From Elusimicrobiota bacterium (GTDB lineage Bacteria; Elusimicrobiota; Elusimicrobia; JACQPE01), in the NCBI GenBank assembly GCA_016180815.1, contig JACPAN010000008.1, forward strand, positions 124,001 to 188,000: a stretch of DNA of 64,000 nt, given 5' to 3'. Of the stretch, positions 1 through 64,000 are shown in pieces. The position numbers and the translations under genes are program-made. Under the pieces are notes generated by a model. That model was not told where the DNA came from and searched no databases. It saw nothing but the letters and a program-made list of their open reading frames with translations. The stretch's first letter is position 1. The number at the start of each line of letters is the position of its first letter.

Positions 1-522
1 GGAGACGTCATACGGGAATTCGGCCTTCAAAGCGCTGGTTCCTTCCACGTAAGATTTTCCCTCCACCTCGCCGTAGGCTTTGTCGCTGGACGCGGTTACG
101 ATGCGATTGACGGTCGGGCTTCTGCGGCAGGCTTCCAAAATCGTCCAGGTGCCCTGCACATTGGCTTCAAACGTGGAAAGCGGATTCCGATTGGCGATGG
201 GCACCAGGGCTTGGGCGGCCAAATGAAGCACGGTGTCCACCTCATATTCGTTTAATGCCCGCTCCATGAGCCGGTAGTCCTCGATCGCGCCGTGGACGAT
301 GCTGACTTTGCGGTGGATGCCGTCGAGGAAAAAACGGCTGGAGCCGGGTTCATCGCGCACCACGCAAACCACCTGGGCTTCCAGGGCGACCAAGGCATCC
401 GTGAGCCAGCCGCCCAAAAATCCGGTCGCGCCGGTGACCAAGACATTGCGGTCGCGCCAAAAAGCCGGGTTTGCGGACAATACAGCCATATCTTCCATGG
501 GGTTTCCAAACCTGTTTATCAT
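1..522 (-). CDS. NAD-dependent sugar 4,6-dehydratase, RfbG-like (C-terminus cut by window edge)
   Basis: The N-terminal ~174 residues of an extended short-chain dehydrogenase/reductase are present; the rest lies beyond base 1. Visible are the Rossmann motif VTGATGFLGG just after the start, the LHLAAQA motif and an ASSDKAYG segment that aligns with the catalytic-Ser region of sugar-nucleotide 4,6-dehydratases. The YxxxK motif should start right at the truncation (PYDVS is the last part seen). With the RfbF cytidylyltransferase two genes upstream in the same leftward operon, the likely substrate is CDP-glucose, giving CDP-4-keto-6-deoxyglucose; this is inferred from context. Two in-frame ATGs are possible (522 and 498) and neither has a strong ribosome-binding site. 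The start lies 7 bases after the preceding glycosyltransferase stop. Confidence 0.8.
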   Translation of the reverse strand, partial: MINRFGNPMEDMAVLSANPAFWRDRNVLVTGATGFLGGWLTDALVALEAQVVCVVRDEPGSSRFFLDGIHRKVSIVHGAIEDYRLMERALNEYEVDTVLHLAAQALVPIANRNPLSTFEANVQGTWTILEACRRSPTVNRIVTASSDKAYGEVEGKSYVEGTSALKAEFPYDVS

Positions 523-529
523 TCTCGAT

Positions 530-1273
530 TCAAGAGGTCAAGAAGCGCAATTTCAGGATTTGAATGAAAAAGAGAAACGGGAAGAAGAGGCGCACATGAG
601 AGCGCCCTCCGGCCCTCGCTAGATGAGGCACGTCCAGCTCCGCGATGACCAGATGGTTTTTTCTGGCTTCCCACAACATCTCAACGTTGATGACCCAGTC
701 TTTTTTGTTTAGCCGTAGTTTCTGATAAGCGGTTCGTTTCATCAGCAACGGGTAGCCGTTGATGTCCGTAATATGGATTTTAAACAGCAGGCTGACGATG
801 AGGTGATAGCCGAAGCTCATGAGCATCCTCAGCGCGCCGTCTTTGCGGCCGATGCGTTTGCCTTTGATCAAGTCCGCGCCTCCGGCTTCGATCATGCGGG
901 CCATGGTCAACACCGAGGAATGCGGCACCTCCCCGTCCGCGCAGGTAAATCCCAGAATATCCCCTTTCGCTTGCCGGAATCCTTCCAGAATCGCGCCGCC
1001 ATAGCCCGCGTTTTGTTCTAGGTGCGCGATGCGGATTTCAGGTTTTTCCAAGGACAGGCGCTTAAGAATTTCTTCGGTACGGTCCGTGGAGCCGTTATTG
1101 ACCGCGATGATTTCAAACGGCGAACCGCCTCGCTTGAGCGTGCCGGCTAAATCCGTGAGCGTCCGCTCGATGCAGGCTTCTTCATTGTAAACGGGAATGG
1201 CGATGGAGAGCAGGGGCGTTTGACCTGTCAGTTGTCTTTCCAGGTTTTCCAGCGGGCGTTGCCCTCGTTCCAA
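530..1273 (-). CDS. GT2 family glycosyltransferase, DPM1-like
   Basis: A 247-residue GT-A glycosyltransferase. The N-terminal part has SIAIPVYNEE, followed by VNNGSTDRTEEIL, the nucleotide-sugar site typical of dolichyl/polyprenyl-phosphate sugar transferases. The usual catalytic DxD is replaced by the looser CADGEVP. There is no C-terminal pair of transmembrane helices, only a short hydrophobic stretch near the end. It probably transfers a sugar to polyprenyl phosphate or onto a glycan acceptor; the donor is unknown. The TTG at 1273 overlaps the end of rfbF by 46 bases. A CTG at 1231, overlapping the rfbF TGA and preceded by GGAAAG, would give a protein starting TGQTPLLSIAIP, closer to usual family length. 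The start is therefore unsettled. Confidence 0.85.
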   Translation of the reverse strand: MERGQRPLENLERQLTGQTPLLSIAIPVYNEEACIERTLTDLAGTLKRGGSPFEIIAVNNGSTDRTEEILKRLSLEKPEIRIAHLEQNAGYGGAILEGFRQAKGDILGFTCADGEVPHSSVLTMARMIEAGGADLIKGKRIGRKDGALRMLMSFGYHLIVSLLFKIHITDINGYPLLMKRTAYQKLRLNKKDWVINVEMLWEARKNHLVIAELDVPHLARAGGRSHVRLFFPFLFFIQILKLRFLTS

Positions 1274-2019
1274 AGGGTTTCCAGATGCACTTTATCCCGG
1301 TAAGTATCCATGCATTGCCAGAAACCCCGGTGCTGGTGCATGGCCATCTGTCCGTCTTTGGCCAAGCGTTCCAGGGGTTCCCCTTCCAAGGTGCATTCGT
1401 CCAGATCGCTTAAGTATTGAAAGAATTTTTGTTTGAACACGAAAAAACCGCCGTTGATCCAACTGGCGCCCAACATGGGTTTTTCATCGAATGATTGAAC
1501 GATCGGCGAATTTTTCTTTAAACGCAGTTCGCCGAACCTGGAGATCGGGGAGACTCCGGTCACGGTGCCGATTTTTCCGTGCGTCTTATGGAATTTGACC
1601 AGCTCGTCGATTTTGAGGTCCGTGACCCCGTCGCCGTAGGTGAGCATGAATTCCGGCGCGCGGATATACGGCTGCGCGCGTTTCAAGCGGGCGCCGGTCA
1701 TGGCTTTGACGCCGGTGTCCACCATCGTGACTTTCCAGGGCTCTTGATTCAAGGTTCCGTGAAATTGAATTTTCCCGGGACGCGCCAGATCAACGGTAAA
1801 CGGCAAATTCATGGCGCGGTAATTTAAAAAGTAATTTTTGATCACTTCGCCTTTGTAGCCCAAAAGCAAAACGAAATCCCGGTACCCGTAATGCGCGTAC
1901 CCTTTCATGATATGCCAAAGAATGGGCTGGCCCGCGATTTCCACCATGGGTTTGGGCCTGGTTTCCGTTTCTTCCCGGAGCCGAAACCCCATGCCTCCGC
2001 ATAAAATCACAACCTGCAT
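1228..2019 (-). CDS. rfbF: Glucose-1-phosphate cytidylyltransferase
   Basis: 263 residues, normal family length. It converts glucose-1-phosphate and CTP to CDP-glucose, the entry step to CDP-dideoxyhexoses and other CDP-sugars. The start MQVVILCGGMGFRLREE contains the nucleotide-binding GGxGxRL signature, followed by RPKPMVEIAGQPILWHIM, nearly diagnostic for RfbF. Further conserved pieces are LLGYKGEVIKNYF, the TYGDGVTDL acidic metal-site segment and WINGGFFVF. ATG at 2019 lies 7 bases after the dehydrogenase stop, and the 3' end overlaps the next GT2 gene. The operon order CBS-dehydrogenase, rfbF, GT2, dehydratase supports CDP-sugar synthesis, although the usual downstream genes for abequose, tyvelose or yersiniose are not in view. 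Confidence 0.95.
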   Translation of the reverse strand: MQVVILCGGMGFRLREETETRPKPMVEIAGQPILWHIMKGYAHYGYRDFVLLLGYKGEVIKNYFLNYRAMNLPFTVDLARPGKIQFHGTLNQEPWKVTMVDTGVKAMTGARLKRAQPYIRAPEFMLTYGDGVTDLKIDELVKFHKTHGKIGTVTGVSPISRFGELRLKKNSPIVQSFDEKPMLGASWINGGFFVFKQKFFQYLSDLDECTLEGEPLERLAKDGQMAMHQHRGFWQCMDTYRDKVHLETLWNEGNARWKTWKDN

Positions 2020-2026
2020 AAAAATT

Positions 2027-3736
2027 TCAGCGCCAGCCGGCGTAAGTGATGCCCGGCACGCGCTCGATCTCCTCCTTTAAAAATAGATACCACCCGTCAT
2101 AAAACAGGGCGGGCCGCCGCATGCTTTGAAGCAGGCGGTAGATGTCCAGGTCCTGATAAGCGGGGTTATTGTTCATGATCACCGCGGCGTCTGCCCTGCG
2201 AAAGCCTTGCTCCGGCGTCGCGGGCGCGGCTCCCCAACGGGCGATTTGTTGTCCTGAAACAATGGGGTCGTACCCCACAACGTTCGCCCCGGCGGCCTTT
2301 AAACGATTCAGCACGTCCAAGGTGCAGGAGTCGCGCGTATCCGAAGTCGGTGGATTGCCTTTGAAGGCGAAGCCCAGAAGAAAAATTTTGCTTTTTCGCG
2401 GCGGCTTGTCGTTTTTATTGAGGAAGCCTATGATTTCATCGGCGATGAGCGGAGGGATCGATTCATTGATGCTGCGTCCGGTCGAGACCAGGCGCGACGG
2501 CAGCCCCACGGTTTTTCCGGCTTGAACGTAAATGTGCGGGTCTTTTTTGAGGCAGACGCCGCCGACCCCGGGGCTCGGCATCGGGACATGGCCGCGCGGG
2601 TAGCCTTCATTGGCGGCCCGGATCAGCCCGACGGCATCCAAGCCCAGGCGTTTCGCCAGCAAAGCCGCTTCATTGGCGAAGGAAAACGTTAGGTCGCGAT
2701 AGGCGTTATTAATCAGCTTGACCATCTCGGCAGCTTCCAGCGATTGCACCTGAACGATGGTTTTGGTGATGGTGTTGAAGAGTTTGGCGGCCAGTTCCGT
2801 GCTGGCTTCGTTGACGCCGCCGATGATTTGCGGCAGGGTGCGCAATTCTTCCACGGCTTTGCCTTCGGCGGTGCGTTCCGGCGCCATGACCAGATAAAAT
2901 TCATTGCCCGCTTCCAAACCCGTCGTCGATTCCAAAAGCGGCTTGATGACGTTGCGGCAGGTTCCCAGGGGAACCGTGGACCGGACCACGACCAGGTCCC
3001 CGCGTTTGAGTTTGCCCGCGATGAAGCGGACCGCGGATTCCAGGTCCGAAAGTTTCGGGTTGCCCTTGGCGTCGAGCGGCGTTCCGATGCACAAGATGTA
3101 GACGTCGGCGCCGGAAAATTGCGCGGTGGTGGTGACGCGGAAGCGTTTGCCCCGGGCGTGGCGCAGAATGGCCCAGATGCCGCGTTCATAAAACGTGGGC
3201 TGAAGTTTGGCCAAGCGCCGCACGATGGCCGCGTTGATGTCCACGCCGGTCACCTCAAAGCCCGAATCAGCCAGCACCGCGGCCAAGGTCAGGCCCACGT
3301 AGCCCAGGCCGATCACCGCAACGCTTCGGCCCGCTACGTCCTGGTTGCGCCACAGGTCATAGTGGGTGAGGATATCGTCCAATCGGCCCTGACCGTCGAG
3401 AACCAGAATGCGGTCGATGCGCCCGGTTTGCATCCGCCCCTTGCTTTTGGTCTGACTGGCGATGGAGGCCAGGATTTCTTTCGGGCTTAGTCCCTTGGCC
3501 ACGGCAATGGGCTCGCGCGTCATGACTTTGCGCACCGGAGTATCGAGCGGGATTTTTTTAAGCATCAGGCGGCGGACATTGCCGTCCGTGACAATGCCCA
3601 AAACTTTGCGGTTTTGATCCGTGACCACGGCGATGCCCGGGGGAGCTCCGGCTTTGGCGGCGCGCCCGATGGCCTCGATGGTTTTGGCCAGAGTCAGGGT
3701 TGGTTGAACGCAAAGAAGGTTAAGCGTTTTATTCAT
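2027..3736 (-). CDS. CBS-domain/nucleotide-sugar dehydrogenase fusion (WecC/UDP-ManNAc dehydrogenase-like)
   Basis: 569 residues, about 130 longer than a normal UDP-sugar dehydrogenase. Residues ~1-125 form a paired CBS module (GIAVVTDQNRKVLGIVTDG, VRKVMTREPI, RILVLDGQGRLDDIL). Residues ~135-569 are the dehydrogenase: the NAD motif AVIGLGYVG at 140-148, CIGTPLD at ~216, MAPERTAEG at ~284, the catalytic Cys395 in GVGGVCLKKDP, and GFAFKGNPPTSDTRDS near the end. The reaction is two-step NAD-dependent oxidation of a nucleotide sugar to its uronic acid; the substrate (UDP-ManNAc, UDP-GlcNAc or UDP-glucose) cannot be read with certainty. CBS modules usually bind adenine nucleotides, so this enzyme may be energy- or ligand-gated. 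The CBS segment resembles the module elsewhere fused to PtmE-type nucleotidyltransferases. First gene of the leftward operon. Confidence 0.9.
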   Translation of the reverse strand: MNKTLNLLCVQPTLTLAKTIEAIGRAAKAGAPPGIAVVTDQNRKVLGIVTDGNVRRLMLKKIPLDTPVRKVMTREPIAVAKGLSPKEILASIASQTKSKGRMQTGRIDRILVLDGQGRLDDILTHYDLWRNQDVAGRSVAVIGLGYVGLTLAAVLADSGFEVTGVDINAAIVRRLAKLQPTFYERGIWAILRHARGKRFRVTTTAQFSGADVYILCIGTPLDAKGNPKLSDLESAVRFIAGKLKRGDLVVVRSTVPLGTCRNVIKPLLESTTGLEAGNEFYLVMAPERTAEGKAVEELRTLPQIIGGVNEASTELAAKLFNTITKTIVQVQSLEAAEMVKLINNAYRDLTFSFANEAALLAKRLGLDAVGLIRAANEGYPRGHVPMPSPGVGGVCLKKDPHIYVQAGKTVGLPSRLVSTGRSINESIPPLIADEIIGFLNKNDKPPRKSKIFLLGFAFKGNPPTSDTRDSCTLDVLNRLKAAGANVVGYDPIVSGQQIARWGAAPATPEQGFRRADAAVIMNNNPAYQDLDIYRLLQSMRRPALFYDGWYLFLKEEIERVPGITYAGWR

Positions 3737-3793
3737 GTGATAGGCAACGGCCCATTAGGTATTCGTGAAATTCCCCCCGCAGCGTTCAACGCC

Positions 3794-5245
3794 TCAATTT
3801 AACACTTTTTGACCGAAAAATTGTTTAGACGGCGCCGCGGTTTCGAGTTCTTTCAGCAGCGCTTCGCCGATGCGCTCGCCGGCTTTCCCGTCGTTTTTGA
3901 AGCAATGGGAACGGATGATTTCTTTGCGGCCCGCGGCGTCTAATCCGGGGTTCGCCAGGTATCCGTTGATGTGTTTGAGCAATTCTTCGTGGGACCTGGC
4001 CACGCGCAGGCCGTTGGTGCGCATCAGGTTCTGATAGTGGTTCCAGTCGTAATACCGGGCGATGGAACGGTAGTAGGGCATAGGGGTATTGCCGTCATAA
4101 GCGATGGAAACGACCGGGCGGTCGAACGCCGCGGCGTCGAGGGTGCTGGTGGAGAGCACGTTAAGCGCCACGTCGCAATTGGCCAAGACTTCGGCTAAAT
4201 GCCGCTCATCATCCTCGCCCGCTTTCCAACCGGAAGAAAAACGGCCCGCGGTGAATGCGATGCTGGGCTCGTCGATTAAAACATCCGGGTGCCCGCGATA
4301 GCGCAGTAAATAATTAGTATCCAAACCCGGATGAAGCCTCAGCAGAAGTTGCGCGGGCGACGAATAGCGGCCTTCCTTCAACCATTGAACCAGGTGTTCC
4401 ACCACCTCGATTTGTTTGGGCAGCATATTCGGATTGCCCGCCAGATAAGCGATGGTTTTTTTATCGGGATTTCCTCCGTAACGCTTGATGAACTCGGAGC
4501 GCGGCGTCCAGCGGCCGCCGGCGTAAACGTCGAATTGAGGGATGCCGACAATTTCGATCTCCGCGTCTTTGTAGCCCAAAAAATCCGTTAATTCCTTGTG
4601 CTGGATTTCATTCCAGATCAATAGTTTGTCGAAATGAAGCGGCAATAGCCTGCCCGGAAGCGGGCTGACGGCTCCGCGCAATCCTGTTTTGGTGTTGATC
4701 ACGTCCCAACTGTGCAGCATGGCCGTGACCTTGATGCCCAGCCTGCGTCCGTAAAAAGCCACGGGAAATTCTTCCAAGGCCGTGGTGTGAGTCAGAAAAA
4801 CCATGGACGGCTTGAATTCTTCAAACAAACGGTCGTAATAATCACAGCGGACCAACGCCGGCTGCCACTGCCGCAGCCAGGATAACAGCGGCTCCCAACC
4901 CAGCAAAAATCCGATGATTCGCCGCCGCTGAAAGGAGCCGGGCAAATCATGGCGCAGGCTTTCCTTTAAAATCTGCAGGGTGCGGATGCCGGATTTGCCG
5001 GTGAAGTAATACCCCTCCGCGATATCCAAAAATTTTCTCAGCGCGCGGAAAGCGAACGGCAGTTTATTGGGAAGATCGCGGAAAAGGATGTTGGGGCCTT
5101 GGAATTCCTTGACGAATTCCGGGTCTAAAGAGAGAGCCGATAAAATAACAACCCGGTGCTCGCGGCTGAGCATCTTGAGCGCCGCGCAGCGCAGGATATT
5201 CCTGGCCGAAATACCGTAAGGGACGCTGATAAAAACCGTTTTCAT
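3794..5245 (-). CDS. Putative GT-B glycosyltransferase / surface-carbohydrate protein
   Basis: About 483 residues from the ATG at 5245 (MKTVFISVPYGISARN). The segment with KTIAYLAGNPN at mid-protein and the C-terminal NVLSTSTLDAAAFDRPVVSI are typical of GT-B enzymes that bind nucleotide sugars in the second Rossmann domain (CDP-glycerol transferase, WaaB and UDP-GlcNAc 2-epimerase-like folds). No transmembrane helix or signal peptide is evident. The exact activity is not recognised. An in-frame start at 5293 would add 16 unlikely residues and lies upstream of a good TATAAT, so 5245 is preferred. The neighbouring sugar operon makes a cytoplasmic role in glycan assembly likely. Confidence 0.7.
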   Translation of the reverse strand: MKTVFISVPYGISARNILRCAALKMLSREHRVVILSALSLDPEFVKEFQGPNILFRDLPNKLPFAFRALRKFLDIAEGYYFTGKSGIRTLQILKESLRHDLPGSFQRRRIIGFLLGWEPLLSWLRQWQPALVRCDYYDRLFEEFKPSMVFLTHTTALEEFPVAFYGRRLGIKVTAMLHSWDVINTKTGLRGAVSPLPGRLLPLHFDKLLIWNEIQHKELTDFLGYKDAEIEIVGIPQFDVYAGGRWTPRSEFIKRYGGNPDKKTIAYLAGNPNMLPKQIEVVEHLVQWLKEGRYSSPAQLLLRLHPGLDTNYLLRYRGHPDVLIDEPSIAFTAGRFSSGWKAGEDDERHLAEVLANCDVALNVLSTSTLDAAAFDRPVVSIAYDGNTPMPYYRSIARYYDWNHYQNLMRTNGLRVARSHEELLKHINGYLANPGLDAAGRKEIIRSHCFKNDGKAGERIGEALLKELETAAPSKQFFGQKVLN

Positions 5246-5266
5246 GGAATCCGCGTTCACGCCGGG

Positions 5267-5296
5267 ATTATAAGAAATCAGACTACTATCCAAAAT
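5267..5296 (-). promoter_or_regulatory. Putative leftward promoter for the GT-B gene
   Basis: On the minus strand a perfect TATAAT lies at 5272-5267, with only a weak -35 (ATTTTG, 5296-5291, 18-base spacer). The expected transcript would start about 15 bases before the ATG at 5245. The first operator repeat (5299-5310) lies next to the -35 region, so the divergent toxin-antitoxin-like locus may share control with it. Confidence 0.4.
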
Positions 5297-5298
5297 AA

Positions 5299-5399
5299 GT
5301 TACCAAACAAATAGTGTAAATATGTCGCAATGTTTGGTAATTAAACCTTGCGAAAAGTTACCAAACAAACTATGCTAATTAATAGAATTGTTTGGTAAC
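5299..5399. promoter_or_regulatory. Four-copy operator array (two inverted pairs of TTACCAAACA)
   Basis: The 10-base core TTACCAAACA occurs four times in alternating orientation: 5300-5309 (+), 5331-5340 (-), 5358-5367 (+) and 5389-5398 (-). The two members of each pair are offset by exactly 31 bases, and the pairs repeat at 58 bases. Copies 1, 3 and 4 extend to the 12-mer GTTACCAAACAA or its complement. Copy 3 sits in the spacer of the rightward promoter and copy 4 just before the ATG at 5404. This is the layout of a repressor operator, plausibly autoregulatory for the gene pair downstream. Confidence 0.75.
5348..5376 (+). promoter_or_regulatory. Sigma70-like promoter of the 5404-6385 gene pair
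   Basis: TTGCGA (5348-5353) and TATGCT (5371-5376) are separated by the optimal 17 bases, the spacer being largely filled by an operator copy. Transcription would start near 5383, giving a leader of about 20 bases before the ATG at 5404. Confidence 0.55.
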
Positions 5400-5403
5400 T
5401 GCA

Positions 5404-5760
5404 ATGAGCATTATAAGAAGCATCCTAGCCGAAGAACTGCAAAACTCTATAAATCGCCTTGGAAAGTACAAACAGACGCTTAAAAGCCTTCCGAGGGGCG
5501 TCTTAATTAACAAAAAGATTAAAGGTCATAAATTTTATTATGAAGCCTACAGAGATGGTAAGAAGGTCAAGTTTAGATATAAAGGCAAGTTAAACAAAGC
5601 GGAGATCGCCAAATATAAAGAAGCCCAAAAATTAAAAGTCAGGTATCACAAATCGATATCAGACATACGCCGCCAGATAAAGTTCCTCGAGCGAGCCCTT
5701 CATGAACGAAAAAAAAGATCAAGAAAACCTCTGTCTAGAAGTTCTAAAAAAGCTCCATAA
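5404..5760 (+). CDS. Small basic coiled-coil protein, putative antitoxin/partner of the downstream nucleotidyltransferase
   Basis: 118 residues, very Lys/Arg rich. An N-terminal helix (ILAEELQNSINRLGKYKQTL) is followed by LPRGVLINKKIKGHKFYYEA, a beta segment (YRDGKKVKFRYKG), then a long charged helix likely to form a coiled coil. The pattern leucine-proline-[RK]-G ... KKI-G-[KH]-[EK]-[FY]YY ... YRDGKKV ... YKGK resembles small proteins known next to nucleotidyltransferase toxins in Firmicutes; this is recollection of a pattern, not a search result. The gene overlaps the next one by 59 bases, so the two are co-transcribed. ATG 5404 is preferred to an in-frame TTG at 5392, which lies inside the operator. 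It is noticeably AT-richer than its flanks, suggesting transfer. Confidence 0.7.
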   Translation: MSIIRSILAEELQNSINRLGKYKQTLKSLPRGVLINKKIKGHKFYYEAYRDGKKVKFRYKGKLNKAEIAKYKEAQKLKVRYHKSISDIRRQIKFLERALHERKKRSRKPLSRSSKKAP

Positions 5761-6385
5761 GGTTGGTGTCTTGCAAGATTTAATTCTTGTGGGCAGCTGG
5801 TGCGTTTATTTCTATAAAGACCTGCTCAAAAATTCGAAATACGTATCTACCGTAAGAACTACGGATATCGATTTTTTAATCCAGACTCCCCCGAAAATTA
5901 GTACCTCCGTTGATTTGCCTGAACTGTTTAAAGAGCTTGATTTTATCCCGGACCATCGCTCGAGTGGTTTGATTAAACTGATTCATCCGCAATTAACGAT
6001 AGAATTTTTGGTTCCGGAAAAAGGGAAAGGCGATAGCGGGCCTTATCCGATTAAAGCTTTGAAAATTACCGCTCAGCCGTTACGCTTTATGAACCTGCTG
6101 ACAGATCAGCTCGTGATATTAAAAACTCAAGGCATGATGCTGAGACTCCCGCATCCTGCCAATTATGCTTTTCAAAAGTTAATCATCAGCAACCGTAGAA
6201 AAAAACCTGAAAAGCGCGATAAAGACCGTCGGCAAGCCATCGACATACTGGAAGCTATGGACAACAATGCTTTTGAAGAAGCAAAAATAATTTTAAAATC
6301 TCTACCGTCCAATTGGCAGAAAACTATTCTGAATACACTGGTAAAGATCCAGGAAAATACCCTAACAGATCGACTGGTAAACTAG
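5702..6385 (+). CDS. GSU2403-family nucleotidyltransferase-fold protein (NTP_transf_8-like)
   Basis: 227 residues. The order of motifs fits the GSU2403/NTP_transf_8 group: ILVGSWCVYFYKD (the GG/GS-W stretch of the polymerase-beta fold), RTTDIDFLIQTPP (two of the metal-binding carboxylates), LTIEFLVPEKGKG (third carboxylate region), then LRFMNLLTDQLVILK and a helical C-terminus that includes FQKLIISNRRKK. Members are thought to modify nucleic acid or protein by NMP transfer, and several related folds act as toxins. It overlaps the upstream basic protein, sits behind a palindromic operator array and is AT-rich like its partner. I therefore read the pair as a toxin-antitoxin-like or defence module; activity is inferred. 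Confidence 0.8.
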   Translation: MNEKKDQENLCLEVLKKLHKVGVLQDLILVGSWCVYFYKDLLKNSKYVSTVRTTDIDFLIQTPPKISTSVDLPELFKELDFIPDHRSSGLIKLIHPQLTIEFLVPEKGKGDSGPYPIKALKITAQPLRFMNLLTDQLVILKTQGMMLRLPHPANYAFQKLIISNRRKKPEKRDKDRRQAIDILEAMDNNAFEEAKIILKSLPSNWQKTILNTLVKIQENTLTDRLVN

Positions 6386-6508
6386 CGTTTAGCCATTGGG
6401 CGAAGGCCTGAAGATTATCTTGTTTTCCTTCGGCTAGGGTTGAAATGGATGGATAAATTTTACAGTAGAATGCTTTCTAATGATTGATAGGCACACACAG
6501 GGGAACGA

Positions 6509-7096
6509 ATGGGCCATTCGACACCGAGAAGTCTGACGTTGGACAACGTGGATGATGCGATCCGCACGTATGCGCTTTCTGTTGAACAGATCGGGAGCTC
6601 GATTGCTCATTTGCGAGGCATACCACTCTTGGAAGCACTAAAGCACACCGAGATCGGTGCTGGCCCATACGACGATGTTTCACTATTCGAGGCTGCAAAC
6701 CGCATCATGACCGACCTTGTGATTCTCCATGGCGTTCGATGGATGCTGAAGAAGCGCACTTTCCCATTCAAAACGTATCTAGTCGAGTATGGCAATGATG
6801 ATGAAAACGGATTTGACATTCGCGCAGAGCACGACGGTAAGATCTTGATCGGTGAGGCTTTCAACGTCGCGAAGTCATTCTTTTCGACGAAGCGTGGAGC
6901 CATGCTTAAGAAATTGCGCAATTTGAAGGCTGACTTCCGAATCCTGATATTCAACCATGACGCGGTAAAGACTAGGTACGTGCCCGAAACTGGCCCTGGA
7001 GAACATTTCGTATTGGTCGACGTTGGTTCTGAAAGTGCCAAGGTGGTGCCCAACCTTCCGCTGGAACGGACGGTGGCTTTGAAGGAGTTTCAATAG
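6509..7096 (+). CDS. Integron-cassette protein 1, unknown function (possible PD-(D/E)XK-like core)
   Basis: 195 residues with no family I recognise. An N-terminal helical part (to ~80) is followed by an alpha/beta core with YLVEYGNDDENGFDIRAEH, then KILIGEAFNVAK and FRILIFNHDAV. The spacing D103 ... E116-x-F with nearby Lys122 faintly recalls a PD-(D/E)XK nuclease sheet, but this is weak. AGGGG 8-12 bases before the ATG can serve as ribosome-binding site. The last 16 codons lie inside an attC site (7048-7123), so the gene and recombination site overlap. Codon choice and composition differ from the chromosomal neighbours, as expected for a captured cassette. Confidence 0.7.
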   Translation: MGHSTPRSLTLDNVDDAIRTYALSVEQIGSSIAHLRGIPLLEALKHTEIGAGPYDDVSLFEAANRIMTDLVILHGVRWMLKKRTFPFKTYLVEYGNDDENGFDIRAEHDGKILIGEAFNVAKSFFSTKRGAMLKKLRNLKADFRILIFNHDAVKTRYVPETGPGEHFVLVDVGSESAKVVPNLPLERTVALKEFQ

Positions 7097-7123
7097 CCGC
7101 CGCCGTTCAGCGGCACGTTAGGC
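7048..7123 (+). other. attC recombination site 1
   Basis: 76 bases. R'' is GCCCAAC (7048-7054) and R' is GTTAGGC (7117-7123). L'' is CCGCTGGAACGG (7058-7069) and L' is CCGTTCAGCGG (7103-7113): they pair perfectly except for one extra G in L'', the extrahelical base characteristic of attC. R/L spacers are 3 bases on each side (CTT and CAC). The inner part continues the stem (CGGTGGC with GCCGCCG, one mismatch) and leaves a loop around 7080-7095. The left half is inside the end of the cassette-1 gene. Confidence 0.85.
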
Positions 7124-7132
7124 CGAACTGAA

Positions 7133-7693
7133 ATGTCAATTCCTGATCCGGACAAGTACGTTGCAAAGCTCATCGAACTGCATGGTGGCAGAGAGAATTT
7201 CTTCTCCGTGATGGAAGCGCAGTACAAGAAGTTCTTGTCCATCTGGGAGCAAGATGCGGAAAAGATCGGACGGGTACTGAGAGCTCACTTGGCGGTCGAA
7301 CACTTCCTCGCTGAGCACATTCAGGCGACAAATCCCAAGCTCGGTTCTTTGGACAACGCGCGTTTAAGCTTCGCGCAGAAGATCGATCTTCTGGACGAAC
7401 ATGATCGAATGGCCGAGTTTCTGAAACCTGGGCTCAGGCGGTTGAATCAGATTCGGAACCGTCTTGCGCACAAACTTAAGATGGACATAGACGCCGAAGA
7501 TCGCGAAGCGTTTTTGGCCATAGAGATCTTCCGAGCGATGCGTGATGAGGGCTCGAAGCGCACCGGCCCACCGGCTGATGATCCCCTTTCGGTCATAGAG
7601 CAGTTTGCCAAATTTGCATCGGGGCTACTGCAGACTACCGCAAATCCCCAAGCCAATTTGTGGAAGGAAGCCTACGGGCCACCACCCGACTAG
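7133..7693 (+). CDS. Integron-cassette protein 2, HEPN/MtlR-like with Rx4H motif
   Basis: 186 residues, mostly alpha-helical. Residues ~45-60 (RAHLAVEHFLAEHI) and the RNRLAH motif with R108, N109 and H113 match the R-polar-x3-H active-site signature of HEPN RNases, as also kept in MtlR/DUF4145-type proteins. It could act as an RNase toxin or defence effector, but no MNT or other antitoxin gene is inside the same cassette; the nucleotidyltransferase at 5702-6385 is outside it. The ATG lies 10 bases after the R' box of attC1, without a clear ribosome-binding site, and the TAG is directly followed by R'' of attC2, the standard compact cassette layout. Confidence 0.75.
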   Translation: MSIPDPDKYVAKLIELHGGRENFFSVMEAQYKKFLSIWEQDAEKIGRVLRAHLAVEHFLAEHIQATNPKLGSLDNARLSFAQKIDLLDEHDRMAEFLKPGLRRLNQIRNRLAHKLKMDIDAEDREAFLAIEIFRAMRDEGSKRTGPPADDPLSVIEQFAKFASGLLQTTANPQANLWKEAYGPPPD

Positions 7694-7764
7694 GCCTAAC
7701 CCGCCGCTTGCAGCCGGCCCACCGCCAAAAGCAGCGGTGGGCGGCTGAAGCGGAATCGTTGGGC
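7694..7764 (+). other. attC recombination site 2
   Basis: 71 bases, starting immediately after the cassette-2 stop codon. R'' GCCTAAC (7694-7700) pairs with R' GTTGGGC (7758-7764) with one mismatch. L'' CCGCTTGCAGCC (7704-7715) pairs with L' GGCTGAAGCGG (7743-7753) leaving a single unpaired G in L''. The central part (CCCACCGCC with GGTGGGC) lengthens the hairpin, with a short loop at about 7727-7734. All the structural marks of a bona fide attC are present. Confidence 0.9.
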
Positions 7765-7779
7765 GTCATAAAATTGGAC

Positions 7780-7914
7780 ATGGCAAGCTCACCCAGCACC
7801 CAAGACGAATGGACGATACATGCCCTGAACATTCACGGTGGGTTCTTTCGAGGAAAAGCGGGGACTAAAATCACATTGACGGACGGGCGTTTAGGGGTTA
7901 TAAATATAAAGTAG
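7780..7914 (+). pseudogene. Possible truncated third cassette ORF
   Basis: A 44-codon reading frame begins at the first ATG 15 bases after attC2 (MASSPSTQDEWTIHALNIHG) and ends at TAG 7912-7914. The opening with TIHALNIHGGFF looks like the N-terminus of a longer protein joined to an unrelated-looking tail (TKITLTDGRLG). No attC follows before the radical SAM gene at 7995, so this is probably a remnant of a decayed cassette. Not recognised as any family. Confidence 0.3.
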
Positions 7915-7994
7915 GCCGGCAGAAGTCTTGAAAATTTACGTAGAATGAGCCCCGTGTCTGTCGTTAAGGAAGCCTTTTAATTTAAGAGAATTCA

Positions 7995-9521
7995 ATGGCT
8001 AAGGTATTGTTTTTGTATCCGAATTTGAGGGCGGAAAGCCTGATTCCTCCCTGCATCACCTTGCTTTCCCGGTTGCTTAAAGACCGGGGCCATACCGTTG
8101 ATTTGTTCGATTCCACGAATTACGACATTCCTCTTGAGTTTCACCGGGTGGACACGGATAAGATGAAGGAGCAGAATCTCAACGTCCGGCCCACGGATTC
8201 TTGGAAGCGCGAGCGCAAAAAAGGCGACGTCTTCCATGATTTTGAGAGCAAGGTCGAAGAATTTTCCCCGGATTTGATTGCGGTCACCGTGACCGAAGCC
8301 ACGTTCATGGTCGGGATCACGCTGATGAAATCCATCAAGCAGTACGACATCCGCAATATTTGGGGCGGCGTGTTCCCCACCTTCGCTCCGATGCGGGCCA
8401 TCGGGTTTCCTGAAGTCGAGATGCTTTGCGTGGGCGAGGGAGAGAATTGCCTGACTGATTTATGCGAGCTGATCGATAAAAAACAAGACTATTCCAAGGT
8501 TACGAATCTGTGGTTTAAAAAACCCGGCGGCGAAATCATCAAAAACGCCATCACCAAGCCCGTGGACATTAATGAATTGCCGACGAATTTGGACGTTGGT
8601 CTTTTCTTGGAGCGCGAGCCGGACCGGTCCATCAGGCCCATGGGCGGCAAGCTTTATCGCATGCTGCCGGTGGAAACCCATCGGGGCTGCCCCTATACTT
8701 GCGCCTTCTGCAATTCGCCGTCTCAGAACGTCCTTTATGCGGAGCAGACGCAATCGAGCTTTTTCCGCAAGAAGAGGGTGGACCGTATTCGCCAGGAGCT
8801 TCTTTATTACAGGGACAATTGGGGCGTGCAATACAATTTTATGTGGGCGGATACGTTTTTCGCTTGGACGCCCCAGGAAATGGCCGAATTCGCGGAAATG
8901 TATCAGGACATCAAACTGCCCTTTTGGTGCCAGACCCGTCCGGAAACAGTCAAGCGCGATATTCTGGAAATGCTCAAGGGCGTCGGCTTGGACCGCATCA
9001 GCTACGGCATCGAGCACGGCAATTTGAAATTCCGCCGCGAAGTGGTCAATCGCCGCTACCCGGATGAAGTCATCGCCCAGGCCGGCAACATCACCAGGGA
9101 ATTGAGCATCCCTTTCAACGGGAACAATATCATCGGTTACCCGACGGAAACGCGCGCGTTGTCCTTTGAGACCATCGAGCTCAACCGCAAAATCCCGACG
9201 GACACCATGTCCTGCTCCATTTTTCAGCCGTATTACGGCACTCCGTTGAGGGATTTGGCCGTCAAACACGGGTTCATGGACAAGGATTTCATCTGTCCGT
9301 CCAATTCGGACGATACCGTGCTGAAAATGCCCGGTTATTCTTCGGAAGAAATCCGAGGGCTGCGCCGCTGCTTTGCCATGTACACGCGTTTCCCGAAAGA
9401 TCGTTGGCCGGAGATCAAAGAGGCGGAAAAAATGACTCCGGAAGGCGATAAGAAATGGGAAGCTCTGCGCGACGAGTTTATGGAAACGTTCTACGGCAAA
9501 AAGCCCGAAAGCGAATTCTAA
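7995..9521 (+). CDS. B12-binding-type radical SAM protein
   Basis: 508 residues. The N-terminal ~150 residues look like a cobalamin-binding Rossmann-type domain (KVLFLYPNLRAE ... RLLKDRGHTVDLFDST ... PDLIAVTVTEATF ... IWGGVFPTFAP), although the classic DxHxxG is not obvious. The radical SAM core follows: HRGCPYTCAFCNSP carries the CxxxCxxC [4Fe-4S] cluster motif, with ISYGIEHGNLKFRREVVNR and NIIGYPTET as later barrel strands. Members methylate or rearrange unreactive carbons, or act in sugar, lipid or cofactor synthesis. Its position just upstream of the NeuB-like gene suggests action on the same surface sugar or its lipid carrier. It is followed by a 54-base gap with a TATCTT box before the next gene. 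Confidence 0.85.
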   Translation: MAKVLFLYPNLRAESLIPPCITLLSRLLKDRGHTVDLFDSTNYDIPLEFHRVDTDKMKEQNLNVRPTDSWKRERKKGDVFHDFESKVEEFSPDLIAVTVTEATFMVGITLMKSIKQYDIRNIWGGVFPTFAPMRAIGFPEVEMLCVGEGENCLTDLCELIDKKQDYSKVTNLWFKKPGGEIIKNAITKPVDINELPTNLDVGLFLEREPDRSIRPMGGKLYRMLPVETHRGCPYTCAFCNSPSQNVLYAEQTQSSFFRKKRVDRIRQELLYYRDNWGVQYNFMWADTFFAWTPQEMAEFAEMYQDIKLPFWCQTRPETVKRDILEMLKGVGLDRISYGIEHGNLKFRREVVNRRYPDEVIAQAGNITRELSIPFNGNNIIGYPTETRALSFETIELNRKIPTDTMSCSIFQPYYGTPLRDLAVKHGFMDKDFICPSNSDDTVLKMPGYSSEEIRGLRRCFAMYTRFPKDRWPEIKEAEKMTPEGDKKWEALRDEFMETFYGKKPESEF

Positions 9522-9575
9522 AGAGTTCCTCCCGAAACCTCCGATCAAAGCGCGAACTTTGCTATCTTTTGACGA

Positions 9576-11477
9576 GTGAAAAAGCAGCACGCTCAAACCC
9601 TTTTAACGATCGGCCCCAGGAAAATCGGTCCGGGGCAGCCCGTCTTTTTTATCGCGGAAATCGGCGTTAATCATAACGGCAGCCTCGATCGCGCCAAGGA
9701 ATTGATCGCGATCGCGGCAGAGGCCGGCTGCGATGCGGTGAAATTCCAGAAGCGGAATCTTTCAGCGACTTACCTGAAGCGGGTTTTGGACGACCCGAAC
9801 CGGGAAGAACAGAGTTTCTCCTATATTCTGCCTATTTTCAAAGAATTCGAGTTCGACGAAGGCCAATACCACGAACTGGTTGATTTCGCAGCCTCAAAGA
9901 ACGTCATTTTTATGTGCACCCCTTTTGATGAACCCAGCGTGGATTTCCTTGAAAAATTCGGCCTGCTCGCTTATAAAGTCGCTTCCGCTGATTTGACGAA
10001 TTTTGTTCTCTTGGAAAAATTGACCGCTTTGAAAAAGACGCTGATTCTATCCACCGGCATGTCGACCCTCGATGAGATTGATCAAACCGTCGCGTTTTTG
10101 AAATCAAAAAAGGCGGCGTTCGCTTTATTGCATTGCAGCAGCACGTACCCGGCTCCGTTGGCCGATCTTAATCTGCGCCTGCTGCCGAAACTTGCCGAAC
10201 GCTACGGCGTATGCGCCGGGTACTCCGGGCACGAACCGGTTCTGGGGCCCACGGTCGCGGCCGTGGCCTTGGGCGCGGCCATTGTCGAACGCCATATCAC
10301 CTTGGATAAAAATATGGAGGGGCCCGATCATGCCGCGAGTTTGGAGCCGGCCGAAATCAAAGAGCTGATGCGTTTGATCCGCGACGTGGAAACCGCTCTA
10401 GGTTCCGGCGTCAAGCTCATGAGCCGGGGCGAAATTTTGAATCGCGAAGTTTTGGGCAAAAGCTTGGTTGCCGCGAAAGCGATTGCCAAAGGGCAGGCTA
10501 TCGCCCGGAATATGGTCACGGCCAAAAGCCCGGGCAAGGGGCTGTCCCCCCAGTTTCTGTACAAAATCGTCGGTAAAAAGGCGAAAAGAGATTTGGCTGC
10601 GGATGATGTGTTTGAAGAGCGCGATCTTCACGGCGAGGGCAAACGCCTGAAGGTCCCGACAATGGGCGGACGCTGGGGTTTGAAAACGCGTTTCGCCGAA
10701 GCTGATTTCGCGGCAGGGTTTCATTCCCCCATCCTTGAGTTTCATATGTCCGACCGGGACCTTGATTTTCCCTGGGACAAAACCAAACGGTTCAACCAGG
10801 AACTCTATTTGCACGCCCCGGAATATATGGGCCGGCGCATGGTGGATTTGGCGCATCCGGACAACGAGCGGCGCATGGCCGCGGTCAGCGTGCTGCAGCG
10901 CACCATTGACAAGGCCAGGGAGCTGGCGCCCTCGTTCAAAGGGACGCCCAGCATCGTGATTCACGTGGGCGGCATGGATTTGGAGCTCAACGATAACGCC
11001 GGGAAGCTGCTTGATCTGGCGGCTGATTCCGTCAGACGTTTGGACGCCAAAGGCGTCACGCTGTTGCCGGAAAATTTGCCGCCTAGGCCCTGGTATTTTT
11101 CCGGGCAGTGGTATCAAAACGCTTTTGTCAGGGCCGAGGAAATGGCCCGTTTCTGCAAAGATTTGAATCTGGGCATGACCTTCGACTTATCCCATGCGCA
11201 GCTTTATTGCAATTGCTACGGCAAAGAGCTCGAGGATTACGCGCAAATCGTGGCCCCTTATACCCGGCACCTGCATATCGCGGATGGAGCCGGCATCCAG
11301 GGCGAGGGGCTTCAAATCGGCGAAGGCCAAATCGATTTTAAGCGCATTCTCTCGATTCTCGGTCGCGGCCGATGGTCCTGGGTTCCGGAGATTTGGCGCG
11401 GGCATCATTATGGCTACCGGGGCTTTATCGTGGCTTTGGAGCGTTTGTCCAAGATTCCTCAATTGAAAAACCGATGA
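9576..11477 (+). CDS. neuB: NeuB-family sugar synthase fused to a xylose-isomerase-like TIM barrel
   Basis: 633 residues from a GTG start, against ~350 for a usual NeuB. Residues ~20-275 are the NeuB barrel: FFIAEIGVNHNGS, CDAVKFQKRN, YKVASADLTNF, LSTGMST, CSSTYPAPL, GYSGHEP and ERHITLDKNMEGPDH, the set expected for PEP-dependent nonulosonic acid synthases. Residues ~285-345 form the SAF domain (RGEILNREVLGKSLVAAK ... GLSPQFLYKIVGKK). Residues ~365-633 are an AP-endonuclease-2/xylose-isomerase barrel with candidate metal ligands in LLPENLPP, TFDLSHAQLY, HLHIAD and VPEIW. The first part condenses PEP with a manno-configured sugar; the second may isomerise or epimerise the substrate or product. 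The 3' end overlaps the next ATG (ATGA). Confidence 0.9.
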   Translation: MKKQHAQTLLTIGPRKIGPGQPVFFIAEIGVNHNGSLDRAKELIAIAAEAGCDAVKFQKRNLSATYLKRVLDDPNREEQSFSYILPIFKEFEFDEGQYHELVDFAASKNVIFMCTPFDEPSVDFLEKFGLLAYKVASADLTNFVLLEKLTALKKTLILSTGMSTLDEIDQTVAFLKSKKAAFALLHCSSTYPAPLADLNLRLLPKLAERYGVCAGYSGHEPVLGPTVAAVALGAAIVERHITLDKNMEGPDHAASLEPAEIKELMRLIRDVETALGSGVKLMSRGEILNREVLGKSLVAAKAIAKGQAIARNMVTAKSPGKGLSPQFLYKIVGKKAKRDLAADDVFEERDLHGEGKRLKVPTMGGRWGLKTRFAEADFAAGFHSPILEFHMSDRDLDFPWDKTKRFNQELYLHAPEYMGRRMVDLAHPDNERRMAAVSVLQRTIDKARELAPSFKGTPSIVIHVGGMDLELNDNAGKLLDLAADSVRRLDAKGVTLLPENLPPRPWYFSGQWYQNAFVRAEEMARFCKDLNLGMTFDLSHAQLYCNCYGKELEDYAQIVAPYTRHLHIADGAGIQGEGLQIGEGQIDFKRILSILGRGRWSWVPEIWRGHHYGYRGFIVALERLSKIPQLKNR

Positions 11478-12433
11478 ACGTCCTCGTCACCGGCGCTGCC
11501 GGATTTGTGGGCTATCATTTAAGCAGCCATTTATTGGCGCGCAAATTTCGCGTGACCATGGTGGATGACAACTCGCGCGGCCCCAAGGACAAGTTTTTCG
11601 ACGAGCTGACCCGGCAGCCGGGCGCTAAATTTTTGAAGCTCGATCTGGCGGATCCCCGCTCTTATGAACAATTGGGCAAAGGTTATGACGCGGTGTTTCA
11701 TCTGGCCGCGATCAACGGCACCAAGAATTTTTATGAGAAGCCCGATGAAGTGCTGCGCGTCGATCTTTTAGCCGTGATTTACATGCTCGAATGGTTCGTA
11801 AGTTCGGGCAGCCGCAAATTTTTGTTCGCTTCGACCTCGGAAACCTACGCCGGGTCGGATGTGCCCATCCCCACGCCCGAAACCGTGCCCTTGGTCGTTG
11901 CCGATCCTTTTAATCCGCGCTGGTCTTACGGCGGCAGCAAAATCGCCGGGGAGCTTTTGGTGATCAATTACGCCCGGAGACGCGGGTTCCCTTTCTCCAT
12001 TTTGCGCTACAACAATGTTTACGGCCCGCGCGCCGGCTACGATCATGTGATCCCGGCCTTCATCATGCGCCTGTTAAAGAAAGAAGACCCGTTTAGGATT
12101 TACGGCGCGGATCACACGCGGACTTTCTGCTACGCCGAGGACGCGGCCTCGGCGTCGGTTTTAGCCATGGAGAGCCCCAAAGCCGACGGCAAAATCATCC
12201 ACATCGGCAGCGATCTTGAAGGAGAAATCGTGATACGCGATTTAGCCCGGATGATGTTTGAGCTTTTTAACGCGGCTCCGCGCGTGGAAGAACTTCCCGC
12301 GCCTGCCGGCAGTCCGTTGCGCCGCCGGCCCTTGCTCGCCGTATTGAACCGTGATTTAGGATTCACGCCAAAAATCTCCATTAGGGAAGGACTTTTGCGC
12401 ACTTATGACTGGTATAAAAAGAATGGGCAATAA
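11474..12433 (+). CDS. NAD-dependent epimerase/dehydratase (extended SDR)
   Basis: 319 residues starting at MNVLVTGAAGFVGYHL, with the ATG overlapping the preceding stop as ATGA; an upstream in-frame start inside the neuB fusion is not credible. GxxGxxG is at the N-terminus, FHLAA near residue 75, ASTSETYAG carries the catalytic Ser/Thr, and WSYGGSKIAGE the YxxxK pair. LRYNNVYGPR and RTFCYAEDAA are conserved substrate-side segments of UDP-sugar epimerases. It likely makes or modifies a nucleotide sugar in the nonulosonate-like pathway; the exact stereochemistry cannot be read. Confidence 0.88.
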   Translation: MNVLVTGAAGFVGYHLSSHLLARKFRVTMVDDNSRGPKDKFFDELTRQPGAKFLKLDLADPRSYEQLGKGYDAVFHLAAINGTKNFYEKPDEVLRVDLLAVIYMLEWFVSSGSRKFLFASTSETYAGSDVPIPTPETVPLVVADPFNPRWSYGGSKIAGELLVINYARRRGFPFSILRYNNVYGPRAGYDHVIPAFIMRLLKKEDPFRIYGADHTRTFCYAEDAASASVLAMESPKADGKIIHIGSDLEGEIVIRDLARMMFELFNAAPRVEELPAPAGSPLRRRPLLAVLNRDLGFTPKISIREGLLRTYDWYKKNGQ

Positions 12434-13154
12434 AGACATTCTGGCGATTATCCCGGCCAGAGGCGGATCAAAGTCCGTGCTTAAGAAAAATATCCATTTA
12501 TTGGCGGGCAAACCGCTGATCGTTTATACGATTGAAGCGGCCAAACGATCGGCCTTGCTGACCAGGACCATTGTCTCAACCGATGATGAAGAAATCGCCC
12601 GCATTGCCAGGGATTTGGGCGCGGAAGTTCCGTTTATGCGCCCTGCGGAGCATGCCTCGGACCAAGCCGAGGACCTGCCGGTGTTTAAACACGCGCTTCA
12701 ATGGTTCAACAAGCATGAGCGTTGGGTCCCGGAAATCGTCTGCCGTTTGGCGCCCACGTCGCCCTTGCGGCGCGCCGAGCATATCGACGCCGCCTGCCGC
12801 TTGCTTTTGGGTTCGCCCCAAGCGGATTCCGTGCGTTCTGTTTGCGAAGCCCCGAAGCATCCGTTGAAAATGTGGCGGATCAAGAACGGAGACTTGGCGC
12901 CGTTCGTGCCGCTCGAAGTGTTCGGGATTCGCGAACCTTACAATAAGCCCCGCCAGGCGCTGCCTGAAGCTTATGTTCAAAACGGCGTGGTGGAAGCCAT
13001 CCGGTCGAAAACCATACTTGAAAAGAATTCCATGAGCGGCGAGAAAATATTGTCCTTGGTCGTCGCTCCCGAGGATTCCGTCAATATCGACGGCCCCCTC
13101 GATTTTTTATGGGCTGAATTTTTAATCTCACAAAGGAAGGGATCGGTAAAATGA
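12423..13154 (+). CDS. neuA: CMP-sugar (sialic/legionaminic-type) cytidylyltransferase
   Basis: About 243 residues. DILAIIPARGGSKSVLKKN is the CTP-binding signature of CMP-NeuAc synthetases (variant SKSVLKKN for SKGIPRKN), followed by GKPLIVYTIEAA, STDDEEIA, RLAPTSPLR and YVQNGVVEAI. The function is activation of a nonulosonic acid with CTP. Placement two genes after the NeuB fusion strongly supports this. ATG 12423 lies within the end of the epimerase gene (11-base overlap); an upstream in-frame ATG at 12405 would add six residues. The stop overlaps the next ATG as ATGA. Confidence 0.88.
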   Translation: MGNKDILAIIPARGGSKSVLKKNIHLLAGKPLIVYTIEAAKRSALLTRTIVSTDDEEIARIARDLGAEVPFMRPAEHASDQAEDLPVFKHALQWFNKHERWVPEIVCRLAPTSPLRRAEHIDAACRLLLGSPQADSVRSVCEAPKHPLKMWRIKNGDLAPFVPLEVFGIREPYNKPRQALPEAYVQNGVVEAIRSKTILEKNSMSGEKILSLVVAPEDSVNIDGPLDFLWAEFLISQRKGSVK

Positions 13155-14140
13155 AAATCATCGTGATCGGAACAGGATCCGTCGGAAAGCGGCATTTGGG
13201 CAATCTGCAATCATTGGGCGTCAAGGATTTGGCGGTGTGCGATCGACGCGAGGACCGGCTCAAGGAAGTGGCCGAAAAATTCGGCGTCAAAAATCTTTAC
13301 AAAGAGCTTAATGCCGAAGCCTTGGCCGGCGCCACAGGCGCGGTGATCGCCACGCCGCCGCACATTCATGTGCCCATCGCCAATAAGCTGCTGGAAGCCG
13401 GCATTTCGGTGATGATTGAAAAGCCCCTGGCCCACGCCTCGGACGGGACCAAGCCCATGCTGGAATTGGCCGATAAGAAAAAATGTTTCGTCATGACCGG
13501 ATATACGTACCGGTTTTGGCCGCCCTTAATGAAAATCAAAGAGCTGTTGACGCAAGGCGCGATCGGAAAAATTTACGACGTGCGCATCACCTTCAGCGAA
13601 TATTTGCCCGATTGGCACCCGTGGGAGGATTACCGCAGCTTTTACATGGCCAAAAAAGAGGAAGGCGGCGGCGCTTTGCTCGATGAAAGCCATACCGTGG
13701 ATTTCGCGCGCTGGCTATTCGGCGACATCGAGGAAGTGTACGCGGTCAACGGTAAAATCAGCCATCTGGAAATCACCAGCGATGATTTGGCTGTTTTGCT
13801 CGTTCGGTTCAAAGGCGGAACCGTCGGGACCATTCATATGGATATTTTCGGCCGCGCGCACCGCAAGGACATGGAAGTGATGGGCGAGAAAGGCAATATT
13901 TATTGGAATTTTTACGACAACGAAGTGCGGCTGTACCACGCGGATCAGAAAAAATGGGAATCATTCCCCTTCACCTGCGAGCGCAATCAAATGTTTATGG
14001 ATGAGGTCAAGCACTTTTTGGCCTGCCTTGAAGGCAAGGAGCGGCCCATGGTGGACGGCAAAGACGGCTTGAAAACCTTGATGTGCCTGTTGGCCGCCCA
14101 GGAATCAGCCCGGACCAAAAAAGCGGTATCGCTGAATTAA
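13151..14140 (+). CDS. Gfo/Idh/MocA-family oxidoreductase
   Basis: 329 residues with the N-terminal NAD(P) motif IGTGSVGKRHLGNL, the family's EKPLA signature (MIEKPLAHASDGT) and a GGGALLDESHTVDFARWLFG segment carrying the usual catalytic D/H pair. Related proteins (PtmF-like) sit in legionaminic acid loci, where they reduce or oxidise sugar intermediates. AAGGAAGG upstream and an ATGA overlap fix the start. It ends tail-to-tail with the leftward gene at 14137, overlapping by 4 bases. Confidence 0.88.
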   Translation: MKIIVIGTGSVGKRHLGNLQSLGVKDLAVCDRREDRLKEVAEKFGVKNLYKELNAEALAGATGAVIATPPHIHVPIANKLLEAGISVMIEKPLAHASDGTKPMLELADKKKCFVMTGYTYRFWPPLMKIKELLTQGAIGKIYDVRITFSEYLPDWHPWEDYRSFYMAKKEEGGGALLDESHTVDFARWLFGDIEEVYAVNGKISHLEITSDDLAVLLVRFKGGTVGTIHMDIFGRAHRKDMEVMGEKGNIYWNFYDNEVRLYHADQKKWESFPFTCERNQMFMDEVKHFLACLEGKERPMVDGKDGLKTLMCLLAAQESARTKKAVSLN

Positions 14141-15945
14141 GTTTTTCTTTTATAGATCCAAACCGGGTAATTCGCGCCGCTGAAATGATCGGTGAAATCC
14201 CAGAATCGCGGTTTGGGCCCGAATAAGCGCGCGGGTTCGTAAAATTCCTGAAACCGTTTGAAGGGCTCGGTCCATCGCACGGGCAAGGGTTCGAAATTCG
14301 GGTTCCTCACCAGCAAAAAATAATCCGGCATTTCATCGGTTTCAGGGTTGATGTTGTTGTTAAACGCATTGGTCCATAGGGCGTAATTCGCGAAATCAAA
14401 GGGCGGGCAAAGGTCCGTATGAGGCAGGTGGCTCATGCCGACGGAAGAACGTTTGGGGATGTTTTGGGATATCCAGCGTCCCGCCTCATAATAAGAAGCA
14501 TTCCGGGCATCGGACCAATAGTTATGCGTATGCCAGCCGGCTACGGCCGCGATATATAAGCCGGCGGCTGCGGCCAAGGCCCGCTGCCATGGCTTAGGCG
14601 CCGAGAATAAGGAATCGAGCGTCCAGGCTCCGTAAACGCAGAATAGGCCGATCAGCGGCATGGCATGGCGGCCGAAACTGCTGAAACCTTCGACGACATG
14701 GCCCATGTATAAGGCGAACAGCATGAAATACCCTGCGGTGAATCCCGCCAAGAAGCGTTTGCCCATGTCCAATCGCGGCCAGGCCGCTAATGTTGAGAAA
14801 AATCCGAACGAGGCCAAGGCGAATGCCGCCAGGTTAAGGCCGCTGCCTAAACCCAGGAACCAAGCTTTCATCCATTGCCAAGGATTAAAGGACATGCGCG
14901 TGGCCACCGCGGAAAGACCGGTCACCGTGTGGTACCATTCGCTGAAAGCGCTGAAAATATAGGGGCTGACCGCGATAAATCCGAGAATTCCGAAGACGGG
15001 GCATAGCCACAGACGATAATCAAAAATAACGCGGCCCCAGGATTGCGGGCGCGCCCAGCGTTTCCCCCCGATATGCGCCCAGGGCACGGCCAAGGCCGAA
15101 AACCAGATATGAGGCTGTGTGCCCACGATCATCCCGCCTAAAAGGCTGCTCAACGCATACCATTTCAACTGTCCGGTTTCCGCTATGTTCAGGCAGCCGC
15201 GCAGCAGCGCAAAAACAAGGGCCGTGCCCAAGGCATGGCCTTTGAGAACATGGGTGATGTAATAAGTGACCGGAGCCGCTAAATAGAGGAATGCGGCCCA
15301 ACGCGCGGTATTGCGGTTGAAAATCCGCAGCACCAATCCATAAAGCAGCCAGGCCCCGGCAAGCCCCCAGAAAACGCTGTACAGGCGTCCGGCATAAAAA
15401 AGTTTGCCCATTTCATGGGGGTGCTGATAATAAAATTTGATGTCGGGCACGAGGTTAAGGAGTCCGAGTTTTTTGGACACGAGCAAGACCCCGCCCAAAC
15501 TGTAAATATAAAGCCCCGCGTGGAAATAATGGTGCGGGTTGAAATCAAGTTTTCTGGGGTTCATGCGGGAAAGAGAAGTGAGAAAAATTTGCTCGTCCCC
15601 GTCTCCGGTGCGCAGCAAAAATCCGCTGTAGGCGTAGAGCAGGAACGGATGAAAAGGATTTGTCCATCCCTCGACTTTGACGATTTTTCGCGGGTCGGGA
15701 AAATAAGGGTCGGGGAAGCCGGCCAGCGCCTGGCTGGCGATGGAAACCTGATAAGCCTGTTTGCGGTTCTCTTCGAGTTTGACGTAGAGGGCCGGGTCAT
15801 TCGCGTCTGCGCGGCCCGCCAACACCATCTCCGCCCGTTTCTGCGACGGCAGTCCCCAATCAAGGCCGATGAGATGGGCCAAACCCATCACGCAGAGCAC
15901 GGCGATCAGCGCCCGGTCGTTTCCCATTTTTTTTGTTTTTGGCAT
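14137..15945 (-). CDS. Multi-pass membrane glycosyltransferase, GT39/ArnT-like
   Basis: 602 residues with about ten hydrophobic segments and a long periplasmic first loop (residues ~30-140) after TM1, where LDWGLPSQKRAEM corresponds to the acidic catalytic loop of GT-C enzymes. The region FLYLAAPVTYYITHVLKGHA is typical of ArnT/PMT-like transferases, and the soluble C-terminal part (GRWISQNIPKRSSVG) is also usual. It should use polyprenyl-phosphate-linked sugars on the periplasmic side. ATG follows directly on the stop of the GT2 gene upstream, so the pair probably makes and then uses the same lipid-linked donor. Confidence 0.8.
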   Translation of the reverse strand: MPKTKKMGNDRALIAVLCVMGLAHLIGLDWGLPSQKRAEMVLAGRADANDPALYVKLEENRKQAYQVSIASQALAGFPDPYFPDPRKIVKVEGWTNPFHPFLLYAYSGFLLRTGDGDEQIFLTSLSRMNPRKLDFNPHHYFHAGLYIYSLGGVLLVSKKLGLLNLVPDIKFYYQHPHEMGKLFYAGRLYSVFWGLAGAWLLYGLVLRIFNRNTARWAAFLYLAAPVTYYITHVLKGHALGTALVFALLRGCLNIAETGQLKWYALSSLLGGMIVGTQPHIWFSALAVPWAHIGGKRWARPQSWGRVIFDYRLWLCPVFGILGFIAVSPYIFSAFSEWYHTVTGLSAVATRMSFNPWQWMKAWFLGLGSGLNLAAFALASFGFFSTLAAWPRLDMGKRFLAGFTAGYFMLFALYMGHVVEGFSSFGRHAMPLIGLFCVYGAWTLDSLFSAPKPWQRALAAAAGLYIAAVAGWHTHNYWSDARNASYYEAGRWISQNIPKRSSVGMSHLPHTDLCPPFDFANYALWTNAFNNNINPETDEMPDYFLLVRNPNFEPLPVRWTEPFKRFQEFYEPARLFGPKPRFWDFTDHFSGANYPVWIYKRKT

Positions 15946-16641
15946 TTAAGACCAGCGCTGGATCAGTAGGATCAGCACCCGTTTGAGATACCCTGGAACC
16001 GCGGTGACATAGTTGAGTTTTGAGATGCCCAGATCCCGATTGGTCAGGACAAAAGGAATTTCCGTAAACCGCGCTTTGTTGGCGATGAGTTTGGTCATGA
16101 TTTCAAGCTGCACGGCGAACCCATGTTCTTCGATGGCAACCGACTTAAGCAATGACGCATTGTAAGCTTTGAAACCGCCGGTATTATCCTTAACTGGAGA
16201 CAAGAAAAAAACCCGGTACAAAAAATTGGCCAGCCGGCTCATGGCCCGGCGATGAATCGGCACGCGCAGCATGCCGCCGCCGGGCACGAATCGGGAAGCC
16301 GCGCAAACGTCGGCGTTCGCTAAAGCGGCCGTCATCGCTCCGATGAGTTCGGGAGGATGCGCGCAATCCGCGTCCATGGTGACGATGATTCTGCCTTTGG
16401 CTGCGGCAATGCCGGATTTGAGCGCGCCGCCCAAATTTTGGTTTCGAGCATGGGTGACGACGCGCAGGTTGGGGTGTTCGCCCGCGAGCTCCTTGAGAAT
16501 GGCGCCCGTTCGATCCATGGAACCGTCATCGACGATAATGAGCTCCCAATCTTCTTGAAGGGAGACCTTGGCGTAAATCGAACGAACAAATTCGCGAATG
16601 ACGTCCTCTTCATTGTAGGCGGGGGCCAGCAGGGAGATCAC
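15946..16641 (-). CDS. GT2 family polyprenyl-phosphate glycosyltransferase, DPM1-like
   Basis: 231 residues from a GTG start (ISLLAPAYNEEDVI). It has IIVDDGSMDRTGAIL, NLGGALKSGIAAAKG and the metal-binding TMDADCAHPPE. DNTGGFKAYNASLLK is the usual acceptor-side segment. It lacks C-terminal transmembrane helices, as in soluble DPM1. The gene is 10 bases after the flippase and abuts the GT39-like gene, which would consume its lipid-linked product. Confidence 0.88.
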   Translation of the reverse strand: MISLLAPAYNEEDVIREFVRSIYAKVSLQEDWELIIVDDGSMDRTGAILKELAGEHPNLRVVTHARNQNLGGALKSGIAAAKGRIIVTMDADCAHPPELIGAMTAALANADVCAASRFVPGGGMLRVPIHRRAMSRLANFLYRVFFLSPVKDNTGGFKAYNASLLKSVAIEEHGFAVQLEIMTKLIANKARFTEIPFVLTNRDLGISKLNYVTAVPGYLKRVLILLIQRWS

Positions 16642-16651
16642 GAAACCCGCC

Positions 16652-18106
16652 TCATGCGCCGGTTGATGTTTTCAGGCGCAAGTGTTTGGCGTAAAATTTC
16701 AAATCTTCCTTCTGCGGCATCAGGGCCATGATGCCCAAAGAGGATTTTTGCAGGAAAGAAATCCCCATCAGAGCCATGGTCAGCGTATAGCTTGCGCTGG
16801 AAGCGATGGAAGCGCCGATAATGCCCCATTGAGGAAGAAGCGCCAAATTAAGGACGACGTTGAGGATTAAGCCCGCGGCAACCGCCCGCATCGGCGGCTT
16901 GGTCCAGGCCCTGGCATTGAAGTATTCCAGGAAGATTTTGGCGGCGCCCATGGTAACGATCCCGGGCAATAGAGCCAGGAAAGCGTTGACCAGAGGCAAA
17001 TAATCCGGACCATAAAGCAATCGGGTGGCCGGAGTGATCAAGAAAACGCCGGCGGCCGCGCCTAAAACCAGCCAGTAACTCACATGCCGCAGGGTATTCG
17101 CGGCGAATCGAGCCGCCTCCGCGTCTGATTTGATGCCGGCGGACAGAGGAAAGAAGAAAACCCCGGCGACCTGGGGAAGCCGCCACAGAAGCTGCCCGGC
17201 GGTCGTGGCCAACGAATAAAACGCCACTTGGCGCGGATCAAGATAATAAGCCACCAAGAAGAGGTCGAGCCTTAACAGCAAAAAGTGAGTGATGGTGATC
17301 GCGTAGTACCTGATGCCGCGGCTGAATAGCTCTTTGATCAGGGAGAAATTCAGGCGGAAGGGTTGGCCTGGGTCGACGCCTTTGAGCCCGCGTTGAATAT
17401 AGGCGGTGGTCGCCAGGTGCCCGATTAAGCCCGCTCCCAGCGCCAGGGTCACGTTCACGCTTCCCAAAATAAGCTTGAGCGCCGCTAAAATCGACAACTG
17501 GATGGCTCCGGTCAGCCAAAGACTGGTATTGTAAGGGCGGGCCATGCCGGTTTGGGTGAACAGCATGCGGCCGTTGATGATTTGAATCACCAGAGGGATG
17601 TGCAAAACAGCCAGGACAAAAGCCGCGGGCGGCACGTTTTGGGACTTGAGCAGATTGATGTAAATCGTTTCTTTAAGCAGGAAAGCCAAAGCGACCCAAA
17701 CAGCGGCCAGGGTCAAGGAGATCAAAAAGAGGTGGCGCTGGACTTGGCTGAAACCGAACGCGCCTTTGCCCAAAAGATAAACAGCGGCTTTATCGATGGT
17801 GAAGCGGCCGAATTTTTCGGCATAGGCCGCAATGGCCATCAGCAGAATCAGGAATCCCAACTGAGTCGGGCCCAAAGCGCGGGCCATCCAAACGCTCAGC
17901 GCCAACTGCAGCGTTTGGCCCAGGGCGTCTCCTGCGAAAATAGCGGCGGTTTTTTTAGTGTAGTAGCCGATGGTTCGTTGTTCTCCTTCCCGTAAGCTTT
18001 TTAACACATTCAGGGACCATAAAGAAGTTTTATGGCGCGGTTTTATTTTCCAGGGTATAAATTGATTGATGGCGAAGCCTTCTGATCTTCGAAATTTGCT
18101 CGACAA
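16652..18106 (-). CDS. Polysaccharide flippase (Wzx/MOP family)
   Basis: 484 residues with about 12-14 hydrophobic segments and the MOP-type opening FAGDALGQTLQLALSVWMAR followed by PTQLGFLILLMA. The loop YYALPRQ-type equivalent here reads YYLDPRQVAFYSLATTAGQ, a hallmark of O-antigen/teichuronate flippases. It should move lipid-linked oligosaccharide to the outer leaflet or periplasm. The start is uncertain: ATG 18106 overlaps the divergent methyltransferase by 38 bases, while an AAGGAG near 17988 points to initiation further in but has no standard start codon behind it. Confidence 0.85.
   Translation of the reverse strand: MSSKFRRSEGFAINQFIPWKIKPRHKTSLWSLNVLKSLREGEQRTIGYYTKKTAAIFAGDALGQTLQLALSVWMARALGPTQLGFLILLMAIAAYAEKFGRFTIDKAAVYLLGKGAFGFSQVQRHLFLISLTLAAVWVALAFLLKETIYINLLKSQNVPPAAFVLAVLHIPLVIQIINGRMLFTQTGMARPYNTSLWLTGAIQLSILAALKLILGSVNVTLALGAGLIGHLATTAYIQRGLKGVDPGQPFRLNFSLIKELFSRGIRYYAITITHFLLLRLDLFLVAYYLDPRQVAFYSLATTAGQLLWRLPQVAGVFFFPLSAGIKSDAEAARFAANTLRHVSYWLVLGAAAGVFLITPATRLLYGPDYLPLVNAFLALLPGIVTMGAAKIFLEYFNARAWTKPPMRAVAAGLILNVVLNLALLPQWGIIGASIASSASYTLTMALMGISFLQKSSLGIMALMPQKEDLKFYAKHLRLKTSTGA
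18056..18061 (+). promoter_or_regulatory. Putative -10 box (TATAAA) giving a near-leaderless methyltransferase mRNA
   Basis: TATAAA ends 7 bases before the ATG at 18069 and there is no ribosome-binding site in between, so the transcript would begin at or beside the start codon. No convincing -35 is seen. Confidence 0.35.
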
Positions 18107-18821
18107 ACAGAAAGTCTTTGTTGAGCAATTCCTTAAGACAACAGGGTATACCGATCGTCCCTGTTACAGGGCTTTGTCTGATTTTTCCAGAGAATTTTTA
18201 GCGAAGACGCCGCCCGGTTCGACTGTGATCGACTTTGCGGCCGGCCATTGCCTTTGGGAGCCTTTCTTCGCCGATTGCCGGTATTTGGCCTTCGATCTGG
18301 GCGTCAGCAATGTTCCCGCTCGTCCCCACTGGAGTTGGGTGGGCGATGTCTATCACACTCCGCTTCGTAACGCTACGGCGGATTCCGTTATTTGTATGTC
18401 GACCTTGGGCCATTTGGCTTATCCACAGAGAGCATTAAGTGAAATTCATCGCGTTCTTAAGCCCGGCGGTCATTTTTTAATGATGAGTGAATTCGGCAAA
18501 GCGGGGCATCATGAGCCGCATGATTATTGCCGGCTCAGTGATCATGCGCTGCAAACCTACCTGGATGAATTGGGGTTTGATATTTTACGATTGGAGGGTT
18601 CGAATTCATTTTTAACGACGATTTTTGATCTTATCGAGAATTGCTGGTGGAAAACGGGATTTGAGGATTTGAAATCGCCCTTGCGTTGGTTTGCGGGCTT
18701 ATTCATGAGATTGTCGTTGCGATTCGGTTTGATCAAATTGCTTTACGGGTTAGATCGAGGGCGGTCCTTGGGAAAAAATTTGATGCCTGTGTATTTTTTA
18801 ACGTTAGCCCGCAAAAAATAA
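18069..18821 (+). CDS. Class I SAM-dependent methyltransferase
   Basis: About 250 residues. STVIDFAAGHCLWEPF is a diverged motif I; YLAFDLGVSN, then DSVICMSTLGHLAYPQRAL and IHRVLKPGGHFLMMSEFG are the later motifs of Methyltransf_11-type enzymes. C-terminal aromatic and hydrophobic residues suggest membrane association. The substrate is likely a sugar or lipid-linked glycan given the flippase and heptosyltransferase on either side; this is inferred. ATG 18069 is preferred to the adjacent TTG 18066. Confidence 0.8.
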   Translation: MAKPSDLRNLLDKQKVFVEQFLKTTGYTDRPCYRALSDFSREFLAKTPPGSTVIDFAAGHCLWEPFFADCRYLAFDLGVSNVPARPHWSWVGDVYHTPLRNATADSVICMSTLGHLAYPQRALSEIHRVLKPGGHFLMMSEFGKAGHHEPHDYCRLSDHALQTYLDELGFDILRLEGSNSFLTTIFDLIENCWWKTGFEDLKSPLRWFAGLFMRLSLRFGLIKLLYGLDRGRSLGKNLMPVYFLTLARKK

Positions 18822-18881
18822 CTTGCTCGCGCGCGTTCATCTTCTTTACCATGCCGGCGAAAAATGGGAAATTAAGGGCGT

Positions 18882-20141
18882 ATGAAGCGATTGCTGCGTT
18901 TTGCCGGAGCCTTGGTGGAGATGGCCCGCATCCGGTTTTGGTGGGTGGGTCATCCGCATGTGAGTCAAGGGCGGCCCTTGCCTGAGGCGCCCAGAATTTT
19001 TGTTCCTTGTTATTGCGGCTTAGGAGATATGATTTTTCTTTTCCCCCTGTTCCGGGCCATCAAAAAAGCCCTCCCAAAGGCCAAGTTGACTGTTTTGGCG
19101 CGGCCCGGTTCGCCCGCCGAAGAATTGGCCCGTGGCAATAAGGACGTTGATGATGTGCGGGCCGTCGACCTCTATCGTTTATCGGGCGCCGAGCGCGGCG
19201 CGCTTTCACGTGAGATCGAAACCCGGTCTTATGATGCCGTCTTGGTTACTTGCGCGAATCCGGTTCGCGTTTTCCTGCCCGCTTTTTACAAGATTCCGCT
19301 GCGCATCGGGCATTGCCGGAATTTGGATATTCCATGGCGTTGGAGCCGTTGGCCGGACTATCTTAAAAATAAATTCCATTTCGAAATCTGGCAAGAGGGA
19401 TGGTTCCGGCGTTTTTTGTTCAATCGCACGGTCACGATCGATGTCCGCGCCGACCACGCTCATGACATCGACAAATGCCTGCGTTTAGCCGAGGGCTTGG
19501 GCATTTCCGTCGCATCGGCCGAGCGCCATCCATTGATCGAGCTCGCGCCGGAGCATCGGGCGTTCGCTGAGCGATTCTTATCGGACAATAATCTGGCGGG
19601 CAAAAAAATTCTCGGATTGAGCCTGGGCGTCAGCGCGGATTTAGGCTTTAAGCAATGGGGCGTCGAGCGTTTGGCTCAAAGCGCCCAACGTTTGGCCGTG
19701 GATCATCACCTGGCCGTTCTTTTATTCGGCTCGCGCGAAGAAACGTCCGCAGCCGAGAAGTTCCGGCAGACTGCGCGCATTCCGTGCGAAAGCGCGGTGG
19801 GCAAAACCAATGTCCATCAAATGGCCGCCCTGCTTTCGCGCTGCGCTGTTTTCCTGGCGAATGACACGGGCCCGGCGAAATTAGCCATGGCCATGAACGT
19901 GCCGACCGCCATCGTCTGGGGACCGTCGGATCGATATGGCGGCGGCGCTTGGAATCAGCAAAACCAGTTGACCATTCATAATAATATGCCCTGCAGCCCA
20001 TGTTTTTTAACCGGTTTGACCCTTCGCGGTGAGGGCGTGTTGAACCATCAAAATTGCGGGCATCGCAACTGCCTTAACGCGCTTTCAATCGACGATGTTT
20101 GCGGCAAGGTCAAGGAGTTGATCGGTCATGGCTCATCATAA
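18882..20141 (+). CDS. GT9-family (ADP-heptose:LPS) glycosyltransferase
   Basis: 419 residues. PCYCGLGDMIFLFPLFRAI matches the N-terminal G-D-x3-x-P motif of GT9 enzymes, KLTVLARPGS the second strand, and FLANDTGPAKLAMAMNVPTA the donor-site loop (normally ND[ST]GPxHxAxA). The C-terminal CSPCFLTG ... NCGHRNCLNAL gives several cysteines resembling the heptosyltransferase C-P-C pattern. It should transfer heptose or a related sugar in LPS core synthesis. AAGGG lies in front of the ATG. Confidence 0.85.
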   Translation: MKRLLRFAGALVEMARIRFWWVGHPHVSQGRPLPEAPRIFVPCYCGLGDMIFLFPLFRAIKKALPKAKLTVLARPGSPAEELARGNKDVDDVRAVDLYRLSGAERGALSREIETRSYDAVLVTCANPVRVFLPAFYKIPLRIGHCRNLDIPWRWSRWPDYLKNKFHFEIWQEGWFRRFLFNRTVTIDVRADHAHDIDKCLRLAEGLGISVASAERHPLIELAPEHRAFAERFLSDNNLAGKKILGLSLGVSADLGFKQWGVERLAQSAQRLAVDHHLAVLLFGSREETSAAEKFRQTARIPCESAVGKTNVHQMAALLSRCAVFLANDTGPAKLAMAMNVPTAIVWGPSDRYGGGAWNQQNQLTIHNNMPCSPCFLTGLTLRGEGVLNHQNCGHRNCLNALSIDDVCGKVKELIGHGSS

Positions 20142-21591
20142 GGCGAACGCGCCGGAGAATTCGCCGATGCGGCGCTTGTTCGGCCGGTTGACCTCGCCGG
20201 ATCGAATGAGTTCGCGCCGCGCGATCATTTTTATTTTTTCTTTGGCCTTCATCGTCAGGGCCGTCGTTTTATTGACGGCTCGCGACGTCGATTATGGATT
20301 CAGCGCGGGCTTTAAGCTCGCGGAAACCGCGCGTAATTTTTTGGAAGGCCGGGGCCTTGCTTGGGATGCCCGTTATTTGGCGGCTTTAAACGAAGAAGCC
20401 TTCAGGGAGAATCCGTTAAAACCGAAACTCGAAGTTTTCGAAGCCGTCCCCCCTCTCGAACCGTCGCCGGAGAGCCTGGAATCGTTCCGCGGCCGGCCGC
20501 CGGGCTACAGCTTGGTCGTGGCCGCGACCTGGGCCATGTTCGGCAAAAAGTTGTTCCTGTATTCGCAAATTTTATTCGTGCTGCTCGATATCGCCGCTTG
20601 TCTCTTAATTTGGTGGCTGACCAAAGAGCTCTTCGGCCCAACAATGGCTTTGGCGGCCGGTGTTCTTTATGCGCTGAGCCTGCCGCACGCCACGTTGTCC
20701 ATTTTTCCGGGCCATGACGCCATCAATGCCTTTCCCGTGGCCGCTTGTTTGGCTTTTTTTTGGATGGGGCTGAAACGCAATTCCTGGCCCTTGTACGTCG
20801 CTTCGGGCATTGCGGCCGGCGCCGGCAGTTGGATACGCCAGGAGCCTTATTTAATGCCCGTCGTTTTGGCGATTGCCCTGGCCGTGACCGGCCGCTTCAA
20901 GGAGGCCTTGCGTTATCTTGTTTTGGCCCAGGCCGCCGCTTTTTTGACGGTCGCTCCCTGGGGGCTGCGCAACGCCGACATGTTCGGGAAATTTCAAATC
21001 GTCTCCCCTGCCTACGCCCATAATCTTCTCCAGGGCCTGCTTGAGAGCGACAACCCGTGGGGCATCAAATGCGATGATCAGTGGGTCAAAGCGTTCGTCC
21101 GCAGCAAAGGCGTCGACGCTTTGTACCACACTCCGGAATTCAACAAAGTGTGCATGGATGAATTCCTTCGATTGCTTGAACTCGAGCCTTTGTTCTACGT
21201 CAAACGCATCGTGAAGCGCTCGATCACTTCGTTGTTCCCGACCATCATGCCGTTTGAGGCCGCGTACACGCGCTATTGGCGCAACCTGCTCGGCCGCGAA
21301 GGCGTTCTCGGCTTTTTCATGGCGCATCCTGTTGAAACCTTGGCGCCCTTATTTTATAAGCTGATGTGGCTTTTCCTATGGATCGGCAGCTGTTGCGTTT
21401 TTTTAGGAATCAACCGGATCAGCCAGCCCAAGAAAACGATGATTTGGGCGTTGGCCGGAACCACTCTTTATTATTGGACGACGCATGTTCCCATGCATCT
21501 TGAATACCGCTTCATTCTGCCGGGCTATTTTCCCTTGATGATTTTGGGCGCCGAGGGATGGCGCCGCATGGCCGCCTGGAAAAAGGTTTAA
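20128..21591 (+). CDS. Multi-pass membrane glycosyltransferase, GT39/ArnT-like
   Basis: 487 residues with N-terminal cytoplasmic tail, TM1 (AIIFIFSLAFIVRAVVLL), a first outer loop with RDVDYGFSAGFKLAE (candidate catalytic acid), FRGRPPGYSLVVA and about nine further hydrophobic segments. The RxPGYS segment is typical for this group of GT-C enzymes. It overlaps the heptosyltransferase by 14 bases and abuts a GtrB/ArnC-type GT2, its likely donor-making partner. Substrate unknown. Confidence 0.8.
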   Translation: MAHHKANAPENSPMRRLFGRLTSPDRMSSRRAIIFIFSLAFIVRAVVLLTARDVDYGFSAGFKLAETARNFLEGRGLAWDARYLAALNEEAFRENPLKPKLEVFEAVPPLEPSPESLESFRGRPPGYSLVVAATWAMFGKKLFLYSQILFVLLDIAACLLIWWLTKELFGPTMALAAGVLYALSLPHATLSIFPGHDAINAFPVAACLAFFWMGLKRNSWPLYVASGIAAGAGSWIRQEPYLMPVVLAIALAVTGRFKEALRYLVLAQAAAFLTVAPWGLRNADMFGKFQIVSPAYAHNLLQGLLESDNPWGIKCDDQWVKAFVRSKGVDALYHTPEFNKVCMDEFLRLLELEPLFYVKRIVKRSITSLFPTIMPFEAAYTRYWRNLLGREGVLGFFMAHPVETLAPLFYKLMWLFLWIGSCCVFLGINRISQPKKTMIWALAGTTLYYWTTHVPMHLEYRFILPGYFPLMILGAEGWRRMAAWKKV

Positions 21592-22542
21592 ATGCCCTGT
21601 TTTTCGGTCGTTATCCCCGTCTTTAACGAACAGGAAAACATCGCGGAGCTCTACGGCCGGGTGTCGGCGGCGCTGAAAAATTTCGGCGGGGACGATGAAG
21701 TCATTTTCGTCGATGACGGCTCCACGGATGGAACCCGCCGCATGCTTGACGATTTGCATCGCTCCAACCAGGGGCGCGTCAAAGTCATCGGATTATCGAG
21801 AAACTTCGGCCATCAGGCCGCGATTACGGCCGGCTTGAAAATGGCGTCGGGCGATGCGGTCGTCACCATGGACGGCGATTTGCAGCATCCGCCGGAGGCC
21901 ATCGGCCAATTCGTCGCTAAATGGAACGAGGGTTATGAAGTGGTGACCGGCGTCCGTCAAAACACTCAGGGCCAGGGTTTTTGGAAGGAAATCAACGGGC
22001 GTGCCGCCTACTGGCTCATCAGCTGTTTGGGCGGCATTCATTTGCCTTTCGGTGCGGCTGATTTTCGTTTGATCGATCGAAAGGTCCTGGAATACATCCA
22101 ACGCCTTGAAGAACGCCATTTGTTCCTGCGCGGATTAATTCCTTGGCTGGGTTTTAAGCAGACCACGCTTGAGTACACGGTCGCTCCCAGGCGTCACGGG
22201 CGGCCCAAATATACGCTGGCGCGCCAGATCAATTTGGCGCTGGACGGTTTGATTTCGTTTTCAATCTACCCTTTGCGCCTGGCCATTATTCTCGGCCTGG
22301 CCATTTCGGCCGCCGGCTTTTGTTATGCCTGCTACGCTCTGTACACCCATTTTTTTTCAGGCAGAACGGTGACCGGCTGGACCTCTCTGTTGGTCGGCGT
22401 TTTGCTGATGGGCGGCGTCCAGTTGATCGTTTTGGGCATTATGGGCGAGTACCTAGGCCGCGTCTATGAAGAGGTCAAGCGCCGCCCCTCTTATGTCGTC
22501 GAGCGTCTGCTGGGTTTTAAATCCGGCGGGGCAAATTCATGA
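21592..22542 (+). CDS. ArnC/GtrB-type undecaprenyl-phosphate glycosyltransferase (GT2)
   Basis: 316 residues. SVVIPVFNEQENI, IFVDDGSTDGT, SRNFGHQAAITAGL, TMDGDLQHPPE, GAADFRLIDR and RRHGRPKYTL form the full motif series of ArnC/GtrB-like proteins. Two C-terminal transmembrane helices (ILGLAISAAGFCYACYALY and LLMGGVQLIVLGIMGEYLG) anchor it. It transfers a sugar from a nucleotide donor to undecaprenyl phosphate on the cytoplasmic face. Its ATG follows directly on the GT39-like stop and its stop overlaps the next gene by 4 bases. Confidence 0.92.
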   Translation: MPCFSVVIPVFNEQENIAELYGRVSAALKNFGGDDEVIFVDDGSTDGTRRMLDDLHRSNQGRVKVIGLSRNFGHQAAITAGLKMASGDAVVTMDGDLQHPPEAIGQFVAKWNEGYEVVTGVRQNTQGQGFWKEINGRAAYWLISCLGGIHLPFGAADFRLIDRKVLEYIQRLEERHLFLRGLIPWLGFKQTTLEYTVAPRRHGRPKYTLARQINLALDGLISFSIYPLRLAIILGLAISAAGFCYACYALYTHFFSGRTVTGWTSLLVGVLLMGGVQLIVLGIMGEYLGRVYEEVKRRPSYVVERLLGFKSGGANS

Positions 22543-23393
22543 GCGCGGACACGGTATTAACCTGCGCGGTTTGCAGCAGCCGGCATTCCCGTTCGATTTA
22601 CCGGGGTTTGCGCCGCTGCGAAGAGTGCACGTTCGTTTGGGCGGATTTGACGCTGAGCGAGGCCGAGCTTGAGGACATTTACGGAAAGAATTATTTTTTA
22701 GGCGGCGAGTACACGAATTATCTGGCCGAGGAGAAGGCCTTCAAGTTCGGTTTCCGGAAAATTTTAAATTCCATCAGGAATTGGTATCCGGCGGGGCCCG
22801 GCCAGACTCTTCTTGAAATCGGATGCGCTTATGGATTTTTCCTCGACGTGGCCAAGGAAAGTTTCTCAACCACCGGCGTCGAGATCAATGACGAGGCTGC
22901 GGATTTTTCGGCTAAGCGCGGGCACCGGATTCTGCGCGGCGATTTTTTGAACGTGGACGTGCCCAAGCAAAGCGTGGACGTGGTGGTCGCATTGGCGGTG
23001 ATGGAGCATTTGCAGTACCCGGACCGCTACCTGGAGAAAGCCGCTCAAAGCCTTAAGCCGGGCGGACTTTTCTGCCTGACGACGGGAGATATCGACAGTT
23101 TGGTTGCGCGCTGCTCAGGCCCCCGCTGGCGTTTGATTTACCCGCCCACTCATGTCAGTTATTGGTCCGCCGATACCCTGCGGAAAATTCTTGATCGGTA
23201 TGGTTTCGACGTGGTGGAATGCCGAAAATCTTGGCAATGGCGGGGTTTGGACGCGGTGCTTTACCCTCTCTTGCACAATGTCCTGAAAATGAAAAAGCTT
23301 TATGAATTTTTTCGACGCCTGGGCGTCACGGATTGGCCGTTTTGTTTCAACCTTTGGGATATCGTTTATATCGTGGCTCGCAAGCGGGCCTAA
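22539..23393 (+). CDS. SAM-dependent methyltransferase with N-terminal zinc-ribbon-like module
   Basis: 284 residues. Residues 9-35 carry two CxxC pairs (CAVC and CEEC) like the zinc-binding head of sugar C-methyltransferase-type proteins. Then come LLEIGCAYGFFLDVA (motif I), TGVEINDEAADF, VDVVVALAVMEHLQYP and LKPGGLFCLTTGD of a Methyltransf_23 domain. It probably methylates a sugar of the glycan. Translationally coupled to the GtrB-like gene through ATGA. Confidence 0.87.
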   Translation: MSADTVLTCAVCSSRHSRSIYRGLRRCEECTFVWADLTLSEAELEDIYGKNYFLGGEYTNYLAEEKAFKFGFRKILNSIRNWYPAGPGQTLLEIGCAYGFFLDVAKESFSTTGVEINDEAADFSAKRGHRILRGDFLNVDVPKQSVDVVVALAVMEHLQYPDRYLEKAAQSLKPGGLFCLTTGDIDSLVARCSGPRWRLIYPPTHVSYWSADTLRKILDRYGFDVVECRKSWQWRGLDAVLYPLLHNVLKMKKLYEFFRRLGVTDWPFCFNLWDIVYIVARKRA

Positions 23394-23399
23394 GGCGTT

Positions 23400-24620
23400 C
23401 TAAAGAGAGTCGTAACGTTTAAGAATTACCGGCAAATAAGTTTCCCACCCAAAATCCGTCTTAGCGATATTCCGGGCGCGTTGGCGCCAGGAATCCGCAT
23501 CCGTTGAAAGCTGGGCTCTGAGTTCGCGCAGCGCTTGTTCAAGTCCGCGCTGATCGTCCGGAGCCGCGACAACGCGGCCGACTTTTTCTTTGTTGATCAA
23601 TACGGCCAAATCCTCGGGATGCGCGGTGCCCAGAATCATCAAGCCCGCGGCCAGGTATTCCCCGGCCTTGGTCGGACAGGCGACTTGATTGACGATATGC
23701 AGCGGCCGGATTAAGAGTCCGATATCCGCAGCCGCCAAATATTCGGGCGTGGATTCATGGCTTGTGGTCAGGATGCGGTAATCATCCGGTGAGCAGCCCT
23801 CAAGGCGCAGGGCTTCTTCGGCGTCTGCGCGATCAGGCGTCAGAATCAACAGGCAGGACGCGGGGTTCAATTTTTTTATGGCCGACAGCGCAATCGCCAG
23901 CCAGCGGGCCGGCTGCCAGGCGCGGATCGATCCCGCATAAATCAGCGTCAGCCGGTTCCCGATGCCCAGCTTTTTTCTCAACTCATCGCGGGTTTTTTGG
24001 GTTTGATCGAATCGATCCAAGTCCACGCAGCAAGGGATGACGTCGATTCGTTGGGGCACGGCGCCGTAATGCGCGATCAGGTGGCGCTTCAAGGATTCGG
24101 AAACGCAAAAAATATGATCCGCCTGCGTGGTCGTCTCGCGCTCCAGAGTCCTGAGCGTTTCAAGCCAACGGCGATCGATGGCCGTAGGCCGGCGTTTTTT
24201 TTCGCCTTCAAGAATCAGCGCGTATTCTTGCGCCTCAAGCCCGCGGCAGTCCAGAATGACTTTAATGCCGGGGCGGCTTTTTTTAAGAGCCAAGGCCAGG
24301 GCCGCGCTTTGGAAGCCCCGCGCGTGGATGACGGACGCGCCCTCGCCGACGGCGCGCTTCAATTGTCCGGTGTTCAAGCCGAGCATATTCCTGGGCACGC
24401 GCGGCAAAAACACGGGCGCTTGGCCGGTCGCTTCTAAACATTCGCGTTTTTTTTGGGCGATGTAGGGCCTGTTAAATAAAAAATCCTTCCAGGGATGAAA
24501 GACGAACAATTGAGGCGCGACGCCCCGCCCGTTGATTTTTTTGAGGAAGTTGACGACCTGTGAGTCGAACACCGTCCGTTCCGCGCCGCCGTAGGCTAAG
24601 TAAGCGATGGCCTTAGCCAT
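23400..24620 (-). CDS. GT-B glycosyltransferase, GT4-like
   Basis: 406 residues. LIYAGSIRAWQPARWLAIA is the GT4 hinge/second-domain entry, VFDSQVVNFLKKI and AERTVFD sit at the N-terminus, and the donor-site part reads VACPTKAGEYLAAGLMILG with the preceding ADIGLLIRP. It likely adds a sugar from a nucleotide donor to a cytoplasmic lipid-linked acceptor. It overlaps the upstream GT2 gene by 8 bases and faces the methyltransferase tail-to-tail. Confidence 0.85.
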   Translation of the reverse strand: MAKAIAYLAYGGAERTVFDSQVVNFLKKINGRGVAPQLFVFHPWKDFLFNRPYIAQKKRECLEATGQAPVFLPRVPRNMLGLNTGQLKRAVGEGASVIHARGFQSAALALALKKSRPGIKVILDCRGLEAQEYALILEGEKKRRPTAIDRRWLETLRTLERETTTQADHIFCVSESLKRHLIAHYGAVPQRIDVIPCCVDLDRFDQTQKTRDELRKKLGIGNRLTLIYAGSIRAWQPARWLAIALSAIKKLNPASCLLILTPDRADAEEALRLEGCSPDDYRILTTSHESTPEYLAAADIGLLIRPLHIVNQVACPTKAGEYLAAGLMILGTAHPEDLAVLINKEKVGRVVAAPDDQRGLEQALRELRAQLSTDADSWRQRARNIAKTDFGWETYLPVILKRYDSL

Positions 24621-25332
24621 AACAGCCTCGAATCTGCCGCCATTTAATGGCGATGAGGTCGCGCAGGGCGCCCGCCGAATCGGCGAAGAGGCGCACGGAT
24701 GAGGTGCGGTTTTCCCTCAACACAACGGGCACGCGGGCGATCTTGAGGTTTTGGAGCGCCGCCGCTAAAAGAAGTTCGATATCGAAAGCGAACCGATCCA
24801 CGCTCAAAAGAGGCAAAAGCCGTTGGGCCGCTTGGCGCGTCATTCCCTTCATGCCGCATTGCGTGTCTTTGATATCGAGAGCGCGGGGAAAGAACAGGCG
24901 TGTCACCACGGTCGACGTCGCCCAGGATAGCGCCCGTCGCGCAAGATTAACTCGCACCTCATAACGCGAGGCGCTCTGGTGCCTGTCGCCGACCGCGAGT
25001 TCGCAGGTTTTTAAAAGCGCCGCCGCTTCGGCGATAACGTCGAGTCCGTAGGGAAAATCGACATCGGTAAAAAAGAGGTATTTTCCTTTCGTATGTTCGA
25101 GACCGTGACGCACGGCGAACCCTTTGCCCCGATTCTCAGGCAAGTGAATCGAGCGTATGGCCGGTTCGTGCCTTTTGAGGATTTGAGCCGTTTCATCGGC
25201 GCTGCCGTCATTGACGAAAATAAGCTCCCAGTCCGCGGAACGATTCTTCAGCCAGCCGCAGGCATAGGCGATGGATTGTTCCAGAATGGGCGCTCCGTTG
25301 TAAACCGGGATGACGAGGGACAATTCGGGCAC
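24613..25332 (-). CDS. GT2 family polyprenyl-phosphate glycosyltransferase, DPM1-like
   Basis: 239 residues beginning SLVIPVYNGAPIL. IFVNDGSADETAQIL, LPENRGKGFAVRHGLEH, FFTDVDFPY (metal site) and IKDTQCGMKGMTRQAAQRL follow, with FAFDIELLLAA near the end: the classic set for dolichyl-phosphate glucose/mannose synthase-like enzymes. No transmembrane segment. It starts almost back to back with the divergent GT39-like gene. Confidence 0.9.
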   Translation of the reverse strand: MPELSLVIPVYNGAPILEQSIAYACGWLKNRSADWELIFVNDGSADETAQILKRHEPAIRSIHLPENRGKGFAVRHGLEHTKGKYLFFTDVDFPYGLDVIAEAAALLKTCELAVGDRHQSASRYEVRVNLARRALSWATSTVVTRLFFPRALDIKDTQCGMKGMTRQAAQRLLPLLSVDRFAFDIELLLAAALQNLKIARVPVVLRENRTSSVRLFADSAGALRDLIAIKWRQIRGCYG

Positions 25333-25338
25333 CTATGG

Positions 25339-25352
25339 ATTTTCCTAAACTT
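25339..25352 (+). promoter_or_regulatory. Start-proximal promoter-like motif ATTTTCCTAAACTT (copy 1)
   Basis: This 14-mer recurs exactly at 31594-31607, and its TAAACT part recurs at 62025-62030. All three copies sit just upstream of start codons. Here TAAACT ends 7 bases before ATG 25359, implying a leaderless or very short-leader mRNA. Confidence 0.4.
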
Positions 25353-25358
25353 AGCGGG

Positions 25359-27050
25359 ATGAAGTTAAGCCCGGTTGAGTTCCTCAGGCGTTGTCCGAAG
25401 CCGTTTCTTCTGATTGTATCGGCCGGACTATTGTTGCGTTTGGCCGGAATCGATTTCGGGCTGCCCGGCACTTACCATCCGGATGAGCCGCATCACATCA
25501 ACCTGGCCGTGTATTTCGGTTCGGGCGATTTCAATCCTCATGTGTTTAAATACCCGACGCTTTGGATGTATGTGTTGTTCATTCTTTACGGCCTTTTTTT
25601 CGTTGTTTGGTCCGGGTTCGGTTTTTTGCGCGGAGCCGATGATTTCGGAGCGCTTTTTGTTTGGGACCCGAGCGCTTTTTACCTCATCGCACGGGGCGCT
25701 TCCGCTTTTTTAGGCGCCGCCGCTATTTTTCCTTTATACGCCATGGTCAAGCGTTTGGCCGGCGAGCGCGCCGGGCTTTTAGCCGCCGGGCTTTGGGCTG
25801 TTTCACCCCGGTTGGTCAATTACGGGCATGTGGCCAAGCCGGATATGCTGATGTTGGCGTTTTCCACGCTGGCTTGGTTTTTATGCGCCCGCATCCTCAA
25901 CGGCGCGCGCGACCGGCGTTCCTATGTCCTTGCGGGAGGAGCGATGGGTCTGGCTTGTTCAAGCCAATACACGGCGGGTTTTATCGCGCCGCTGCTTGTC
26001 TTGGCCCATGGCTTGAGCCAGGGCCGTTCATGGCTGCGAGCTTCGGCCCTTGCGCCGTTGGTTTTGGGTTATGCCGCCGCCGTAGCCGCCTTTTTTCTGG
26101 GCACGCCATTTGCGCTTTTTGATTTTCAAACGTTTGCCCGCGATTTGCGTGATCTTTTATCTTATGGACAGGGCGCGCTGACAGGCACTCCTGAGAAAGC
26201 GGGTTTGGCCGCAGCCGCTAATTTGTTGGTGGTTTTAGGCTGGCCTGCGCTCTTGGGCGCTTTGATCGTTGCCGCCGGCGCTGTTTTGGCCTGGCGGAAA
26301 AACAGACGGGCGGCTTTATTCGGGTTGTTACCCCTGGCTTTGGGTTTTGTTGTGATGGCCGTCCAAAGCCGGCAGGCAGCGGCTGAGCGCTATGTGGCCG
26401 CGTTGTTCCCAGGCGTTGTCTTGCTGGCGTCATTCGCGGCGGAGGCGCCTTGGTTGAAGACGGTCAAGGCAGCGGCTAAAAACTGGTGGTGGCTTTTATT
26501 GATCCCGGGCGCCTGGGGCGCGGTCGGCATCAGCCGGGATTATCTTAAGCCCGACACCAGGACCCTGGCTAAGGAATGGATCGAGGAGCATATCCCCGAA
26601 GGCAGCCGCATTCTCCTCGATCAAATTTATTTAGGGCCGCCTCTGGCCATGACCAAGGATCAGGTCGAGCGCCTTTATCAAAAGACTTCATCCATCGGCC
26701 ATCCCCGCGCGCGTTATTTTCATTTGATGCTTAAGGGGCACCCGGGCGGCGGCTATGAGATTCTGCGCATGCTGCGCACCTCCGGCGAGTTGATTTCCAT
26801 GGAACGGCATACGCAATGGTCCCAGCAAGGCTATGATCTTTTGGACGTCGAGCGCGGCTTGCCGGCTTTGCAGGAGGCCGGCGTGCGTTATGCGCTTACC
26901 AGCTCGGAGGGCGCCAGGGCCGATACCAATCCGCGTCTATCCAAATTTTTCAGCGACTTGGAAAGTAAAACCGAGTTGTTGCGTCAGTTTCAACCGGATG
27001 ACCGGACGACGGGTCCTGCCCTTAAGATTTACCGGGTTTTTCGCCGATGA
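25359..27050 (+). CDS. Multi-pass membrane glycosyltransferase, GT39/ArnT-like
   Basis: About 563 residues from ATG 25359 (MKLSPVEFLRRCPKPFLL). GIDFGLPGTYHPDEPHHI in the first outer loop contains the D/E pair typical of ArnT/PMT-like active sites. About ten hydrophobic segments follow, and a soluble C-terminal domain starts near KEWIEEHIPEGSR. An in-frame ATG at 25335 exists, but the promoter-like motif between the two favours 25359. Divergent from its likely donor-synthase partner (24613-25332). The 3' end overlaps the leftward receiver-methyltransferase gene by 29 bases. Confidence 0.82.
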   Translation: MKLSPVEFLRRCPKPFLLIVSAGLLLRLAGIDFGLPGTYHPDEPHHINLAVYFGSGDFNPHVFKYPTLWMYVLFILYGLFFVVWSGFGFLRGADDFGALFVWDPSAFYLIARGASAFLGAAAIFPLYAMVKRLAGERAGLLAAGLWAVSPRLVNYGHVAKPDMLMLAFSTLAWFLCARILNGARDRRSYVLAGGAMGLACSSQYTAGFIAPLLVLAHGLSQGRSWLRASALAPLVLGYAAAVAAFFLGTPFALFDFQTFARDLRDLLSYGQGALTGTPEKAGLAAAANLLVVLGWPALLGALIVAAGAVLAWRKNRRAALFGLLPLALGFVVMAVQSRQAAAERYVAALFPGVVLLASFAAEAPWLKTVKAAAKNWWWLLLIPGAWGAVGISRDYLKPDTRTLAKEWIEEHIPEGSRILLDQIYLGPPLAMTKDQVERLYQKTSSIGHPRARYFHLMLKGHPGGGYEILRMLRTSGELISMERHTQWSQQGYDLLDVERGLPALQEAGVRYALTSSEGARADTNPRLSKFFSDLESKTELLRQFQPDDRTTGPALKIYRVFRR

Positions 27051-28161
27051 TGTAGAGCAGATTTCCGAAACGGCCGAGTCGATTGAATTCAAACTGATTG
27101 ATGGCCTTGAGGATATCCGTGGGTAGAAATCCGATCCATGGACTGATGGAATTGAAACTGCCTTCCTCTGTGATTTTGAAATGATGGGCTGCAAATAATT
27201 CCCTCAGCGACCGCCGGTTAAATTTGGAAACATGCTGGCAGCCCGCTAGAGCCGGCGCCAGATGCAGGTGGTCCATCGTCCACTCAATGACAGGCCATAG
27301 GCTTCGATAATTCGGCGTTGTGATCAAAAACAGCCCGCCCGGTTCCAGCGCCCGGTAGGCTTTTGCCATCAACTGGTCGATCTCGGGGCGATAGAGATGC
27401 TCGATGACTTCCTGGGAAATGATTTTGGTGTAGGCGTTTTGAGCGAATCGGGCATCCGATACGGAACTGACCATTAATTGTACGTTGTTTCTCCCCGCGC
27501 ACTGGCGCCTGGCGAATTCGACGGCGTCGGGAGAAATGTCCACGCCCGTGACTGATTCGGCTTTTGCGGCCGCCCAAGCCAGGAAATTGCCGGAACCGCA
27601 GCCTATTTCCAAAAGTTTGTCGTTGCCGGTGATCGGGAATTTTTCCGCCGCCAGGTGCAGTTTGTTCCAATGCCATATGCGTTGGACGAAGAAGCCTTGA
27701 TGGAGCGCTTGGAATTGATAGTCGCCGGCGATTTTTATCCTTTCGGTTTCCCTCTCCGGAGGTTGCGACGGGATGGTTTTTCTGGAAAGTGGGCGACCCA
27801 AGCGCTCTTCAACGACTTCAAGAAGATCGGCTGCTTTGAACGGTTTGATCAGCACCGAACAGCGAAGCGTCAGATCTTTAGGTAAGGCGTCGTCGAGAAT
27901 CGGTTTAGACCCCATTAAAATATAGGAGGTTTTTTTAAATCCATTGGTTTGGCGCAATTTTTTGATGAGCCGGTCTCCGCTGAAGTCAGGGAGCAGGTGA
28001 TCTGAAATGATTAAGGAGGGATGTTCTTTGAGCGCAAGGCGCAATCCCTCCTGGCCGGAAGTGGCGCTGTAGACGTTGCAATTGAAACCCGACAGCGCGT
28101 GAGATATGGATTCGATGACCGCGCTGTTGTCATCGACGATAAGAATTTTAGGAGCAGTCAT
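27022..28161 (-). CDS. Response-regulator receiver fused to SAM-dependent methyltransferase
   Basis: 379 residues. Residues 1-120 are a receiver domain: ILIVDDNSAVIES with the acidic pair D10/D11, phospho-acceptor D54 in LIISDHLLPDFSG, Ser85 and the invariant Lys106 in LIKPFKA. A linker of ~40 residues leads to a class I methyltransferase from ~165: LLEIGCGSGNFLAWAA, VTGVDISPDAVEFAR, IISQEVIEHLYRPE and LEPGGLFLITTPNY. All receiver residues needed for phosphorylation are kept, so methylation may be under two-component control; no histidine kinase is in the window. GAGGGA precedes the ATG. Confidence 0.9.
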   Translation of the reverse strand: MTAPKILIVDDNSAVIESISHALSGFNCNVYSATSGQEGLRLALKEHPSLIISDHLLPDFSGDRLIKKLRQTNGFKKTSYILMGSKPILDDALPKDLTLRCSVLIKPFKAADLLEVVEERLGRPLSRKTIPSQPPERETERIKIAGDYQFQALHQGFFVQRIWHWNKLHLAAEKFPITGNDKLLEIGCGSGNFLAWAAAKAESVTGVDISPDAVEFARRQCAGRNNVQLMVSSVSDARFAQNAYTKIISQEVIEHLYRPEIDQLMAKAYRALEPGGLFLITTPNYRSLWPVIEWTMDHLHLAPALAGCQHVSKFNRRSLRELFAAHHFKITEEGSFNSISPWIGFLPTDILKAINQFEFNRLGRFGNLLYIIGEKPGKS

Positions 28162-28291
28162 TGGTCCCTCAATTAATGAATAACAGGAAAGACCGTAGAT
28201 TGCAACTATTTTTTAGACGCTGTGTTGAAAAGCGTTCCAGCCGATGCCGGAAACTGATGGACGAGGTTTCAGGACGATGCGCCGGTGAGGT
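28162..28291. other. 130-base gap upstream of the receiver-methyltransferase gene
   Basis: Between the end of asnB and the start of the receiver-methyltransferase gene, both leftward. No gene, hairpin with a T-run or strong promoter was recognised. Because it is long for this packed region, it probably holds the promoter of 27022-28161. Confidence 0.3.
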
Positions 28292-30124
28292 TTAAGCGTT
28301 GATCCACCTGCGGTGCCAAAGCTCTAAGGCCAGCAAATTCCAAATTTTGGCGCTCTGGAAACGGCCCTGCCGGTGCTCTTTGATGAGTTCCTGAATGGCC
28401 GGGTAATTGAGCGCTTGGATGCGGCGTTCTTTAAAGAAAATATCGTCGAGCATGCCCGTTAATTCTTTTTGAAACCATTCGTTCAAGGGCACGTTGAAAC
28501 CGACTTTCGGGCGGAAAACGAAATTTTCCGGAAGGTAGCGAAGTGCCAATTTTTTCAGGATGTATTTGCCCGTGCCGTTTTTGATTTTCAAACCGCCGGC
28601 CAAGCCCAGCATGGATTCGACCAACTCATGGTCTAAAAACGGCACGCGGCATTCGATGGAAGCGGCCATGGTCACCCGGTCGGTGCGGATGAGCAAATCC
28701 GACGGTATGCGCGTGGCCATGTCGAAATAAAGCATTTGATTGACCAGGCCCAGCGTCCCTGGTTGGCCATAAATATGATGGACCCAGGGTTCTAATGAAA
28801 TATCTTTCTTCAAGTAGTGGCTTCGCAGGGATTCGCCGAACACATAGGCCGTGCCCCTAAACGGGTGATTTCCGGCCAGGCGGTTCCAGAGATCGCGCCG
28901 GTCGTCTCCGGACAGGAGCCCGGCCCAAGGCGCCCAGCGTGCCAGGCCTCTCAACGGGTTGAGCCGGATCATTTGAAGGTAGCTGTCATAACCGCCCAAT
29001 AGTTCATCGGCCCCTTCCCCGGAAAGAACCACTTTGATGTTGTGGCGCTGGGCTTCCTTGGCCACGAAATAAAGCGGCAGCGATGAAGGATCGGAAACCA
29101 AATCATCCATGTACACGACCCAGTCCGTCAGAAAATCCAGGAACGTCCGCGCATTCATGCTGAATACATGGTGCTCGGTTTTAGCCGCTTCGGCGACATG
29201 GTCGAAATAAACGCGCTCGCTGTAAGCCGCTTCCTCGAAGTCTACGGAAAAGCTATGAACGGGTTTGCCTTGGGATTCCTGCGCCGCGAACAAGGTGACC
29301 AACGACGAGTCCACGCCGCCGGAGAGGAAACACCCCACCGGAACATCGGCGACCAGCCTGCGTTTAACCGCCCGGCGCAGCAAGGTTTCCAGCTCGTTGA
29401 GCGCTTCGCCTTCGTCAGCCGGCCGTTCTTTCGAGTGATCGCTTAATCGCCAATAGGCTGTCTGTTCCGGGGTTTTGTGCGGGCGTTCGAACCAAAGCGT
29501 TTGCCCGGCGCCCAGGCGTTTGACCGGGCTCATGAGCATGTCGTCGGTCGGAACCGAGCGCATGGTTAAATAGAAGGCCAGGGCGTTTTCGTTCAAGCGA
29601 AGTTGCTTTGTCGTTTTCAAGTAGGGCTGCAGGCTTTTGAGCTCCGAGGCGATGATCACGCGTTCATTGTCCTGAACCCAGTAAAGAGGCTTGATGCCTA
29701 ATCGGTCGCGCGCGGCCCAAAGCGCCTGTTTTTTGGCGTCCCATAAAACGAAAGCGAACATCCCGTAAAAATGCTTTAAGCAATCCATTCCCCATTGCGC
29801 ATAAGCTTTGAGTAGAACCTCGGTGTCCGAGGTGCTGCGGAAAACATGGCCGAAGCCTTCGAGCTCTTTTTTTAATTCTTTGTAGTTGTAGAGTTCGCCG
29901 TTATAGGTGACGACGTTGCCCGTTTGAAGGTCTTTCATGGGCTGCCGGCCGCTGGGGGATAAATCGATGATGGCCAGACGCCGGTGGCCCAGGCCCAGTT
30001 GAGGCGTGACCAGCAGCGTGCCTTCGCCGTCGGGGCCGCGGTGTTTCAGGCAATCGGTGAGCTCGCGCAGTTCTTGCTCGCCAACCGGCTGTTCCCTGGA
30101 CCAGATCGCGATAATGCCGCACAT
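28292..30124 (-). CDS. asnB: Asparagine synthetase (glutamine-hydrolysing)
   Basis: 610 residues, normal length. The N-terminus MCGIIAIWSREQP exposes the catalytic Cys2 of the class II glutaminase domain, with HRGPDGEG and VTYNGELYNY following. The synthetase domain has the PP-loop LSGGVDSSLV and LSGEGADELLGGY. It converts aspartate, glutamine and ATP to asparagine, but homologues in polysaccharide loci amidate sugar uronic acids or peptidyl groups. Placement with a PaaK/CapK-like adenylating enzyme 5 bases upstream suggests the second use; this is inference. Confidence 0.92.
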   Translation of the reverse strand: MCGIIAIWSREQPVGEQELRELTDCLKHRGPDGEGTLLVTPQLGLGHRRLAIIDLSPSGRQPMKDLQTGNVVTYNGELYNYKELKKELEGFGHVFRSTSDTEVLLKAYAQWGMDCLKHFYGMFAFVLWDAKKQALWAARDRLGIKPLYWVQDNERVIIASELKSLQPYLKTTKQLRLNENALAFYLTMRSVPTDDMLMSPVKRLGAGQTLWFERPHKTPEQTAYWRLSDHSKERPADEGEALNELETLLRRAVKRRLVADVPVGCFLSGGVDSSLVTLFAAQESQGKPVHSFSVDFEEAAYSERVYFDHVAEAAKTEHHVFSMNARTFLDFLTDWVVYMDDLVSDPSSLPLYFVAKEAQRHNIKVVLSGEGADELLGGYDSYLQMIRLNPLRGLARWAPWAGLLSGDDRRDLWNRLAGNHPFRGTAYVFGESLRSHYLKKDISLEPWVHHIYGQPGTLGLVNQMLYFDMATRIPSDLLIRTDRVTMAASIECRVPFLDHELVESMLGLAGGLKIKNGTGKYILKKLALRYLPENFVFRPKVGFNVPLNEWFQKELTGMLDDIFFKERRIQALNYPAIQELIKEHRQGRFQSAKIWNLLALELWHRRWINA

Positions 30125-30129
30125 AAAAT

Positions 30130-31572
30130 TTATTTTTGATTCGAGCCCGACGGCGGCTCGATTTGATCAGCCAGCAATTCTTTGAACGATTGTTGATCGC
30201 CCAAGTACCGGTCCAAGGAAAGTTTCTGAATAAGGAAGCGATTTTTTCCCGACGGCGCGGATTCGACGGCGTCCACGGCCGCCAGAACAAGTTTCGTGTC
30301 CGGGCCCAGTTTCTCTCCGATTCCACGGAGGATATTCGCGTCGTCCTGCGGACCATAGGCCGGTTTTTTGACCAAGCGTAAGACAACCTCGCCGGGTTTT
30401 TCCTGATAGAACTGGAATTGGCGCACATTGTCAAAGACGGGTGTGTGCATGTTGATCGCGACCATGGAGATCGGACGGCCAGAGCCGGTGACGATGAATT
30501 CTTGAAGGCGGCCTTGAACCCGGCGCCAAAGCGGGTAATTGCGGTTGCAGCGTTCGCAACGGCCGGGCCCAAGCACGGCCAGATCGCGCGTTTTGTAGCG
30601 AATAAACGGCGTCGCCCAGCCGTAGAAGCCCGTGCCCACGATTTCTCCCGCTTCCCCCTCCTGCGTCACGGGCCGGCCTTCCCGGTCCAGAACTTCGGCT
30701 AAGCCGTATTCGGCGATGACGTGATAGTCGCTGGAATGTTCGCATTCCGTGGCCAACACAGCGGCCTCGCTGTGGCCGTACCAGGTGAAGGCCCGGCACC
30801 CGAACACGTTTTGAATCAACTCCCGTTGGCCGGGGTAGATATTTTCGGAACCGGCCATGACGCCCTTGAGGGGTTTTCCCGGCCAGCCGCCTTTTTCTTT
30901 GACATAGCCGGCTAAAAGAACGAACGCGGATGGGTATCCGTAGAGAAAATCAGGAGCGAATTTAGTCAATTGTTCCAGAAACATTTCCAGGAAAGGCTCC
31001 TTAAGATGGTAGGAAGAAAAATGAAGTTCGTTATGCGCGGGGTCATAGCGCCAAAGCCCATTTTTTTCCGCTGTGCCGACGAAGCCGCCCCGAAACACGG
31101 CGACCTTGTCGCCGGGGTTGAATCCGATGCGTTTTCTCTGAGCGTCGATGAAGGCGCGTTCCTTGGGGATATTGTAGCCCTTGACCCAGTAAAGCCCGAA
31201 CGGGATGCCGGTCGATCCTCCGGTCGTGACATAAACGCGGCGGCTCTTGGCCACGGCGTCGGAGCTGAATTCCTCAAGGCCGTCGCGCAGGTCCTCTTTG
31301 GCGATGGTGGGAAATTTGCGGATGTCCTCCGGAGTTTTGAAATCGGACGGTTTCACGCCCCATTCATCGAAGCGGCGGCGATAGCCGGAGGTCGTTTGGT
31401 AGGCGTGCTCGAGGATGCGGCTCGTGGCGTTGATTTGAAAAGAATCGAGCCGGTCTTTGGACCAATTTTGATGTTGTTCAAGCATGGCCATGGTTTCCCG
31501 ATAAACCCTGCCTTGGCGCCAAGACGGCGGCAGGAACGACCAAAGGTAACGCAGCCAGAAATGTTGAGTCAT
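30130..31572 (-). CDS. PaaK/CapK-like adenylate-forming enzyme
   Basis: 480 residues. SRILEHAYQTTSGYRRRF, the P-loop-like TTGGSTGIPFG, FTWYGHSEAA and ETGxTG-equivalent GTGFYGWATPFIRYKTRD fit the phenylacetate-CoA ligase/CapK group that occurs in capsule and LPS clusters. CERCNRNYPLWRRVQGR holds a CxxC usual in this group. It should activate a carboxylate as acyl-AMP; the acceptor (sugar amine or carrier) is unknown. First gene of the pair with asnB and divergent from the cupin gene. Confidence 0.85.
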   Translation of the reverse strand: MTQHFWLRYLWSFLPPSWRQGRVYRETMAMLEQHQNWSKDRLDSFQINATSRILEHAYQTTSGYRRRFDEWGVKPSDFKTPEDIRKFPTIAKEDLRDGLEEFSSDAVAKSRRVYVTTGGSTGIPFGLYWVKGYNIPKERAFIDAQRKRIGFNPGDKVAVFRGGFVGTAEKNGLWRYDPAHNELHFSSYHLKEPFLEMFLEQLTKFAPDFLYGYPSAFVLLAGYVKEKGGWPGKPLKGVMAGSENIYPGQRELIQNVFGCRAFTWYGHSEAAVLATECEHSSDYHVIAEYGLAEVLDREGRPVTQEGEAGEIVGTGFYGWATPFIRYKTRDLAVLGPGRCERCNRNYPLWRRVQGRLQEFIVTGSGRPISMVAINMHTPVFDNVRQFQFYQEKPGEVVLRLVKKPAYGPQDDANILRGIGEKLGPDTKLVLAAVDAVESAPSGKNRFLIQKLSLDRYLGDQQSFKELLADQIEPPSGSNQK

Positions 31573-31593
31573 GAATTTTTCAGTCGACCGTTA

Positions 31594-31607
31594 ATTTTCC
31601 TAAACTT
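31594..31607 (+). promoter_or_regulatory. Start-proximal promoter-like motif ATTTTCCTAAACTT (copy 2)
   Basis: Identical to 25339-25352. TAAACT (31601-31606) ends 10 bases before ATG 31617 of the cupin gene; there is no ribosome-binding site between them. Confidence 0.4.
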
Positions 31608-31616
31608 TACAGGGTT

Positions 31617-32006
31617 ATGCGAAAGAAGACAGGCCGTCGTTCCCTGATCCGAGCCGCTCATGCGCGTCCTTGGGGTCGGTGGCTCGTTATTGAGCGAGGC
31701 GCGGGTTATCAAGTCAAAAGAATTGAAGTGCTCCCCGGCAGACGGCTGAGCCTTCAAAAGCACCGTCATCGCGCCGAGCATTGGACCGTGATCCAAGGCA
31801 TCGGCCAAGTCGTCTGCGGCCGGAGGAAATTTCGCCTTAAAGCGAATCAATCCTGTTTTATACCGAAGGGGTCTTTGCATCGTCTGGGCAATCCGGGTTC
31901 GACAAAACTTATCCTGATCGAAGTGCAGGTCGGCTCTTATCTGGGCGAAGACGATATTATCAGGCTGGCCGATGATTATGGGCGCGTTAATTCCGGTGAG
32001 CAATGA
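31617..32006 (+). CDS. Cupin, mannose-6-phosphate isomerase type II-like
   Basis: 129 residues. RPWGRWLVIERGAGYQVKRI and LSLQKHRHRAEHWTVIQG are the hallmark of the isomerase domain normally found at the C-terminus of ManC/AlgA; PKGSLHRLGNPG is the second cupin motif. The metal-binding His residues are kept (KHRHRAEHW, LHRLGN). As a stand-alone domain it may isomerise a hexose- or heptose-phosphate, feeding GDP-sugar synthesis beside hddA and hddC. It converges with hddA, overlapping by 20 bases. Confidence 0.85.
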   Translation: MRKKTGRRSLIRAAHARPWGRWLVIERGAGYQVKRIEVLPGRRLSLQKHRHRAEHWTVIQGIGQVVCGRRKFRLKANQSCFIPKGSLHRLGNPGSTKLILIEVQVGSYLGEDDIIRLADDYGRVNSGEQ

Positions 32007-32958
32007 CGCTGCCGCGCGGCTCCAGCGCGAACGTTAAAGGGCGCAGGCTGGATAAAGCCCGGCGCACGGCTCCCTGGCGTCCGCGAGCCGCGTAAAGAAG
32101 AAGGAAACCGCCGCCCCCAGCTCCCAAAATTTTGCCGCCGATCGCCCCGGCTTTGCGGGCGTCATCGTAGAGTTCTTCAATCCGGGGGTTGGTGATGCCC
32201 GGAGCCAGCGATTTTTTCAGCGCCCAGCTTTGATCCAGGATTTCCCCTACGCGGTCGAGTTTTTGCCCTTTCTCCAGGACGCGGGCCAGTTCATCGGCCA
32301 TGTCCCGCATGGCCTTTAAAACCGACATTTTATCCGCGGTTTGCCTTTTCTGTTCGCTGAGAATATCCGAGGCCCGGCGCGTCATGTCGGTGTAGAAGAC
32401 CAGGAGGTTATCGGCCAGCGCCCGGCGGACTGCGGGTTTGACCGACAAAGCCTTGGTTCTGACCAGGCCGTTGGGCAGAAAACGGATTTGGCGCAGATTG
32501 CCGTAGGCCGCGATATATTGATCCTGTTTGCCGATGGGCTCTTTCAAGCGCTCGATTTCAATGGCGCAAGCTTGCCGCGCCAAATCCTCGGCCCCGACGC
32601 GTTTTCCTTTATATGACCAGAGGGCATGCAATAACCCCACGGTGAACGATGACGAGGAGCCCAATCCGGTATTGGCCGGAATATCGGCCATGGAAATGAT
32701 TTCGATATGGCTGTCGATGCCCGTGGTTTTCAGGGCCTCGCGCACGATCGGGTGCTCCAGGTCGTCTGGCCTGTCCACGATTTCGGTTTTGGAATAGCTG
32801 ACGCGGATCGTTTTTTCAAAACGCGGGTGCACCGTGATGTACATGTACTTGTCGATGGCAAAGCTCACCACCGCGCCTTCCTCACGCGCGTAGAATTCGG
32901 CCAGATCCGTGCCGCCTCCGGCCAAGCTGATGCGAAAAGGAGTGCGCGTGATGATCAT
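31987..32958 (-). CDS. hddA: GHMP-family sugar kinase, D-glycero-D-manno-heptose-7-phosphate kinase-like
   Basis: 323 residues. TRTPFRISLAGGGTDLAEFY is the HddA-type N-terminus, PANTGLGSSSSFTVGLL the GHMP ATP-binding motif, and KILGAGGGGFLLLYA the C-terminal motif. It phosphorylates heptose-7-phosphate at C1 in the GDP-heptose branch. It is joined by ATGA overlap to the nucleotidyltransferase upstream, giving the usual hddA-hddC pair. GmhA and GmhB are not in the window. Confidence 0.88.
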   Translation of the reverse strand: MIITRTPFRISLAGGGTDLAEFYAREEGAVVSFAIDKYMYITVHPRFEKTIRVSYSKTEIVDRPDDLEHPIVREALKTTGIDSHIEIISMADIPANTGLGSSSSFTVGLLHALWSYKGKRVGAEDLARQACAIEIERLKEPIGKQDQYIAAYGNLRQIRFLPNGLVRTKALSVKPAVRRALADNLLVFYTDMTRRASDILSEQKRQTADKMSVLKAMRDMADELARVLEKGQKLDRVGEILDQSWALKKSLAPGITNPRIEELYDDARKAGAIGGKILGAGGGGFLLLYAARGRQGAVRRALSSLRPLTFALEPRGSVIAHRN

Positions 32959-33674
32959 GCGCGCGTTCCCTGCGTTTTTAAGTATTGTTCGAACGCTTCA
33001 ACGCGCTCGGGCGTGCCGATGTCGTAGAAGCGCGCTTCGGCTTTGTAGACGGCCAATGTTCCTTCTCGAATCAGGCCGGGGTAGATATCTTCCTCCAGGG
33101 AGACGGGTTTCCCGGGCGGGATCAAATCGATGATTTGCCGGCGCCAGCAGGAGGCGCCTGCATCCACAAAGGGCGCCGGCTGGCTGCGTTTTTTGCTGTA
33201 AGCAAGGATGCGGCCTTGCCCGTTCAATTCGATATTGCCCGGCGTTCCGAGGTTTTCCTTGCCGGCGTCATAAATGGATAAAAGGCCCGAAGAGGAGCTG
33301 CTGTTGAACGCATTCAGAAATTTCACGTAGTTGATCGGCAAATAAGAGTCGCCGTTTAAGAGCATGAAAATATTATCGAGGAAAGGTCCGGCTAATTTAA
33401 GCCCGCCTCCCGTGCCCAGCGGATTTTTTTCTTTGGAGTAGTTGATCTCAAGGCCCCAGCGCGTTCCATCGCCGAAATAATTTTCGACCGCCTCCGCTTT
33501 ATAGCCGGTCAGAAGCAGCATGCGCCGAAAACCTTGGTTCTTAAGCATGAGCATTTGATGTTCGAGAAACGGCTTCCCGGCGACTTCGATCATGGGTTTG
33601 GGCATGGACAAGGTCAGGGGGCGCAGCCTGGTTCCCAGGCCTCCGGCCAGAATGACGACTTGGCAGTCCTTCAT
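32955..33674 (-). CDS. hddC: Nucleotidyltransferase, heptose-1-phosphate guanylyltransferase-like
   Basis: 239 residues. VVILAGGLGTRLRPLTLSMP, KPMIEVAGKPFLEH, LLTGYKAEAVENYFGDG, NPLGTGGGLKLA and LLNGDSYLPIN are the motif series of HddC/RmlA-like enzymes. With hddA it should form GDP-D-glycero-alpha-D-manno-heptose. The middle gene of three that are all coupled by ATGA overlaps. Confidence 0.88.
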   Translation of the reverse strand: MKDCQVVILAGGLGTRLRPLTLSMPKPMIEVAGKPFLEHQMLMLKNQGFRRMLLLTGYKAEAVENYFGDGTRWGLEINYSKEKNPLGTGGGLKLAGPFLDNIFMLLNGDSYLPINYVKFLNAFNSSSSSGLLSIYDAGKENLGTPGNIELNGQGRILAYSKKRSQPAPFVDAGASCWRRQIIDLIPPGKPVSLEEDIYPGLIREGTLAVYKAEARFYDIGTPERVEAFEQYLKTQGTRA

Positions 33675-34609
33675 AACTGCCCAAGCAGATCATCAACCGC
33701 TTTTTTCACGGCTTGATCCGAGCGTAAGGGCGGTTTCCAGCCCAGTTTTTTCATGCGGCGGCCGTCGAGCAGCACGCGAGCCACGTCCCCGGGCCAGCCC
33801 CTCGATCCTCCGGTGTAAGCGAAGCGGACCGATGGTAAACCCATCCGCCGCACGATGATGCGCGCGATATCCCGGACATTGGTCCGGTCATCGGGCGTTA
33901 GATTGAAGACATTGAGCGGCGCCCGGCTTTTTTCCCAGCCGTGCATCATGCCGTCCACGCAATCGGCGACATGCAGGTAGGGCTTGGCTTGGCGCCCGTC
34001 GCCCAAAATCTCCAAACGGCGCGGGTTGCGCCTTAGCTTGCGGATGAAATCAACGAGGGCTCCGTGCGTGCCGTTTTTGCCGACGATATTGGCGAAGCGG
34101 AAAATCCATGCCTTGACGTTGTAACAATGCCCGAAGGATGAGATCAGGGCCTCGGCCGCCAGCTTGCTCGCTCCATAAAGCGAAATCGGCAGCAGGGGGC
34201 CGTAGTCTTCCGGCGTCGGCAGCGCCGTCGATTCACCGTAAACGGCGGAGGTCGAGGCAAAGACGATTTGCCGTATGCGGGCTAAGCGCATGGCCTCAAG
34301 CACATTGTACGTGGCCAGCGTACCCAGCTTCAAATCGGTGTCCGTAGCCAGCGTGCCTTTTTGAATATCCGAGTTGCAGGCCATGTGAAACACCGCTTGA
34401 TGGCCGGTAATGGCGCGTTTAAGGGCCGGTGGATTAAGCAGGTCGCCCTTGATAAAGCGAAATTTTGCGTCCGATCGAAGGGGAGCGATGAATTGAAGGC
34501 GCCCTAAGAGCAGGTTGTCGAACGCGGTTACGTGGTGTCCTTCTTGAAGCAGGCGTTCGCAGAGATTGCTTGCGATAAATCCGGCTCCCCCAGTGACAAA
34601 AACCCGCAT
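33671..34609 (-). CDS. NAD-dependent epimerase/dehydratase (UDP/GDP-sugar epimerase-like)
   Basis: About 312 residues from ATG 34609 (MRVFVTGGAGFIASNLCE). It has FHMACNS, ASTSAVYGES with the catalytic Ser and SLYGASKLAAE with YxxxK. Standing first in the hddC-hddA operon, it may convert the activated heptose, as DmhA/DmhB-type enzymes do, or be an ordinary UDP-glucose 4-epimerase. An in-frame start at 34744 would run through the divergent GT2 promoter and start codon and is rejected. Confidence 0.87.
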   Translation of the reverse strand: MRVFVTGGAGFIASNLCERLLQEGHHVTAFDNLLLGRLQFIAPLRSDAKFRFIKGDLLNPPALKRAITGHQAVFHMACNSDIQKGTLATDTDLKLGTLATYNVLEAMRLARIRQIVFASTSAVYGESTALPTPEDYGPLLPISLYGASKLAAEALISSFGHCYNVKAWIFRFANIVGKNGTHGALVDFIRKLRRNPRRLEILGDGRQAKPYLHVADCVDGMMHGWEKSRAPLNVFNLTPDDRTNVRDIARIIVRRMGLPSVRFAYTGGSRGWPGDVARVLLDGRRMKKLGWKPPLRSDQAVKKAVDDLLGQL

Positions 34610-34626
34610 AGGAAAAAGTAGTATGC

Positions 34627-34632
34627 CATAAT
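34627..34632 (+). promoter_or_regulatory. Putative -10 box (CATAAT) for the GT2 gene
   Basis: CATAAT ends 8 bases before ATG 34641 in a 31-base divergent gap. There is no ribosome-binding site, again suggesting a leaderless start. Confidence 0.35.
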
Positions 34633-34640
34633 GATTTTCC

Positions 34641-35315
34641 ATGTATAAAGGACTAAAAGTTTCATTGGTCCTGCCTTGTCTCAACGAGGAATCGGGCATC
34701 CGGGCCTCGCTGGAAAAAGTTCCGGCTTTTGTCGATGAGACCATTGTCGTGGACGGCGGCTCAAAGGATCGGACAGCCCAAATCGCTCAGGGAATGGGCG
34801 CCAAAGTCATTGTTGAGCGGCGCCGGGGTTATGGCTTGGCTCATAAAGTCGGTTTTCAGGCGGCTCAAGGCGATCTCGTCGTGGCTGCGGACGGAGACAG
34901 CACTTACCCTTTTGAAACCGCCGGAGAAATCATCGACTACATTCGCGAAAAAAATTTAGATTTTGTCTCAGCCTCGCGTTTCCCCTTAAGGCATCAAGAG
35001 AGCATGCGTTTTAGGAATTTTTTCGGCAATGTGGTGATCACGCTGTTGATCGTGATCCTATACCGACAAAAAATAACGGACGGACTCTCCGGCATGTGGG
35101 TGTTCAAGAAAAGCGTGCTGCCCAAGATGAAGCTTCTTTCCGATAATTGGAATTTTTCCGAAGAGATCAAAATCGAAGCCATGACCAATCCGGACATTCG
35201 TTTCGGCGAATACCCCATCGTTTACGCCGAGCGCTTGGGCGAAACCAAACTTTTGCCCTGGAAAGTCGGCCTCGAAAATATTTGTTTTCTTTTCTACAAG
35301 CGTTTTTTAACCTGA
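34641..35315 (+). CDS. GT2 family glycosyltransferase, DPM1-like
   Basis: 224 residues. SLVLPCLNEESGI, TIVVDGGSKDRTAQIA, GYGLAHKVGFQAAQGD and AADGDSTYPFE (metal site) define a GT-A transferase of the polyprenyl-phosphate type. Hydrophobic stretch FGNVVITLLIVILY lies in the middle and there is a short C-terminal tail. Followed after 4 bases by a GT39-like gene, repeating the donor-synthase plus GT-C pairing. Confidence 0.88.
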   Translation: MYKGLKVSLVLPCLNEESGIRASLEKVPAFVDETIVVDGGSKDRTAQIAQGMGAKVIVERRRGYGLAHKVGFQAAQGDLVVAADGDSTYPFETAGEIIDYIREKNLDFVSASRFPLRHQESMRFRNFFGNVVITLLIVILYRQKITDGLSGMWVFKKSVLPKMKLLSDNWNFSEEIKIEAMTNPDIRFGEYPIVYAERLGETKLLPWKVGLENICFLFYKRFLT

Positions 35316-35319
35316 ATTG

Positions 35320-36573
35320 ATGCCTCAGCAGAAACCCTCCGGCGTTTTCGCCTGGATCAAAACATACCCCCGCTTAAGCCTTTTCAGCGCGGCGTTGATC
35401 GCCCGGCTGTTGATGGCATGGCTCATCGGCCCCGGAGATCATGGGGATGACGATGGGACTTATCTGAATATGGCCGAGCATATTCTTAAAGGCGAAGGGC
35501 CGTGGACTCATCCCATGAACCTGGAGAATGTCCGCTATCAATCTTACCTGCCCCCGGCCATGGGTTATTTGACGGCGCTGTGCGTGTTTTTTTTCGGCCG
35601 CACCTTCGATCCTCTGAGGTGGCCGATTATTTTATTGAGCTCCTTGGCCTGTTTATGGCTGGCCGCCTTGGGCGAGCGTTTGATGGGCAAAAAAGGAAGG
35701 ATCGCGGGCTGGATTTGGGCGTTTTATCCGCCGCAGCTTTTTTGGTCGACCAGAGTCAATCCGCACGCCATTGCCACGGACATGCTGATCGGGCTGCTGT
35801 TGCTGGCGGCTAAATGCCCAAAACCGGAGAAATCGTGGCAGCGTTACGTATTTCCATCGTTAGGGGGCCTGCTCTGGGCTTTGATGACTCTTTTTCGAGG
35901 AGAATATTTGTTGGCCGCAGGCATCCTCATCGTTTATTTGGGAGCGTCTTGCCGGCGCTTGCTGGAGCCCGCCTTGTTCGCTTTGTTTTTGACGCTGGGC
36001 CTGGCTCCTTGGACGGTTCGTAATTGGTTGATCCACCGGCGGTTCATCCCCATCAGCACGAATTTTGCGCGCATGTTTTGGGAAACGTATCACCCTGATT
36101 ACCGTTTTTCCGGCAAAGAAATTCCTTTCGATTCCGCGACCGTCGCTAGGCTTGAACCGATGACGGAGATCGAGTCCAAGCAATGGCTGATGAACGATGC
36201 CTTAAATTACGTGCGCCGCAATCCGGGCCGGGCGCTGTATATCTGGGCCGGTAATATGGTCCATTTTTGGAGGCCGTTTTTGACCCCAAACGCCGTTTCC
36301 ATAAAACAAAATATTCTTTATGTCGTCAGTTACTTGCCGGTTTTCGCCTTGTTTATCCTGGGCGTATTCGGGCTTCCGGTCAGAAAAGAGCCTCTCTGGG
36401 CGGCGATTGCTTTGATTATTCTTTATAAATGGGGCATTCATTCCGGCTTTTACATGATTGTGCGCTTTCGCGAGGCCATTATGCCGTTATTGATGCTGGT
36501 CGCTTCTTCCGGACTTTTGCGCATAAGGGACCCTAAGGATGCCTTGGTTAAAAAAACAACCGCTGCCGATTGA
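35320..36573 (+). CDS. Multi-pass membrane glycosyltransferase, GT39/ArnT-like
   Basis: 417 residues. TM1 (LSLFSAALIARLLMAWLI) is followed by GPGDHGDDDGTYLNMAEHI, an acidic outer loop with the expected catalytic Asp. Eight or so more hydrophobic segments follow. FWSTRVNPHAIATDMLIG and LAPWTVRNWLIHRRF resemble other GT-C proteins of this type. Partner of the adjacent DPM1-like enzyme. ATG 35320 is chosen over the TTG three bases upstream. Confidence 0.8.
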   Translation: MPQQKPSGVFAWIKTYPRLSLFSAALIARLLMAWLIGPGDHGDDDGTYLNMAEHILKGEGPWTHPMNLENVRYQSYLPPAMGYLTALCVFFFGRTFDPLRWPIILLSSLACLWLAALGERLMGKKGRIAGWIWAFYPPQLFWSTRVNPHAIATDMLIGLLLLAAKCPKPEKSWQRYVFPSLGGLLWALMTLFRGEYLLAAGILIVYLGASCRRLLEPALFALFLTLGLAPWTVRNWLIHRRFIPISTNFARMFWETYHPDYRFSGKEIPFDSATVARLEPMTEIESKQWLMNDALNYVRRNPGRALYIWAGNMVHFWRPFLTPNAVSIKQNILYVVSYLPVFALFILGVFGLPVRKEPLWAAIALIILYKWGIHSGFYMIVRFREAIMPLLMLVASSGLLRIRDPKDALVKKTTAAD

Positions 36574-36630
36574 AGCCGGCCGTTATTGATTTTTGACGGT
36601 TGTTCTGTTACATAAATAGTAGCGGTAGAA

Positions 36631-36636
36631 AGGAGG
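36631..36636 (+). promoter_or_regulatory. Strong Shine-Dalgarno AGGAGG fixing the start of 36645
   Basis: AGGAGG is 8 bases before ATG 36645, one of the few consensus ribosome-binding sites in the window. It decides against the in-frame start at 36600. A TTGACG at 36593-36598 upstream may be a -35, but no matching -10 at the right distance is clear. Confidence 0.65.
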
Positions 36637-36644
36637 TCCGGGCA

Positions 36645-37277
36645 ATGATCAGCAAGATTCCACGGCCATTATCAGTTTTCGGGTTGGTTGTTTTTTTCGG
36701 CAGCGCATCCCTGCATGCCGCTGTTAATTGCGGAGAAAACGACGGCCAGCAAGTGAACGCCCAGTGCATCGATGTTCTGCATAAAGAAATATCCAAAATT
36801 TGCCAAGCCCTTGATCAGTGGCACGAGGATGGCCTTTTTACGGGATCAAGCTACCAGCATACCCAGACTCAGCAAGAATGTGAAGAGGTTCTTCCGATTT
36901 TACTCGAGTTAAAATCTGAGACGCCTTTCGGCATTGATTTTAATTTCGAGGAAGAAGATTTCAGGGATATTTGGTTGAGTTACAAGATCCGCCATGGGGA
37001 TTTAGCCCAGGAGTTTCTTGGCGCCATGGTCGGACGGCGAAGGGCCGGCGAAGCCGGGAAACTTAAGCGTGAAGTCGTTCGCGGTTTTATTCACGATGCG
37101 CGCACCCGCAGGACGAGGGAGGAAAAGGTTGCGGTGGTCAACAGGGCTTTTGATGCCGCTCACACTAGTTTGGTCGGCGTAGCAGCGGGCGCCGCCGTTT
37201 CCGATTCATCGCTGAGTTTTATTTTGGAGAGGATTAAGAGCGGACTTTTATCGAGAACAGAAGAAGCCGGGGATTGA
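36645..37277 (+). CDS. Secreted protein of unknown function
   Basis: 210 residues with a signal peptide (ISKIPRPLSVFGLVVFFGSA, cleavage likely after LHA-A). The mature part has three cysteines in the first ~50 residues (NCGEND, QCIDVL, KICQAL) plus one at ~75, then a helical, charged region rich in Arg/Lys/Glu (GRRRAGEAGKLKREVVRGF). No family recognised. It stands alone between rightward glycan genes and the leftward paralogue pair; no link to function can be made. Confidence 0.75.
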   Translation: MISKIPRPLSVFGLVVFFGSASLHAAVNCGENDGQQVNAQCIDVLHKEISKICQALDQWHEDGLFTGSSYQHTQTQQECEEVLPILLELKSETPFGIDFNFEEEDFRDIWLSYKIRHGDLAQEFLGAMVGRRRAGEAGKLKREVVRGFIHDARTRRTREEKVAVVNRAFDAAHTSLVGVAAGAAVSDSSLSFILERIKSGLLSRTEEAGD

Positions 37278-37289
37278 TCCGGTTTTTTG

Positions 37290-39176
37290 TCACGTTCTTT
37301 TTAGTTTAAAGAGAATTCCTCCCTTTGATTTGAAAATAGCCTCCAAAAAACCGAGGTTTTGCGAATGTTCCCACCAGCGGCATTGAACAAAGCCGTGGCT
37401 ATACGCGCCTTCCCAAAGGTATCCTGAGGCGGATTTGAGCAATCGCCATTGCGAAGTCACAAAAAGAACATGGGTAATTTTTTCCCGCCGGAGCGTTTTT
37501 TCAATTTCCTTTGGGTCATTAAGAAGGAGCATGCGATAGGGCGCTTGCCTGATGAACCCGCCCAAGTCTCTATAGTGATAAGGCATGAAATGATGATCGA
37601 GCGCCGCCACCCGGCTTTCCGGGGGCAGGCGATTGACGAATTGAACCATCTCCCAGCCTTCGCTGGGGTAGTATCGTTCAAGAAATTGAGCGTCTCCCGA
37701 TGATTTGAAATTGGATTTAAGGGCGGGCAAGGCGTTGAGGCCGGAAGCGGCTAGGTTAGGAAAAATAATTCCGGCGGCAAATAGAATATTCAATAATCCG
37801 CGCGCCTTGGGATAAGTTTCCCGCGCCAGCCACCAGGCTGCCAACGCGAGCGCAGCCGCGGCCGCATGCATGGAGAGATTGTAGCGGGCGATGAGATGAT
37901 GCTCGCCGGTGGCAAAGCACCGGGGAATAAATCCCAGCGCAATCCAGGCCGACAGCAGAAGCCGGTTGTTGCGCCAGAATCCGTTCAATAAAAGAGCGGC
38001 CGGAATAAAGGCCACGTAGGGACCTGTTTCAAGAACGCGGCCGGAAAAAAAACGCGACCAAAAATACGATCCCAATGTCGCCGAGTCCCGGCGCATGGAC
38101 GTGCCCAGGCGGTCCGCCCATTCCAGCTCGATGAAGGGCAATCCGAAGGCGGGCATGGGATAGAGAGGGTTGCCGCGAATAACCCAAAGATAGAGGCAAA
38201 AAGGGCCCAGCGCAAAAGCCGCCGAAAGCCCGAACATGGCGAGTCCGCGCCCGATCGTTGATATGTTTTTGCGCTCGACGGCGATGAAACAAACGATCAG
38301 GGCCGCCCAATAACTCCAAACCGTGTATTTGTTGAGCGCCAGGGCGGCCAAGGCCGCGGTGATCCATAGAGGCGTTTTTTCTTCGCGATAGAGCAGAAAA
38401 GCCAAAAATCCCCCAAGGCAAAAACCCGCGGCCGCGATATCGGTTGATGCGATGGATGAATGTTGAAGCAGCACGGGAGATCCGAAAAGAGCGAGCCCGG
38501 CCGCAAGCCCGGACCGGGCGCTGCCCGATACTCTTGCGGCCAGGCATGCGGCCAATAAGGCAAGCACAATAGCCCAAAAAAAGTTCATCATCTTTGCAGC
38601 CAATTCGCCGCCGAAAGCCATGAGCGGCACATAAATTAAATTGAGTATTTGCGGGTAATAACTTTGAGCTTGATCAAAGGGCGGCGGCGCCATGCGACCC
38701 ATGTTCAGGTAAGCTTTAGGCAGGTAAAGGTGGTAAGACAAATCGTCGCGAACAATGCCGGGCGTGTGGCAGGTGAATAAATGGATGACGGCGATGATGA
38801 GCGTCAGGGCTAACGCCGTTGAGAGAAGTATTTTTTCCGTTTGCCCTGGGCCTAGGCCGCTCACCCGGCGCATGCCTTGGCGCACGAGCGTCAGGCTTTC
38901 GTTGATGAAGCTGACAATGCTGCTGCGTAATAAAATTGCGGAGGCGACGGCCCAAACCAAAAAAGCCCAGCGATTGAAGAGTCCTAAAAGTCCCATGGCA
39001 AAAAAGACATAAAGCCAAAGTCCATAACCGAGCAAGAGCTCGATCAGCAATTGCTCCGGAGGGGCTTGCTCATTTTTTAAATTGAAACGAAGAACGGCCT
39101 TTCCCAGGGCGCCGCACAACAAAAACATGGCCATGGCTAACAGCAGATTTTTTGGAAGAAGAAGAATCGGAGCCAT
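37290..39176 (-). CDS. Multi-pass membrane protein, GT39-like glycosyltransferase (tandem paralogue 1)
   Basis: 628 residues with about 12 transmembrane segments. After TM4, YHLYLPKAYLNMGRMAPPPF and YYPQILNLIYVPLMAFGGEL form the outer loops of a GT-C fold. A soluble C-terminal part (QFLERYYPSEGWEMVQFVN ... ALDHHFMPYHYRDLG ... THVLFVTSQWRLLK) ends in QCRWWEHSQNLG. It is clearly paralogous to 39190-40893. Substrate unknown; these proteins commonly decorate surface glycans or lipids. Two leftward copies lie 13 bases apart. Confidence 0.75.
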   Translation of the reverse strand: MAPILLLPKNLLLAMAMFLLCGALGKAVLRFNLKNEQAPPEQLLIELLLGYGLWLYVFFAMGLLGLFNRWAFLVWAVASAILLRSSIVSFINESLTLVRQGMRRVSGLGPGQTEKILLSTALALTLIIAVIHLFTCHTPGIVRDDLSYHLYLPKAYLNMGRMAPPPFDQAQSYYPQILNLIYVPLMAFGGELAAKMMNFFWAIVLALLAACLAARVSGSARSGLAAGLALFGSPVLLQHSSIASTDIAAAGFCLGGFLAFLLYREEKTPLWITAALAALALNKYTVWSYWAALIVCFIAVERKNISTIGRGLAMFGLSAAFALGPFCLYLWVIRGNPLYPMPAFGLPFIELEWADRLGTSMRRDSATLGSYFWSRFFSGRVLETGPYVAFIPAALLLNGFWRNNRLLLSAWIALGFIPRCFATGEHHLIARYNLSMHAAAAALALAAWWLARETYPKARGLLNILFAAGIIFPNLAASGLNALPALKSNFKSSGDAQFLERYYPSEGWEMVQFVNRLPPESRVAALDHHFMPYHYRDLGGFIRQAPYRMLLLNDPKEIEKTLRREKITHVLFVTSQWRLLKSASGYLWEGAYSHGFVQCRWWEHSQNLGFLEAIFKSKGGILFKLKRT

Positions 39177-39189
39177 GGGTCAGGGACCC

Positions 39190-40893
39190 CTATAGCCGGC
39201 CGATCGCCGGTTCGATTTTAAATAGCACGGCGCCCCACGTCCAACTTACGGATTTGAGGAAATCAAGCCGTTTATTCGTCCACCAGCGGCATTGGATATA
39301 AGGCGCAAAGTAAACGGCGTTCCACAGGACGCCATTGGGAGTTCGCGTCCGTTCCCATTGACTATGGATGAACAATACATGAGTGATTTGTTCGCGTTTC
39401 AATGCTTCGGCGATTCTCAATGGATCGTCTTGAAGGAGGATTTCATGCGGCACTTGCCACAAATGGCGGCCCAGGTCCTTGTAGTGATAAGGCGTGGCAT
39501 GATGGTCGATCACGGCCGTGCGGCTTTGAGGGGGCAGATGATTGACGGTTAGAAGCATTTCCCAGCCTTCATTCGGGTAGTAGCGATCAAGAAAATCGGA
39601 GCCGCTGAGGCGTCCGGCGTTATAGAAAGCCTGCGGCAAGGCGCTCATGGCCATGGCCGTGAGACCGGGCACAATGAGTTGGGCGGCCAACATCAAGCGC
39701 AGCATCCACCGGCGTTTCGGCCATTCGCCCAACGCTCGTCCCCAGACCAGGATCCCTAAAACAGCGCCTGCGGCGTACACCGGCAAAATGTAGCGCCAAA
39801 TCAGTTGCGATTGTCCCCCCGCGAAAAAACGGATCGCCAAAGCCAGCGCCAGCCATAGAGCGATTCGTCCGGTTTTCCCTTTAAGAAGGTCCGGCCATAA
39901 GAGAATCAGCGGGCAAAACGCCAGGTAAGCCCCGCCGTCAAGCCCGCCGCCGCTTAAGAATCGTTCCCAACAATAGGATAAAAGCATGGCCGGGTTGCGA
40001 TTAATGGTCGTAGCCGCTAAATTGGCTTTTTCAAGAGAATCGTAAGGGAATCCATTGAGAAAAGGCAGCGGGTAGAAAGGGCTGCCCATGGTCCACCATA
40101 GATAAGCGCATAGGGGCAGCAACGCGGTCATGGAAAATAAGGCGAATTGAAAAACGCCGCGGAACAAGAAGCGCGCGTTGTTTCGCGTTTGCCAGGCGAA
40201 GATCATGGCCGTTGCCAGAGGAAAACTCCAGGACGTGTATTTATTGAGCGCCAGGGCGCTTAATATGGCGACGGGCGCCGGGGTTTTGTTTTGATAAGCC
40301 AGCAGCGCCAGCAGGCCGCCTAGAGCGAAACAAGCGGCGGGCAGATCAGCCAAGGCCGTTTGGCTCATTTCCCCCACCAGGGGCGTGGCCAAGACAGCGG
40401 CTCCGGCGGTGCAAGCCGTGAGAGCGCTTGCTCCGGCCCGCAAAGCCAGGCAAATGCCCAGGCCGGCTAAAACCAAGCTCCAGCAAAAATTCATCATTTT
40501 TGCGGCCAATTCGCCGCCGAAGGCCAGGGCCGGGATATAGCTGATATTAAAGAGATGCGGGTAATAGCTTTGGGCTTGGTGAAATGGAACTGGCGCAATG
40601 CGGCCCATCTCCAGATAAGCCTTGGGCAGATAGAGATGATAAGAGAGATCATCTCTGTAAACGGCCGGAGCATGGCTGGCGATCGCGAAGGTGATCGCCA
40701 AGGCGATTGAAATCATGATCAAAGCGCCGATGTAGACGGCCTGTTTGTCCCGGTATTCATTTTTTATCTCTTGAGCCAATGCGCCGATGGATCGGCGGAT
40801 TTCGCCGATCCAGGCGGTCATTTGGCGCCGACAAAACGCTATGGAAAGCATGGCCAGCAATCCCAGAATCCACGGTTTAAACAGCCCGATCAA
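39190..40893 (-). CDS. Multi-pass membrane protein, GT39-like glycosyltransferase (tandem paralogue 2, N-terminally short)
   Basis: 567 residues from a TTG; no ATG or GTG is available in frame. It matches 37290-39176 almost throughout: YHLYLPKAYLEMGRIAPVPF, YYPHLFNISYIPALAFGGEL, FLDRYYPNEGWEML, THVLFIHSQWE and QCRWWTNKR are shared. Relative to the paralogue the first ~60 residues (TM1 and the loop after it) are missing. The frame is open further upstream (to about 41000) and could be continued by the short frame 40934-41116 after a one-base shift. It may therefore be a frameshifted or truncated copy. Confidence 0.72.
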   Translation of the reverse strand: MIGLFKPWILGLLAMLSIAFCRRQMTAWIGEIRRSIGALAQEIKNEYRDKQAVYIGALIMISIALAITFAIASHAPAVYRDDLSYHLYLPKAYLEMGRIAPVPFHQAQSYYPHLFNISYIPALAFGGELAAKMMNFCWSLVLAGLGICLALRAGASALTACTAGAAVLATPLVGEMSQTALADLPAACFALGGLLALLAYQNKTPAPVAILSALALNKYTSWSFPLATAMIFAWQTRNNARFLFRGVFQFALFSMTALLPLCAYLWWTMGSPFYPLPFLNGFPYDSLEKANLAATTINRNPAMLLSYCWERFLSGGGLDGGAYLAFCPLILLWPDLLKGKTGRIALWLALALAIRFFAGGQSQLIWRYILPVYAAGAVLGILVWGRALGEWPKRRWMLRLMLAAQLIVPGLTAMAMSALPQAFYNAGRLSGSDFLDRYYPNEGWEMLLTVNHLPPQSRTAVIDHHATPYHYKDLGRHLWQVPHEILLQDDPLRIAEALKREQITHVLFIHSQWERTRTPNGVLWNAVYFAPYIQCRWWTNKRLDFLKSVSWTWGAVLFKIEPAIGRL

Positions 40894-40933
40894 ACCGGCG
40901 AACCAAAGGATGTAAAGAGGCTGACGAGCGGGA

Positions 40934-41116
40934 TCAAAAGCCGCTAAGCCGGTCCAAAACCAAATCTTTGAATCTTCCCGTGAACAGCCCGTGGTAATAG
41001 CGGATGGTCAGAAACGCCAGGATCAGCCAGAAGGCGGCGTCTCTGGCTTGTTTGAATCGTTGTTTAAGCGGCGTTTTTCTTTTTAAGGCGGTCAAGATAT
41101 TTGACGGCTTGTTCAC
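40934..41116 (-). CDS. Short hydrophobic ORF, possibly the displaced N-terminus of the next gene
   Basis: 60 codons from GTG 41116 (a TTG at 41095 is also possible), overlapping the end of cca by 53 bases. One transmembrane-like segment (AAFWLILAFLTIRYYHG) is followed by GRFKDLVLDRLSGF. In position and pattern this resembles the first segment missing from the paralogue at 39190. A one-base change near the T-run at ~40935 would join the two frames. It may alternatively be a small independent membrane protein, or not a gene. Confidence 0.3.
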   Translation of the reverse strand: MNKPSNILTALKRKTPLKQRFKQARDAAFWLILAFLTIRYYHGLFTGRFKDLVLDRLSGF

Positions 41117-42500
41117 GGGATTTTATTTTTCCATCAACCTGGAGGGTCTGGATTTTTTTGAGTATTTTGCCGACGTCGCGGCTGGGCCCGATTTTGAGGA
41201 CGCGCATCACATCGTTGCCGTCGACGATTTTAGGGGGCACGACTTTTTTCTTTTCTTCGAAATAGCGCGTCAGCAGGTACCGGACGGTTTGGATCGAAGG
41301 CTCGCGTTTATCCCACCGGCGGTTTTTGGCGATGTAGCTTTGATGGTCCGCCAGCGCGCACAACAGCACGCCCACGCCGTCTTCGCCCAAATCGCGGAAA
41401 AAACGGTAAACGGCCCGGTCCGTGACCGCCGGCTGCTCGGCCAAATTGCCGGGTCTTAAATGAGCATCGATGATTTTTGCGATGTAGGCGATTTCTTCAT
41501 TGGAGAAGCGCAGCCGTTCCCCTATTTTTTTAAACAGCGCCGCGCCCTTTTTATCATGCCCGAAGAAGCGCAGCCGTCCGCTGATTTTTTTGGCCGTATG
41601 CGGTTTGGCGATGTCGTGGACTAAAGCCGCCAGTTTGAGCACGGCGGAGCGTTTGAACCCGCCGGACATGGAGGTATTGACGTAAACTGAAATTTTACGG
41701 CCCAAATTGGGCCAGCGCCGGGGAATTTCTTCGAGGCCCGCTTCAAAGCATCCGACCGCGGCCAGGGCATGGCCCAAGACGCCTCCCTGGCGGTAATATT
41801 GCGGGGCCAGGTTCCTTGCGCGTTCCAGCGCCGGAAAAATTTGCGTGAGCAGCCCGGCTTTGTCCATTTCTTTGAAGGCGCCTGTTGCGCGCTGCGTGGA
41901 GCAAATGGACAACAGTTCGAAGCGGATTCGTTCCGGCGCCGCTTTTCGGATTTTTGCGGCATGCTCGGCGACCCAGCGGAAGGTGCTTTTATCGATGTTA
42001 AAACCGAAGGCGGCTGAAAACCTGAACGTGCGCAAAAGCCTCAGGGGATCATCGGTCAGGTTTTTCTCCCGGCCGGTTTTTAGAACCCGGCGGGTCAAGT
42101 CCTTGAGTCCGCCGGAGGGGTCGATGATGGCCCCGGCCAGCGGCCGGGCCCGGATTTTAGCCACGGGCAAAGCCATGGCGTTGATGGTGAAGTCCCTTGA
42201 TAATAAATCTTCCTCCAAATTCGGCGCCTGGAAATCGGCGAAGTCGAAATAGGCGCGTTGTCCGGGCGAGCCGAGAACCACCCGAAAAATTTTTCGTTGA
42301 TCATCAAGCTCAACGAGGCGTCCTTGGTTTTCCTGGGCGAAGCGATGGGCGATTTGCAGGGCGTTTTTTGGGCTGATCAGATCGAAATCCCTGGTCTCGT
42401 GCTTGAGCAATTCATCGCGAATCGCGCCTCCGACGAGATAAAGCGGCCCCCCTAAGCGCTCCAGGGAGACAAGTTTTTTTAACAGCGCCTCAGGCAGCAC
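41064..42500 (-). CDS. cca: tRNA nucleotidyltransferase/poly(A) polymerase with HD domain
   Basis: 478 residues from GTG 42500. GPLYLVGGAIRDELL and TRDFDLIS carry the GG-x4-RD and DxD motifs of class II nucleotidyltransferases; LLSRDFTINAMAL and GAIIDPSGGLKDL follow. RVLKTGREKNLTDDPLRLLR and the tRNA-binding neck come next, then an HD domain at KLAALVHDIAKPHTAK. It adds or repairs the 3' CCA of tRNAs. A housekeeping gene, lying 24 bases after the acyl-CoA ligase. Confidence 0.92.
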   Translation of the reverse strand: MLPEALLKKLVSLERLGGPLYLVGGAIRDELLKHETRDFDLISPKNALQIAHRFAQENQGRLVELDDQRKIFRVVLGSPGQRAYFDFADFQAPNLEEDLLSRDFTINAMALPVAKIRARPLAGAIIDPSGGLKDLTRRVLKTGREKNLTDDPLRLLRTFRFSAAFGFNIDKSTFRWVAEHAAKIRKAAPERIRFELLSICSTQRATGAFKEMDKAGLLTQIFPALERARNLAPQYYRQGGVLGHALAAVGCFEAGLEEIPRRWPNLGRKISVYVNTSMSGGFKRSAVLKLAALVHDIAKPHTAKKISGRLRFFGHDKKGAALFKKIGERLRFSNEEIAYIAKIIDAHLRPGNLAEQPAVTDRAVYRFFRDLGEDGVGVLLCALADHQSYIAKNRRWDKREPSIQTVRYLLTRYFEEKKKVVPPKIVDGNDVMRVLKIGPSRDVGKILKKIQTLQVDGKIKSREQAVKYLDRLKKKNAA

Positions 42501-42524
42501 CTCGATACTCTATTGCAGCGGAGT

Positions 42525-44096
42525 TTATACTTTGGCCGCCATGCGCCGGGCCTTTAATTTTTCTTGGGCCTCACGGCGCAATTCGCGTTTGAGGATTTTC
42601 TGGAGCGCATTTTTGGGCAGCTCGTCACGGAATTCGATGTCCCTGGGCCTTTTGTACGCCGGCAAAGAAGCCAGGATATCCTGGACTTCCTCCTTTTTCA
42701 CCTCGGTTCCTTTCTTAGGCGTCACATAAGCCTGGATGATTTCATCCCCGTCTTCCTGCGGGACGCCCAAAACAGCGGCTTCCTGGACATTGGGGTGGCG
42801 CATGATCATTTCTTCAATTTGCACGGGGAATACTTTCAGGCCCTTGACGATGATCATGTCTTTCTTTCGATCGCAAATGGTAAGGTAGCCTTCCTCATCG
42901 AAGCGGCCGATGTCGCCCGTTCTAAAGTAACCGTCCGAGGTGAAGCATTCCCTGGTGGCCTCGGGGAGCCTCCAATAACCCTGAAAAACATTGGCGCCTT
43001 TGACGCAGATTTCCCCTTCTCCTCCCTGAGGGAGCTCCGTTGCATTGTCATCGAGGATTTTGACCTTGACGCCCGGGATCACTTTGCCTACGCTGCCCGC
43101 TTTGCGATAGGCCAAGGTGTTGACGGAAACCGCGGGGCTTGTCTCCGTTAAACCGTAGCCTTCGAGGATCGGCACTCCGAATTTTTTTTCAAAGGTTTTC
43201 AAGACTTCCAAGGGCAGCGGCGCGGCGCCGGAAATGGCCCGTTTGACCGTCCTGAAGAACCAGTACCTCAAAACCAATCGTTTAATGCCCTTGGCTTTTG
43301 TGGATAGCGCATGATAAAGAGGCGGCACGGCCGGAAATAGCGTGACCTTCCATTTAGCCATGAGCTTCAACCAGAGATCGGGCGGGGTGATGGATTCGAC
43401 GATCAGGATCAGGCAGGGAGCGGCCATACCCACGAGGACGATCGACGCCCAGGCGAAAATATGGAACATGGGCAAAATGCAAAGAATTCTTTCTTTGCGG
43501 GAAACGAGTCCGAGGTATTGGATGGAAGTCACGGCATTTGAGTAGAGATTATGATGGGAGAGCATGGCTCCCTTGGGTTTGCCCGTGGTTCCCGATGTAT
43601 AAAGGATGGTGACCGTGGTGTTCTCTTCCGCGGCAAATTTCGGGTAGGGCTGGCCGGCGTATTTTGATTTGAGCTCTTCGTAGCGGTATTCGTTTTTGTT
43701 TTTGGGTTCTTCATCCGTCAAGACGAGGAGCCCTGTCCCGGATTGGGCCGCAGCCTGGCGCACTTTGCCCAGGAATTCTTTCTGGCTGATAATGCCTTTT
43801 GAGCCGGAATCCTTAAGGATGTAGGCCAGTTCCTCTTCGTTGACCATGAAGTTGATGTGAACGGCGATGGCCCCGAGCTTAGCCAGAGCGAACCAAGTGA
43901 TGATGAAGGCCGGAGCATTACGGATGCAGATGGCGAAGCGATCCCCTTCTTTGACGCCAAGGCGCGATAAAGCGGCTGCGACGGAGTCGACGTCCGCGTT
44001 TAATTGTTTGAAGGTAATTTTGGAGTCTTTGAAAACATAAGCTACGGTGTTGTGGTTTTCCTTAGCGCGTGTCTCCAGCAGGTCGGTCAGGGTCAC
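42525..44096 (-). CDS. Long-chain fatty acid-CoA ligase (AMP-dependent synthetase)
   Basis: 523 residues from GTG 44096, set by an AGGAGG eight bases upstream; a longer frame to 44282 would run into the dppC gene. LYTSGTTGKPKGAM is the AMP-binding motif, with YGLTETSPAVS, GYFRTGDIGRFDEEGYL and DRKKDMIIVKGLKVFP, and the C-terminal catalytic lysine region PKNALQKILKREL. It activates fatty acids to acyl-CoA. It sits 11 bases behind the DppC permease, probably co-transcribed, though a functional link to peptide transport is not obvious. Confidence 0.92.
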   Translation of the reverse strand: MTLTDLLETRAKENHNTVAYVFKDSKITFKQLNADVDSVAAALSRLGVKEGDRFAICIRNAPAFIITWFALAKLGAIAVHINFMVNEEELAYILKDSGSKGIISQKEFLGKVRQAAAQSGTGLLVLTDEEPKNKNEYRYEELKSKYAGQPYPKFAAEENTTVTILYTSGTTGKPKGAMLSHHNLYSNAVTSIQYLGLVSRKERILCILPMFHIFAWASIVLVGMAAPCLILIVESITPPDLWLKLMAKWKVTLFPAVPPLYHALSTKAKGIKRLVLRYWFFRTVKRAISGAAPLPLEVLKTFEKKFGVPILEGYGLTETSPAVSVNTLAYRKAGSVGKVIPGVKVKILDDNATELPQGGEGEICVKGANVFQGYWRLPEATRECFTSDGYFRTGDIGRFDEEGYLTICDRKKDMIIVKGLKVFPVQIEEMIMRHPNVQEAAVLGVPQEDGDEIIQAYVTPKKGTEVKKEEVQDILASLPAYKRPRDIEFRDELPKNALQKILKRELRREAQEKLKARRMAAKV

Positions 44097-44107
44097 AGGG
44101 TCCTCCT

Positions 44108-44974
44108 CTACTCTTTCATTCTTGGGTCCAGAATGTCTCGGAACGCATCGCCAAGCAAGTTCCATCCTAGCACAAAGAGGAAAATGGCGAGCGCCGGGAA
44201 GAAAAACGTGTACCAATAAGCGAAAGCATTGCCGGGCGTGCCGATAATCCAGTTTCTCGAAAGGCTGATCAATTGCCCCCAATCGGCATAACCCACCGGC
44301 GCGCCTAAGCCCACGAAGCTGAAGGCCGCGGCCGTAATCACCACTTGGCCCATGTACATGGAGCCGACGATGACCAAGGGATAAATCGCATTGGGCAGGA
44401 TATGCTTGGCCAGGATTCTTGTGGTGCCGGCGCCGAGCGCCCGGGCCGCTTCAACATAGTTTTGTTGTTTGACGGTTAAAATCTCCCCTCGCAACAGACG
44501 GGCGTACGAAGGCCAGGAAACGGCAGCCAGGGCGGTCATGACTTTGTCCAAACCCGGTTCTAAGACCGCCACAATGACCACGGCCAAAACGAAGCTAGGG
44601 AACGCCAAGATAATATCCACAAAGCGCATGATAATTTCATCAATCCAGCCGCCGTAATAACCGGCAATGCTGCCGACCAAAACGCCGATGAACATGGAAA
44701 TGCCCACGATGGTGAGCCCGACTTTAAAGGCCGTGCGCGTTCCCCATACGATGCCGTAGTAAAGGTCATAAGATTCCTGGCTGGTGCCGAAGGGAAATCC
44801 CCGGCGCGGGGGTTGAGGGTCGATGGCGAATGATTCCTGAGGAATCAGATAGGGGTCGCGGGCATTGGCCTGGGGTTTGGCTAACACCGGGGCTAAAAGA
44901 GCCACGAACGCAAAAAAAGCGATTAATCCCAGTCCGACCAGAGACAGGGGATTGGTTTTAAGCCGCCGCCACAT
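44108..44974 (-). CDS. dppC: Dipeptide/oligopeptide ABC transporter permease, DppC-type
   Basis: 288 residues, six predicted transmembrane segments. The N-terminal LKTNPLSLVGLGLIAFFAF is typical for DppC/OppC, and the EAA loop reads YVEAARALGAGTTRILAKHILPN. It forms the membrane channel with the DppB-like protein 12 bases upstream. The ATPases and binding proteins that should serve it are about 7-17 kb away in the window. Confidence 0.92.
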   Translation of the reverse strand: MWRRLKTNPLSLVGLGLIAFFAFVALLAPVLAKPQANARDPYLIPQESFAIDPQPPRRGFPFGTSQESYDLYYGIVWGTRTAFKVGLTIVGISMFIGVLVGSIAGYYGGWIDEIIMRFVDIILAFPSFVLAVVIVAVLEPGLDKVMTALAAVSWPSYARLLRGEILTVKQQNYVEAARALGAGTTRILAKHILPNAIYPLVIVGSMYMGQVVITAAAFSFVGLGAPVGYADWGQLISLSRNWIIGTPGNAFAYWYTFFFPALAIFLFVLGWNLLGDAFRDILDPRMKE

Positions 44975-44986
44975 GAGAAAAGCCGG

Positions 44987-46012
44987 TCATTGAAGCCTAA
45001 TCCTCGGATCCACAATAGCGTAGAGAACGTCGGCCAAGGTGTTTCCGATGACGAAAAGAACCGCGGATAGGCTCGCAAAACCCAGAACTCCGGGGATATC
45101 CAATTGCTGCGCCGCGTTTAAACCCCATCGCCCGATGCCGGGAAAGTCGAATACGGTTTCCGTGATCGCCACCCCGCCCAACAGCGCCACGAAGAGAATG
45201 GATGAGAGCGTGATCACCGGGATCATGGCGTTTTTCCTGGCGTGTTTGGTGATCACGGTTCTTTCATCGAGGCCCTTGGCCCGCGCCGTGCGCACGTAAT
45301 CTTTGCCCAGCTCCTCCAGCATCGAAGAGCGTGTGACGCGCATCAACAGCGCGATCTCCACATAGGTCAGGGTCAAGGCCGGCAGGATAATATGTTTGAG
45401 CCCGTCCCAAGCGACGGCTAATTTGCCGTTTAAAATTCCATCGATGATCATGCTGCCTGTATACAATTTGTATTCCCCGAAGCCCATCAAGAGCTGGATT
45501 TCCGGGCAGGATCGTCCGGGAGGCAGCCAGCCGAATTTGCCGTAAAAAATCATGAGCAAGACAAGGCCGATGACGAAGGTCGGGAACGAGGTGCCTGTGA
45601 TCGAAATAAAGCGGCTGACATGATCGATCATTTTGTCTTTGTGCACCGCTGAAATCGTGCCCAGCCAAAGCCCGATGACTAGAGTCATGGCAAAGGAAAT
45701 AACGGTCAGCTCGAGCGTGGCCGGAAAATAAACCTTGATGGCTTCCCAAACCGTCATTTTGGCGGTCTCCGACCAGCCTAAATTGCCTTTGAGAACTTCT
45801 TTCAACCAGCCTGCGTATTGAACGTAAATGGGGTCCCTTAAATGATAGGTCTGAATCACTTCTTCAATCGCGGAAAGCTGCCGAGGGTCTTTGATATAGA
45901 GGGCGGCCCGCATCTCAGGCGAAAGCTGCTGGAGCAGGGCGAAAATAAGAATAGATAGGCCCGCCAGGACCAAAGGTATGAAAGCGAGGCGCCTTAAAAG
46001 AAATCCGCCCAT
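44987..46012 (-). CDS. dppB: Dipeptide/oligopeptide ABC transporter permease, DppB-type
   Basis: 341 residues, six transmembrane segments. LLRRLAFIPLVLAGLSILIF is the DppB/OppB N-terminus, GTISAVHKDKMIDHVSRF an inner loop, and YVRTARAKGLDERTVITKHA the EAA loop contacting the ATPase. VITETVFDFPGIGRWG-type sequence (here ITETVFDFPGIGRW) is a family hallmark. First gene of the dppB-dppC-acyl-CoA ligase-cca run; divergent from the OPT transporter. Confidence 0.93.
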   Translation of the reverse strand: MGGFLLRRLAFIPLVLAGLSILIFALLQQLSPEMRAALYIKDPRQLSAIEEVIQTYHLRDPIYVQYAGWLKEVLKGNLGWSETAKMTVWEAIKVYFPATLELTVISFAMTLVIGLWLGTISAVHKDKMIDHVSRFISITGTSFPTFVIGLVLLMIFYGKFGWLPPGRSCPEIQLLMGFGEYKLYTGSMIIDGILNGKLAVAWDGLKHIILPALTLTYVEIALLMRVTRSSMLEELGKDYVRTARAKGLDERTVITKHARKNAMIPVITLSSILFVALLGGVAITETVFDFPGIGRWGLNAAQQLDIPGVLGFASLSAVLFVIGNTLADVLYAIVDPRIRLQ

Positions 46013-46040
46013 AGAACTGTGATGATTTTAGAATTTCTCG

Positions 46041-46070
46041 ATGCCAACGCGCAGTATTTGATCGTATAAT
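46041..46070 (+). promoter_or_regulatory. Promoter of the OPT transporter
   Basis: A perfect TATAAT lies at 46065-46070 and ATGCCA (4 of 6 to TTGACA) at 46041-46046, with an 18-base spacer. It is followed by AGGAGG at 46103-46108, five bases before GTG 46114. On the other strand TAAAAT (46030-46025) may serve dppB, 12 bases from its ATG. Confidence 0.5.
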
Positions 46071-46113
46071 CCAGGGAATCAATCGAAAGAATTTAAGTCA
46101 TTAGGAGGGTTTC

Positions 46114-48786
46114 GTGTTCAAAGATAAGCATTCATCGTCCGGCGACTCGCCGAAAGAATTTCAACCTTATATTCCCGCCGATAAAATTGTTCCCGAGATG
46201 ACGGTTCGCGCCGTTGTTTTGGGTTCCCTGTTGGGCATTGTTTTCGGCGCGGCTAACGCTTATCTGGGCATGAAAATCGGCATGACGATTTCAGCATCCA
46301 TCCCGGCCGCGGTGATGTCCATGGCCATTCTGCGCGGGGTCATGCGCCGGGGCACCATCCTTGAAAACAACATGGTTCAGACCATCGCATCATCGGGCGA
46401 GTCTTTGGCCGCGGGCGTTATTTTCACCATTCCCGGTTTTTTGGTGCTGCGGTATTTGTTGCGTTGGGACGGGGTGCCTGAGGCGAGTTTGCCTCATTTG
46501 CCGTCCATGACGCTCACGTTTTTAATGACCTTGATCGGCGGTTTTATCGGCGCGTTGATGATGATTCCTTTGCGGCGTTATTTGATCGTCAAAGAGCATG
46601 GGGTGCTGCCCTTCCCCGAAGGAACGGCTTGCGCCCAGGTTCTTGAAGCGGGCGAAGAAGGCGGTGTTCGCGCCAAACATGTGTTCACCGGAATCGGAAT
46701 AGGCGGCGTCTATATGCTGTTGATGAAAGGTTTGAAGCTCTGGAAAGACGAAGCCATGTGGATTATCCCCAGATTCAATAAAGGCGGGATCGGGGTCGAA
46801 CCATCGGCCGCTTTACTGGGCGTGGGTTTTATTATTGGGCCGAAAATCGCGGCTTATATGTTCGCCGGCGGCGTGTTGGGATGGCTGGTTTTGATTCCTC
46901 TCCTGGGCATGGTGGGCAGTTATGATCCTTCGTTGATCATTCCCCCCGCCACCAAGCCGTTGGCGGAGCTTAATTCCTGGCAAATCGCCTCCAGCTATGT
47001 GCGCTACATGGGCGCGGGCGCCGTGGCTTTGGGCGGCATCGTGAGCTTGATCAAGGCTATGCCCGTTATTATTTCTTCATTCGGGCACAGCTTGCGCGGC
47101 CTGCGTTCCCGCATGAAAGAAGGCGGCAAAGGCGGCGAGCCGCGTACGGATCAGGATTTGCCCATGACCGTTGTTTTCGGCGGCTCATTCCTTTTGGCTA
47201 TTTCCATCGGTTTCATCCTTTATGTGATCGGCAAGGGCGTGGGGTTGCCGAATGTGGGCACCATGTCCGCGGCCGGCGGTTTCGTTGCCATTCTCTTTTC
47301 GTTCTTCTTCATCACGGTGGCCGCGCGCATCGTGGGCATCGTGGGTTCCTCATCATCGCCGGTGTCCGGCATGACCATCACCAGTCTTTTGGCGGTATGT
47401 CTGACCTTGGTCGGATCGGGTTTGGTGACCAAAGAAACCAGCGTGGGGGCCATGGTGATTGCCTTGGCTGCCGGCGCCATTATCTGCATCTCGGTTTGTT
47501 CTTCCGGGGATATTTCCCAGGATTTGAAAACCGGTTATTTGGTCGGCTCCACGCCCTGGCGCCAGCAGATCGCTGAATTGATCGCGGTGATCGTTCCTTC
47601 GATTTCAATCGTGGGCACTATTTATCTGCTGTTGCTTCGCGGCGGAGGCCTCAATACATTGCCTGTCTACGAAGGGCGGCTGAACTTTGAGAACGATCCG
47701 ATCGTGGAGGAAGTTTATCAAGGCAAGCTCGGCTCCGATGCTCAGAATTTGGAAAAAGTGATGGTCAAGGTCAGGGCCGGAGGCGAAAATAAGCCTGTGG
47801 AAGCATTGGCTTTTGATAAGGATGGCCAGCGCTATTTGACCGCCTTGGATGCCGTGACGTTAGGAGGTTCCGGGTCGGCAGCACGCCCGCGCCGCCGCAG
47901 GGGGCGCCGGGTCCCTTCTGCTCAAGGCCGGGTCGTGGAAGGCAAGCTATTGTCCAAGGGACCGGAGGGTTTGAAGTTTTTGGCTTTGGATGGGCGCTTG
48001 GTGGCGGCCAGGCCGAATGAAGTGACGGGCTTAAGCCGCGGCGTCCGCATCACGGCTTTGGCTGATGGAGACAAGACAGCTTTGGATAACGACGGGCATG
48101 TCCTGATTTTTGAGTCTGCCTCCTATGGGCGGATTCCCGTCGGCTTAAGCCTGGTGATTCTGCCTGATCAGACGGCTTTGGAAGGCAAAGTTTTCGGCAG
48201 GGGCAAGACTGAAAAAGGCGAATGGATACTCTTTCGCAGCGTCGAAGGCGAAGTGCGCCGCCTGGAGCCCGGTCAATATGAGCGCGTGATCTCCTATGAC
48301 GACAAAATGGGCGAATTGCGCGCGCCTCAGGCCAATATCATGGCGATTCTGATCAAAGGCATTATTGACGGCAAATTGCCTTGGGCCCTTGTCTTTATCG
48401 GCGCGTTGATTGCCGGGGTCATCGAACTGTTGGGCATTTCTTCATTGCCCTTTGCCATCGGGCTTTACTTGGGCATCGCAACCAATGCGGCTATTATGGT
48501 CGGCGGGGTTCTTTTTTGGATTTGTAAAAAGATTCTATCCGCGGCCCGTTGGGAAGAGGCGGAGCAAAAGGGAACGCTGCTGGCTTCCGGTATTATTGCC
48601 GGCGATGCGCTGATGGGCATTTTGCTGGCCTTTCTCTCCATGTCCGCTTGGACCGGTCATATGGCTTTGCGCGAACCGGCCGAGCATCTTTGGGAAGACG
48701 GTTTGACCTTGGCCGTATTTATGGGTTTGACGTTGCTCCTGGGCAAATTGATCCTAAAAAAAGATAAAGGCCGGGCCGCTCTTTGA
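46114..48786 (+). CDS. OPT-family oligopeptide transporter with large soluble insertion
   Basis: 890 residues, well above the ~600-680 usual for bacterial OPT proteins. TVRAVVLGSLLGIVFGAANA, LGMKIGMTISASIPAAVMSM and LPFPEGTACAQVLEAGE are family signatures, as are SSPVSGMTI and the CSSGDISQDLKTGYLVGSTP stretch. Between about residues 515 and 735 the membrane core is interrupted by a soluble region with an Arg-rich stretch (ARPRRRRGRR) and three related beta-type units (VYEGRLN, VVEGKLLSKGPEGLKFLALD, ALEGKVFGRGKTEKGEW). The core resumes at APQANIMAILIKGIIDGKLP. It is probably a peptide or metal-chelate importer. GTG start with strong ribosome-binding site. Confidence 0.92.
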   Translation: MFKDKHSSSGDSPKEFQPYIPADKIVPEMTVRAVVLGSLLGIVFGAANAYLGMKIGMTISASIPAAVMSMAILRGVMRRGTILENNMVQTIASSGESLAAGVIFTIPGFLVLRYLLRWDGVPEASLPHLPSMTLTFLMTLIGGFIGALMMIPLRRYLIVKEHGVLPFPEGTACAQVLEAGEEGGVRAKHVFTGIGIGGVYMLLMKGLKLWKDEAMWIIPRFNKGGIGVEPSAALLGVGFIIGPKIAAYMFAGGVLGWLVLIPLLGMVGSYDPSLIIPPATKPLAELNSWQIASSYVRYMGAGAVALGGIVSLIKAMPVIISSFGHSLRGLRSRMKEGGKGGEPRTDQDLPMTVVFGGSFLLAISIGFILYVIGKGVGLPNVGTMSAAGGFVAILFSFFFITVAARIVGIVGSSSSPVSGMTITSLLAVCLTLVGSGLVTKETSVGAMVIALAAGAIICISVCSSGDISQDLKTGYLVGSTPWRQQIAELIAVIVPSISIVGTIYLLLLRGGGLNTLPVYEGRLNFENDPIVEEVYQGKLGSDAQNLEKVMVKVRAGGENKPVEALAFDKDGQRYLTALDAVTLGGSGSAARPRRRRGRRVPSAQGRVVEGKLLSKGPEGLKFLALDGRLVAARPNEVTGLSRGVRITALADGDKTALDNDGHVLIFESASYGRIPVGLSLVILPDQTALEGKVFGRGKTEKGEWILFRSVEGEVRRLEPGQYERVISYDDKMGELRAPQANIMAILIKGIIDGKLPWALVFIGALIAGVIELLGISSLPFAIGLYLGIATNAAIMVGGVLFWICKKILSAARWEEAEQKGTLLASGIIAGDALMGILLAFLSMSAWTGHMALREPAEHLWEDGLTLAVFMGLTLLLGKLILKKDKGRAAL

Positions 48787-48789
48787 AAT

Positions 48790-48858
48790 TTACCGGTCCA
48801 AGCACGCTTTGCGCCTGGTGACCGAGCGGCGGAAGTCGCGGCGGGGATCGCCATCGTC
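48790..48858 (-). pseudogene. C-terminal remnant of a paralogue of the HExxH protein gene
   Basis: Read leftward, this stretch encodes DPRRDFRRSVTRRKACLDR and a TAA, almost the same as the end of 49346-50362 (DPRSAFRRSVARRKACLDR). Similarity continues past the stop into a shared GGGCCGCTCTTT, which on the left is the end of the OPT gene. The rest of this copy is missing and replaced by a REP-like palindrome. It looks like the tail of a once tandem paralogue or of a duplicated junction. Confidence 0.65.
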
Positions 48859-48868
48859 TGTTTTTCCC

Positions 48869-48902
48869 CGTCATTCCCGCGAAGGCGGAAATCCAGGCCC
48901 TT
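48869..48902 (+). repeat. REP-like palindrome, left copy beside the GIY-YIG gene
   Basis: It contains TCATTCCCGCGAAGGCGG and runs to CAGGCCCTT. In inverse orientation it matches 49260-49292 with two differences over ~33 bases; a related copy is in 50397-50518. Such GGGAATGAC/ATTCCCGC palindromes are dispersed in many bacterial genomes. Confidence 0.75.
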
Positions 48903-48957
48903 TTTTAATTCGGATCCGTAGACCAATTTTTAAGAATACGGGAATTTTTAACAGCGC

Positions 48958-49290
48958 GTGAAGCAACCCTGCGTCTATATTTTGGCCAGCGACCGCAATG
49001 GCACGCTTTATATTGGCGTTACATCCGATTTGATCAAACGCGTCTGGGAACATAGAAATAACGTGGTCAAAGGCTTCACTCAGAGCTATGAAGTCCATGC
49101 GCTTGTTTGGTTTGAACCTCATGCTTCGATGGAATCCGCTATCGAGCGAGAGAAAGCTCTCAAGAAGTGGAATAGAGCGTGGAAATTGAGATTGATTGAA
49201 GAAAGCAATCCAACATGGAAGGATTTATATGGGACTTTGGAAGAGGGCTTAGAAAAAGAAGGGTCTGGATTCCCGCCTTCGCGGGAATGA
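48958..49290 (+). CDS. GIY-YIG domain endonuclease (COG2827/YhbQ-like)
   Basis: 110 residues from a GTG. The fold's signature is CVYILASDRNGTLYIGVTSD (VYI and YIG strands), followed by KRVWEHRNNV with the catalytic Arg, HALVWFE, and IEREKALKKWNRAWKLRLI with the Glu-bearing helix. The last ten codons (EGSGFPPSRE and the TGA) are supplied by the right REP-like palindrome, so the gene and repeat are physically fused. An inverted copy of the palindrome lies 56 bases before the start. The protein may act on such palindromes; this is speculation. Confidence 0.85.
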   Translation: MKQPCVYILASDRNGTLYIGVTSDLIKRVWEHRNNVVKGFTQSYEVHALVWFEPHASMESAIEREKALKKWNRAWKLRLIEESNPTWKDLYGTLEEGLEKEGSGFPPSRE

Positions 49291-49292
49291 CG
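49260..49292 (-). repeat. REP-like palindrome, right copy fused to the GIY-YIG 3' end
   Basis: It contains GGATTCCCGCCTTCGCGGGA and is the inverse of 48869-48902. The GIY-YIG stop codon lies within the GGGAATGAC part. Confidence 0.75.
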
Positions 49293-49345
49293 GAATTATT
49301 GAACTTATTAATGATTTGAACGCTGACGGGGCCGCTCTTTAAAAC

Positions 49346-50362
49346 TTACCGGTCCAAGCACGCTTTGCGCCTGGCCACCGAGCGGCGGAAGGCGCTCCGA
49401 GGGTCTTCTCCGTCCAATGTCTTTTCAAGCGCGATGCTTAACCAAAAACGTGCCGCTTCACACGGGTCAGCGGGAGCTTTATCGGAGCCTGCCGAAATTA
49501 CAATCCCGGCGTTTTCGAAACTGACCTCGCGTTCTCCCTCGCGGTTGATTTCTTGGCTATAGGCCGATACCCATTCGGAAAATTTAGACCATTTCTTCGA
49601 TTTAAGCCATGCGATTTTATCGCAGTCGTTTTTCCTTAGAACATAAGAGAGCGAACTGTCGTCGACGTTCGGGCAGGGATGAAAAAATTTGGCGCCCTTG
49701 GCCTCGATAAACATTTCAAATCCCATGATTTCAGAGAGGATTTCTTCATTGCTTGAATCTTCCGTGAGATCCGGGAGGGTTTCGGCAATATAGGCATGCA
49801 CAAGTTCATGAGTCAAAACCGGCGTTTCCCAAGCCTCAGGCAGGCAGGTAAAGGCCTCATTGACCCTGATTAAATGGTTGCTGTGGTTGTAATCGCCGCC
49901 GGTCAGATTACCGGAGATTCCTCCAAAGTTGAAGAAAATGATGGCCGGGGTATTGCTTAGCGTGCCGTAGATATCGGCAAAAAGAGCGCTTTTAGTCCGC
50001 AGCAAGTTCAAGCTATCGTCAAGTCTGGTTCCCCTGTCCGCGCTGATCATGGAAGTCGGGCAATCGGGACCTTCCACCAAAATATGATCCAGAATCAGGC
50101 AATCCATTTCTTGAATGGTTTGATCCCCGAATCGATCCAGCCAATCAAGCGTCGGCAGAGGAAGATCGAGCGACGGCGCAACAGGCCCCAAATGATCGGC
50201 AGGGATGAGTCCGCGCGACGGGCTTGACAGGGCGATTTTGTCGTCATCAAGGCATTGCTGGTATTTGGCTCCGACAATAGTCGCGGTTTCCTGATGAGTG
50301 GAAAAACCGTAGCTGATCGGCCATAAAATGAGGCCAATGAACAACGGCGGCCATTTCTTCAT
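49346..50362 (-). CDS. Secreted protein with HExxH motif, putative zinc metallopeptidase
   Basis: 338 residues. An N-terminal signal peptide (KKWPPLFIGLILWPISYGFS) is followed by a region with cysteines at ~37, 88 and 101. THELVHAYIAETL at residues 184-196 carries the zincin motif H185-E-L-V-H189, with acidic residues E206, E207 and E211 in the following helix as possible third ligand or structural residues. No family beyond the zincin motif is recognised. The C-terminus shares its last ~20 residues with the remnant at 48790-48858, so the gene once had a neighbouring paralogue. Confidence 0.7.
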   Translation of the reverse strand: MKKWPPLFIGLILWPISYGFSTHQETATIVGAKYQQCLDDDKIALSSPSRGLIPADHLGPVAPSLDLPLPTLDWLDRFGDQTIQEMDCLILDHILVEGPDCPTSMISADRGTRLDDSLNLLRTKSALFADIYGTLSNTPAIIFFNFGGISGNLTGGDYNHSNHLIRVNEAFTCLPEAWETPVLTHELVHAYIAETLPDLTEDSSNEEILSEIMGFEMFIEAKGAKFFHPCPNVDDSSLSYVLRKNDCDKIAWLKSKKWSKFSEWVSAYSQEINREGEREVSFENAGIVISAGSDKAPADPCEAARFWLSIALEKTLDGEDPRSAFRRSVARRKACLDR

Positions 50363-50396
50363 TACTCATAGGATAGCAGGGGTATGGAGCGCGGGC

Positions 50397-50518
50397 TAGC
50401 GTAGTGCGTCATCAATCCCTTTACATTCGTCACCCCGGCGAAAGCCGGGGTCTAGGCCTGGATTCCCGTCTTCGCGGGAATGACGCCAAAAGTAAAGAGT
50501 GTTGGACGCGCTACACTA
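50397..50518. repeat. 122-bp nested palindromic element (MITE/REP-like)
   Basis: The ends form an imperfect inverted repeat of ~28 bases, TAGCGTAGTGCGTC... at left and ...GACGCGCTACACTA at right, with CTTTAC/GTAAAG nearer the centre. Inside lie two hairpins: CCCCGGCGAAAGCCGGGG and TTCCCGTCTTCGCGGGAA, the second being the same REP-like unit as around the GIY-YIG gene. CTAG occurs at both borders. The stop codon of the neighbouring radical SAM gene (TAG, 50518-50516) is provided by the right end of the element. Confidence 0.65.
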
Positions 50519-51523
50519 GACGAGGGGCAATTCGTCGGGGCGCCGGAAGGTCGACGGCATGAGCTTTTCATCATCCTCGTCGAATCCTAATTTTTTTACC
50601 TGGATTGAGAAAAGTTTTTTGATCGTTTCCCAGTACAAGCCTTGGCCTTGATGGCGTTGGAAGAACTGGGAGCGGTTCAAGGCGCCGCCTTTGGCCGCCC
50701 TGATGAAGGATTCGATTTTTTTGATGCGATCGGGAAATTCCCTGGCCATTCTCGTTAAAAAAACCTCTCTGACATTGCCGGGCAGCCGCAAAATCACCAT
50801 GCCCGCGCTCCGGGCTCCGGCTTCGCGGGCGTGTTTTAAAATTTGAGGGATTTGATTTTCATTTAAGCCCGGAATTACCGGCGCGATGAGAACCCCGACC
50901 GGAACCCCGGCCTTTGTCAAGGTTTCGATCATTTGGAAGCGTCGGCTCGGCGCGGGGGTTTGGGGCTCGACTTTTCTCGACATGGCATCATCGGAAAAAG
51001 CGATGCTCGCCGTCACGTGGACATTGGACCGTTGATGCAGCTCGGCGAGAAGCGGCGCATCGCGGACGATTAAAAAAGATTTGGTGATGATGGAAACCGG
51101 ATTTTGATAATCGCGGCAGGCTTCAAGGCATTTCTGGGTCAATTGGTAGAGGGCTTCCGCAGGTTGATAACAATCCGTGTCTCCGGAGAAAACGATCAAT
51201 TCCCCCTGCCATGACGGTTTTTCAAAGGCTTCGCGAAGAAGCTCCGGAGCATTGGTTTTAACCACGATTTTTGATTCAAAATCCGTTCCCGCGCCGAATC
51301 CCAAATATTCATGCGAGGGTCGGGCGTAGCAATAAGCGCAGGCATGGAAGCATCCTCGATAAGGGTTGACGCTCCAGCGAAAACCCAGGTCCGGGCTTTT
51401 GTTTTCCGAAAGGATGGATTTGGCTTTTTCCTCGAAGAGTTCGGTTTGAGCCGGAGGCGGCTCATCCAAGAATTCGCGCCAAGTAGATTCAAAAGGATTG
51501 GGCGGATTGTCGATTTTCCGCAT
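50516..51523 (-). CDS. PA0069/Rv2578c-type radical SAM protein
   Basis: 335 residues from ATG 51523 (MRKIDNPPNPFESTW). NPYRGCFHACAYCYARPSHEY holds the CxxxCxxC cluster motif with the extra residues characteristic of the PA0069-like group; IVFSGDTDCYQPAE and VSIITKSFLIVRD are further conserved segments, with VGVLIAPVIPGLNE later. Its substrate is not known; the group resembles spore photoproduct lyase. A longer frame to 51610 would overlap the binding-protein gene and is rejected. Its stop lies in a palindromic element. Confidence 0.9.
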   Translation of the reverse strand: MRKIDNPPNPFESTWREFLDEPPPAQTELFEEKAKSILSENKSPDLGFRWSVNPYRGCFHACAYCYARPSHEYLGFGAGTDFESKIVVKTNAPELLREAFEKPSWQGELIVFSGDTDCYQPAEALYQLTQKCLEACRDYQNPVSIITKSFLIVRDAPLLAELHQRSNVHVTASIAFSDDAMSRKVEPQTPAPSRRFQMIETLTKAGVPVGVLIAPVIPGLNENQIPQILKHAREAGARSAGMVILRLPGNVREVFLTRMAREFPDRIKKIESFIRAAKGGALNRSQFFQRHQGQGLYWETIKKLFSIQVKKLGFDEDDEKLMPSTFRRPDELPLV

Positions 51524-51537
51524 GGATTCGCGGTTCC

Positions 51538-53259
51538 TCAGTCTTGTTTGTAGATCGGGTAAAAGGAAACGCCGTGAAAAATCGGGTTGACTTGATAGCC
51601 CTTCACCCAATCGCGCACGACGCGAAAAGCCAGCGGTTGATCCGTGTAGATTTGCGGAACTTCCTCAAAAGCAAAAGCTTGGATTTTGTGGTAGATGGCT
51701 TCGCGTTTTTTTGAATCGACTTCATCGTTTCCCTGGGCGATGAGTTTGTCCCATTCGGGGTAGCCGAAGCCTTGGCGTTTTGGGTAATTGCCCTCGGAAT
51801 GCAGAAAAGCATAGGCAAAATTGTGAGGATCGGGGTAATCCGCCACCCAGCCGAGCTTAAACATGGGCAGTTTTTGCTGCCGGACCTCGGCCAGATACGT
51901 GGACCATTGAATGCCCCGGATTTCAACGTTGAACTTAGGGTTAAGAGCCTCGACCTCTTTTTTTAAGACGGCGCAGGCCATTTGGCGGCCTGTATTGTTG
52001 GCGTCGTGGTAGCAGGCGAATTTAAAACCTTTTTCCCAAGCTTGCCCGCCCCAAGCTTTTTGAAGGTGGGCTTTAGCTTTAGCCGGATCATAAGGATAAA
52101 GGGTTTGTTTGGGGTTGTGGCCGGGCAGCTCCCTGGGGATGCATCCCGACGGGCGGCTCGCTTTGCCGCGAAGAATTTCTTTGATATAGGCTTCGTAGTT
52201 GAACGCATAGGCAAAGCCTTTGCGGATATCCTTGTCCGTAAAAAAGTCCGGCGGGATGCCGTTGCCGTCTAGTTTGCCCGAATAAATGGCGGTGTTGCCG
52301 GCGGGATTGATTCGAAAGGTAAAGTAGAGCGCCTCAACGCGCAGGTAAGGATAATCCAGGGGCTTGACGCCGGGCAAGCCTTCTAACTGCGGCTCAAATT
52401 GCCGTCCGGTTTCATCGATGAAATCCGCGTCGCCTGAGGCGATCATGAGTTTTCTGGTGGCGAATTCCGGGACGCCTTTAATCACCACGCGTTTTAATTT
52501 GGCCGGGCCCTGCCAGTATTGCTCGTGTCGCGTTAGGGTCAATTGTTTGATGTTTCTCTCCCATCGATCAAGCATGAAGGGTCCGGTGCCGTTCATCTCT
52601 TCGAAGAGGCGCGAGGATTCTTTTTTCGGATTATTAAAGTTTTTGACTGTTTCCGGCCGCCCGTCCCATTCCCCTTTGGTGACGGCCCAATCCTTGCTGA
52701 TGACATAACTCCATTGGGCCATGACGGAAAGAAACGGCGCATAGGGTTTGGGCAGGGTGATTTTGAGGTTTTGTCCCTCGCAGGCGACGCGTGAAATCAG
52801 CTCGGCTGCGTTGAGGGTGTAATCTCCTTTGTCGTTGCGCGTGGCGTTTGTGCCGGCGATGGGTTCAAGCATCAGCCAGGAACCTCCGCCGGAACGGTCC
52901 ATGATCATGAAGCGCAGCACGCTGTAGCGAGCATCTTCGCAATTGAGCTTTTGCCCGCCGTGGAAAACGACGCCTTGCCTGATGGGGAAAACATAGGTTT
53001 TTCCGTCTTTGGAAATAAGCCCATTGGCTACGGTCGGCACTTTTTCGGAAAGCACGGGAATAAATTCTTTAATGGACGTTCCTTTATAGCCCAGAAGCGG
53101 TTCGTACACGTTCATGATCACTTCATCGCTGGCTGTGTCAAAAGCCCAGGCCGGATCCAGCGTGTCGATATCGCCGCCGGATTTCAGCTCGATGAACGTG
53201 TCAGGATTCTTGACCGCAGCTTGCAGCAGGCAGGACAACAGGAGAAAAATTTTCAGCAT
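51538..53259 (-). CDS. Peptide ABC transporter substrate-binding protein (family 5)
   Basis: 573 residues with an N-terminal secretion signal (LKIFLLLSCLLQAAVKN). ELKSGGDIDTLDPAWAFDTA and GLISKDGKTYVFPIRQGVVFHG are the family-5 binding-protein hallmarks, with DKDIRKGFAYAFNYEAYIKE and the C-terminal KLGWVADYPDPHNFAYAFLH. It delivers di- or oligopeptides to the membrane channel. A second, related binding protein lies at 57530-59335, so two specificities may feed the same Dpp channel. Confidence 0.9.
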   Translation of the reverse strand: MLKIFLLLSCLLQAAVKNPDTFIELKSGGDIDTLDPAWAFDTASDEVIMNVYEPLLGYKGTSIKEFIPVLSEKVPTVANGLISKDGKTYVFPIRQGVVFHGGQKLNCEDARYSVLRFMIMDRSGGGSWLMLEPIAGTNATRNDKGDYTLNAAELISRVACEGQNLKITLPKPYAPFLSVMAQWSYVISKDWAVTKGEWDGRPETVKNFNNPKKESSRLFEEMNGTGPFMLDRWERNIKQLTLTRHEQYWQGPAKLKRVVIKGVPEFATRKLMIASGDADFIDETGRQFEPQLEGLPGVKPLDYPYLRVEALYFTFRINPAGNTAIYSGKLDGNGIPPDFFTDKDIRKGFAYAFNYEAYIKEILRGKASRPSGCIPRELPGHNPKQTLYPYDPAKAKAHLQKAWGGQAWEKGFKFACYHDANNTGRQMACAVLKKEVEALNPKFNVEIRGIQWSTYLAEVRQQKLPMFKLGWVADYPDPHNFAYAFLHSEGNYPKRQGFGYPEWDKLIAQGNDEVDSKKREAIYHKIQAFAFEEVPQIYTDQPLAFRVVRDWVKGYQVNPIFHGVSFYPIYKQD

Positions 53260-53292
53260 GACGTTCAGTTTATAAAAATAAGGGCAAACGCC

Positions 53293-54585
53293 TTATTCGT
53301 AGTGCAGGGCCTCAACCGGGTCCAGGCGCGCCGCCATCCAGGCCGGATAAACCGAGAAGATGAAGCCTGTCCCTGCGGCAATCCCCAAGGCAGCGAGAAA
53401 ATGATGAATCTGGAACGTGGCGATATCCATCCAACGAAGTTCCTTAAGGAATGTGTTGATCCCGATTAAACCCAGGCCGATGCCGAACACGCCGCCTAAG
53501 AGCCCTAAGAGCATGGCCTCGATCACGAATTGAAGCAGGATATCCCCTCTTGAGGCGCCGACCGCGCGGCGGATGCCGATTTCTCTGATGCGTGAATAGA
53601 TGGTGGCGAGCGTCACATTCATAATGCCGATGCCGCCCGCTAAAATGCAAACCAAGCCCATGATCATAATGGCCACAGCCATTTTCCGGTTTTCAGCCAG
53701 GCGTTCGGCGAACATCTCGGCATAGGCCCTGATTTCATAGTCTTCTTCGCCCCGGTGCCGGGCTTTAAGCAAAATATCGATTTTTTTCTTGTATAGAGCC
53801 AGCGTTTTTTCGTCTCCGGTATCGATGTCGATTTCATCAATAGTCTCGTTATCCGGACTCCACCCCCACTTGCTTTTTAAAGAAGGGATGGTGGTGATGG
53901 GAATAATGCCTCGGCCCGTGCCCCAGGAGCCTCCCCTGAACCAACGCGGGTCGTCTTCCCTGATCGGCTCCTTGATAATGCCCACGACCACGAAGGATTG
54001 ATTGCCGATAACCACGGTTTCACCCAGAAGATCGCGCCGGGTGATCCAGTTTTCGAAACTGTTGGCAATCCCCCAAAATTTGAGCCAAGCCGGTTTTTTG
54101 CGCCAGCCTCCGGGTTCGATCAGCACGCAGACTTTGGCGTTTTGACGGACATCGTCCCATTTTAAAAATCGGCCCCTGAGCTTAAAAACCCATTCGCGTT
54201 TGGCCCAATCCGGAGTCAGACCCATGGCCATGAAATTGTCATCTTTAAAATCCTTGAATACAAAACCTGATCCCCACATTTGCGTTTCCGGGGAAATCAT
54301 GTAGAGATCCGGGAATGATTCGCGTATGACTGCGGCGTCGTTGTAGGTTAATCCCGGAGAAAGTCCTTTTGATTTGTAATCCCTTTTTTTGGAAATCGAC
54401 ATCCGCCCCGGGCCGGATAATTCCATGGCTTTCTTCATGCGTTGATTCGAGCCTTCGGTGATGGCGAAAGTATATAAGAGCGCCGCAACCCCGATGGTCA
54501 TGGTTAAAAAACTCAAAAACGACCGGGTTTTGTGGGCCCAGATTTCAAGAAGCCCGGTGGTCAGAGCCGTTAATAATTTGGCCAT
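53293..54585 (-). CDS. MacB/FtsX-type ABC transporter permease
   Basis: 430 residues. TM1 lies in KTRSFLSFLTMTIGVAALLY; a large periplasmic domain (~45-300) follows, then three C-terminal helices including GGIGIMNVTLATIYSRIREI, the FtsX-domain motif, with GIRRAVGASRGDILLQFVIE coupling to the ATPase. It pairs with the ATPase overlapping it by 41 bases and the adaptor and TolC genes upstream, as a MacAB-TolC-type exporter of peptides, lipoproteins or antibiotics. Confidence 0.9.
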   Translation of the reverse strand: MAKLLTALTTGLLEIWAHKTRSFLSFLTMTIGVAALLYTFAITEGSNQRMKKAMELSGPGRMSISKKRDYKSKGLSPGLTYNDAAVIRESFPDLYMISPETQMWGSGFVFKDFKDDNFMAMGLTPDWAKREWVFKLRGRFLKWDDVRQNAKVCVLIEPGGWRKKPAWLKFWGIANSFENWITRRDLLGETVVIGNQSFVVVGIIKEPIREDDPRWFRGGSWGTGRGIIPITTIPSLKSKWGWSPDNETIDEIDIDTGDEKTLALYKKKIDILLKARHRGEEDYEIRAYAEMFAERLAENRKMAVAIMIMGLVCILAGGIGIMNVTLATIYSRIREIGIRRAVGASRGDILLQFVIEAMLLGLLGGVFGIGLGLIGINTFLKELRWMDIATFQIHHFLAALGIAAGTGFIFSVYPAWMAARLDPVEALHYE

Positions 54586-55234
54586 CTTTTAAATGAATCA
54601 CCCGTTTTGTTTTTTCGGCGATGTTTGGATCATGGGTGACCAGGACGATTGTTTTGTTTTGGGCGTTTAATTCTAGAAAAAGATCGAGAATTTCCCGGCC
54701 TGTGTTGGTGTCCAGATTTCCGGTCGGCTCATCGGCTAGGATCAAGGAGGGGTCGTTCGCCAAAGCCCGGGCAATGCCTACGCGTTGTTTTTCGCCTCCG
54801 GAGAGTTGGATCGGGCTGTTTTTTTCTTTATTTTTGAGGCCGACCGACGATAAAAGCGAAGCGGCTTTTGCCGCGGCCTCTTTTCTTGAGATTCCACGGT
54901 AGCCCATGGGGAGCATCACGTTTTCCATGGCGCTTAAGCGCGGCAGAAGATTAAACGCCTGGAACACGAAGCCGATCTTTTCCCTGCGCCTGAGCGTGCG
55001 TTCGCGGTCTTTGAAAAGGGAAATATCCTCTTCGTCTAAATCGTATGTTCCCGAGCTCGGCCGGTCCAAGAGGCCGAGGATGTTGAGCAGCGTCGATTTG
55101 CCGCAGCCCGAAGGTCCCATGACGGCGACCAACTCTCCGGCGTTGATTTGAAGGTCGATGCCGCGCAGCGCGGTGTAATTTTCATTATAGGTTTTGACGA
55201 TTTGCCGGCAGCGGACGACGCTTTTATTTTTCAT
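54545..55234 (-). CDS. MacB/LolD-type ABC transporter ATP-binding protein
   Basis: 229 residues from ATG 55234. Walker A is [12 protein letters not shown], the signature [15 protein letters not shown] and Walker [33 protein letters not shown] is the usual LolD/MacB start. It overlaps the adaptor gene by 11 bases and the permease gene by 41 bases. It powers the MacAB-like exporter from the cytoplasmic side. An in-frame start at 55270 lies too far inside the adaptor gene. Confidence 0.92.
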
Positions 55235-56159
55235 CGAGCGGTTTTTCGGGCAGCACGCTCTCGCCCTCATTGAGACCCTCGATCACTTCAGCGTCCGTTT
55301 CGTTTTTTAGGCCTGTTTTGACGGTCCGGCGTTCGGGTTTTTTGCCTCGGGCAAAGTAAACGAATTCTTCCCCTTTTTCTTCATAGATGACGTTTAAAGG
55401 GATTTTCAGCACCCCGGTTTTTTTGGCGAGCACGGCTTCGACGCGCGCCGTCATGCCGGTCCTTAAACGTTCGTCGTTTTTAATCAGGCGCACCAGAACC
55501 TTGAATGTCTTTAAGTTGTTGCTGTCCCTGACGGCGCGCGGCGATATGGAATCGATTTCACCGGGGAACGTTTCGCCCGCGATGGCATCCACTTTTACGT
55601 CGACGGACATGCCGGTTTTGAGTTTCAAAATATCCATTTCGCTGATTTTAAGCTCAACCGTCATTTCCCGCATATCCGCAATGATCATTAAGACGGTAGG
55701 GTTGGTGGTGTCTAAAAGCCCCAGCACAAAATCTCCGGGTTGGGCTAAACGCTGAATTTCTCGCTGACCTTCCCTTTGGATGGGCGCCAAAATGACGCCG
55801 CTGATCGGGGCCGTGATCTCGATGGGGACATACCGGTCCAACTCTGACCGGCCGGGTTGAAGCAGGGCCAGTTTCTCCCCTCTTTTGACCGCGGAACCTT
55901 CATTAACGTAGCGGTCGATGATGCGGCCGCTGGCTTTGGCATGAATGTCGACGGCAACCCTGGGAACGACTTCCCCTGTTTCGCGAAAGCGCGTTTCAAT
56001 ATCGCCTTTGGCGGCTAAGGCAAGCTCTGGCCCGCCGTTTTTATGATTTTGTTTTTTCGAGCGATAGGCGGCCAGCGTCGCCCCTAAAAGCAAAATTAGA
56101 GCGATTAAAATTAATAGAGATTTTTTCTTGGCGGGCAGTTTTGGCCGTGGCCAGGACAT
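55224..56159 (-). CDS. Periplasmic adaptor (membrane fusion protein), MacA/HlyD-like
   Basis: About 311 residues. An N-terminal transmembrane anchor (KSLLILIALILLLGATLAAY) is followed by a lipoyl half-motif region (VAVDIHAKASGRIIDRYVNE, GSAVKRGEKLALLQPG), a short hairpin and beta-barrel (FPGEIDSISPRAV) and VEAVLAKKTGVLKIPLNVIY near the end. It links the inner-membrane MacB-like transporter to the TolC-like channel. ATG 56159 overlaps the TGA of the channel gene (TGATG). Confidence 0.9.
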   Translation of the reverse strand: MSWPRPKLPAKKKSLLILIALILLLGATLAAYRSKKQNHKNGGPELALAAKGDIETRFRETGEVVPRVAVDIHAKASGRIIDRYVNEGSAVKRGEKLALLQPGRSELDRYVPIEITAPISGVILAPIQREGQREIQRLAQPGDFVLGLLDTTNPTVLMIIADMREMTVELKISEMDILKLKTGMSVDVKVDAIAGETFPGEIDSISPRAVRDSNNLKTFKVLVRLIKNDERLRTGMTARVEAVLAKKTGVLKIPLNVIYEEKGEEFVYFARGKKPERRTVKTGLKNETDAEVIEGLNEGESVLPEKPLDEK

Positions 56160-57496
56160 CACTCGAGTGCCTCCTCATCCAGGGGCGTTCCAACCGCGAT
56201 TTTATATTTCATCACAGCAAGATGATAGTCCTTGATGACTTGCGCCTGTTCAAGCTGGGCGGACAAGAGGTCTTGCTGGGCTTGGGTGAGTTCGAGGATG
56301 CCGGCCGAGCCCTGGCTGTAGCGCTCCTGGACATAAGCCGCATTTTCTTTGACCAACGATTCTTTTCGGGCGCTGATCGCGTAAGAGGCTCCTAGGCGCT
56401 CAAGCTCGAGAATCGCCGTTAGGATTTCTTCTTTGATCCGGCGCTGGGTTTCGCGCTCAGCGGCTTGGGCGGCCTTATGTTGGGCCGCGGCGCCCATATA
56501 ATCCTGCCATTGCGCGATATGGCCCAATCCGAAAGAGTAGGAAAGAACGGCGGAGACCTGATAATTTTTTTCAGGGATGCCGAATTGTTTGCTGGGCAGC
56601 CCGAAGGTAGCGCTGTTCTGCCAGTTCCAATCCGCTTTGACGTTTAAATCGGGAAAAAGTTTCTGCCCGCGCACGCGCGTTTCAATCCGGGCCTTGTCCA
56701 CGCGCAGCCGCGCGTTGATGAGTTCCGGTTTTTGCCGCAGCGCCAGGGACCAGGAATCATCAAAGCCCGGGATGGAGCCGGGTTTGGGCCGGTCCGGCTC
56801 TTGGGCTTGCGCGGCTTCTTCGCCCGGACGCTCGATCAGCCAGTTGAATTTGGCCAGGGCCAGGCGCGCGTCATTGCGGACCCCCAACAGGCGCTGTTCG
56901 GTTGAATAAAGATCGACTTGGGTTTTTTGAATATCAAATAGGCTGCGCAATCCTTGTTTGTATAGGTTTTGGGCCATTTCATGCTGGTCGCGCTGCATTT
57001 GAAGATTTTGTTCGAAAGCCGCCAGGTTTTTATTTTTGAGGATTAAATGATGGAAAGTTTCCAGGGCTTTGAGGACTGTTTCCCTGACGGCGCGCAGCAG
57101 CTCTACGTCGGCTAGGCGCGTCTCCAAGGCCGCGGTCTTGAAGGCCCAATGATCTTTGAAGCTGTTGAAGAGATTAAGTGAAACATTGGCGTTATAGCTG
57201 ACCTCATCCGATTCGGTTTTCCATTTGGCGAAGGCGTATTGATTTTGAGGATTATGACCATAGGGGATGGCGCTGGCCGAGGCCGCTGCATTCGGCAGCC
57301 AGGCTGTGGCGAGCGTCGAGGTTTTTCTGCGGCGGGCCCGGTCGAGATCTTGCCTCGCCGTTTCAAGCTCCGGCGAGGCCTGTAAAACTTTACGGACATA
57401 ATCGGCCTGATTCCAAGAAGCCGCTTCTGCCGGCAAAGCCGGGACGAACAGGGCCAGGAATATGAGGAGAACGGAATGTTTATGAATCAAAAACAA
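56159..57496 (-). CDS. TolC-family outer-membrane efflux protein
   Basis: 445 residues from a TTG, with a signal peptide (HSVLLIFLALFVPALPAEA). Long alternating helical segments (NQADYVRKVLQASPELETAR and the second-half repeat LRQKPELINARLRVDKARIE) with NVSLNLFNSFKDHW and VSAVLSYSFG as beta strands fit the duplicated TolC fold. First gene of the exporter operon (channel, adaptor, ATPase, permease), 33 bases after the stop of the upstream binding-protein gene, with which it probably shares a transcript. Confidence 0.9.
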   Translation of the reverse strand: MFLIHKHSVLLIFLALFVPALPAEAASWNQADYVRKVLQASPELETARQDLDRARRRKTSTLATAWLPNAAASASAIPYGHNPQNQYAFAKWKTESDEVSYNANVSLNLFNSFKDHWAFKTAALETRLADVELLRAVRETVLKALETFHHLILKNKNLAAFEQNLQMQRDQHEMAQNLYKQGLRSLFDIQKTQVDLYSTEQRLLGVRNDARLALAKFNWLIERPGEEAAQAQEPDRPKPGSIPGFDDSWSLALRQKPELINARLRVDKARIETRVRGQKLFPDLNVKADWNWQNSATFGLPSKQFGIPEKNYQVSAVLSYSFGLGHIAQWQDYMGAAAQHKAAQAAERETQRRIKEEILTAILELERLGASYAISARKESLVKENAAYVQERYSQGSAGILELTQAQQDLLSAQLEQAQVIKDYHLAVMKYKIAVGTPLDEEALE

Positions 57497-57529
57497 CGAT
57501 TGCGTTTTGAGCCCGGCCGTCCGGCGAGA

Positions 57530-59335
57530 TTATTTTCCCCCCTTGGGCCGGGTTTTTGTTTCCGTCGTCGCTCCCAAAGATTTTTCGATGGGGTAGAAAT
57601 AGAAATAATCCGGGATCACGGGATTGGCGTAGAATCCTTGCACCCAATCCCTCAGCGGCAGCGGCTGCCGAGTTGAAATGCCGAAAATAAACGGAGCGTC
57701 TTCATAGGCGATTTTCGTCAAATCGAAATATAGCTGCTCGCGTTTTTTAGGGTTAATTTCGGCGACCGCCTTTTCCACCAATTCATCCGCTTCCGGGTTA
57801 TGGTAGCGATAGCGTCCGATCTGGGCGCCGTTGTGATGCATGTAGGAGAAGGCGAAATTATGCGGATCGGGAAAATCCGCCAGCCAGGCGGTGTAGCGCA
57901 TGGGCAGTTTGAAGCTTGATTCATCCGAAAGCAAAGTGGACCATTGGATGGGCCGCACGTCCACTTTGAATTTCGGATTCAATGATTCAAGATTCTTTCT
58001 GAAAATATTGCTGGCGGTTTGGCGAATGTCGTTGCCTGCGTTAAAAGGCAGCACCATGCGGAAGCCCGTTTCCCACAGTTTGCCGCCGTGAGCTTTTCTG
58101 AGATGTTCCTCGGCTTTTTTCAGGTTAAATTCTCTGACGGGTTGTTTGGGGTTGTACCCAGGCAAAGCGGTCGGGATGAACCCGCGGCAAAGTTCGGCCG
58201 TTCCCCGGTAAATGTCATTGACCGTCACGTTTTGATCATAGGCGTACGTGAATCCCAAACGCACGTCTTTGTCCGCGAAGAAATCAACCGGGATGCCGTT
58301 GCCGTCTAATTTCCCCGAGCCGATATAAGGATTGGGCGCCGGGTTGATGTTGAAATTGAAGGTGAAGACCGCGCTGATATCCAACACCGGCACCTGGGCG
58401 ATTTTGACCCCCGGAATTTTGGCTACCTGCGGTTCGTATTGATTGGAAACATAGGCCGAATCCACGTCGCCTCTGTCCAAGAGCAGGCGCCGCGTAGCGA
58501 ATTCATCAACTTTTTTAATCACGATGCGTTTTAACTTGGCCGGGGCGCGCCAGTAATTTTCGTGGCGAGTCAGGCTGATTTGTTTCGTGGTTTTGTCCCA
58601 TCCCTCGAACATAAAGGCTCCGGTGCCGTTCATGTGTTCGAAGAAATAAGAATTTTCTTTCTTGGGGTTGTTGTATTTCTTCCACGTGGTTTCGGTCCCA
58701 TCCCAGTCGCCGTGAGCCGCGGCCCATTTTTTATTGACGGTATACGTCCACATGGCCAGGACCGACAGAAACGGCGCATAGGGTTTGGCCAGGTGAATTG
58801 TGAGTTTTTGCCCATCGATTTTGATGTGCTCTTCGAGCTTTTTGAAATCCAGAGTGGTATTGCCTTTATCATCCCGAGTCGAGGGCACGCCCCCGATCGG
58901 CTCCAGCAGCAAAGCCGAAGGCCCGCCGGCTCGATCCTGAAGCATGAAGCGCATTAAGGAGTATTTGATGTCCTCGGGCGTCAGCTCGGCGCCGTCATGG
59001 AATTTGACGCCTTTGCGGATTTTAAACGTGTAGGTCATCCCATCGGCGGAGATGCCTCCGTTGGCTTTCGTCGGGACTACCTCGGCAAGCATGGGGATAT
59101 ATTCTTTAACCGAGCTGCCCTTGAACATCACGAGCTGTTCGTAAACCTGAAAAATGATCTGGTGGCTGGCCGTGTCGTAAGCGTAAGCCGGGTCAAGGCT
59201 GTCCGCGTCGCCGATGGTGGCGTAAATGAACGTGTCCGGATTCTTTATCTGCGAGAGGATTTCGGCATTGGCGGGCTGGGCGATGCCGGCAGTCAATGTA
59301 ACGGCCAAAAATTTTGCGGCGAGGCGTTTGGTCAT
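57530..59335 (-). CDS. Peptide ABC transporter substrate-binding protein (family 5)
   Basis: 601 residues with a clear Sec signal (KRLAAKFLAVTLTAGIAQ, cleavage near ANA-E). NPDTFIYATIGDADSLDPAY and MTYTFKIRKGVKFHDGAELT are the family signature; ADKDVRLGFTYAYDQNVTVN and YTAWLADFPDPHNFAFSYMH occur later. It is homologous to 51538-53259 over its length but clearly diverged. GGGGGAAA precedes the ATG. The gene begins right beside the 272-bp inverted-repeat element that separates it from dppF. Confidence 0.92.
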   Translation of the reverse strand: MTKRLAAKFLAVTLTAGIAQPANAEILSQIKNPDTFIYATIGDADSLDPAYAYDTASHQIIFQVYEQLVMFKGSSVKEYIPMLAEVVPTKANGGISADGMTYTFKIRKGVKFHDGAELTPEDIKYSLMRFMLQDRAGGPSALLLEPIGGVPSTRDDKGNTTLDFKKLEEHIKIDGQKLTIHLAKPYAPFLSVLAMWTYTVNKKWAAAHGDWDGTETTWKKYNNPKKENSYFFEHMNGTGAFMFEGWDKTTKQISLTRHENYWRAPAKLKRIVIKKVDEFATRRLLLDRGDVDSAYVSNQYEPQVAKIPGVKIAQVPVLDISAVFTFNFNINPAPNPYIGSGKLDGNGIPVDFFADKDVRLGFTYAYDQNVTVNDIYRGTAELCRGFIPTALPGYNPKQPVREFNLKKAEEHLRKAHGGKLWETGFRMVLPFNAGNDIRQTASNIFRKNLESLNPKFKVDVRPIQWSTLLSDESSFKLPMRYTAWLADFPDPHNFAFSYMHHNGAQIGRYRYHNPEADELVEKAVAEINPKKREQLYFDLTKIAYEDAPFIFGISTRQPLPLRDWVQGFYANPVIPDYFYFYPIEKSLGATTETKTRPKGGK

Positions 59336-59356
59336 TTTTCCCCCTTATCGATCTTA

Positions 59357-59628
59357 GGGTCCGTCAAGGAATAATATGAACATTTGGCTGAGGCGATTTT
59401 GGAGCGAGACAAAGCCGGATTTTTTGACGCGTACCTGAAAGGTACGTTAGAAAAATCCGGTAAAGTCGCAGCCCAAAATCGCCCAGCCCCTTCGGGGGAA
59501 GCCGATATCGGGCCAATGGCGTCGTTGCGCCTGCGCTTACGTACCCTTTGGGTACGCCGCACTCGGCGCGCCTAGCCCTTGGCCCAATATCGGCTTCCCA
59601 AATGTTCATATTATTCCTTGACGGACCC
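59357..59628. mobile_element. 272-bp element with perfect 31-bp terminal inverted repeats and nested hairpins (MITE-like)
   Basis: The ends are GGGTCCGTCAAGGAATAATA... (59357-59387) and its exact complement (59598-59628), each flanked by TTA, a possible 3-bp target duplication. Inside are two long palindromic arms. Arm 1 pairs GGCGATTTTGG (59392-59402) with CCAAAATCGCC (59473-59483), then CCGGATTTTT with AAAAATCCGG, and ends in GTACCTGAAAGGTAC (59431-59445). Arm 2 pairs 59497-59516 with 59579-59598 (one mismatch) and contains GTACCCTTTGGGTAC (59541-59555). CCCCTTCGGGG links them. No coding capacity is credible. It lies between dppF and the binding-protein gene and may also end transcription. 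Confidence 0.85.
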
Positions 59629-59639
59629 TTATTTTGAGT

Positions 59640-60665
59640 TTACTTAAAATGAATGGCTGCCGCGGACGGTTCTTTGGCGAATGGCAGCACCGGGCAGAGA
59701 ACGCTGTGTTTGCCGTCCTCACCGATGGGCGTCCATTGCGGCTCGTTGACGCGGCAGGAATCTTGGGCATACCGGCAGCGCGGATGGAAATGGCATCCGG
59801 GCGGCGGATTAAGCGGGCTGGGCACATCTCCGGTCAAAAGAATTTTGGGCCGGTTTTTAAGCGCCGGGTCCGCGATCGGGCATGATGAGAGCAGGGCCTC
59901 GGTATAGGGATGCTGCGGATTCGCAAAGAGTTCAGCGGAAGGGGCGATTTCCACGATTCGCCCCAAGTACATGACCGCCACGCGCGTCGCGATATGCTTG
60001 ACCACTGAAAGATCGTGAGAGATGAAAACATAGGTCAGGTTGAATTTTCGCTGAAGTTCGGCCAGCAAATTTAAGACTTGGGCTTGAATGGAAACATCCA
60101 AGGCGCTTACCGGCTCGTCGCAGACGATGAGTTTGGGGTTTAAGGCCAAAGCTCTGGCGATGCCGATGCGCTGGCGCTGGCCGCCGGAAAATTCATGCGG
60201 GTAGCGTTGGGCATGAGCCCGGGTTAGGCCGACCACGTTTAAGAGCTCCTCGACTTTTTGGCGGCGGGAGTTTTTGTCGCCGATGCCGTGGATGACGAGG
60301 GGCTCTTCCACGATGTTGTTGACTTTCATTCTGGGGTTTAAGCTTGAGAAGGGATCCTGGAAAACGATTTGCGCTTGCCGGCGAAATCCTTTCCAACCGG
60401 ATCTTCCGTGAGACCAGATATCCGTTCCCTCAAAAAGGATCGTGCCGTCCGTGGGCTTTTCAAGGCCGAGGATCAGCCGCCCCATTGTGGATTTTCCGCA
60501 GCCGGTTTCCCCCACCAGGCCCAAGGTTTCTCCTTGGAAAACCTCCAAGTTGATGCCGTCCACGGCTTTGACCACGCCCGTTATTTTTTTGCGGATGACG
60601 CCTTTGGTCAGGATGAAGTGCTTTTTGAGGCCGCGGATCTCAAAAAGTTTCGAGTTAGCGGCCAT
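59640..60665 (-). CDS. dppF: Oligopeptide/dipeptide ABC transporter ATPase, DppF/OppF-type
   Basis: 341 residues from ATG 60665. Walker [12 protein letters not shown], signature [15 protein letters not shown], Walker [14 protein letters not shown]; the C-terminal oligopeptide-transporter extension has [12 protein letters not shown] and [19 protein letters not shown], cysteines possibly for an iron-sulfur cluster as in other DppD/F proteins. It overlaps the dppD stop by 11 bases; AAGGA lies 7 bases before the ATG. An in-frame start at 60734 would sit deep in dppD and is rejected. Confidence 0.93.
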
Positions 60666-61710
60666 CCACGAGTCCTTGCTTGCGGGCTTTTTCCATCGTT
60701 TCAGCGGGGGCCAAGCCGCGAGCTTGGGCATCATGCAGAAAACAGCTGGCGCTTTGAGACGCGCCCGCGGGGATGAGGCCGGGCGTCGTTTCCCGGCAAT
60801 GATTCCAGGAATAAGGGCAACGCGGGGCGAACAGACAGCTCTCGCCGATGCGGGCTAAGTTCGGCGGCTGGCCTTCGATGGGGCTTAAACGGTCTTGGCG
60901 TTGATTTAATTTCGGGACGGAGTTCAATAGGCCCCAGGTGTAGGGATGCCTCGGCTTTTCAAAAATGCCGGCGACGGGGGCGGTCTCAACGGGTTTTCCG
61001 GCGTACATGACGATCACGTCATCGCAGACTTCGGCGACGACGCCCAGGTTATGGGTGATCATGATCAGCGCCATCCGGTAAGCTTCCTGCATTTTTCTCA
61101 TCAAGGTCAAAATTTGAGCTTGGATGGTGACGTCAAGGGCCGTCGTCGGCTCATCCGCGATCAGAATATCCGGTTTCATGGCCAGCGCCATGGCGATCAT
61201 GGCCCGTTGGCGCATGCCGCCGGAGAACTGGTGAGGATAATCAAAGACGCGCTTGGCCGCGTTGGGAATGCCGACTTGATCGAGAAGATCGGCGGCTTGA
61301 TTCCAGGCTTGCGTTTGGCCGGTTTTTTGGTGATGGCGGATGCTTTCCGCGATCTGTTCGCCCACGGTCAGCACCGGATTGAGGCTGGTCATGGGTTCCT
61401 GGAAAATCATGGCGATACGGTCGCCCCTGATGGCGCGCAGTTTGGAGTTCGGCAATCGGACCAGGTCCACGGGTTTGTCCATGCCCTTGCCCTTGAAAAG
61501 AATTTCGCCGTTGACGATGCGCCCGGGAGGGTTGGGGATCAGGCGCAGGATGGAAAGCGCATGCACGCTTTTTCCGCAACCTGATTCGCCGACAATGCCG
61601 AGGGTTTTGCCGGGGAATAGGTCGTAACTTAGTCCGTCGACGGCCCGGACCACCCCTTCTTCTGTGAAGAAATGAGTTTTAAGATTGCGAACGGAAAGAA
61701 CGGATTCCAT
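60655..61710 (-). CDS. dppD: Oligopeptide/dipeptide ABC transporter ATPase, DppD/OppD-type
   Basis: 351 residues. [20 protein letters not shown], Walker [33 protein letters not shown], signature [15 protein letters not shown] and Walker [14 protein letters not shown] are all typical of DppD. The C-terminal part [14 protein letters not shown] and [14 protein letters not shown] repeats the cysteine pattern. It forms a heterodimer with DppF. The permeases DppB/C are not adjacent but about 15 kb away in the window. Confidence 0.93.
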
Positions 61711-61734
61711 CAAAAAGGGTGACGACCCTCCTCG

Positions 61735-61968
61735 TTATATGGCCGTGGTGATCAGCGTTTCCGTGGATTGAACGCCCGGGATGGCGCGAATTTTGGCGAC
61801 GACCGTGTTTGAAAGAGTGGCCAAATCATCAGTTTCCATATCCAGAACCAAGTCCCATCGTCCGAATACCGCGGAAACATGGGCGACGCCTTTGGTGGCT
61901 TTGATTTGCTGCAGAGCTTGCTTTTCTTTACCCGATGAAAGTCTCACGAGCACGAGTCCGGTGACCAT
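61735..61968 (-). CDS. Stand-alone Lrp/AsnC ligand-binding (RAM) domain protein
   Basis: 77 residues with no helix-turn-helix. It has the RAM-domain pattern VTGLVLVRLSSGKEKQALQ, GVAHVSAVFGRWDLVLDME and IRAIPGVQSTETLITTAI. Such single RAM proteins bind amino acids and may modulate Lrp-like regulators. Leftward, 24 bases before dppD, so it probably heads that operon and could sense the imported peptides or amino acids. This link is inferred. Confidence 0.88.
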   Translation of the reverse strand: MVTGLVLVRLSSGKEKQALQQIKATKGVAHVSAVFGRWDLVLDMETDDLATLSNTVVAKIRAIPGVQSTETLITTAI

Positions 61969-62024
61969 TCTTTTTCCTCCTCCTCAATTAACTCTCAAAA
62001 AGACTTCAAATAATACCAAAAGTG

Positions 62025-62030
62025 TAAACT
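62025..62030 (+). promoter_or_regulatory. Putative -10 box (TAAACT) with leaderless start
   Basis: GTAAACTAGCGGGATG: TAAACT ends 6 bases before ATG 62037. At 25346-25365 the arrangement is nearly identical (TAAACTTAGCGGGATG). Confidence 0.35.
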
Positions 62031-62036
62031 AGCGGG

Positions 62037-62816
62037 ATGCAAAGGTTGGGGCCGGCCGCGTTTTTTATATTTTTTATTTGCGGCCTTTCATCCGGCGTTC
62101 GGTCTTGGGCCGTTGAAAGCGAAGTGGGTTATGAGCATTGGGATTTCAGTTTTTTTTCCCCGTCGCGCATCTGGCGCGTTAAGATGCAAGAGCTGATAGA
62201 AAAGGGGCAGACGAATTATGTCGAATACATCAGGACCCATCGTTTTGATTACCGCGACAACACCTATCATGTCGGCTATACGGGCCTATCTCAAGGTTGG
62301 GGCTGGGATTTTAAATACGGCAATACGCCTAAAGCCGCGGTCATGTACCGGCATTTAGCTCAGTTAACCTTATATTTGCCCCCGCCGGGCTATCATCTCG
62401 AGCCTTCAATTACGGGCGCTTTGCGGCGTTACACCGAGGCTAAAGTCAGCACGGGTGAATTGGGTTTGCGATGGTCGCCCTTGGCCGGTTGGGAGGCTAA
62501 AGCCAAATGGGGCCGAATCCGGACCGAATTGCTGGGTCCGGTTCCGCAAAAAAAGTTTTCAGACTCGACGTCCTATCAGCTGGGTTATATGTGGACATCG
62601 GCCTTGCGCTTGTCCATGTCTCAGGGTTCTTGGAAAGAGTTTTTCGATCCGGGCAATCCGTTGAATCCGGCGGAATACGAGGTTACGGAGCGGGGAGGCT
62701 CATTCACCTGGTTTTTTCCGGCTGATGTTCAATTGACCGGCGCCTATTCATTGGAACGACGTTCCAATGATACATCGGTCAAGAAATACGGCGTTTTTTT
62801 CCGGCAGGCCTATTGA
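62037..62816 (+). CDS. Secreted, probably outer-membrane beta-barrel protein (YaiO-like?)
   Basis: 259 residues. A signal peptide (GPAAFFIFFICGLSSGVRS) precedes a mature part of alternating aromatic/polar strands: NTYHVGYTGLSQGWGWDF, TGELGLRWSPLAGWEAKAKW, TSYQLGYMWTSALRLSMSQG, GSFTWFFPADVQLTGAY, ending in FFRQAY with a C-terminal aromatic residue, as in barrel proteins. It converges on a TPR protein gene one base away; TPR and barrel modules of this type occur together in exopolysaccharide export, which is the basis for the YaiO-like guess. Confidence 0.65.
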   Translation: MQRLGPAAFFIFFICGLSSGVRSWAVESEVGYEHWDFSFFSPSRIWRVKMQELIEKGQTNYVEYIRTHRFDYRDNTYHVGYTGLSQGWGWDFKYGNTPKAAVMYRHLAQLTLYLPPPGYHLEPSITGALRRYTEAKVSTGELGLRWSPLAGWEAKAKWGRIRTELLGPVPQKKFSDSTSYQLGYMWTSALRLSMSQGSWKEFFDPGNPLNPAEYEVTERGGSFTWFFPADVQLTGAYSLERRSNDTSVKKYGVFFRQAY

Positions 62817-62817
62817 T

Positions 62818-63681
62818 TTAGCCGGCGTTTGAGATTTCGCCCGTCTGGGCGTTGTAGCGCCAGCGGCGGCCGAATGGATCAAGCAGCACGCCTTTTTCTA
62901 TTTTCCCCCACCAGTCGAGGTAGGGCTTTTCTTCCGGGTTCCCAGGGCGGCGGTATTTCTCATAAAGCAAATGCTCGATGGCCAAAGGCAGTTTGCCCGT
63001 GCTTTGCCGGTAGAGTTCGAGCGTTTTCCTAAGGATCTCAAGTTGAAGCCGCATGATCTCTTCTTTGCGCCGCCGGCGCCGGCTCCTTAAAAAGGCCAAG
63101 ATGGCGGCCGAGCAAATAAAAGCGGCGGCTAGAAGCAAAAATATTTTGGAGCGGGAGATTTGCGCCAATTCGAGAACTTGAGCGCGCGTAAAGTGTTCGT
63201 CGGCGCGGCGGCGATCGCCTAAACCCAGATAGGCCCGGCCGATGCCTTTGTGCGAGGCGATGTCGTTGGAGTTGACGTCCAAGGCTTTTTTGAAATGTTC
63301 GATGCTGCGCGCAAAATCATTGTTCCAAAGGGCCAAATGACCCAGACCTTGATGAGCCTGGTCGCTGCGCGGGTTTTTCTTTAAAATTTCTTCGTATTGT
63401 TGAACGGCCGACGCTTGGTCGCCTTTCCAAGCGAGCGCCCGGGCTATGCCGATTTCGGCGTCGACGTATCCGGGCTCCTTGTCGAGAATGCGGCGATAGA
63501 CGGTTATGGATTCATCGAAACGCCCGTCCCAAGCCAGGTAATTGCCCAATTGATAGGCGGCGTCGAGATTCGTGGGGTCCTGGCCGATGATTTGTTGATG
63601 GCGGTTGATTTCGGTGTCGTATTGGCCGGCTTCAAGGGCCGGGACGAGGAGAAAGAAGGCCAATGCCGTGATCAGCGTCAT
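62818..63681 (-). CDS. TPR-repeat protein with C-terminal GspG-like domain
   Basis: 287 residues from ATG 63681 (signal TLITALAFFLLVPALEAG). At least three TPR units follow ([59 protein letters not shown] and another at ~130). A transmembrane segment (IFLLLAAAFICSAAILAFL) sits near residue 190. The end (RKTLELYRQSTGKLP ... LLDPFGRRWRYNAQTGEISN) looks like the globular end of type II secretion pseudopilin GspG, without a pilin-type N-terminus. Coupled by ATGA to the upstream synthase gene, pointing to polysaccharide export or assembly. Confidence 0.75.
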   Translation of the reverse strand: MTLITALAFFLLVPALEAGQYDTEINRHQQIIGQDPTNLDAAYQLGNYLAWDGRFDESITVYRRILDKEPGYVDAEIGIARALAWKGDQASAVQQYEEILKKNPRSDQAHQGLGHLALWNNDFARSIEHFKKALDVNSNDIASHKGIGRAYLGLGDRRRADEHFTRAQVLELAQISRSKIFLLLAAAFICSAAILAFLRSRRRRRKEEIMRLQLEILRKTLELYRQSTGKLPLAIEHLLYEKYRRPGNPEEKPYLDWWGKIEKGVLLDPFGRRWRYNAQTGEISNAG

Positions 63682-64000
63682 GCTGTTTTGAATTTTTGGC
63701 GTTTGAATTTTCCCCATGTCTGGCTTCCTAGAAGGAAATCTTTGAATCCTTGAAGCTGGTAAAAAAGTTGCAATTGGCGATAGCCGAGCATGGACAAGGC
63801 CGCATAGATGATTAATTTTAGGGCATTCTTAAGGCCGCGGTAGCGAAATAACGACAGCGCCTCTTGTTGTTCGAACCCCCGCTGTTTCCATAGGCCGATC
63901 ACAACCGCGTAGATGTTTAAAAGCATGCCGCAGAAAATCGAAAGCAACAGAAATAGAGTAAATGTTTTTAATTTCAGTGCCCCGGCTGCATACAAGAGAG
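63678..64000 (-). CDS. C-terminal end of a membrane GT2 polysaccharide synthase (start beyond the window)
   Basis: About 107 residues are visible, the frame being open to the right edge. Two transmembrane segments (FTLFLLLSIFCGMLLNIYAV and LKLIIYAALSMLGYR) are followed by GYRQLQLFYQLQGFKDFL and SQTWGKFKRQKF. The pattern GYRQL ... LRG ... [SWG]-K is usual at the C-terminus of PgaC/NodC-like processive GT2 synthases. Catalytic motifs are outside the window, so the call rests on the tail only. Confidence 0.6.
   Translation of the reverse strand, partial: LLYAAGALKLKTFTLFLLLSIFCGMLLNIYAVVIGLWKQRGFEQQEALSLFRYRGLKNALKLIIYAALSMLGYRQLQLFYQLQGFKDFLLGSQTWGKFKRQKFKTA

Follow-up and report, generated by a model that had tools for sequence, protein, structure and literature searches.

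A two-cassette attC array with an integrase gene remnant in an Elusimicrobiota genome, probably a decayed chromosomal integron

The locus and its flanking genes

The window analysed here is a 64-kb stretch of DNA (C8:124001-188000) from an Elusimicrobiota bacterium, whose draft genome comprises 2.85 Mb in 39 contigs and is 99.5% complete. The surroundings are rich in glycan genes (NeuB, nucleotidyltransferases, glycosyltransferases, and radical SAM). Between two of these genes lies a block that carries a toxin-antitoxin-like pair, a fragment of an integron integrase gene (intI), and a short array of gene cassettes with attC sites. Its features, in window coordinates, are as follows.

3794-5293, minus strand: left flanking gene, glycosyl/glycerophosphotransferase-like (Pfam Glyphos_transf, E 1e-5); homologue in genome G175 at L050 12470-13990
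5294-7994, no strand: inserted block, 2701 bp between two divergent glycan genes
5392-6385, plus strand: toxin-antitoxin-like pair, overlapping ORFs 5392-5760 and 5702-6385; G+C 39%
6386-6443, minus strand: intI remnant, 58 bp, 20 codons of the N-terminal region, ending at GTTGA 6439-6443
6509-7096, plus strand: cassette 1 gene, 195 aa, orphan
7048-7123, plus strand: attC1, R'' GCCCAAC 7048-7054, R' GTTAGGC 7117-7123; the cassette 1 gene runs into it
7118-7758, plus strand: cassette 2, bounded by crossovers at G7117^T7118 and G7758^T7759
7133-7693, plus strand: cassette 2 gene, 186 aa, with the Rx4H motif RNRLAH
7694-7764, plus strand: attC2, R'' GCCTAAC 7694-7700, R' GTTGGGC 7758-7764
7759-7914, plus strand: start of a third cassette, truncated; its ORF is 7780-7914, with no attC behind it
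7995-9521, plus strand: right flanking gene, B12-binding/radical SAM; the G175 protein (contig C97) is 86% identical

G175 belongs to the same family as the host but to another genus. There, the two flanking genes, again divergent, lie only 233 bp from each other (L050 12237-12469), and the cassettes are absent. The first-pass annotation had named the same genes in a conserved context in relatives as evidence against cassettes; what G175 has is the flanking genes without them. The block would thus be an insertion in the host lineage, and its loss in the G175 lineage is less likely. Since both flanks and the block share one contig, a binning artefact is disfavoured.

The toxin-antitoxin-like pair consists of a 122-aa protein and an NTP_transf_8 nucleotidyltransferase (PF12281, E 9e-29). 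It is collinear in genome G194, with approximately 50% protein identity, and is therefore regarded as an independent module. The region that precedes the pair (5294-5400) contains repeated inverted motifs, AGTTACCAAACAA / TTGTTTGGTAACT, which are partly conserved in G194 (L055 2185-2239) and look like putative operator sites.

attC sites and cassettes

The attC sites were searched for with a strict pattern finder, which requires an R'' and an R' box together with paired arms that contain one bulge. At a cut-off of at least 9/10 arm pairs, the 64 kb gave two matches, attC1 and attC2, each with 10/10. Five shuffles of the same sequence gave a mean of 0.4 matches at cut-off 9 and zero at 9.5. Two covariance models were also used. 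R1 was built from 9 attC sites of other genera and R2 from 55 attC sites of other Elusimicrobiota; neither includes a site from the host genome, and the training sites mostly adjoin integrase genes. An earlier alignment of 22 attC sites was dropped for model building, its arms being misaligned by spacer lengths.

In the window, R1 matched attC1 (24.8 bits, E 0.0014) and attC2 (21.8 bits, E 0.007) and nothing else, with attC2 also matched on the opposite strand at 21.5 bits. R2 matched attC1 with 47.3 bits (E 6e-9 for the window and 2.8e-7 for the whole genome). Because attC2 is nearly symmetrical, its match to R2 is weak and in the opposite orientation (17.5 bits, E 0.067), and its covariance score is significant with R1 only. 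The bottom strands fold with -27.0 kcal/mol (z -6.9 against shuffles) for attC1 and -26.4 kcal/mol (z -5.4) for attC2. On the top strand, both sites have an extra G in the L'' arm, and attC1 folds with additional bulges. Box pairing around a variable loop, an extrahelical base, and a covariance score are thus found at both sites. An Rfam search of the window returned no family above threshold. The first-pass annotation had placed two attC sites here, each with a single extrahelical G, and had proposed a covariance-model search of the window and a wider search for more sites. Both sites were recovered at the positions it gave, by the pattern finder and by R1, and the G is present in both, with more bulges besides in attC1. 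A search of the whole genome added two further arrays.

These arrays lie on contig C10 of the host genome. R2 detects attC sites at C10:106713, 108520, and 109045 (minus strand) and at C10:38853 and 41064 (plus strand), which, together with the window, makes 7 attC sites in three arrays of two or three sites each. Transposase-like genes, which appear IS630-like by inspection, lie between the second and third sites of the 106713-109045 array. The last site of the 38853-41064 array has lost most of its R' box. L098 8935-11065, also on C10, contains 2.2 kb between two attC sites, with four ORFs directed against the cassettes; this stretch may be either an unusually large cassette or a cassette with an insertion.

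In an array built by tandem insertion through an integrase, each cassette begins with a TTRRRY that formerly belonged to its own attC site. Pairing is therefore expected between the R'' box of an attC and the R' box of the attC before it. In the window, R'' of attC2 and R' of attC1 are perfect complements, and the rule holds perfectly at all four testable junctions of the host genome. Over all arrays, 34 of 40 adjacent attC pairs are perfect, compared with 12% of random pairs; the site's own R' gives 5 of 40. The rule played no part in finding the sites, and this complementarity is the strongest evidence for cassette 2 as a real, once-mobile unit; it bears indirectly on recombination by an integron integrase at G^TT. 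The TTGGGC with which cassette 1 should begin is missing, and erosion of its 5' end is the probable cause. Beyond attC2, no further attC was found within the window by the pattern finder or R1.

It is hardly credible that the two sites are chance hairpins. The near symmetry of attC2 and its weak R2 score would fit such a reading, but shuffled sequence yields no matches of equal quality, and an independently trained model picks just these two sites. Moreover, the junction rule is satisfied, and the host genome contains two further attC arrays.

The arrays bring orphan cassette genes. The cassette 1 protein matches no family in profile searches and has no relatives in plasmid, viral, and named-genome searches. 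Its residues from about 87 to 150 are a possible PD-(D/E)XK-like core, judged by inspection and by a sub-threshold match to Tsp45I (E 0.11). The cassette 2 protein has a sub-threshold match to a HepT-like profile (E 0.1), and its RNRLAH is an Rx4H motif, which may point to a HEPN RNase-like product. HEPN RNases with Rx4-6H motifs do occur in integron cassettes (PMC3710099). The sole match of this protein in plasmid, viral, and named-genome searches is partial, 33% to an Acinetobacter plasmid protein, and among 336 Elusimicrobiota genomes it was not found outside the host. The truncated third cassette had no match in the plasmid, viral, and named-genome searches. Sequence searches of the PDB gave no convincing match for the cassette proteins, and the predicted structures of the two have mean pLDDT values of 45.5 and 35.7, below use for a fold search.

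The integrase remnant and the origin of the array

In working integrons, intI is divergent from the cassettes. A remnant of this gene occupies that place in the window array and in an array on C10: in both, it precedes the first cassette and points away from it. The window remnant, being only 58 bp long, was recognised through the C10 copy (L051 7700-7759), with which it shares 92% identity over approximately 60 bp. In the C10 copy, the reading frame continues for 77 codons. The encoded peptide is 36% identical to the N-terminal part of the true IntI of genome G167 (E 7e-5) and also matches Phage_int_SAM_4 (E 6.7e-4). In 336 genomes, it matches only C10, the window, and G167. In both remnants the intI homology stops at GTTGA, which by comparison with G167 lies near codon 45 of the gene. 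This end may mark a deletion point common to both copies or a site where cassettes landed. Because both remnants end inside intI at the same GTTGA, a normal attI is probably not preserved. Upstream of cassette 1, no canonical R' box fits it; the best fit is 6/7 and lies within the remnant, and GTTGA 6439-6443 is a candidate attI.

The 58-bp block was also considered as an attC site of the toxin-antitoxin-like pair, and its C10 copy gives a weak attC-like palindrome with the pattern finder. This candidate was rejected: the covariance model does not list the block, and the C10 copy falls in frame for the integrase SAM-like domain.

No IntI was found in the host genome, where TIGR02249 scores at most 63 bits, below its cut-off of 265. 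The RxxE and HxLRH motifs are 76-93 residues apart in the host recombinases that were measured and 127 residues apart in the true IntI of relatives. The true IntI of related genomes contain the typical WQYVFP...RRHH region. The IntI-specific region before HxLRH, expected of the intI gene in a complete integron, was not found in the host recombinases that were measured. The earlier statement that no integrase is in view thus stands as regards an IntI gene, but it missed the remnant at 6386-6443.

A cluster of attC sites lacking an integron integrase is called a CALIN in IntegronFinder usage (PMC9024848, PMC8618304). The window array has two attC sites, at 7048 and 7694, which are 646 bp apart and so within the 4 kb allowed for at least two sites; the genome has no IntI above the cut-off, and only the 58-bp remnant adjoins. 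With two significant attC sites, no IntI found in the host, and an Elusimicrobiota host, the array is a CALIN-like cluster outside the classical gammaproteobacterial hosts, as had been proposed from the sequence. Like known CALINs (PMC9024848, PMC8618304), it has two attC sites in the same orientation, a gene before each, and no IntI gene nearby. It differs in keeping a recognisable intI remnant and in belonging to a phylum that is off the 2021 list of integron carriers.

CALINs have been proposed to arise when an IntI located elsewhere inserts cassettes off target, when intI is lost, or through rearrangement (PMC8618304). Integrase loss is favoured among these origins because an intI remnant is present. 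We consider it likely that a resident chromosomal integron lost its integrase and decayed to the CALIN seen here. This integron, with intI, attI, and cassettes, would once have occupied the space that separates the two flanking glycan genes, and its integrase would have worked on attC sites folded from single strands to place circular cassettes head to tail. Most of intI would then have been lost, with the toxin-antitoxin-like pair now at the place of its 3' part, and the third cassette would have been cut. What is left would be 58 bp of intI with two cassettes and the beginning of a third, in an array frozen after the destruction of the integrase gene. We infer this order of events, as well as the presence of a complete integron at this exact spot. 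The cassettes would now be mobile only if an IntI arrived from elsewhere.

The attC sites, the insertion junction, the empty site in G175, the intI fragment common to two arrays, and an assembly without IntI argue for decay, as do the two further arrays on C10 and the joint occurrence of IntI and attC elsewhere in the phylum. Against it, the remnant comprises just 58 bp, a normal attI is probably not preserved, and attC2 is weak with R2. In addition, G175 represents another genus, so that its empty site could be a loss, and a draft of 39 contigs may hide an IntI in a gap.

In a different origin, an integrase acting in trans would have inserted the cassettes off target, perhaps into an already broken intI, and a complete integron would never have existed here. 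Insertion in trans is a published origin of CALINs (PMC8618304), and 12 of 98 relatives carry attC sites without a detected IntI. The end of intI homology at GTT inside the gene, in both arrays, is a possible cassette landing. Nevertheless, the intI remnant is in the standard divergent place at two arrays, as decay in situ predicts, and an IntI able to act in trans was not found in the host genome. Furthermore, the first cassettes do not have an opening box that complements their own R'', which is needed for a clean insertion at GTT. We regard this origin as improbable, though deserving of some weight. It is doubtful that the GTT in the broken intI served as a landing site at two arrays, so that dead integrons would have kept gaining cassettes through a trans integrase.

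A working integrase might also be located on an unassembled stretch, with the three arrays still being mobile parts of a live integron. The assembly is a draft of 39 contigs, and attC repeats are known to break assemblies (PMC9024848). However, the window array lies in the interior of a 240-kb contig and adjoins an intI remnant, and the completeness of the genome is 99.5%. The C10 arrays also bear signs of decay, namely the ruined R' box in the 38-41 kb array and the interruption of the other by transposase genes. A live integron is very unlikely. Arrays that retain an integrase remnant, read as decayed integrons, would provide direct, testable examples of CALINs formed by integrase loss.

Integrons in other Elusimicrobiota

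An IntI above the curated TIGR02249 cut-off is encoded in 30 of 341 Elusimicrobiota genomes (about 9%), and attC sites are found in 31 of 98 relatives. The two go together: 19 of the 20 genomes with intI contain attC sites, compared with 12 of the 78 without (Fisher p 3e-11, with related genomes not being independent). The 12 genomes that are attC-positive and intI-negative include the host genome. Whole families with neither attC nor intI served as a negative control. Integrons are not exceptional in Elusimicrobiota.

The sedentary chromosomal integrons of this phylum (G161, G229, G005, G203, and others) share the kind of attC site, the cassette layout, and the divergent intI with the host arrays. 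They have an intact IntI and long arrays, whereas the host has an intI fragment and two or three attC sites per array. Small arrays, most of them CALINs, have also been described in archaeal metagenome-assembled genomes, which are likewise uncultured and far from Proteobacteria (PMC9668308). The archaeal attC sites belong to another domain and were shown to recombine in E. coli. CALINs and decayed integrons have been described as more widely spread than complete integrons (PMC9668308).

Elusimicrobiota is absent from the integron carriers listed in a 2021 review (PMC8618304), and the present results place the phylum among them. A literature search for Elusimicrobia together with integrons found no integron survey; supplements and most subscription journals were outside its scope. 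What is new is the phylum, as judged by its absence from the 2021 list, which is not proof of priority; the kind of element, a CALIN or decayed integron, is known.

The IntI proteins of the phylum vary at their N-termini. At least 14 of 24 motif-sorted IntI have about 60 extra N-terminal residues, with the pattern GRLIVRLPYSPERV.KIKTVPGR.W...WSVP (L014, L015, L018-L022, L024-L027, L030, L035, and L036). The extension has sub-threshold similarity to HARP (PF07443, E 0.02 in L015), and no literature on integrases with such a HARP-like N-terminal extension was found. The IntI of L032, L033, L034, and L069 carry an N-terminal extension of about 100 residues (..YYVQWAAQYL...DWQVQQAQTAVKIY..) ahead of the SAM-like domain, and the intI remnants of the host genome are of this type. 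In G203 (L030/L065), which is assembled as a single 3.8-Mb contig, the IntI gene is broken by one TAG stop beside at least 9 attC sites, and this integron is possibly in the act of decaying.
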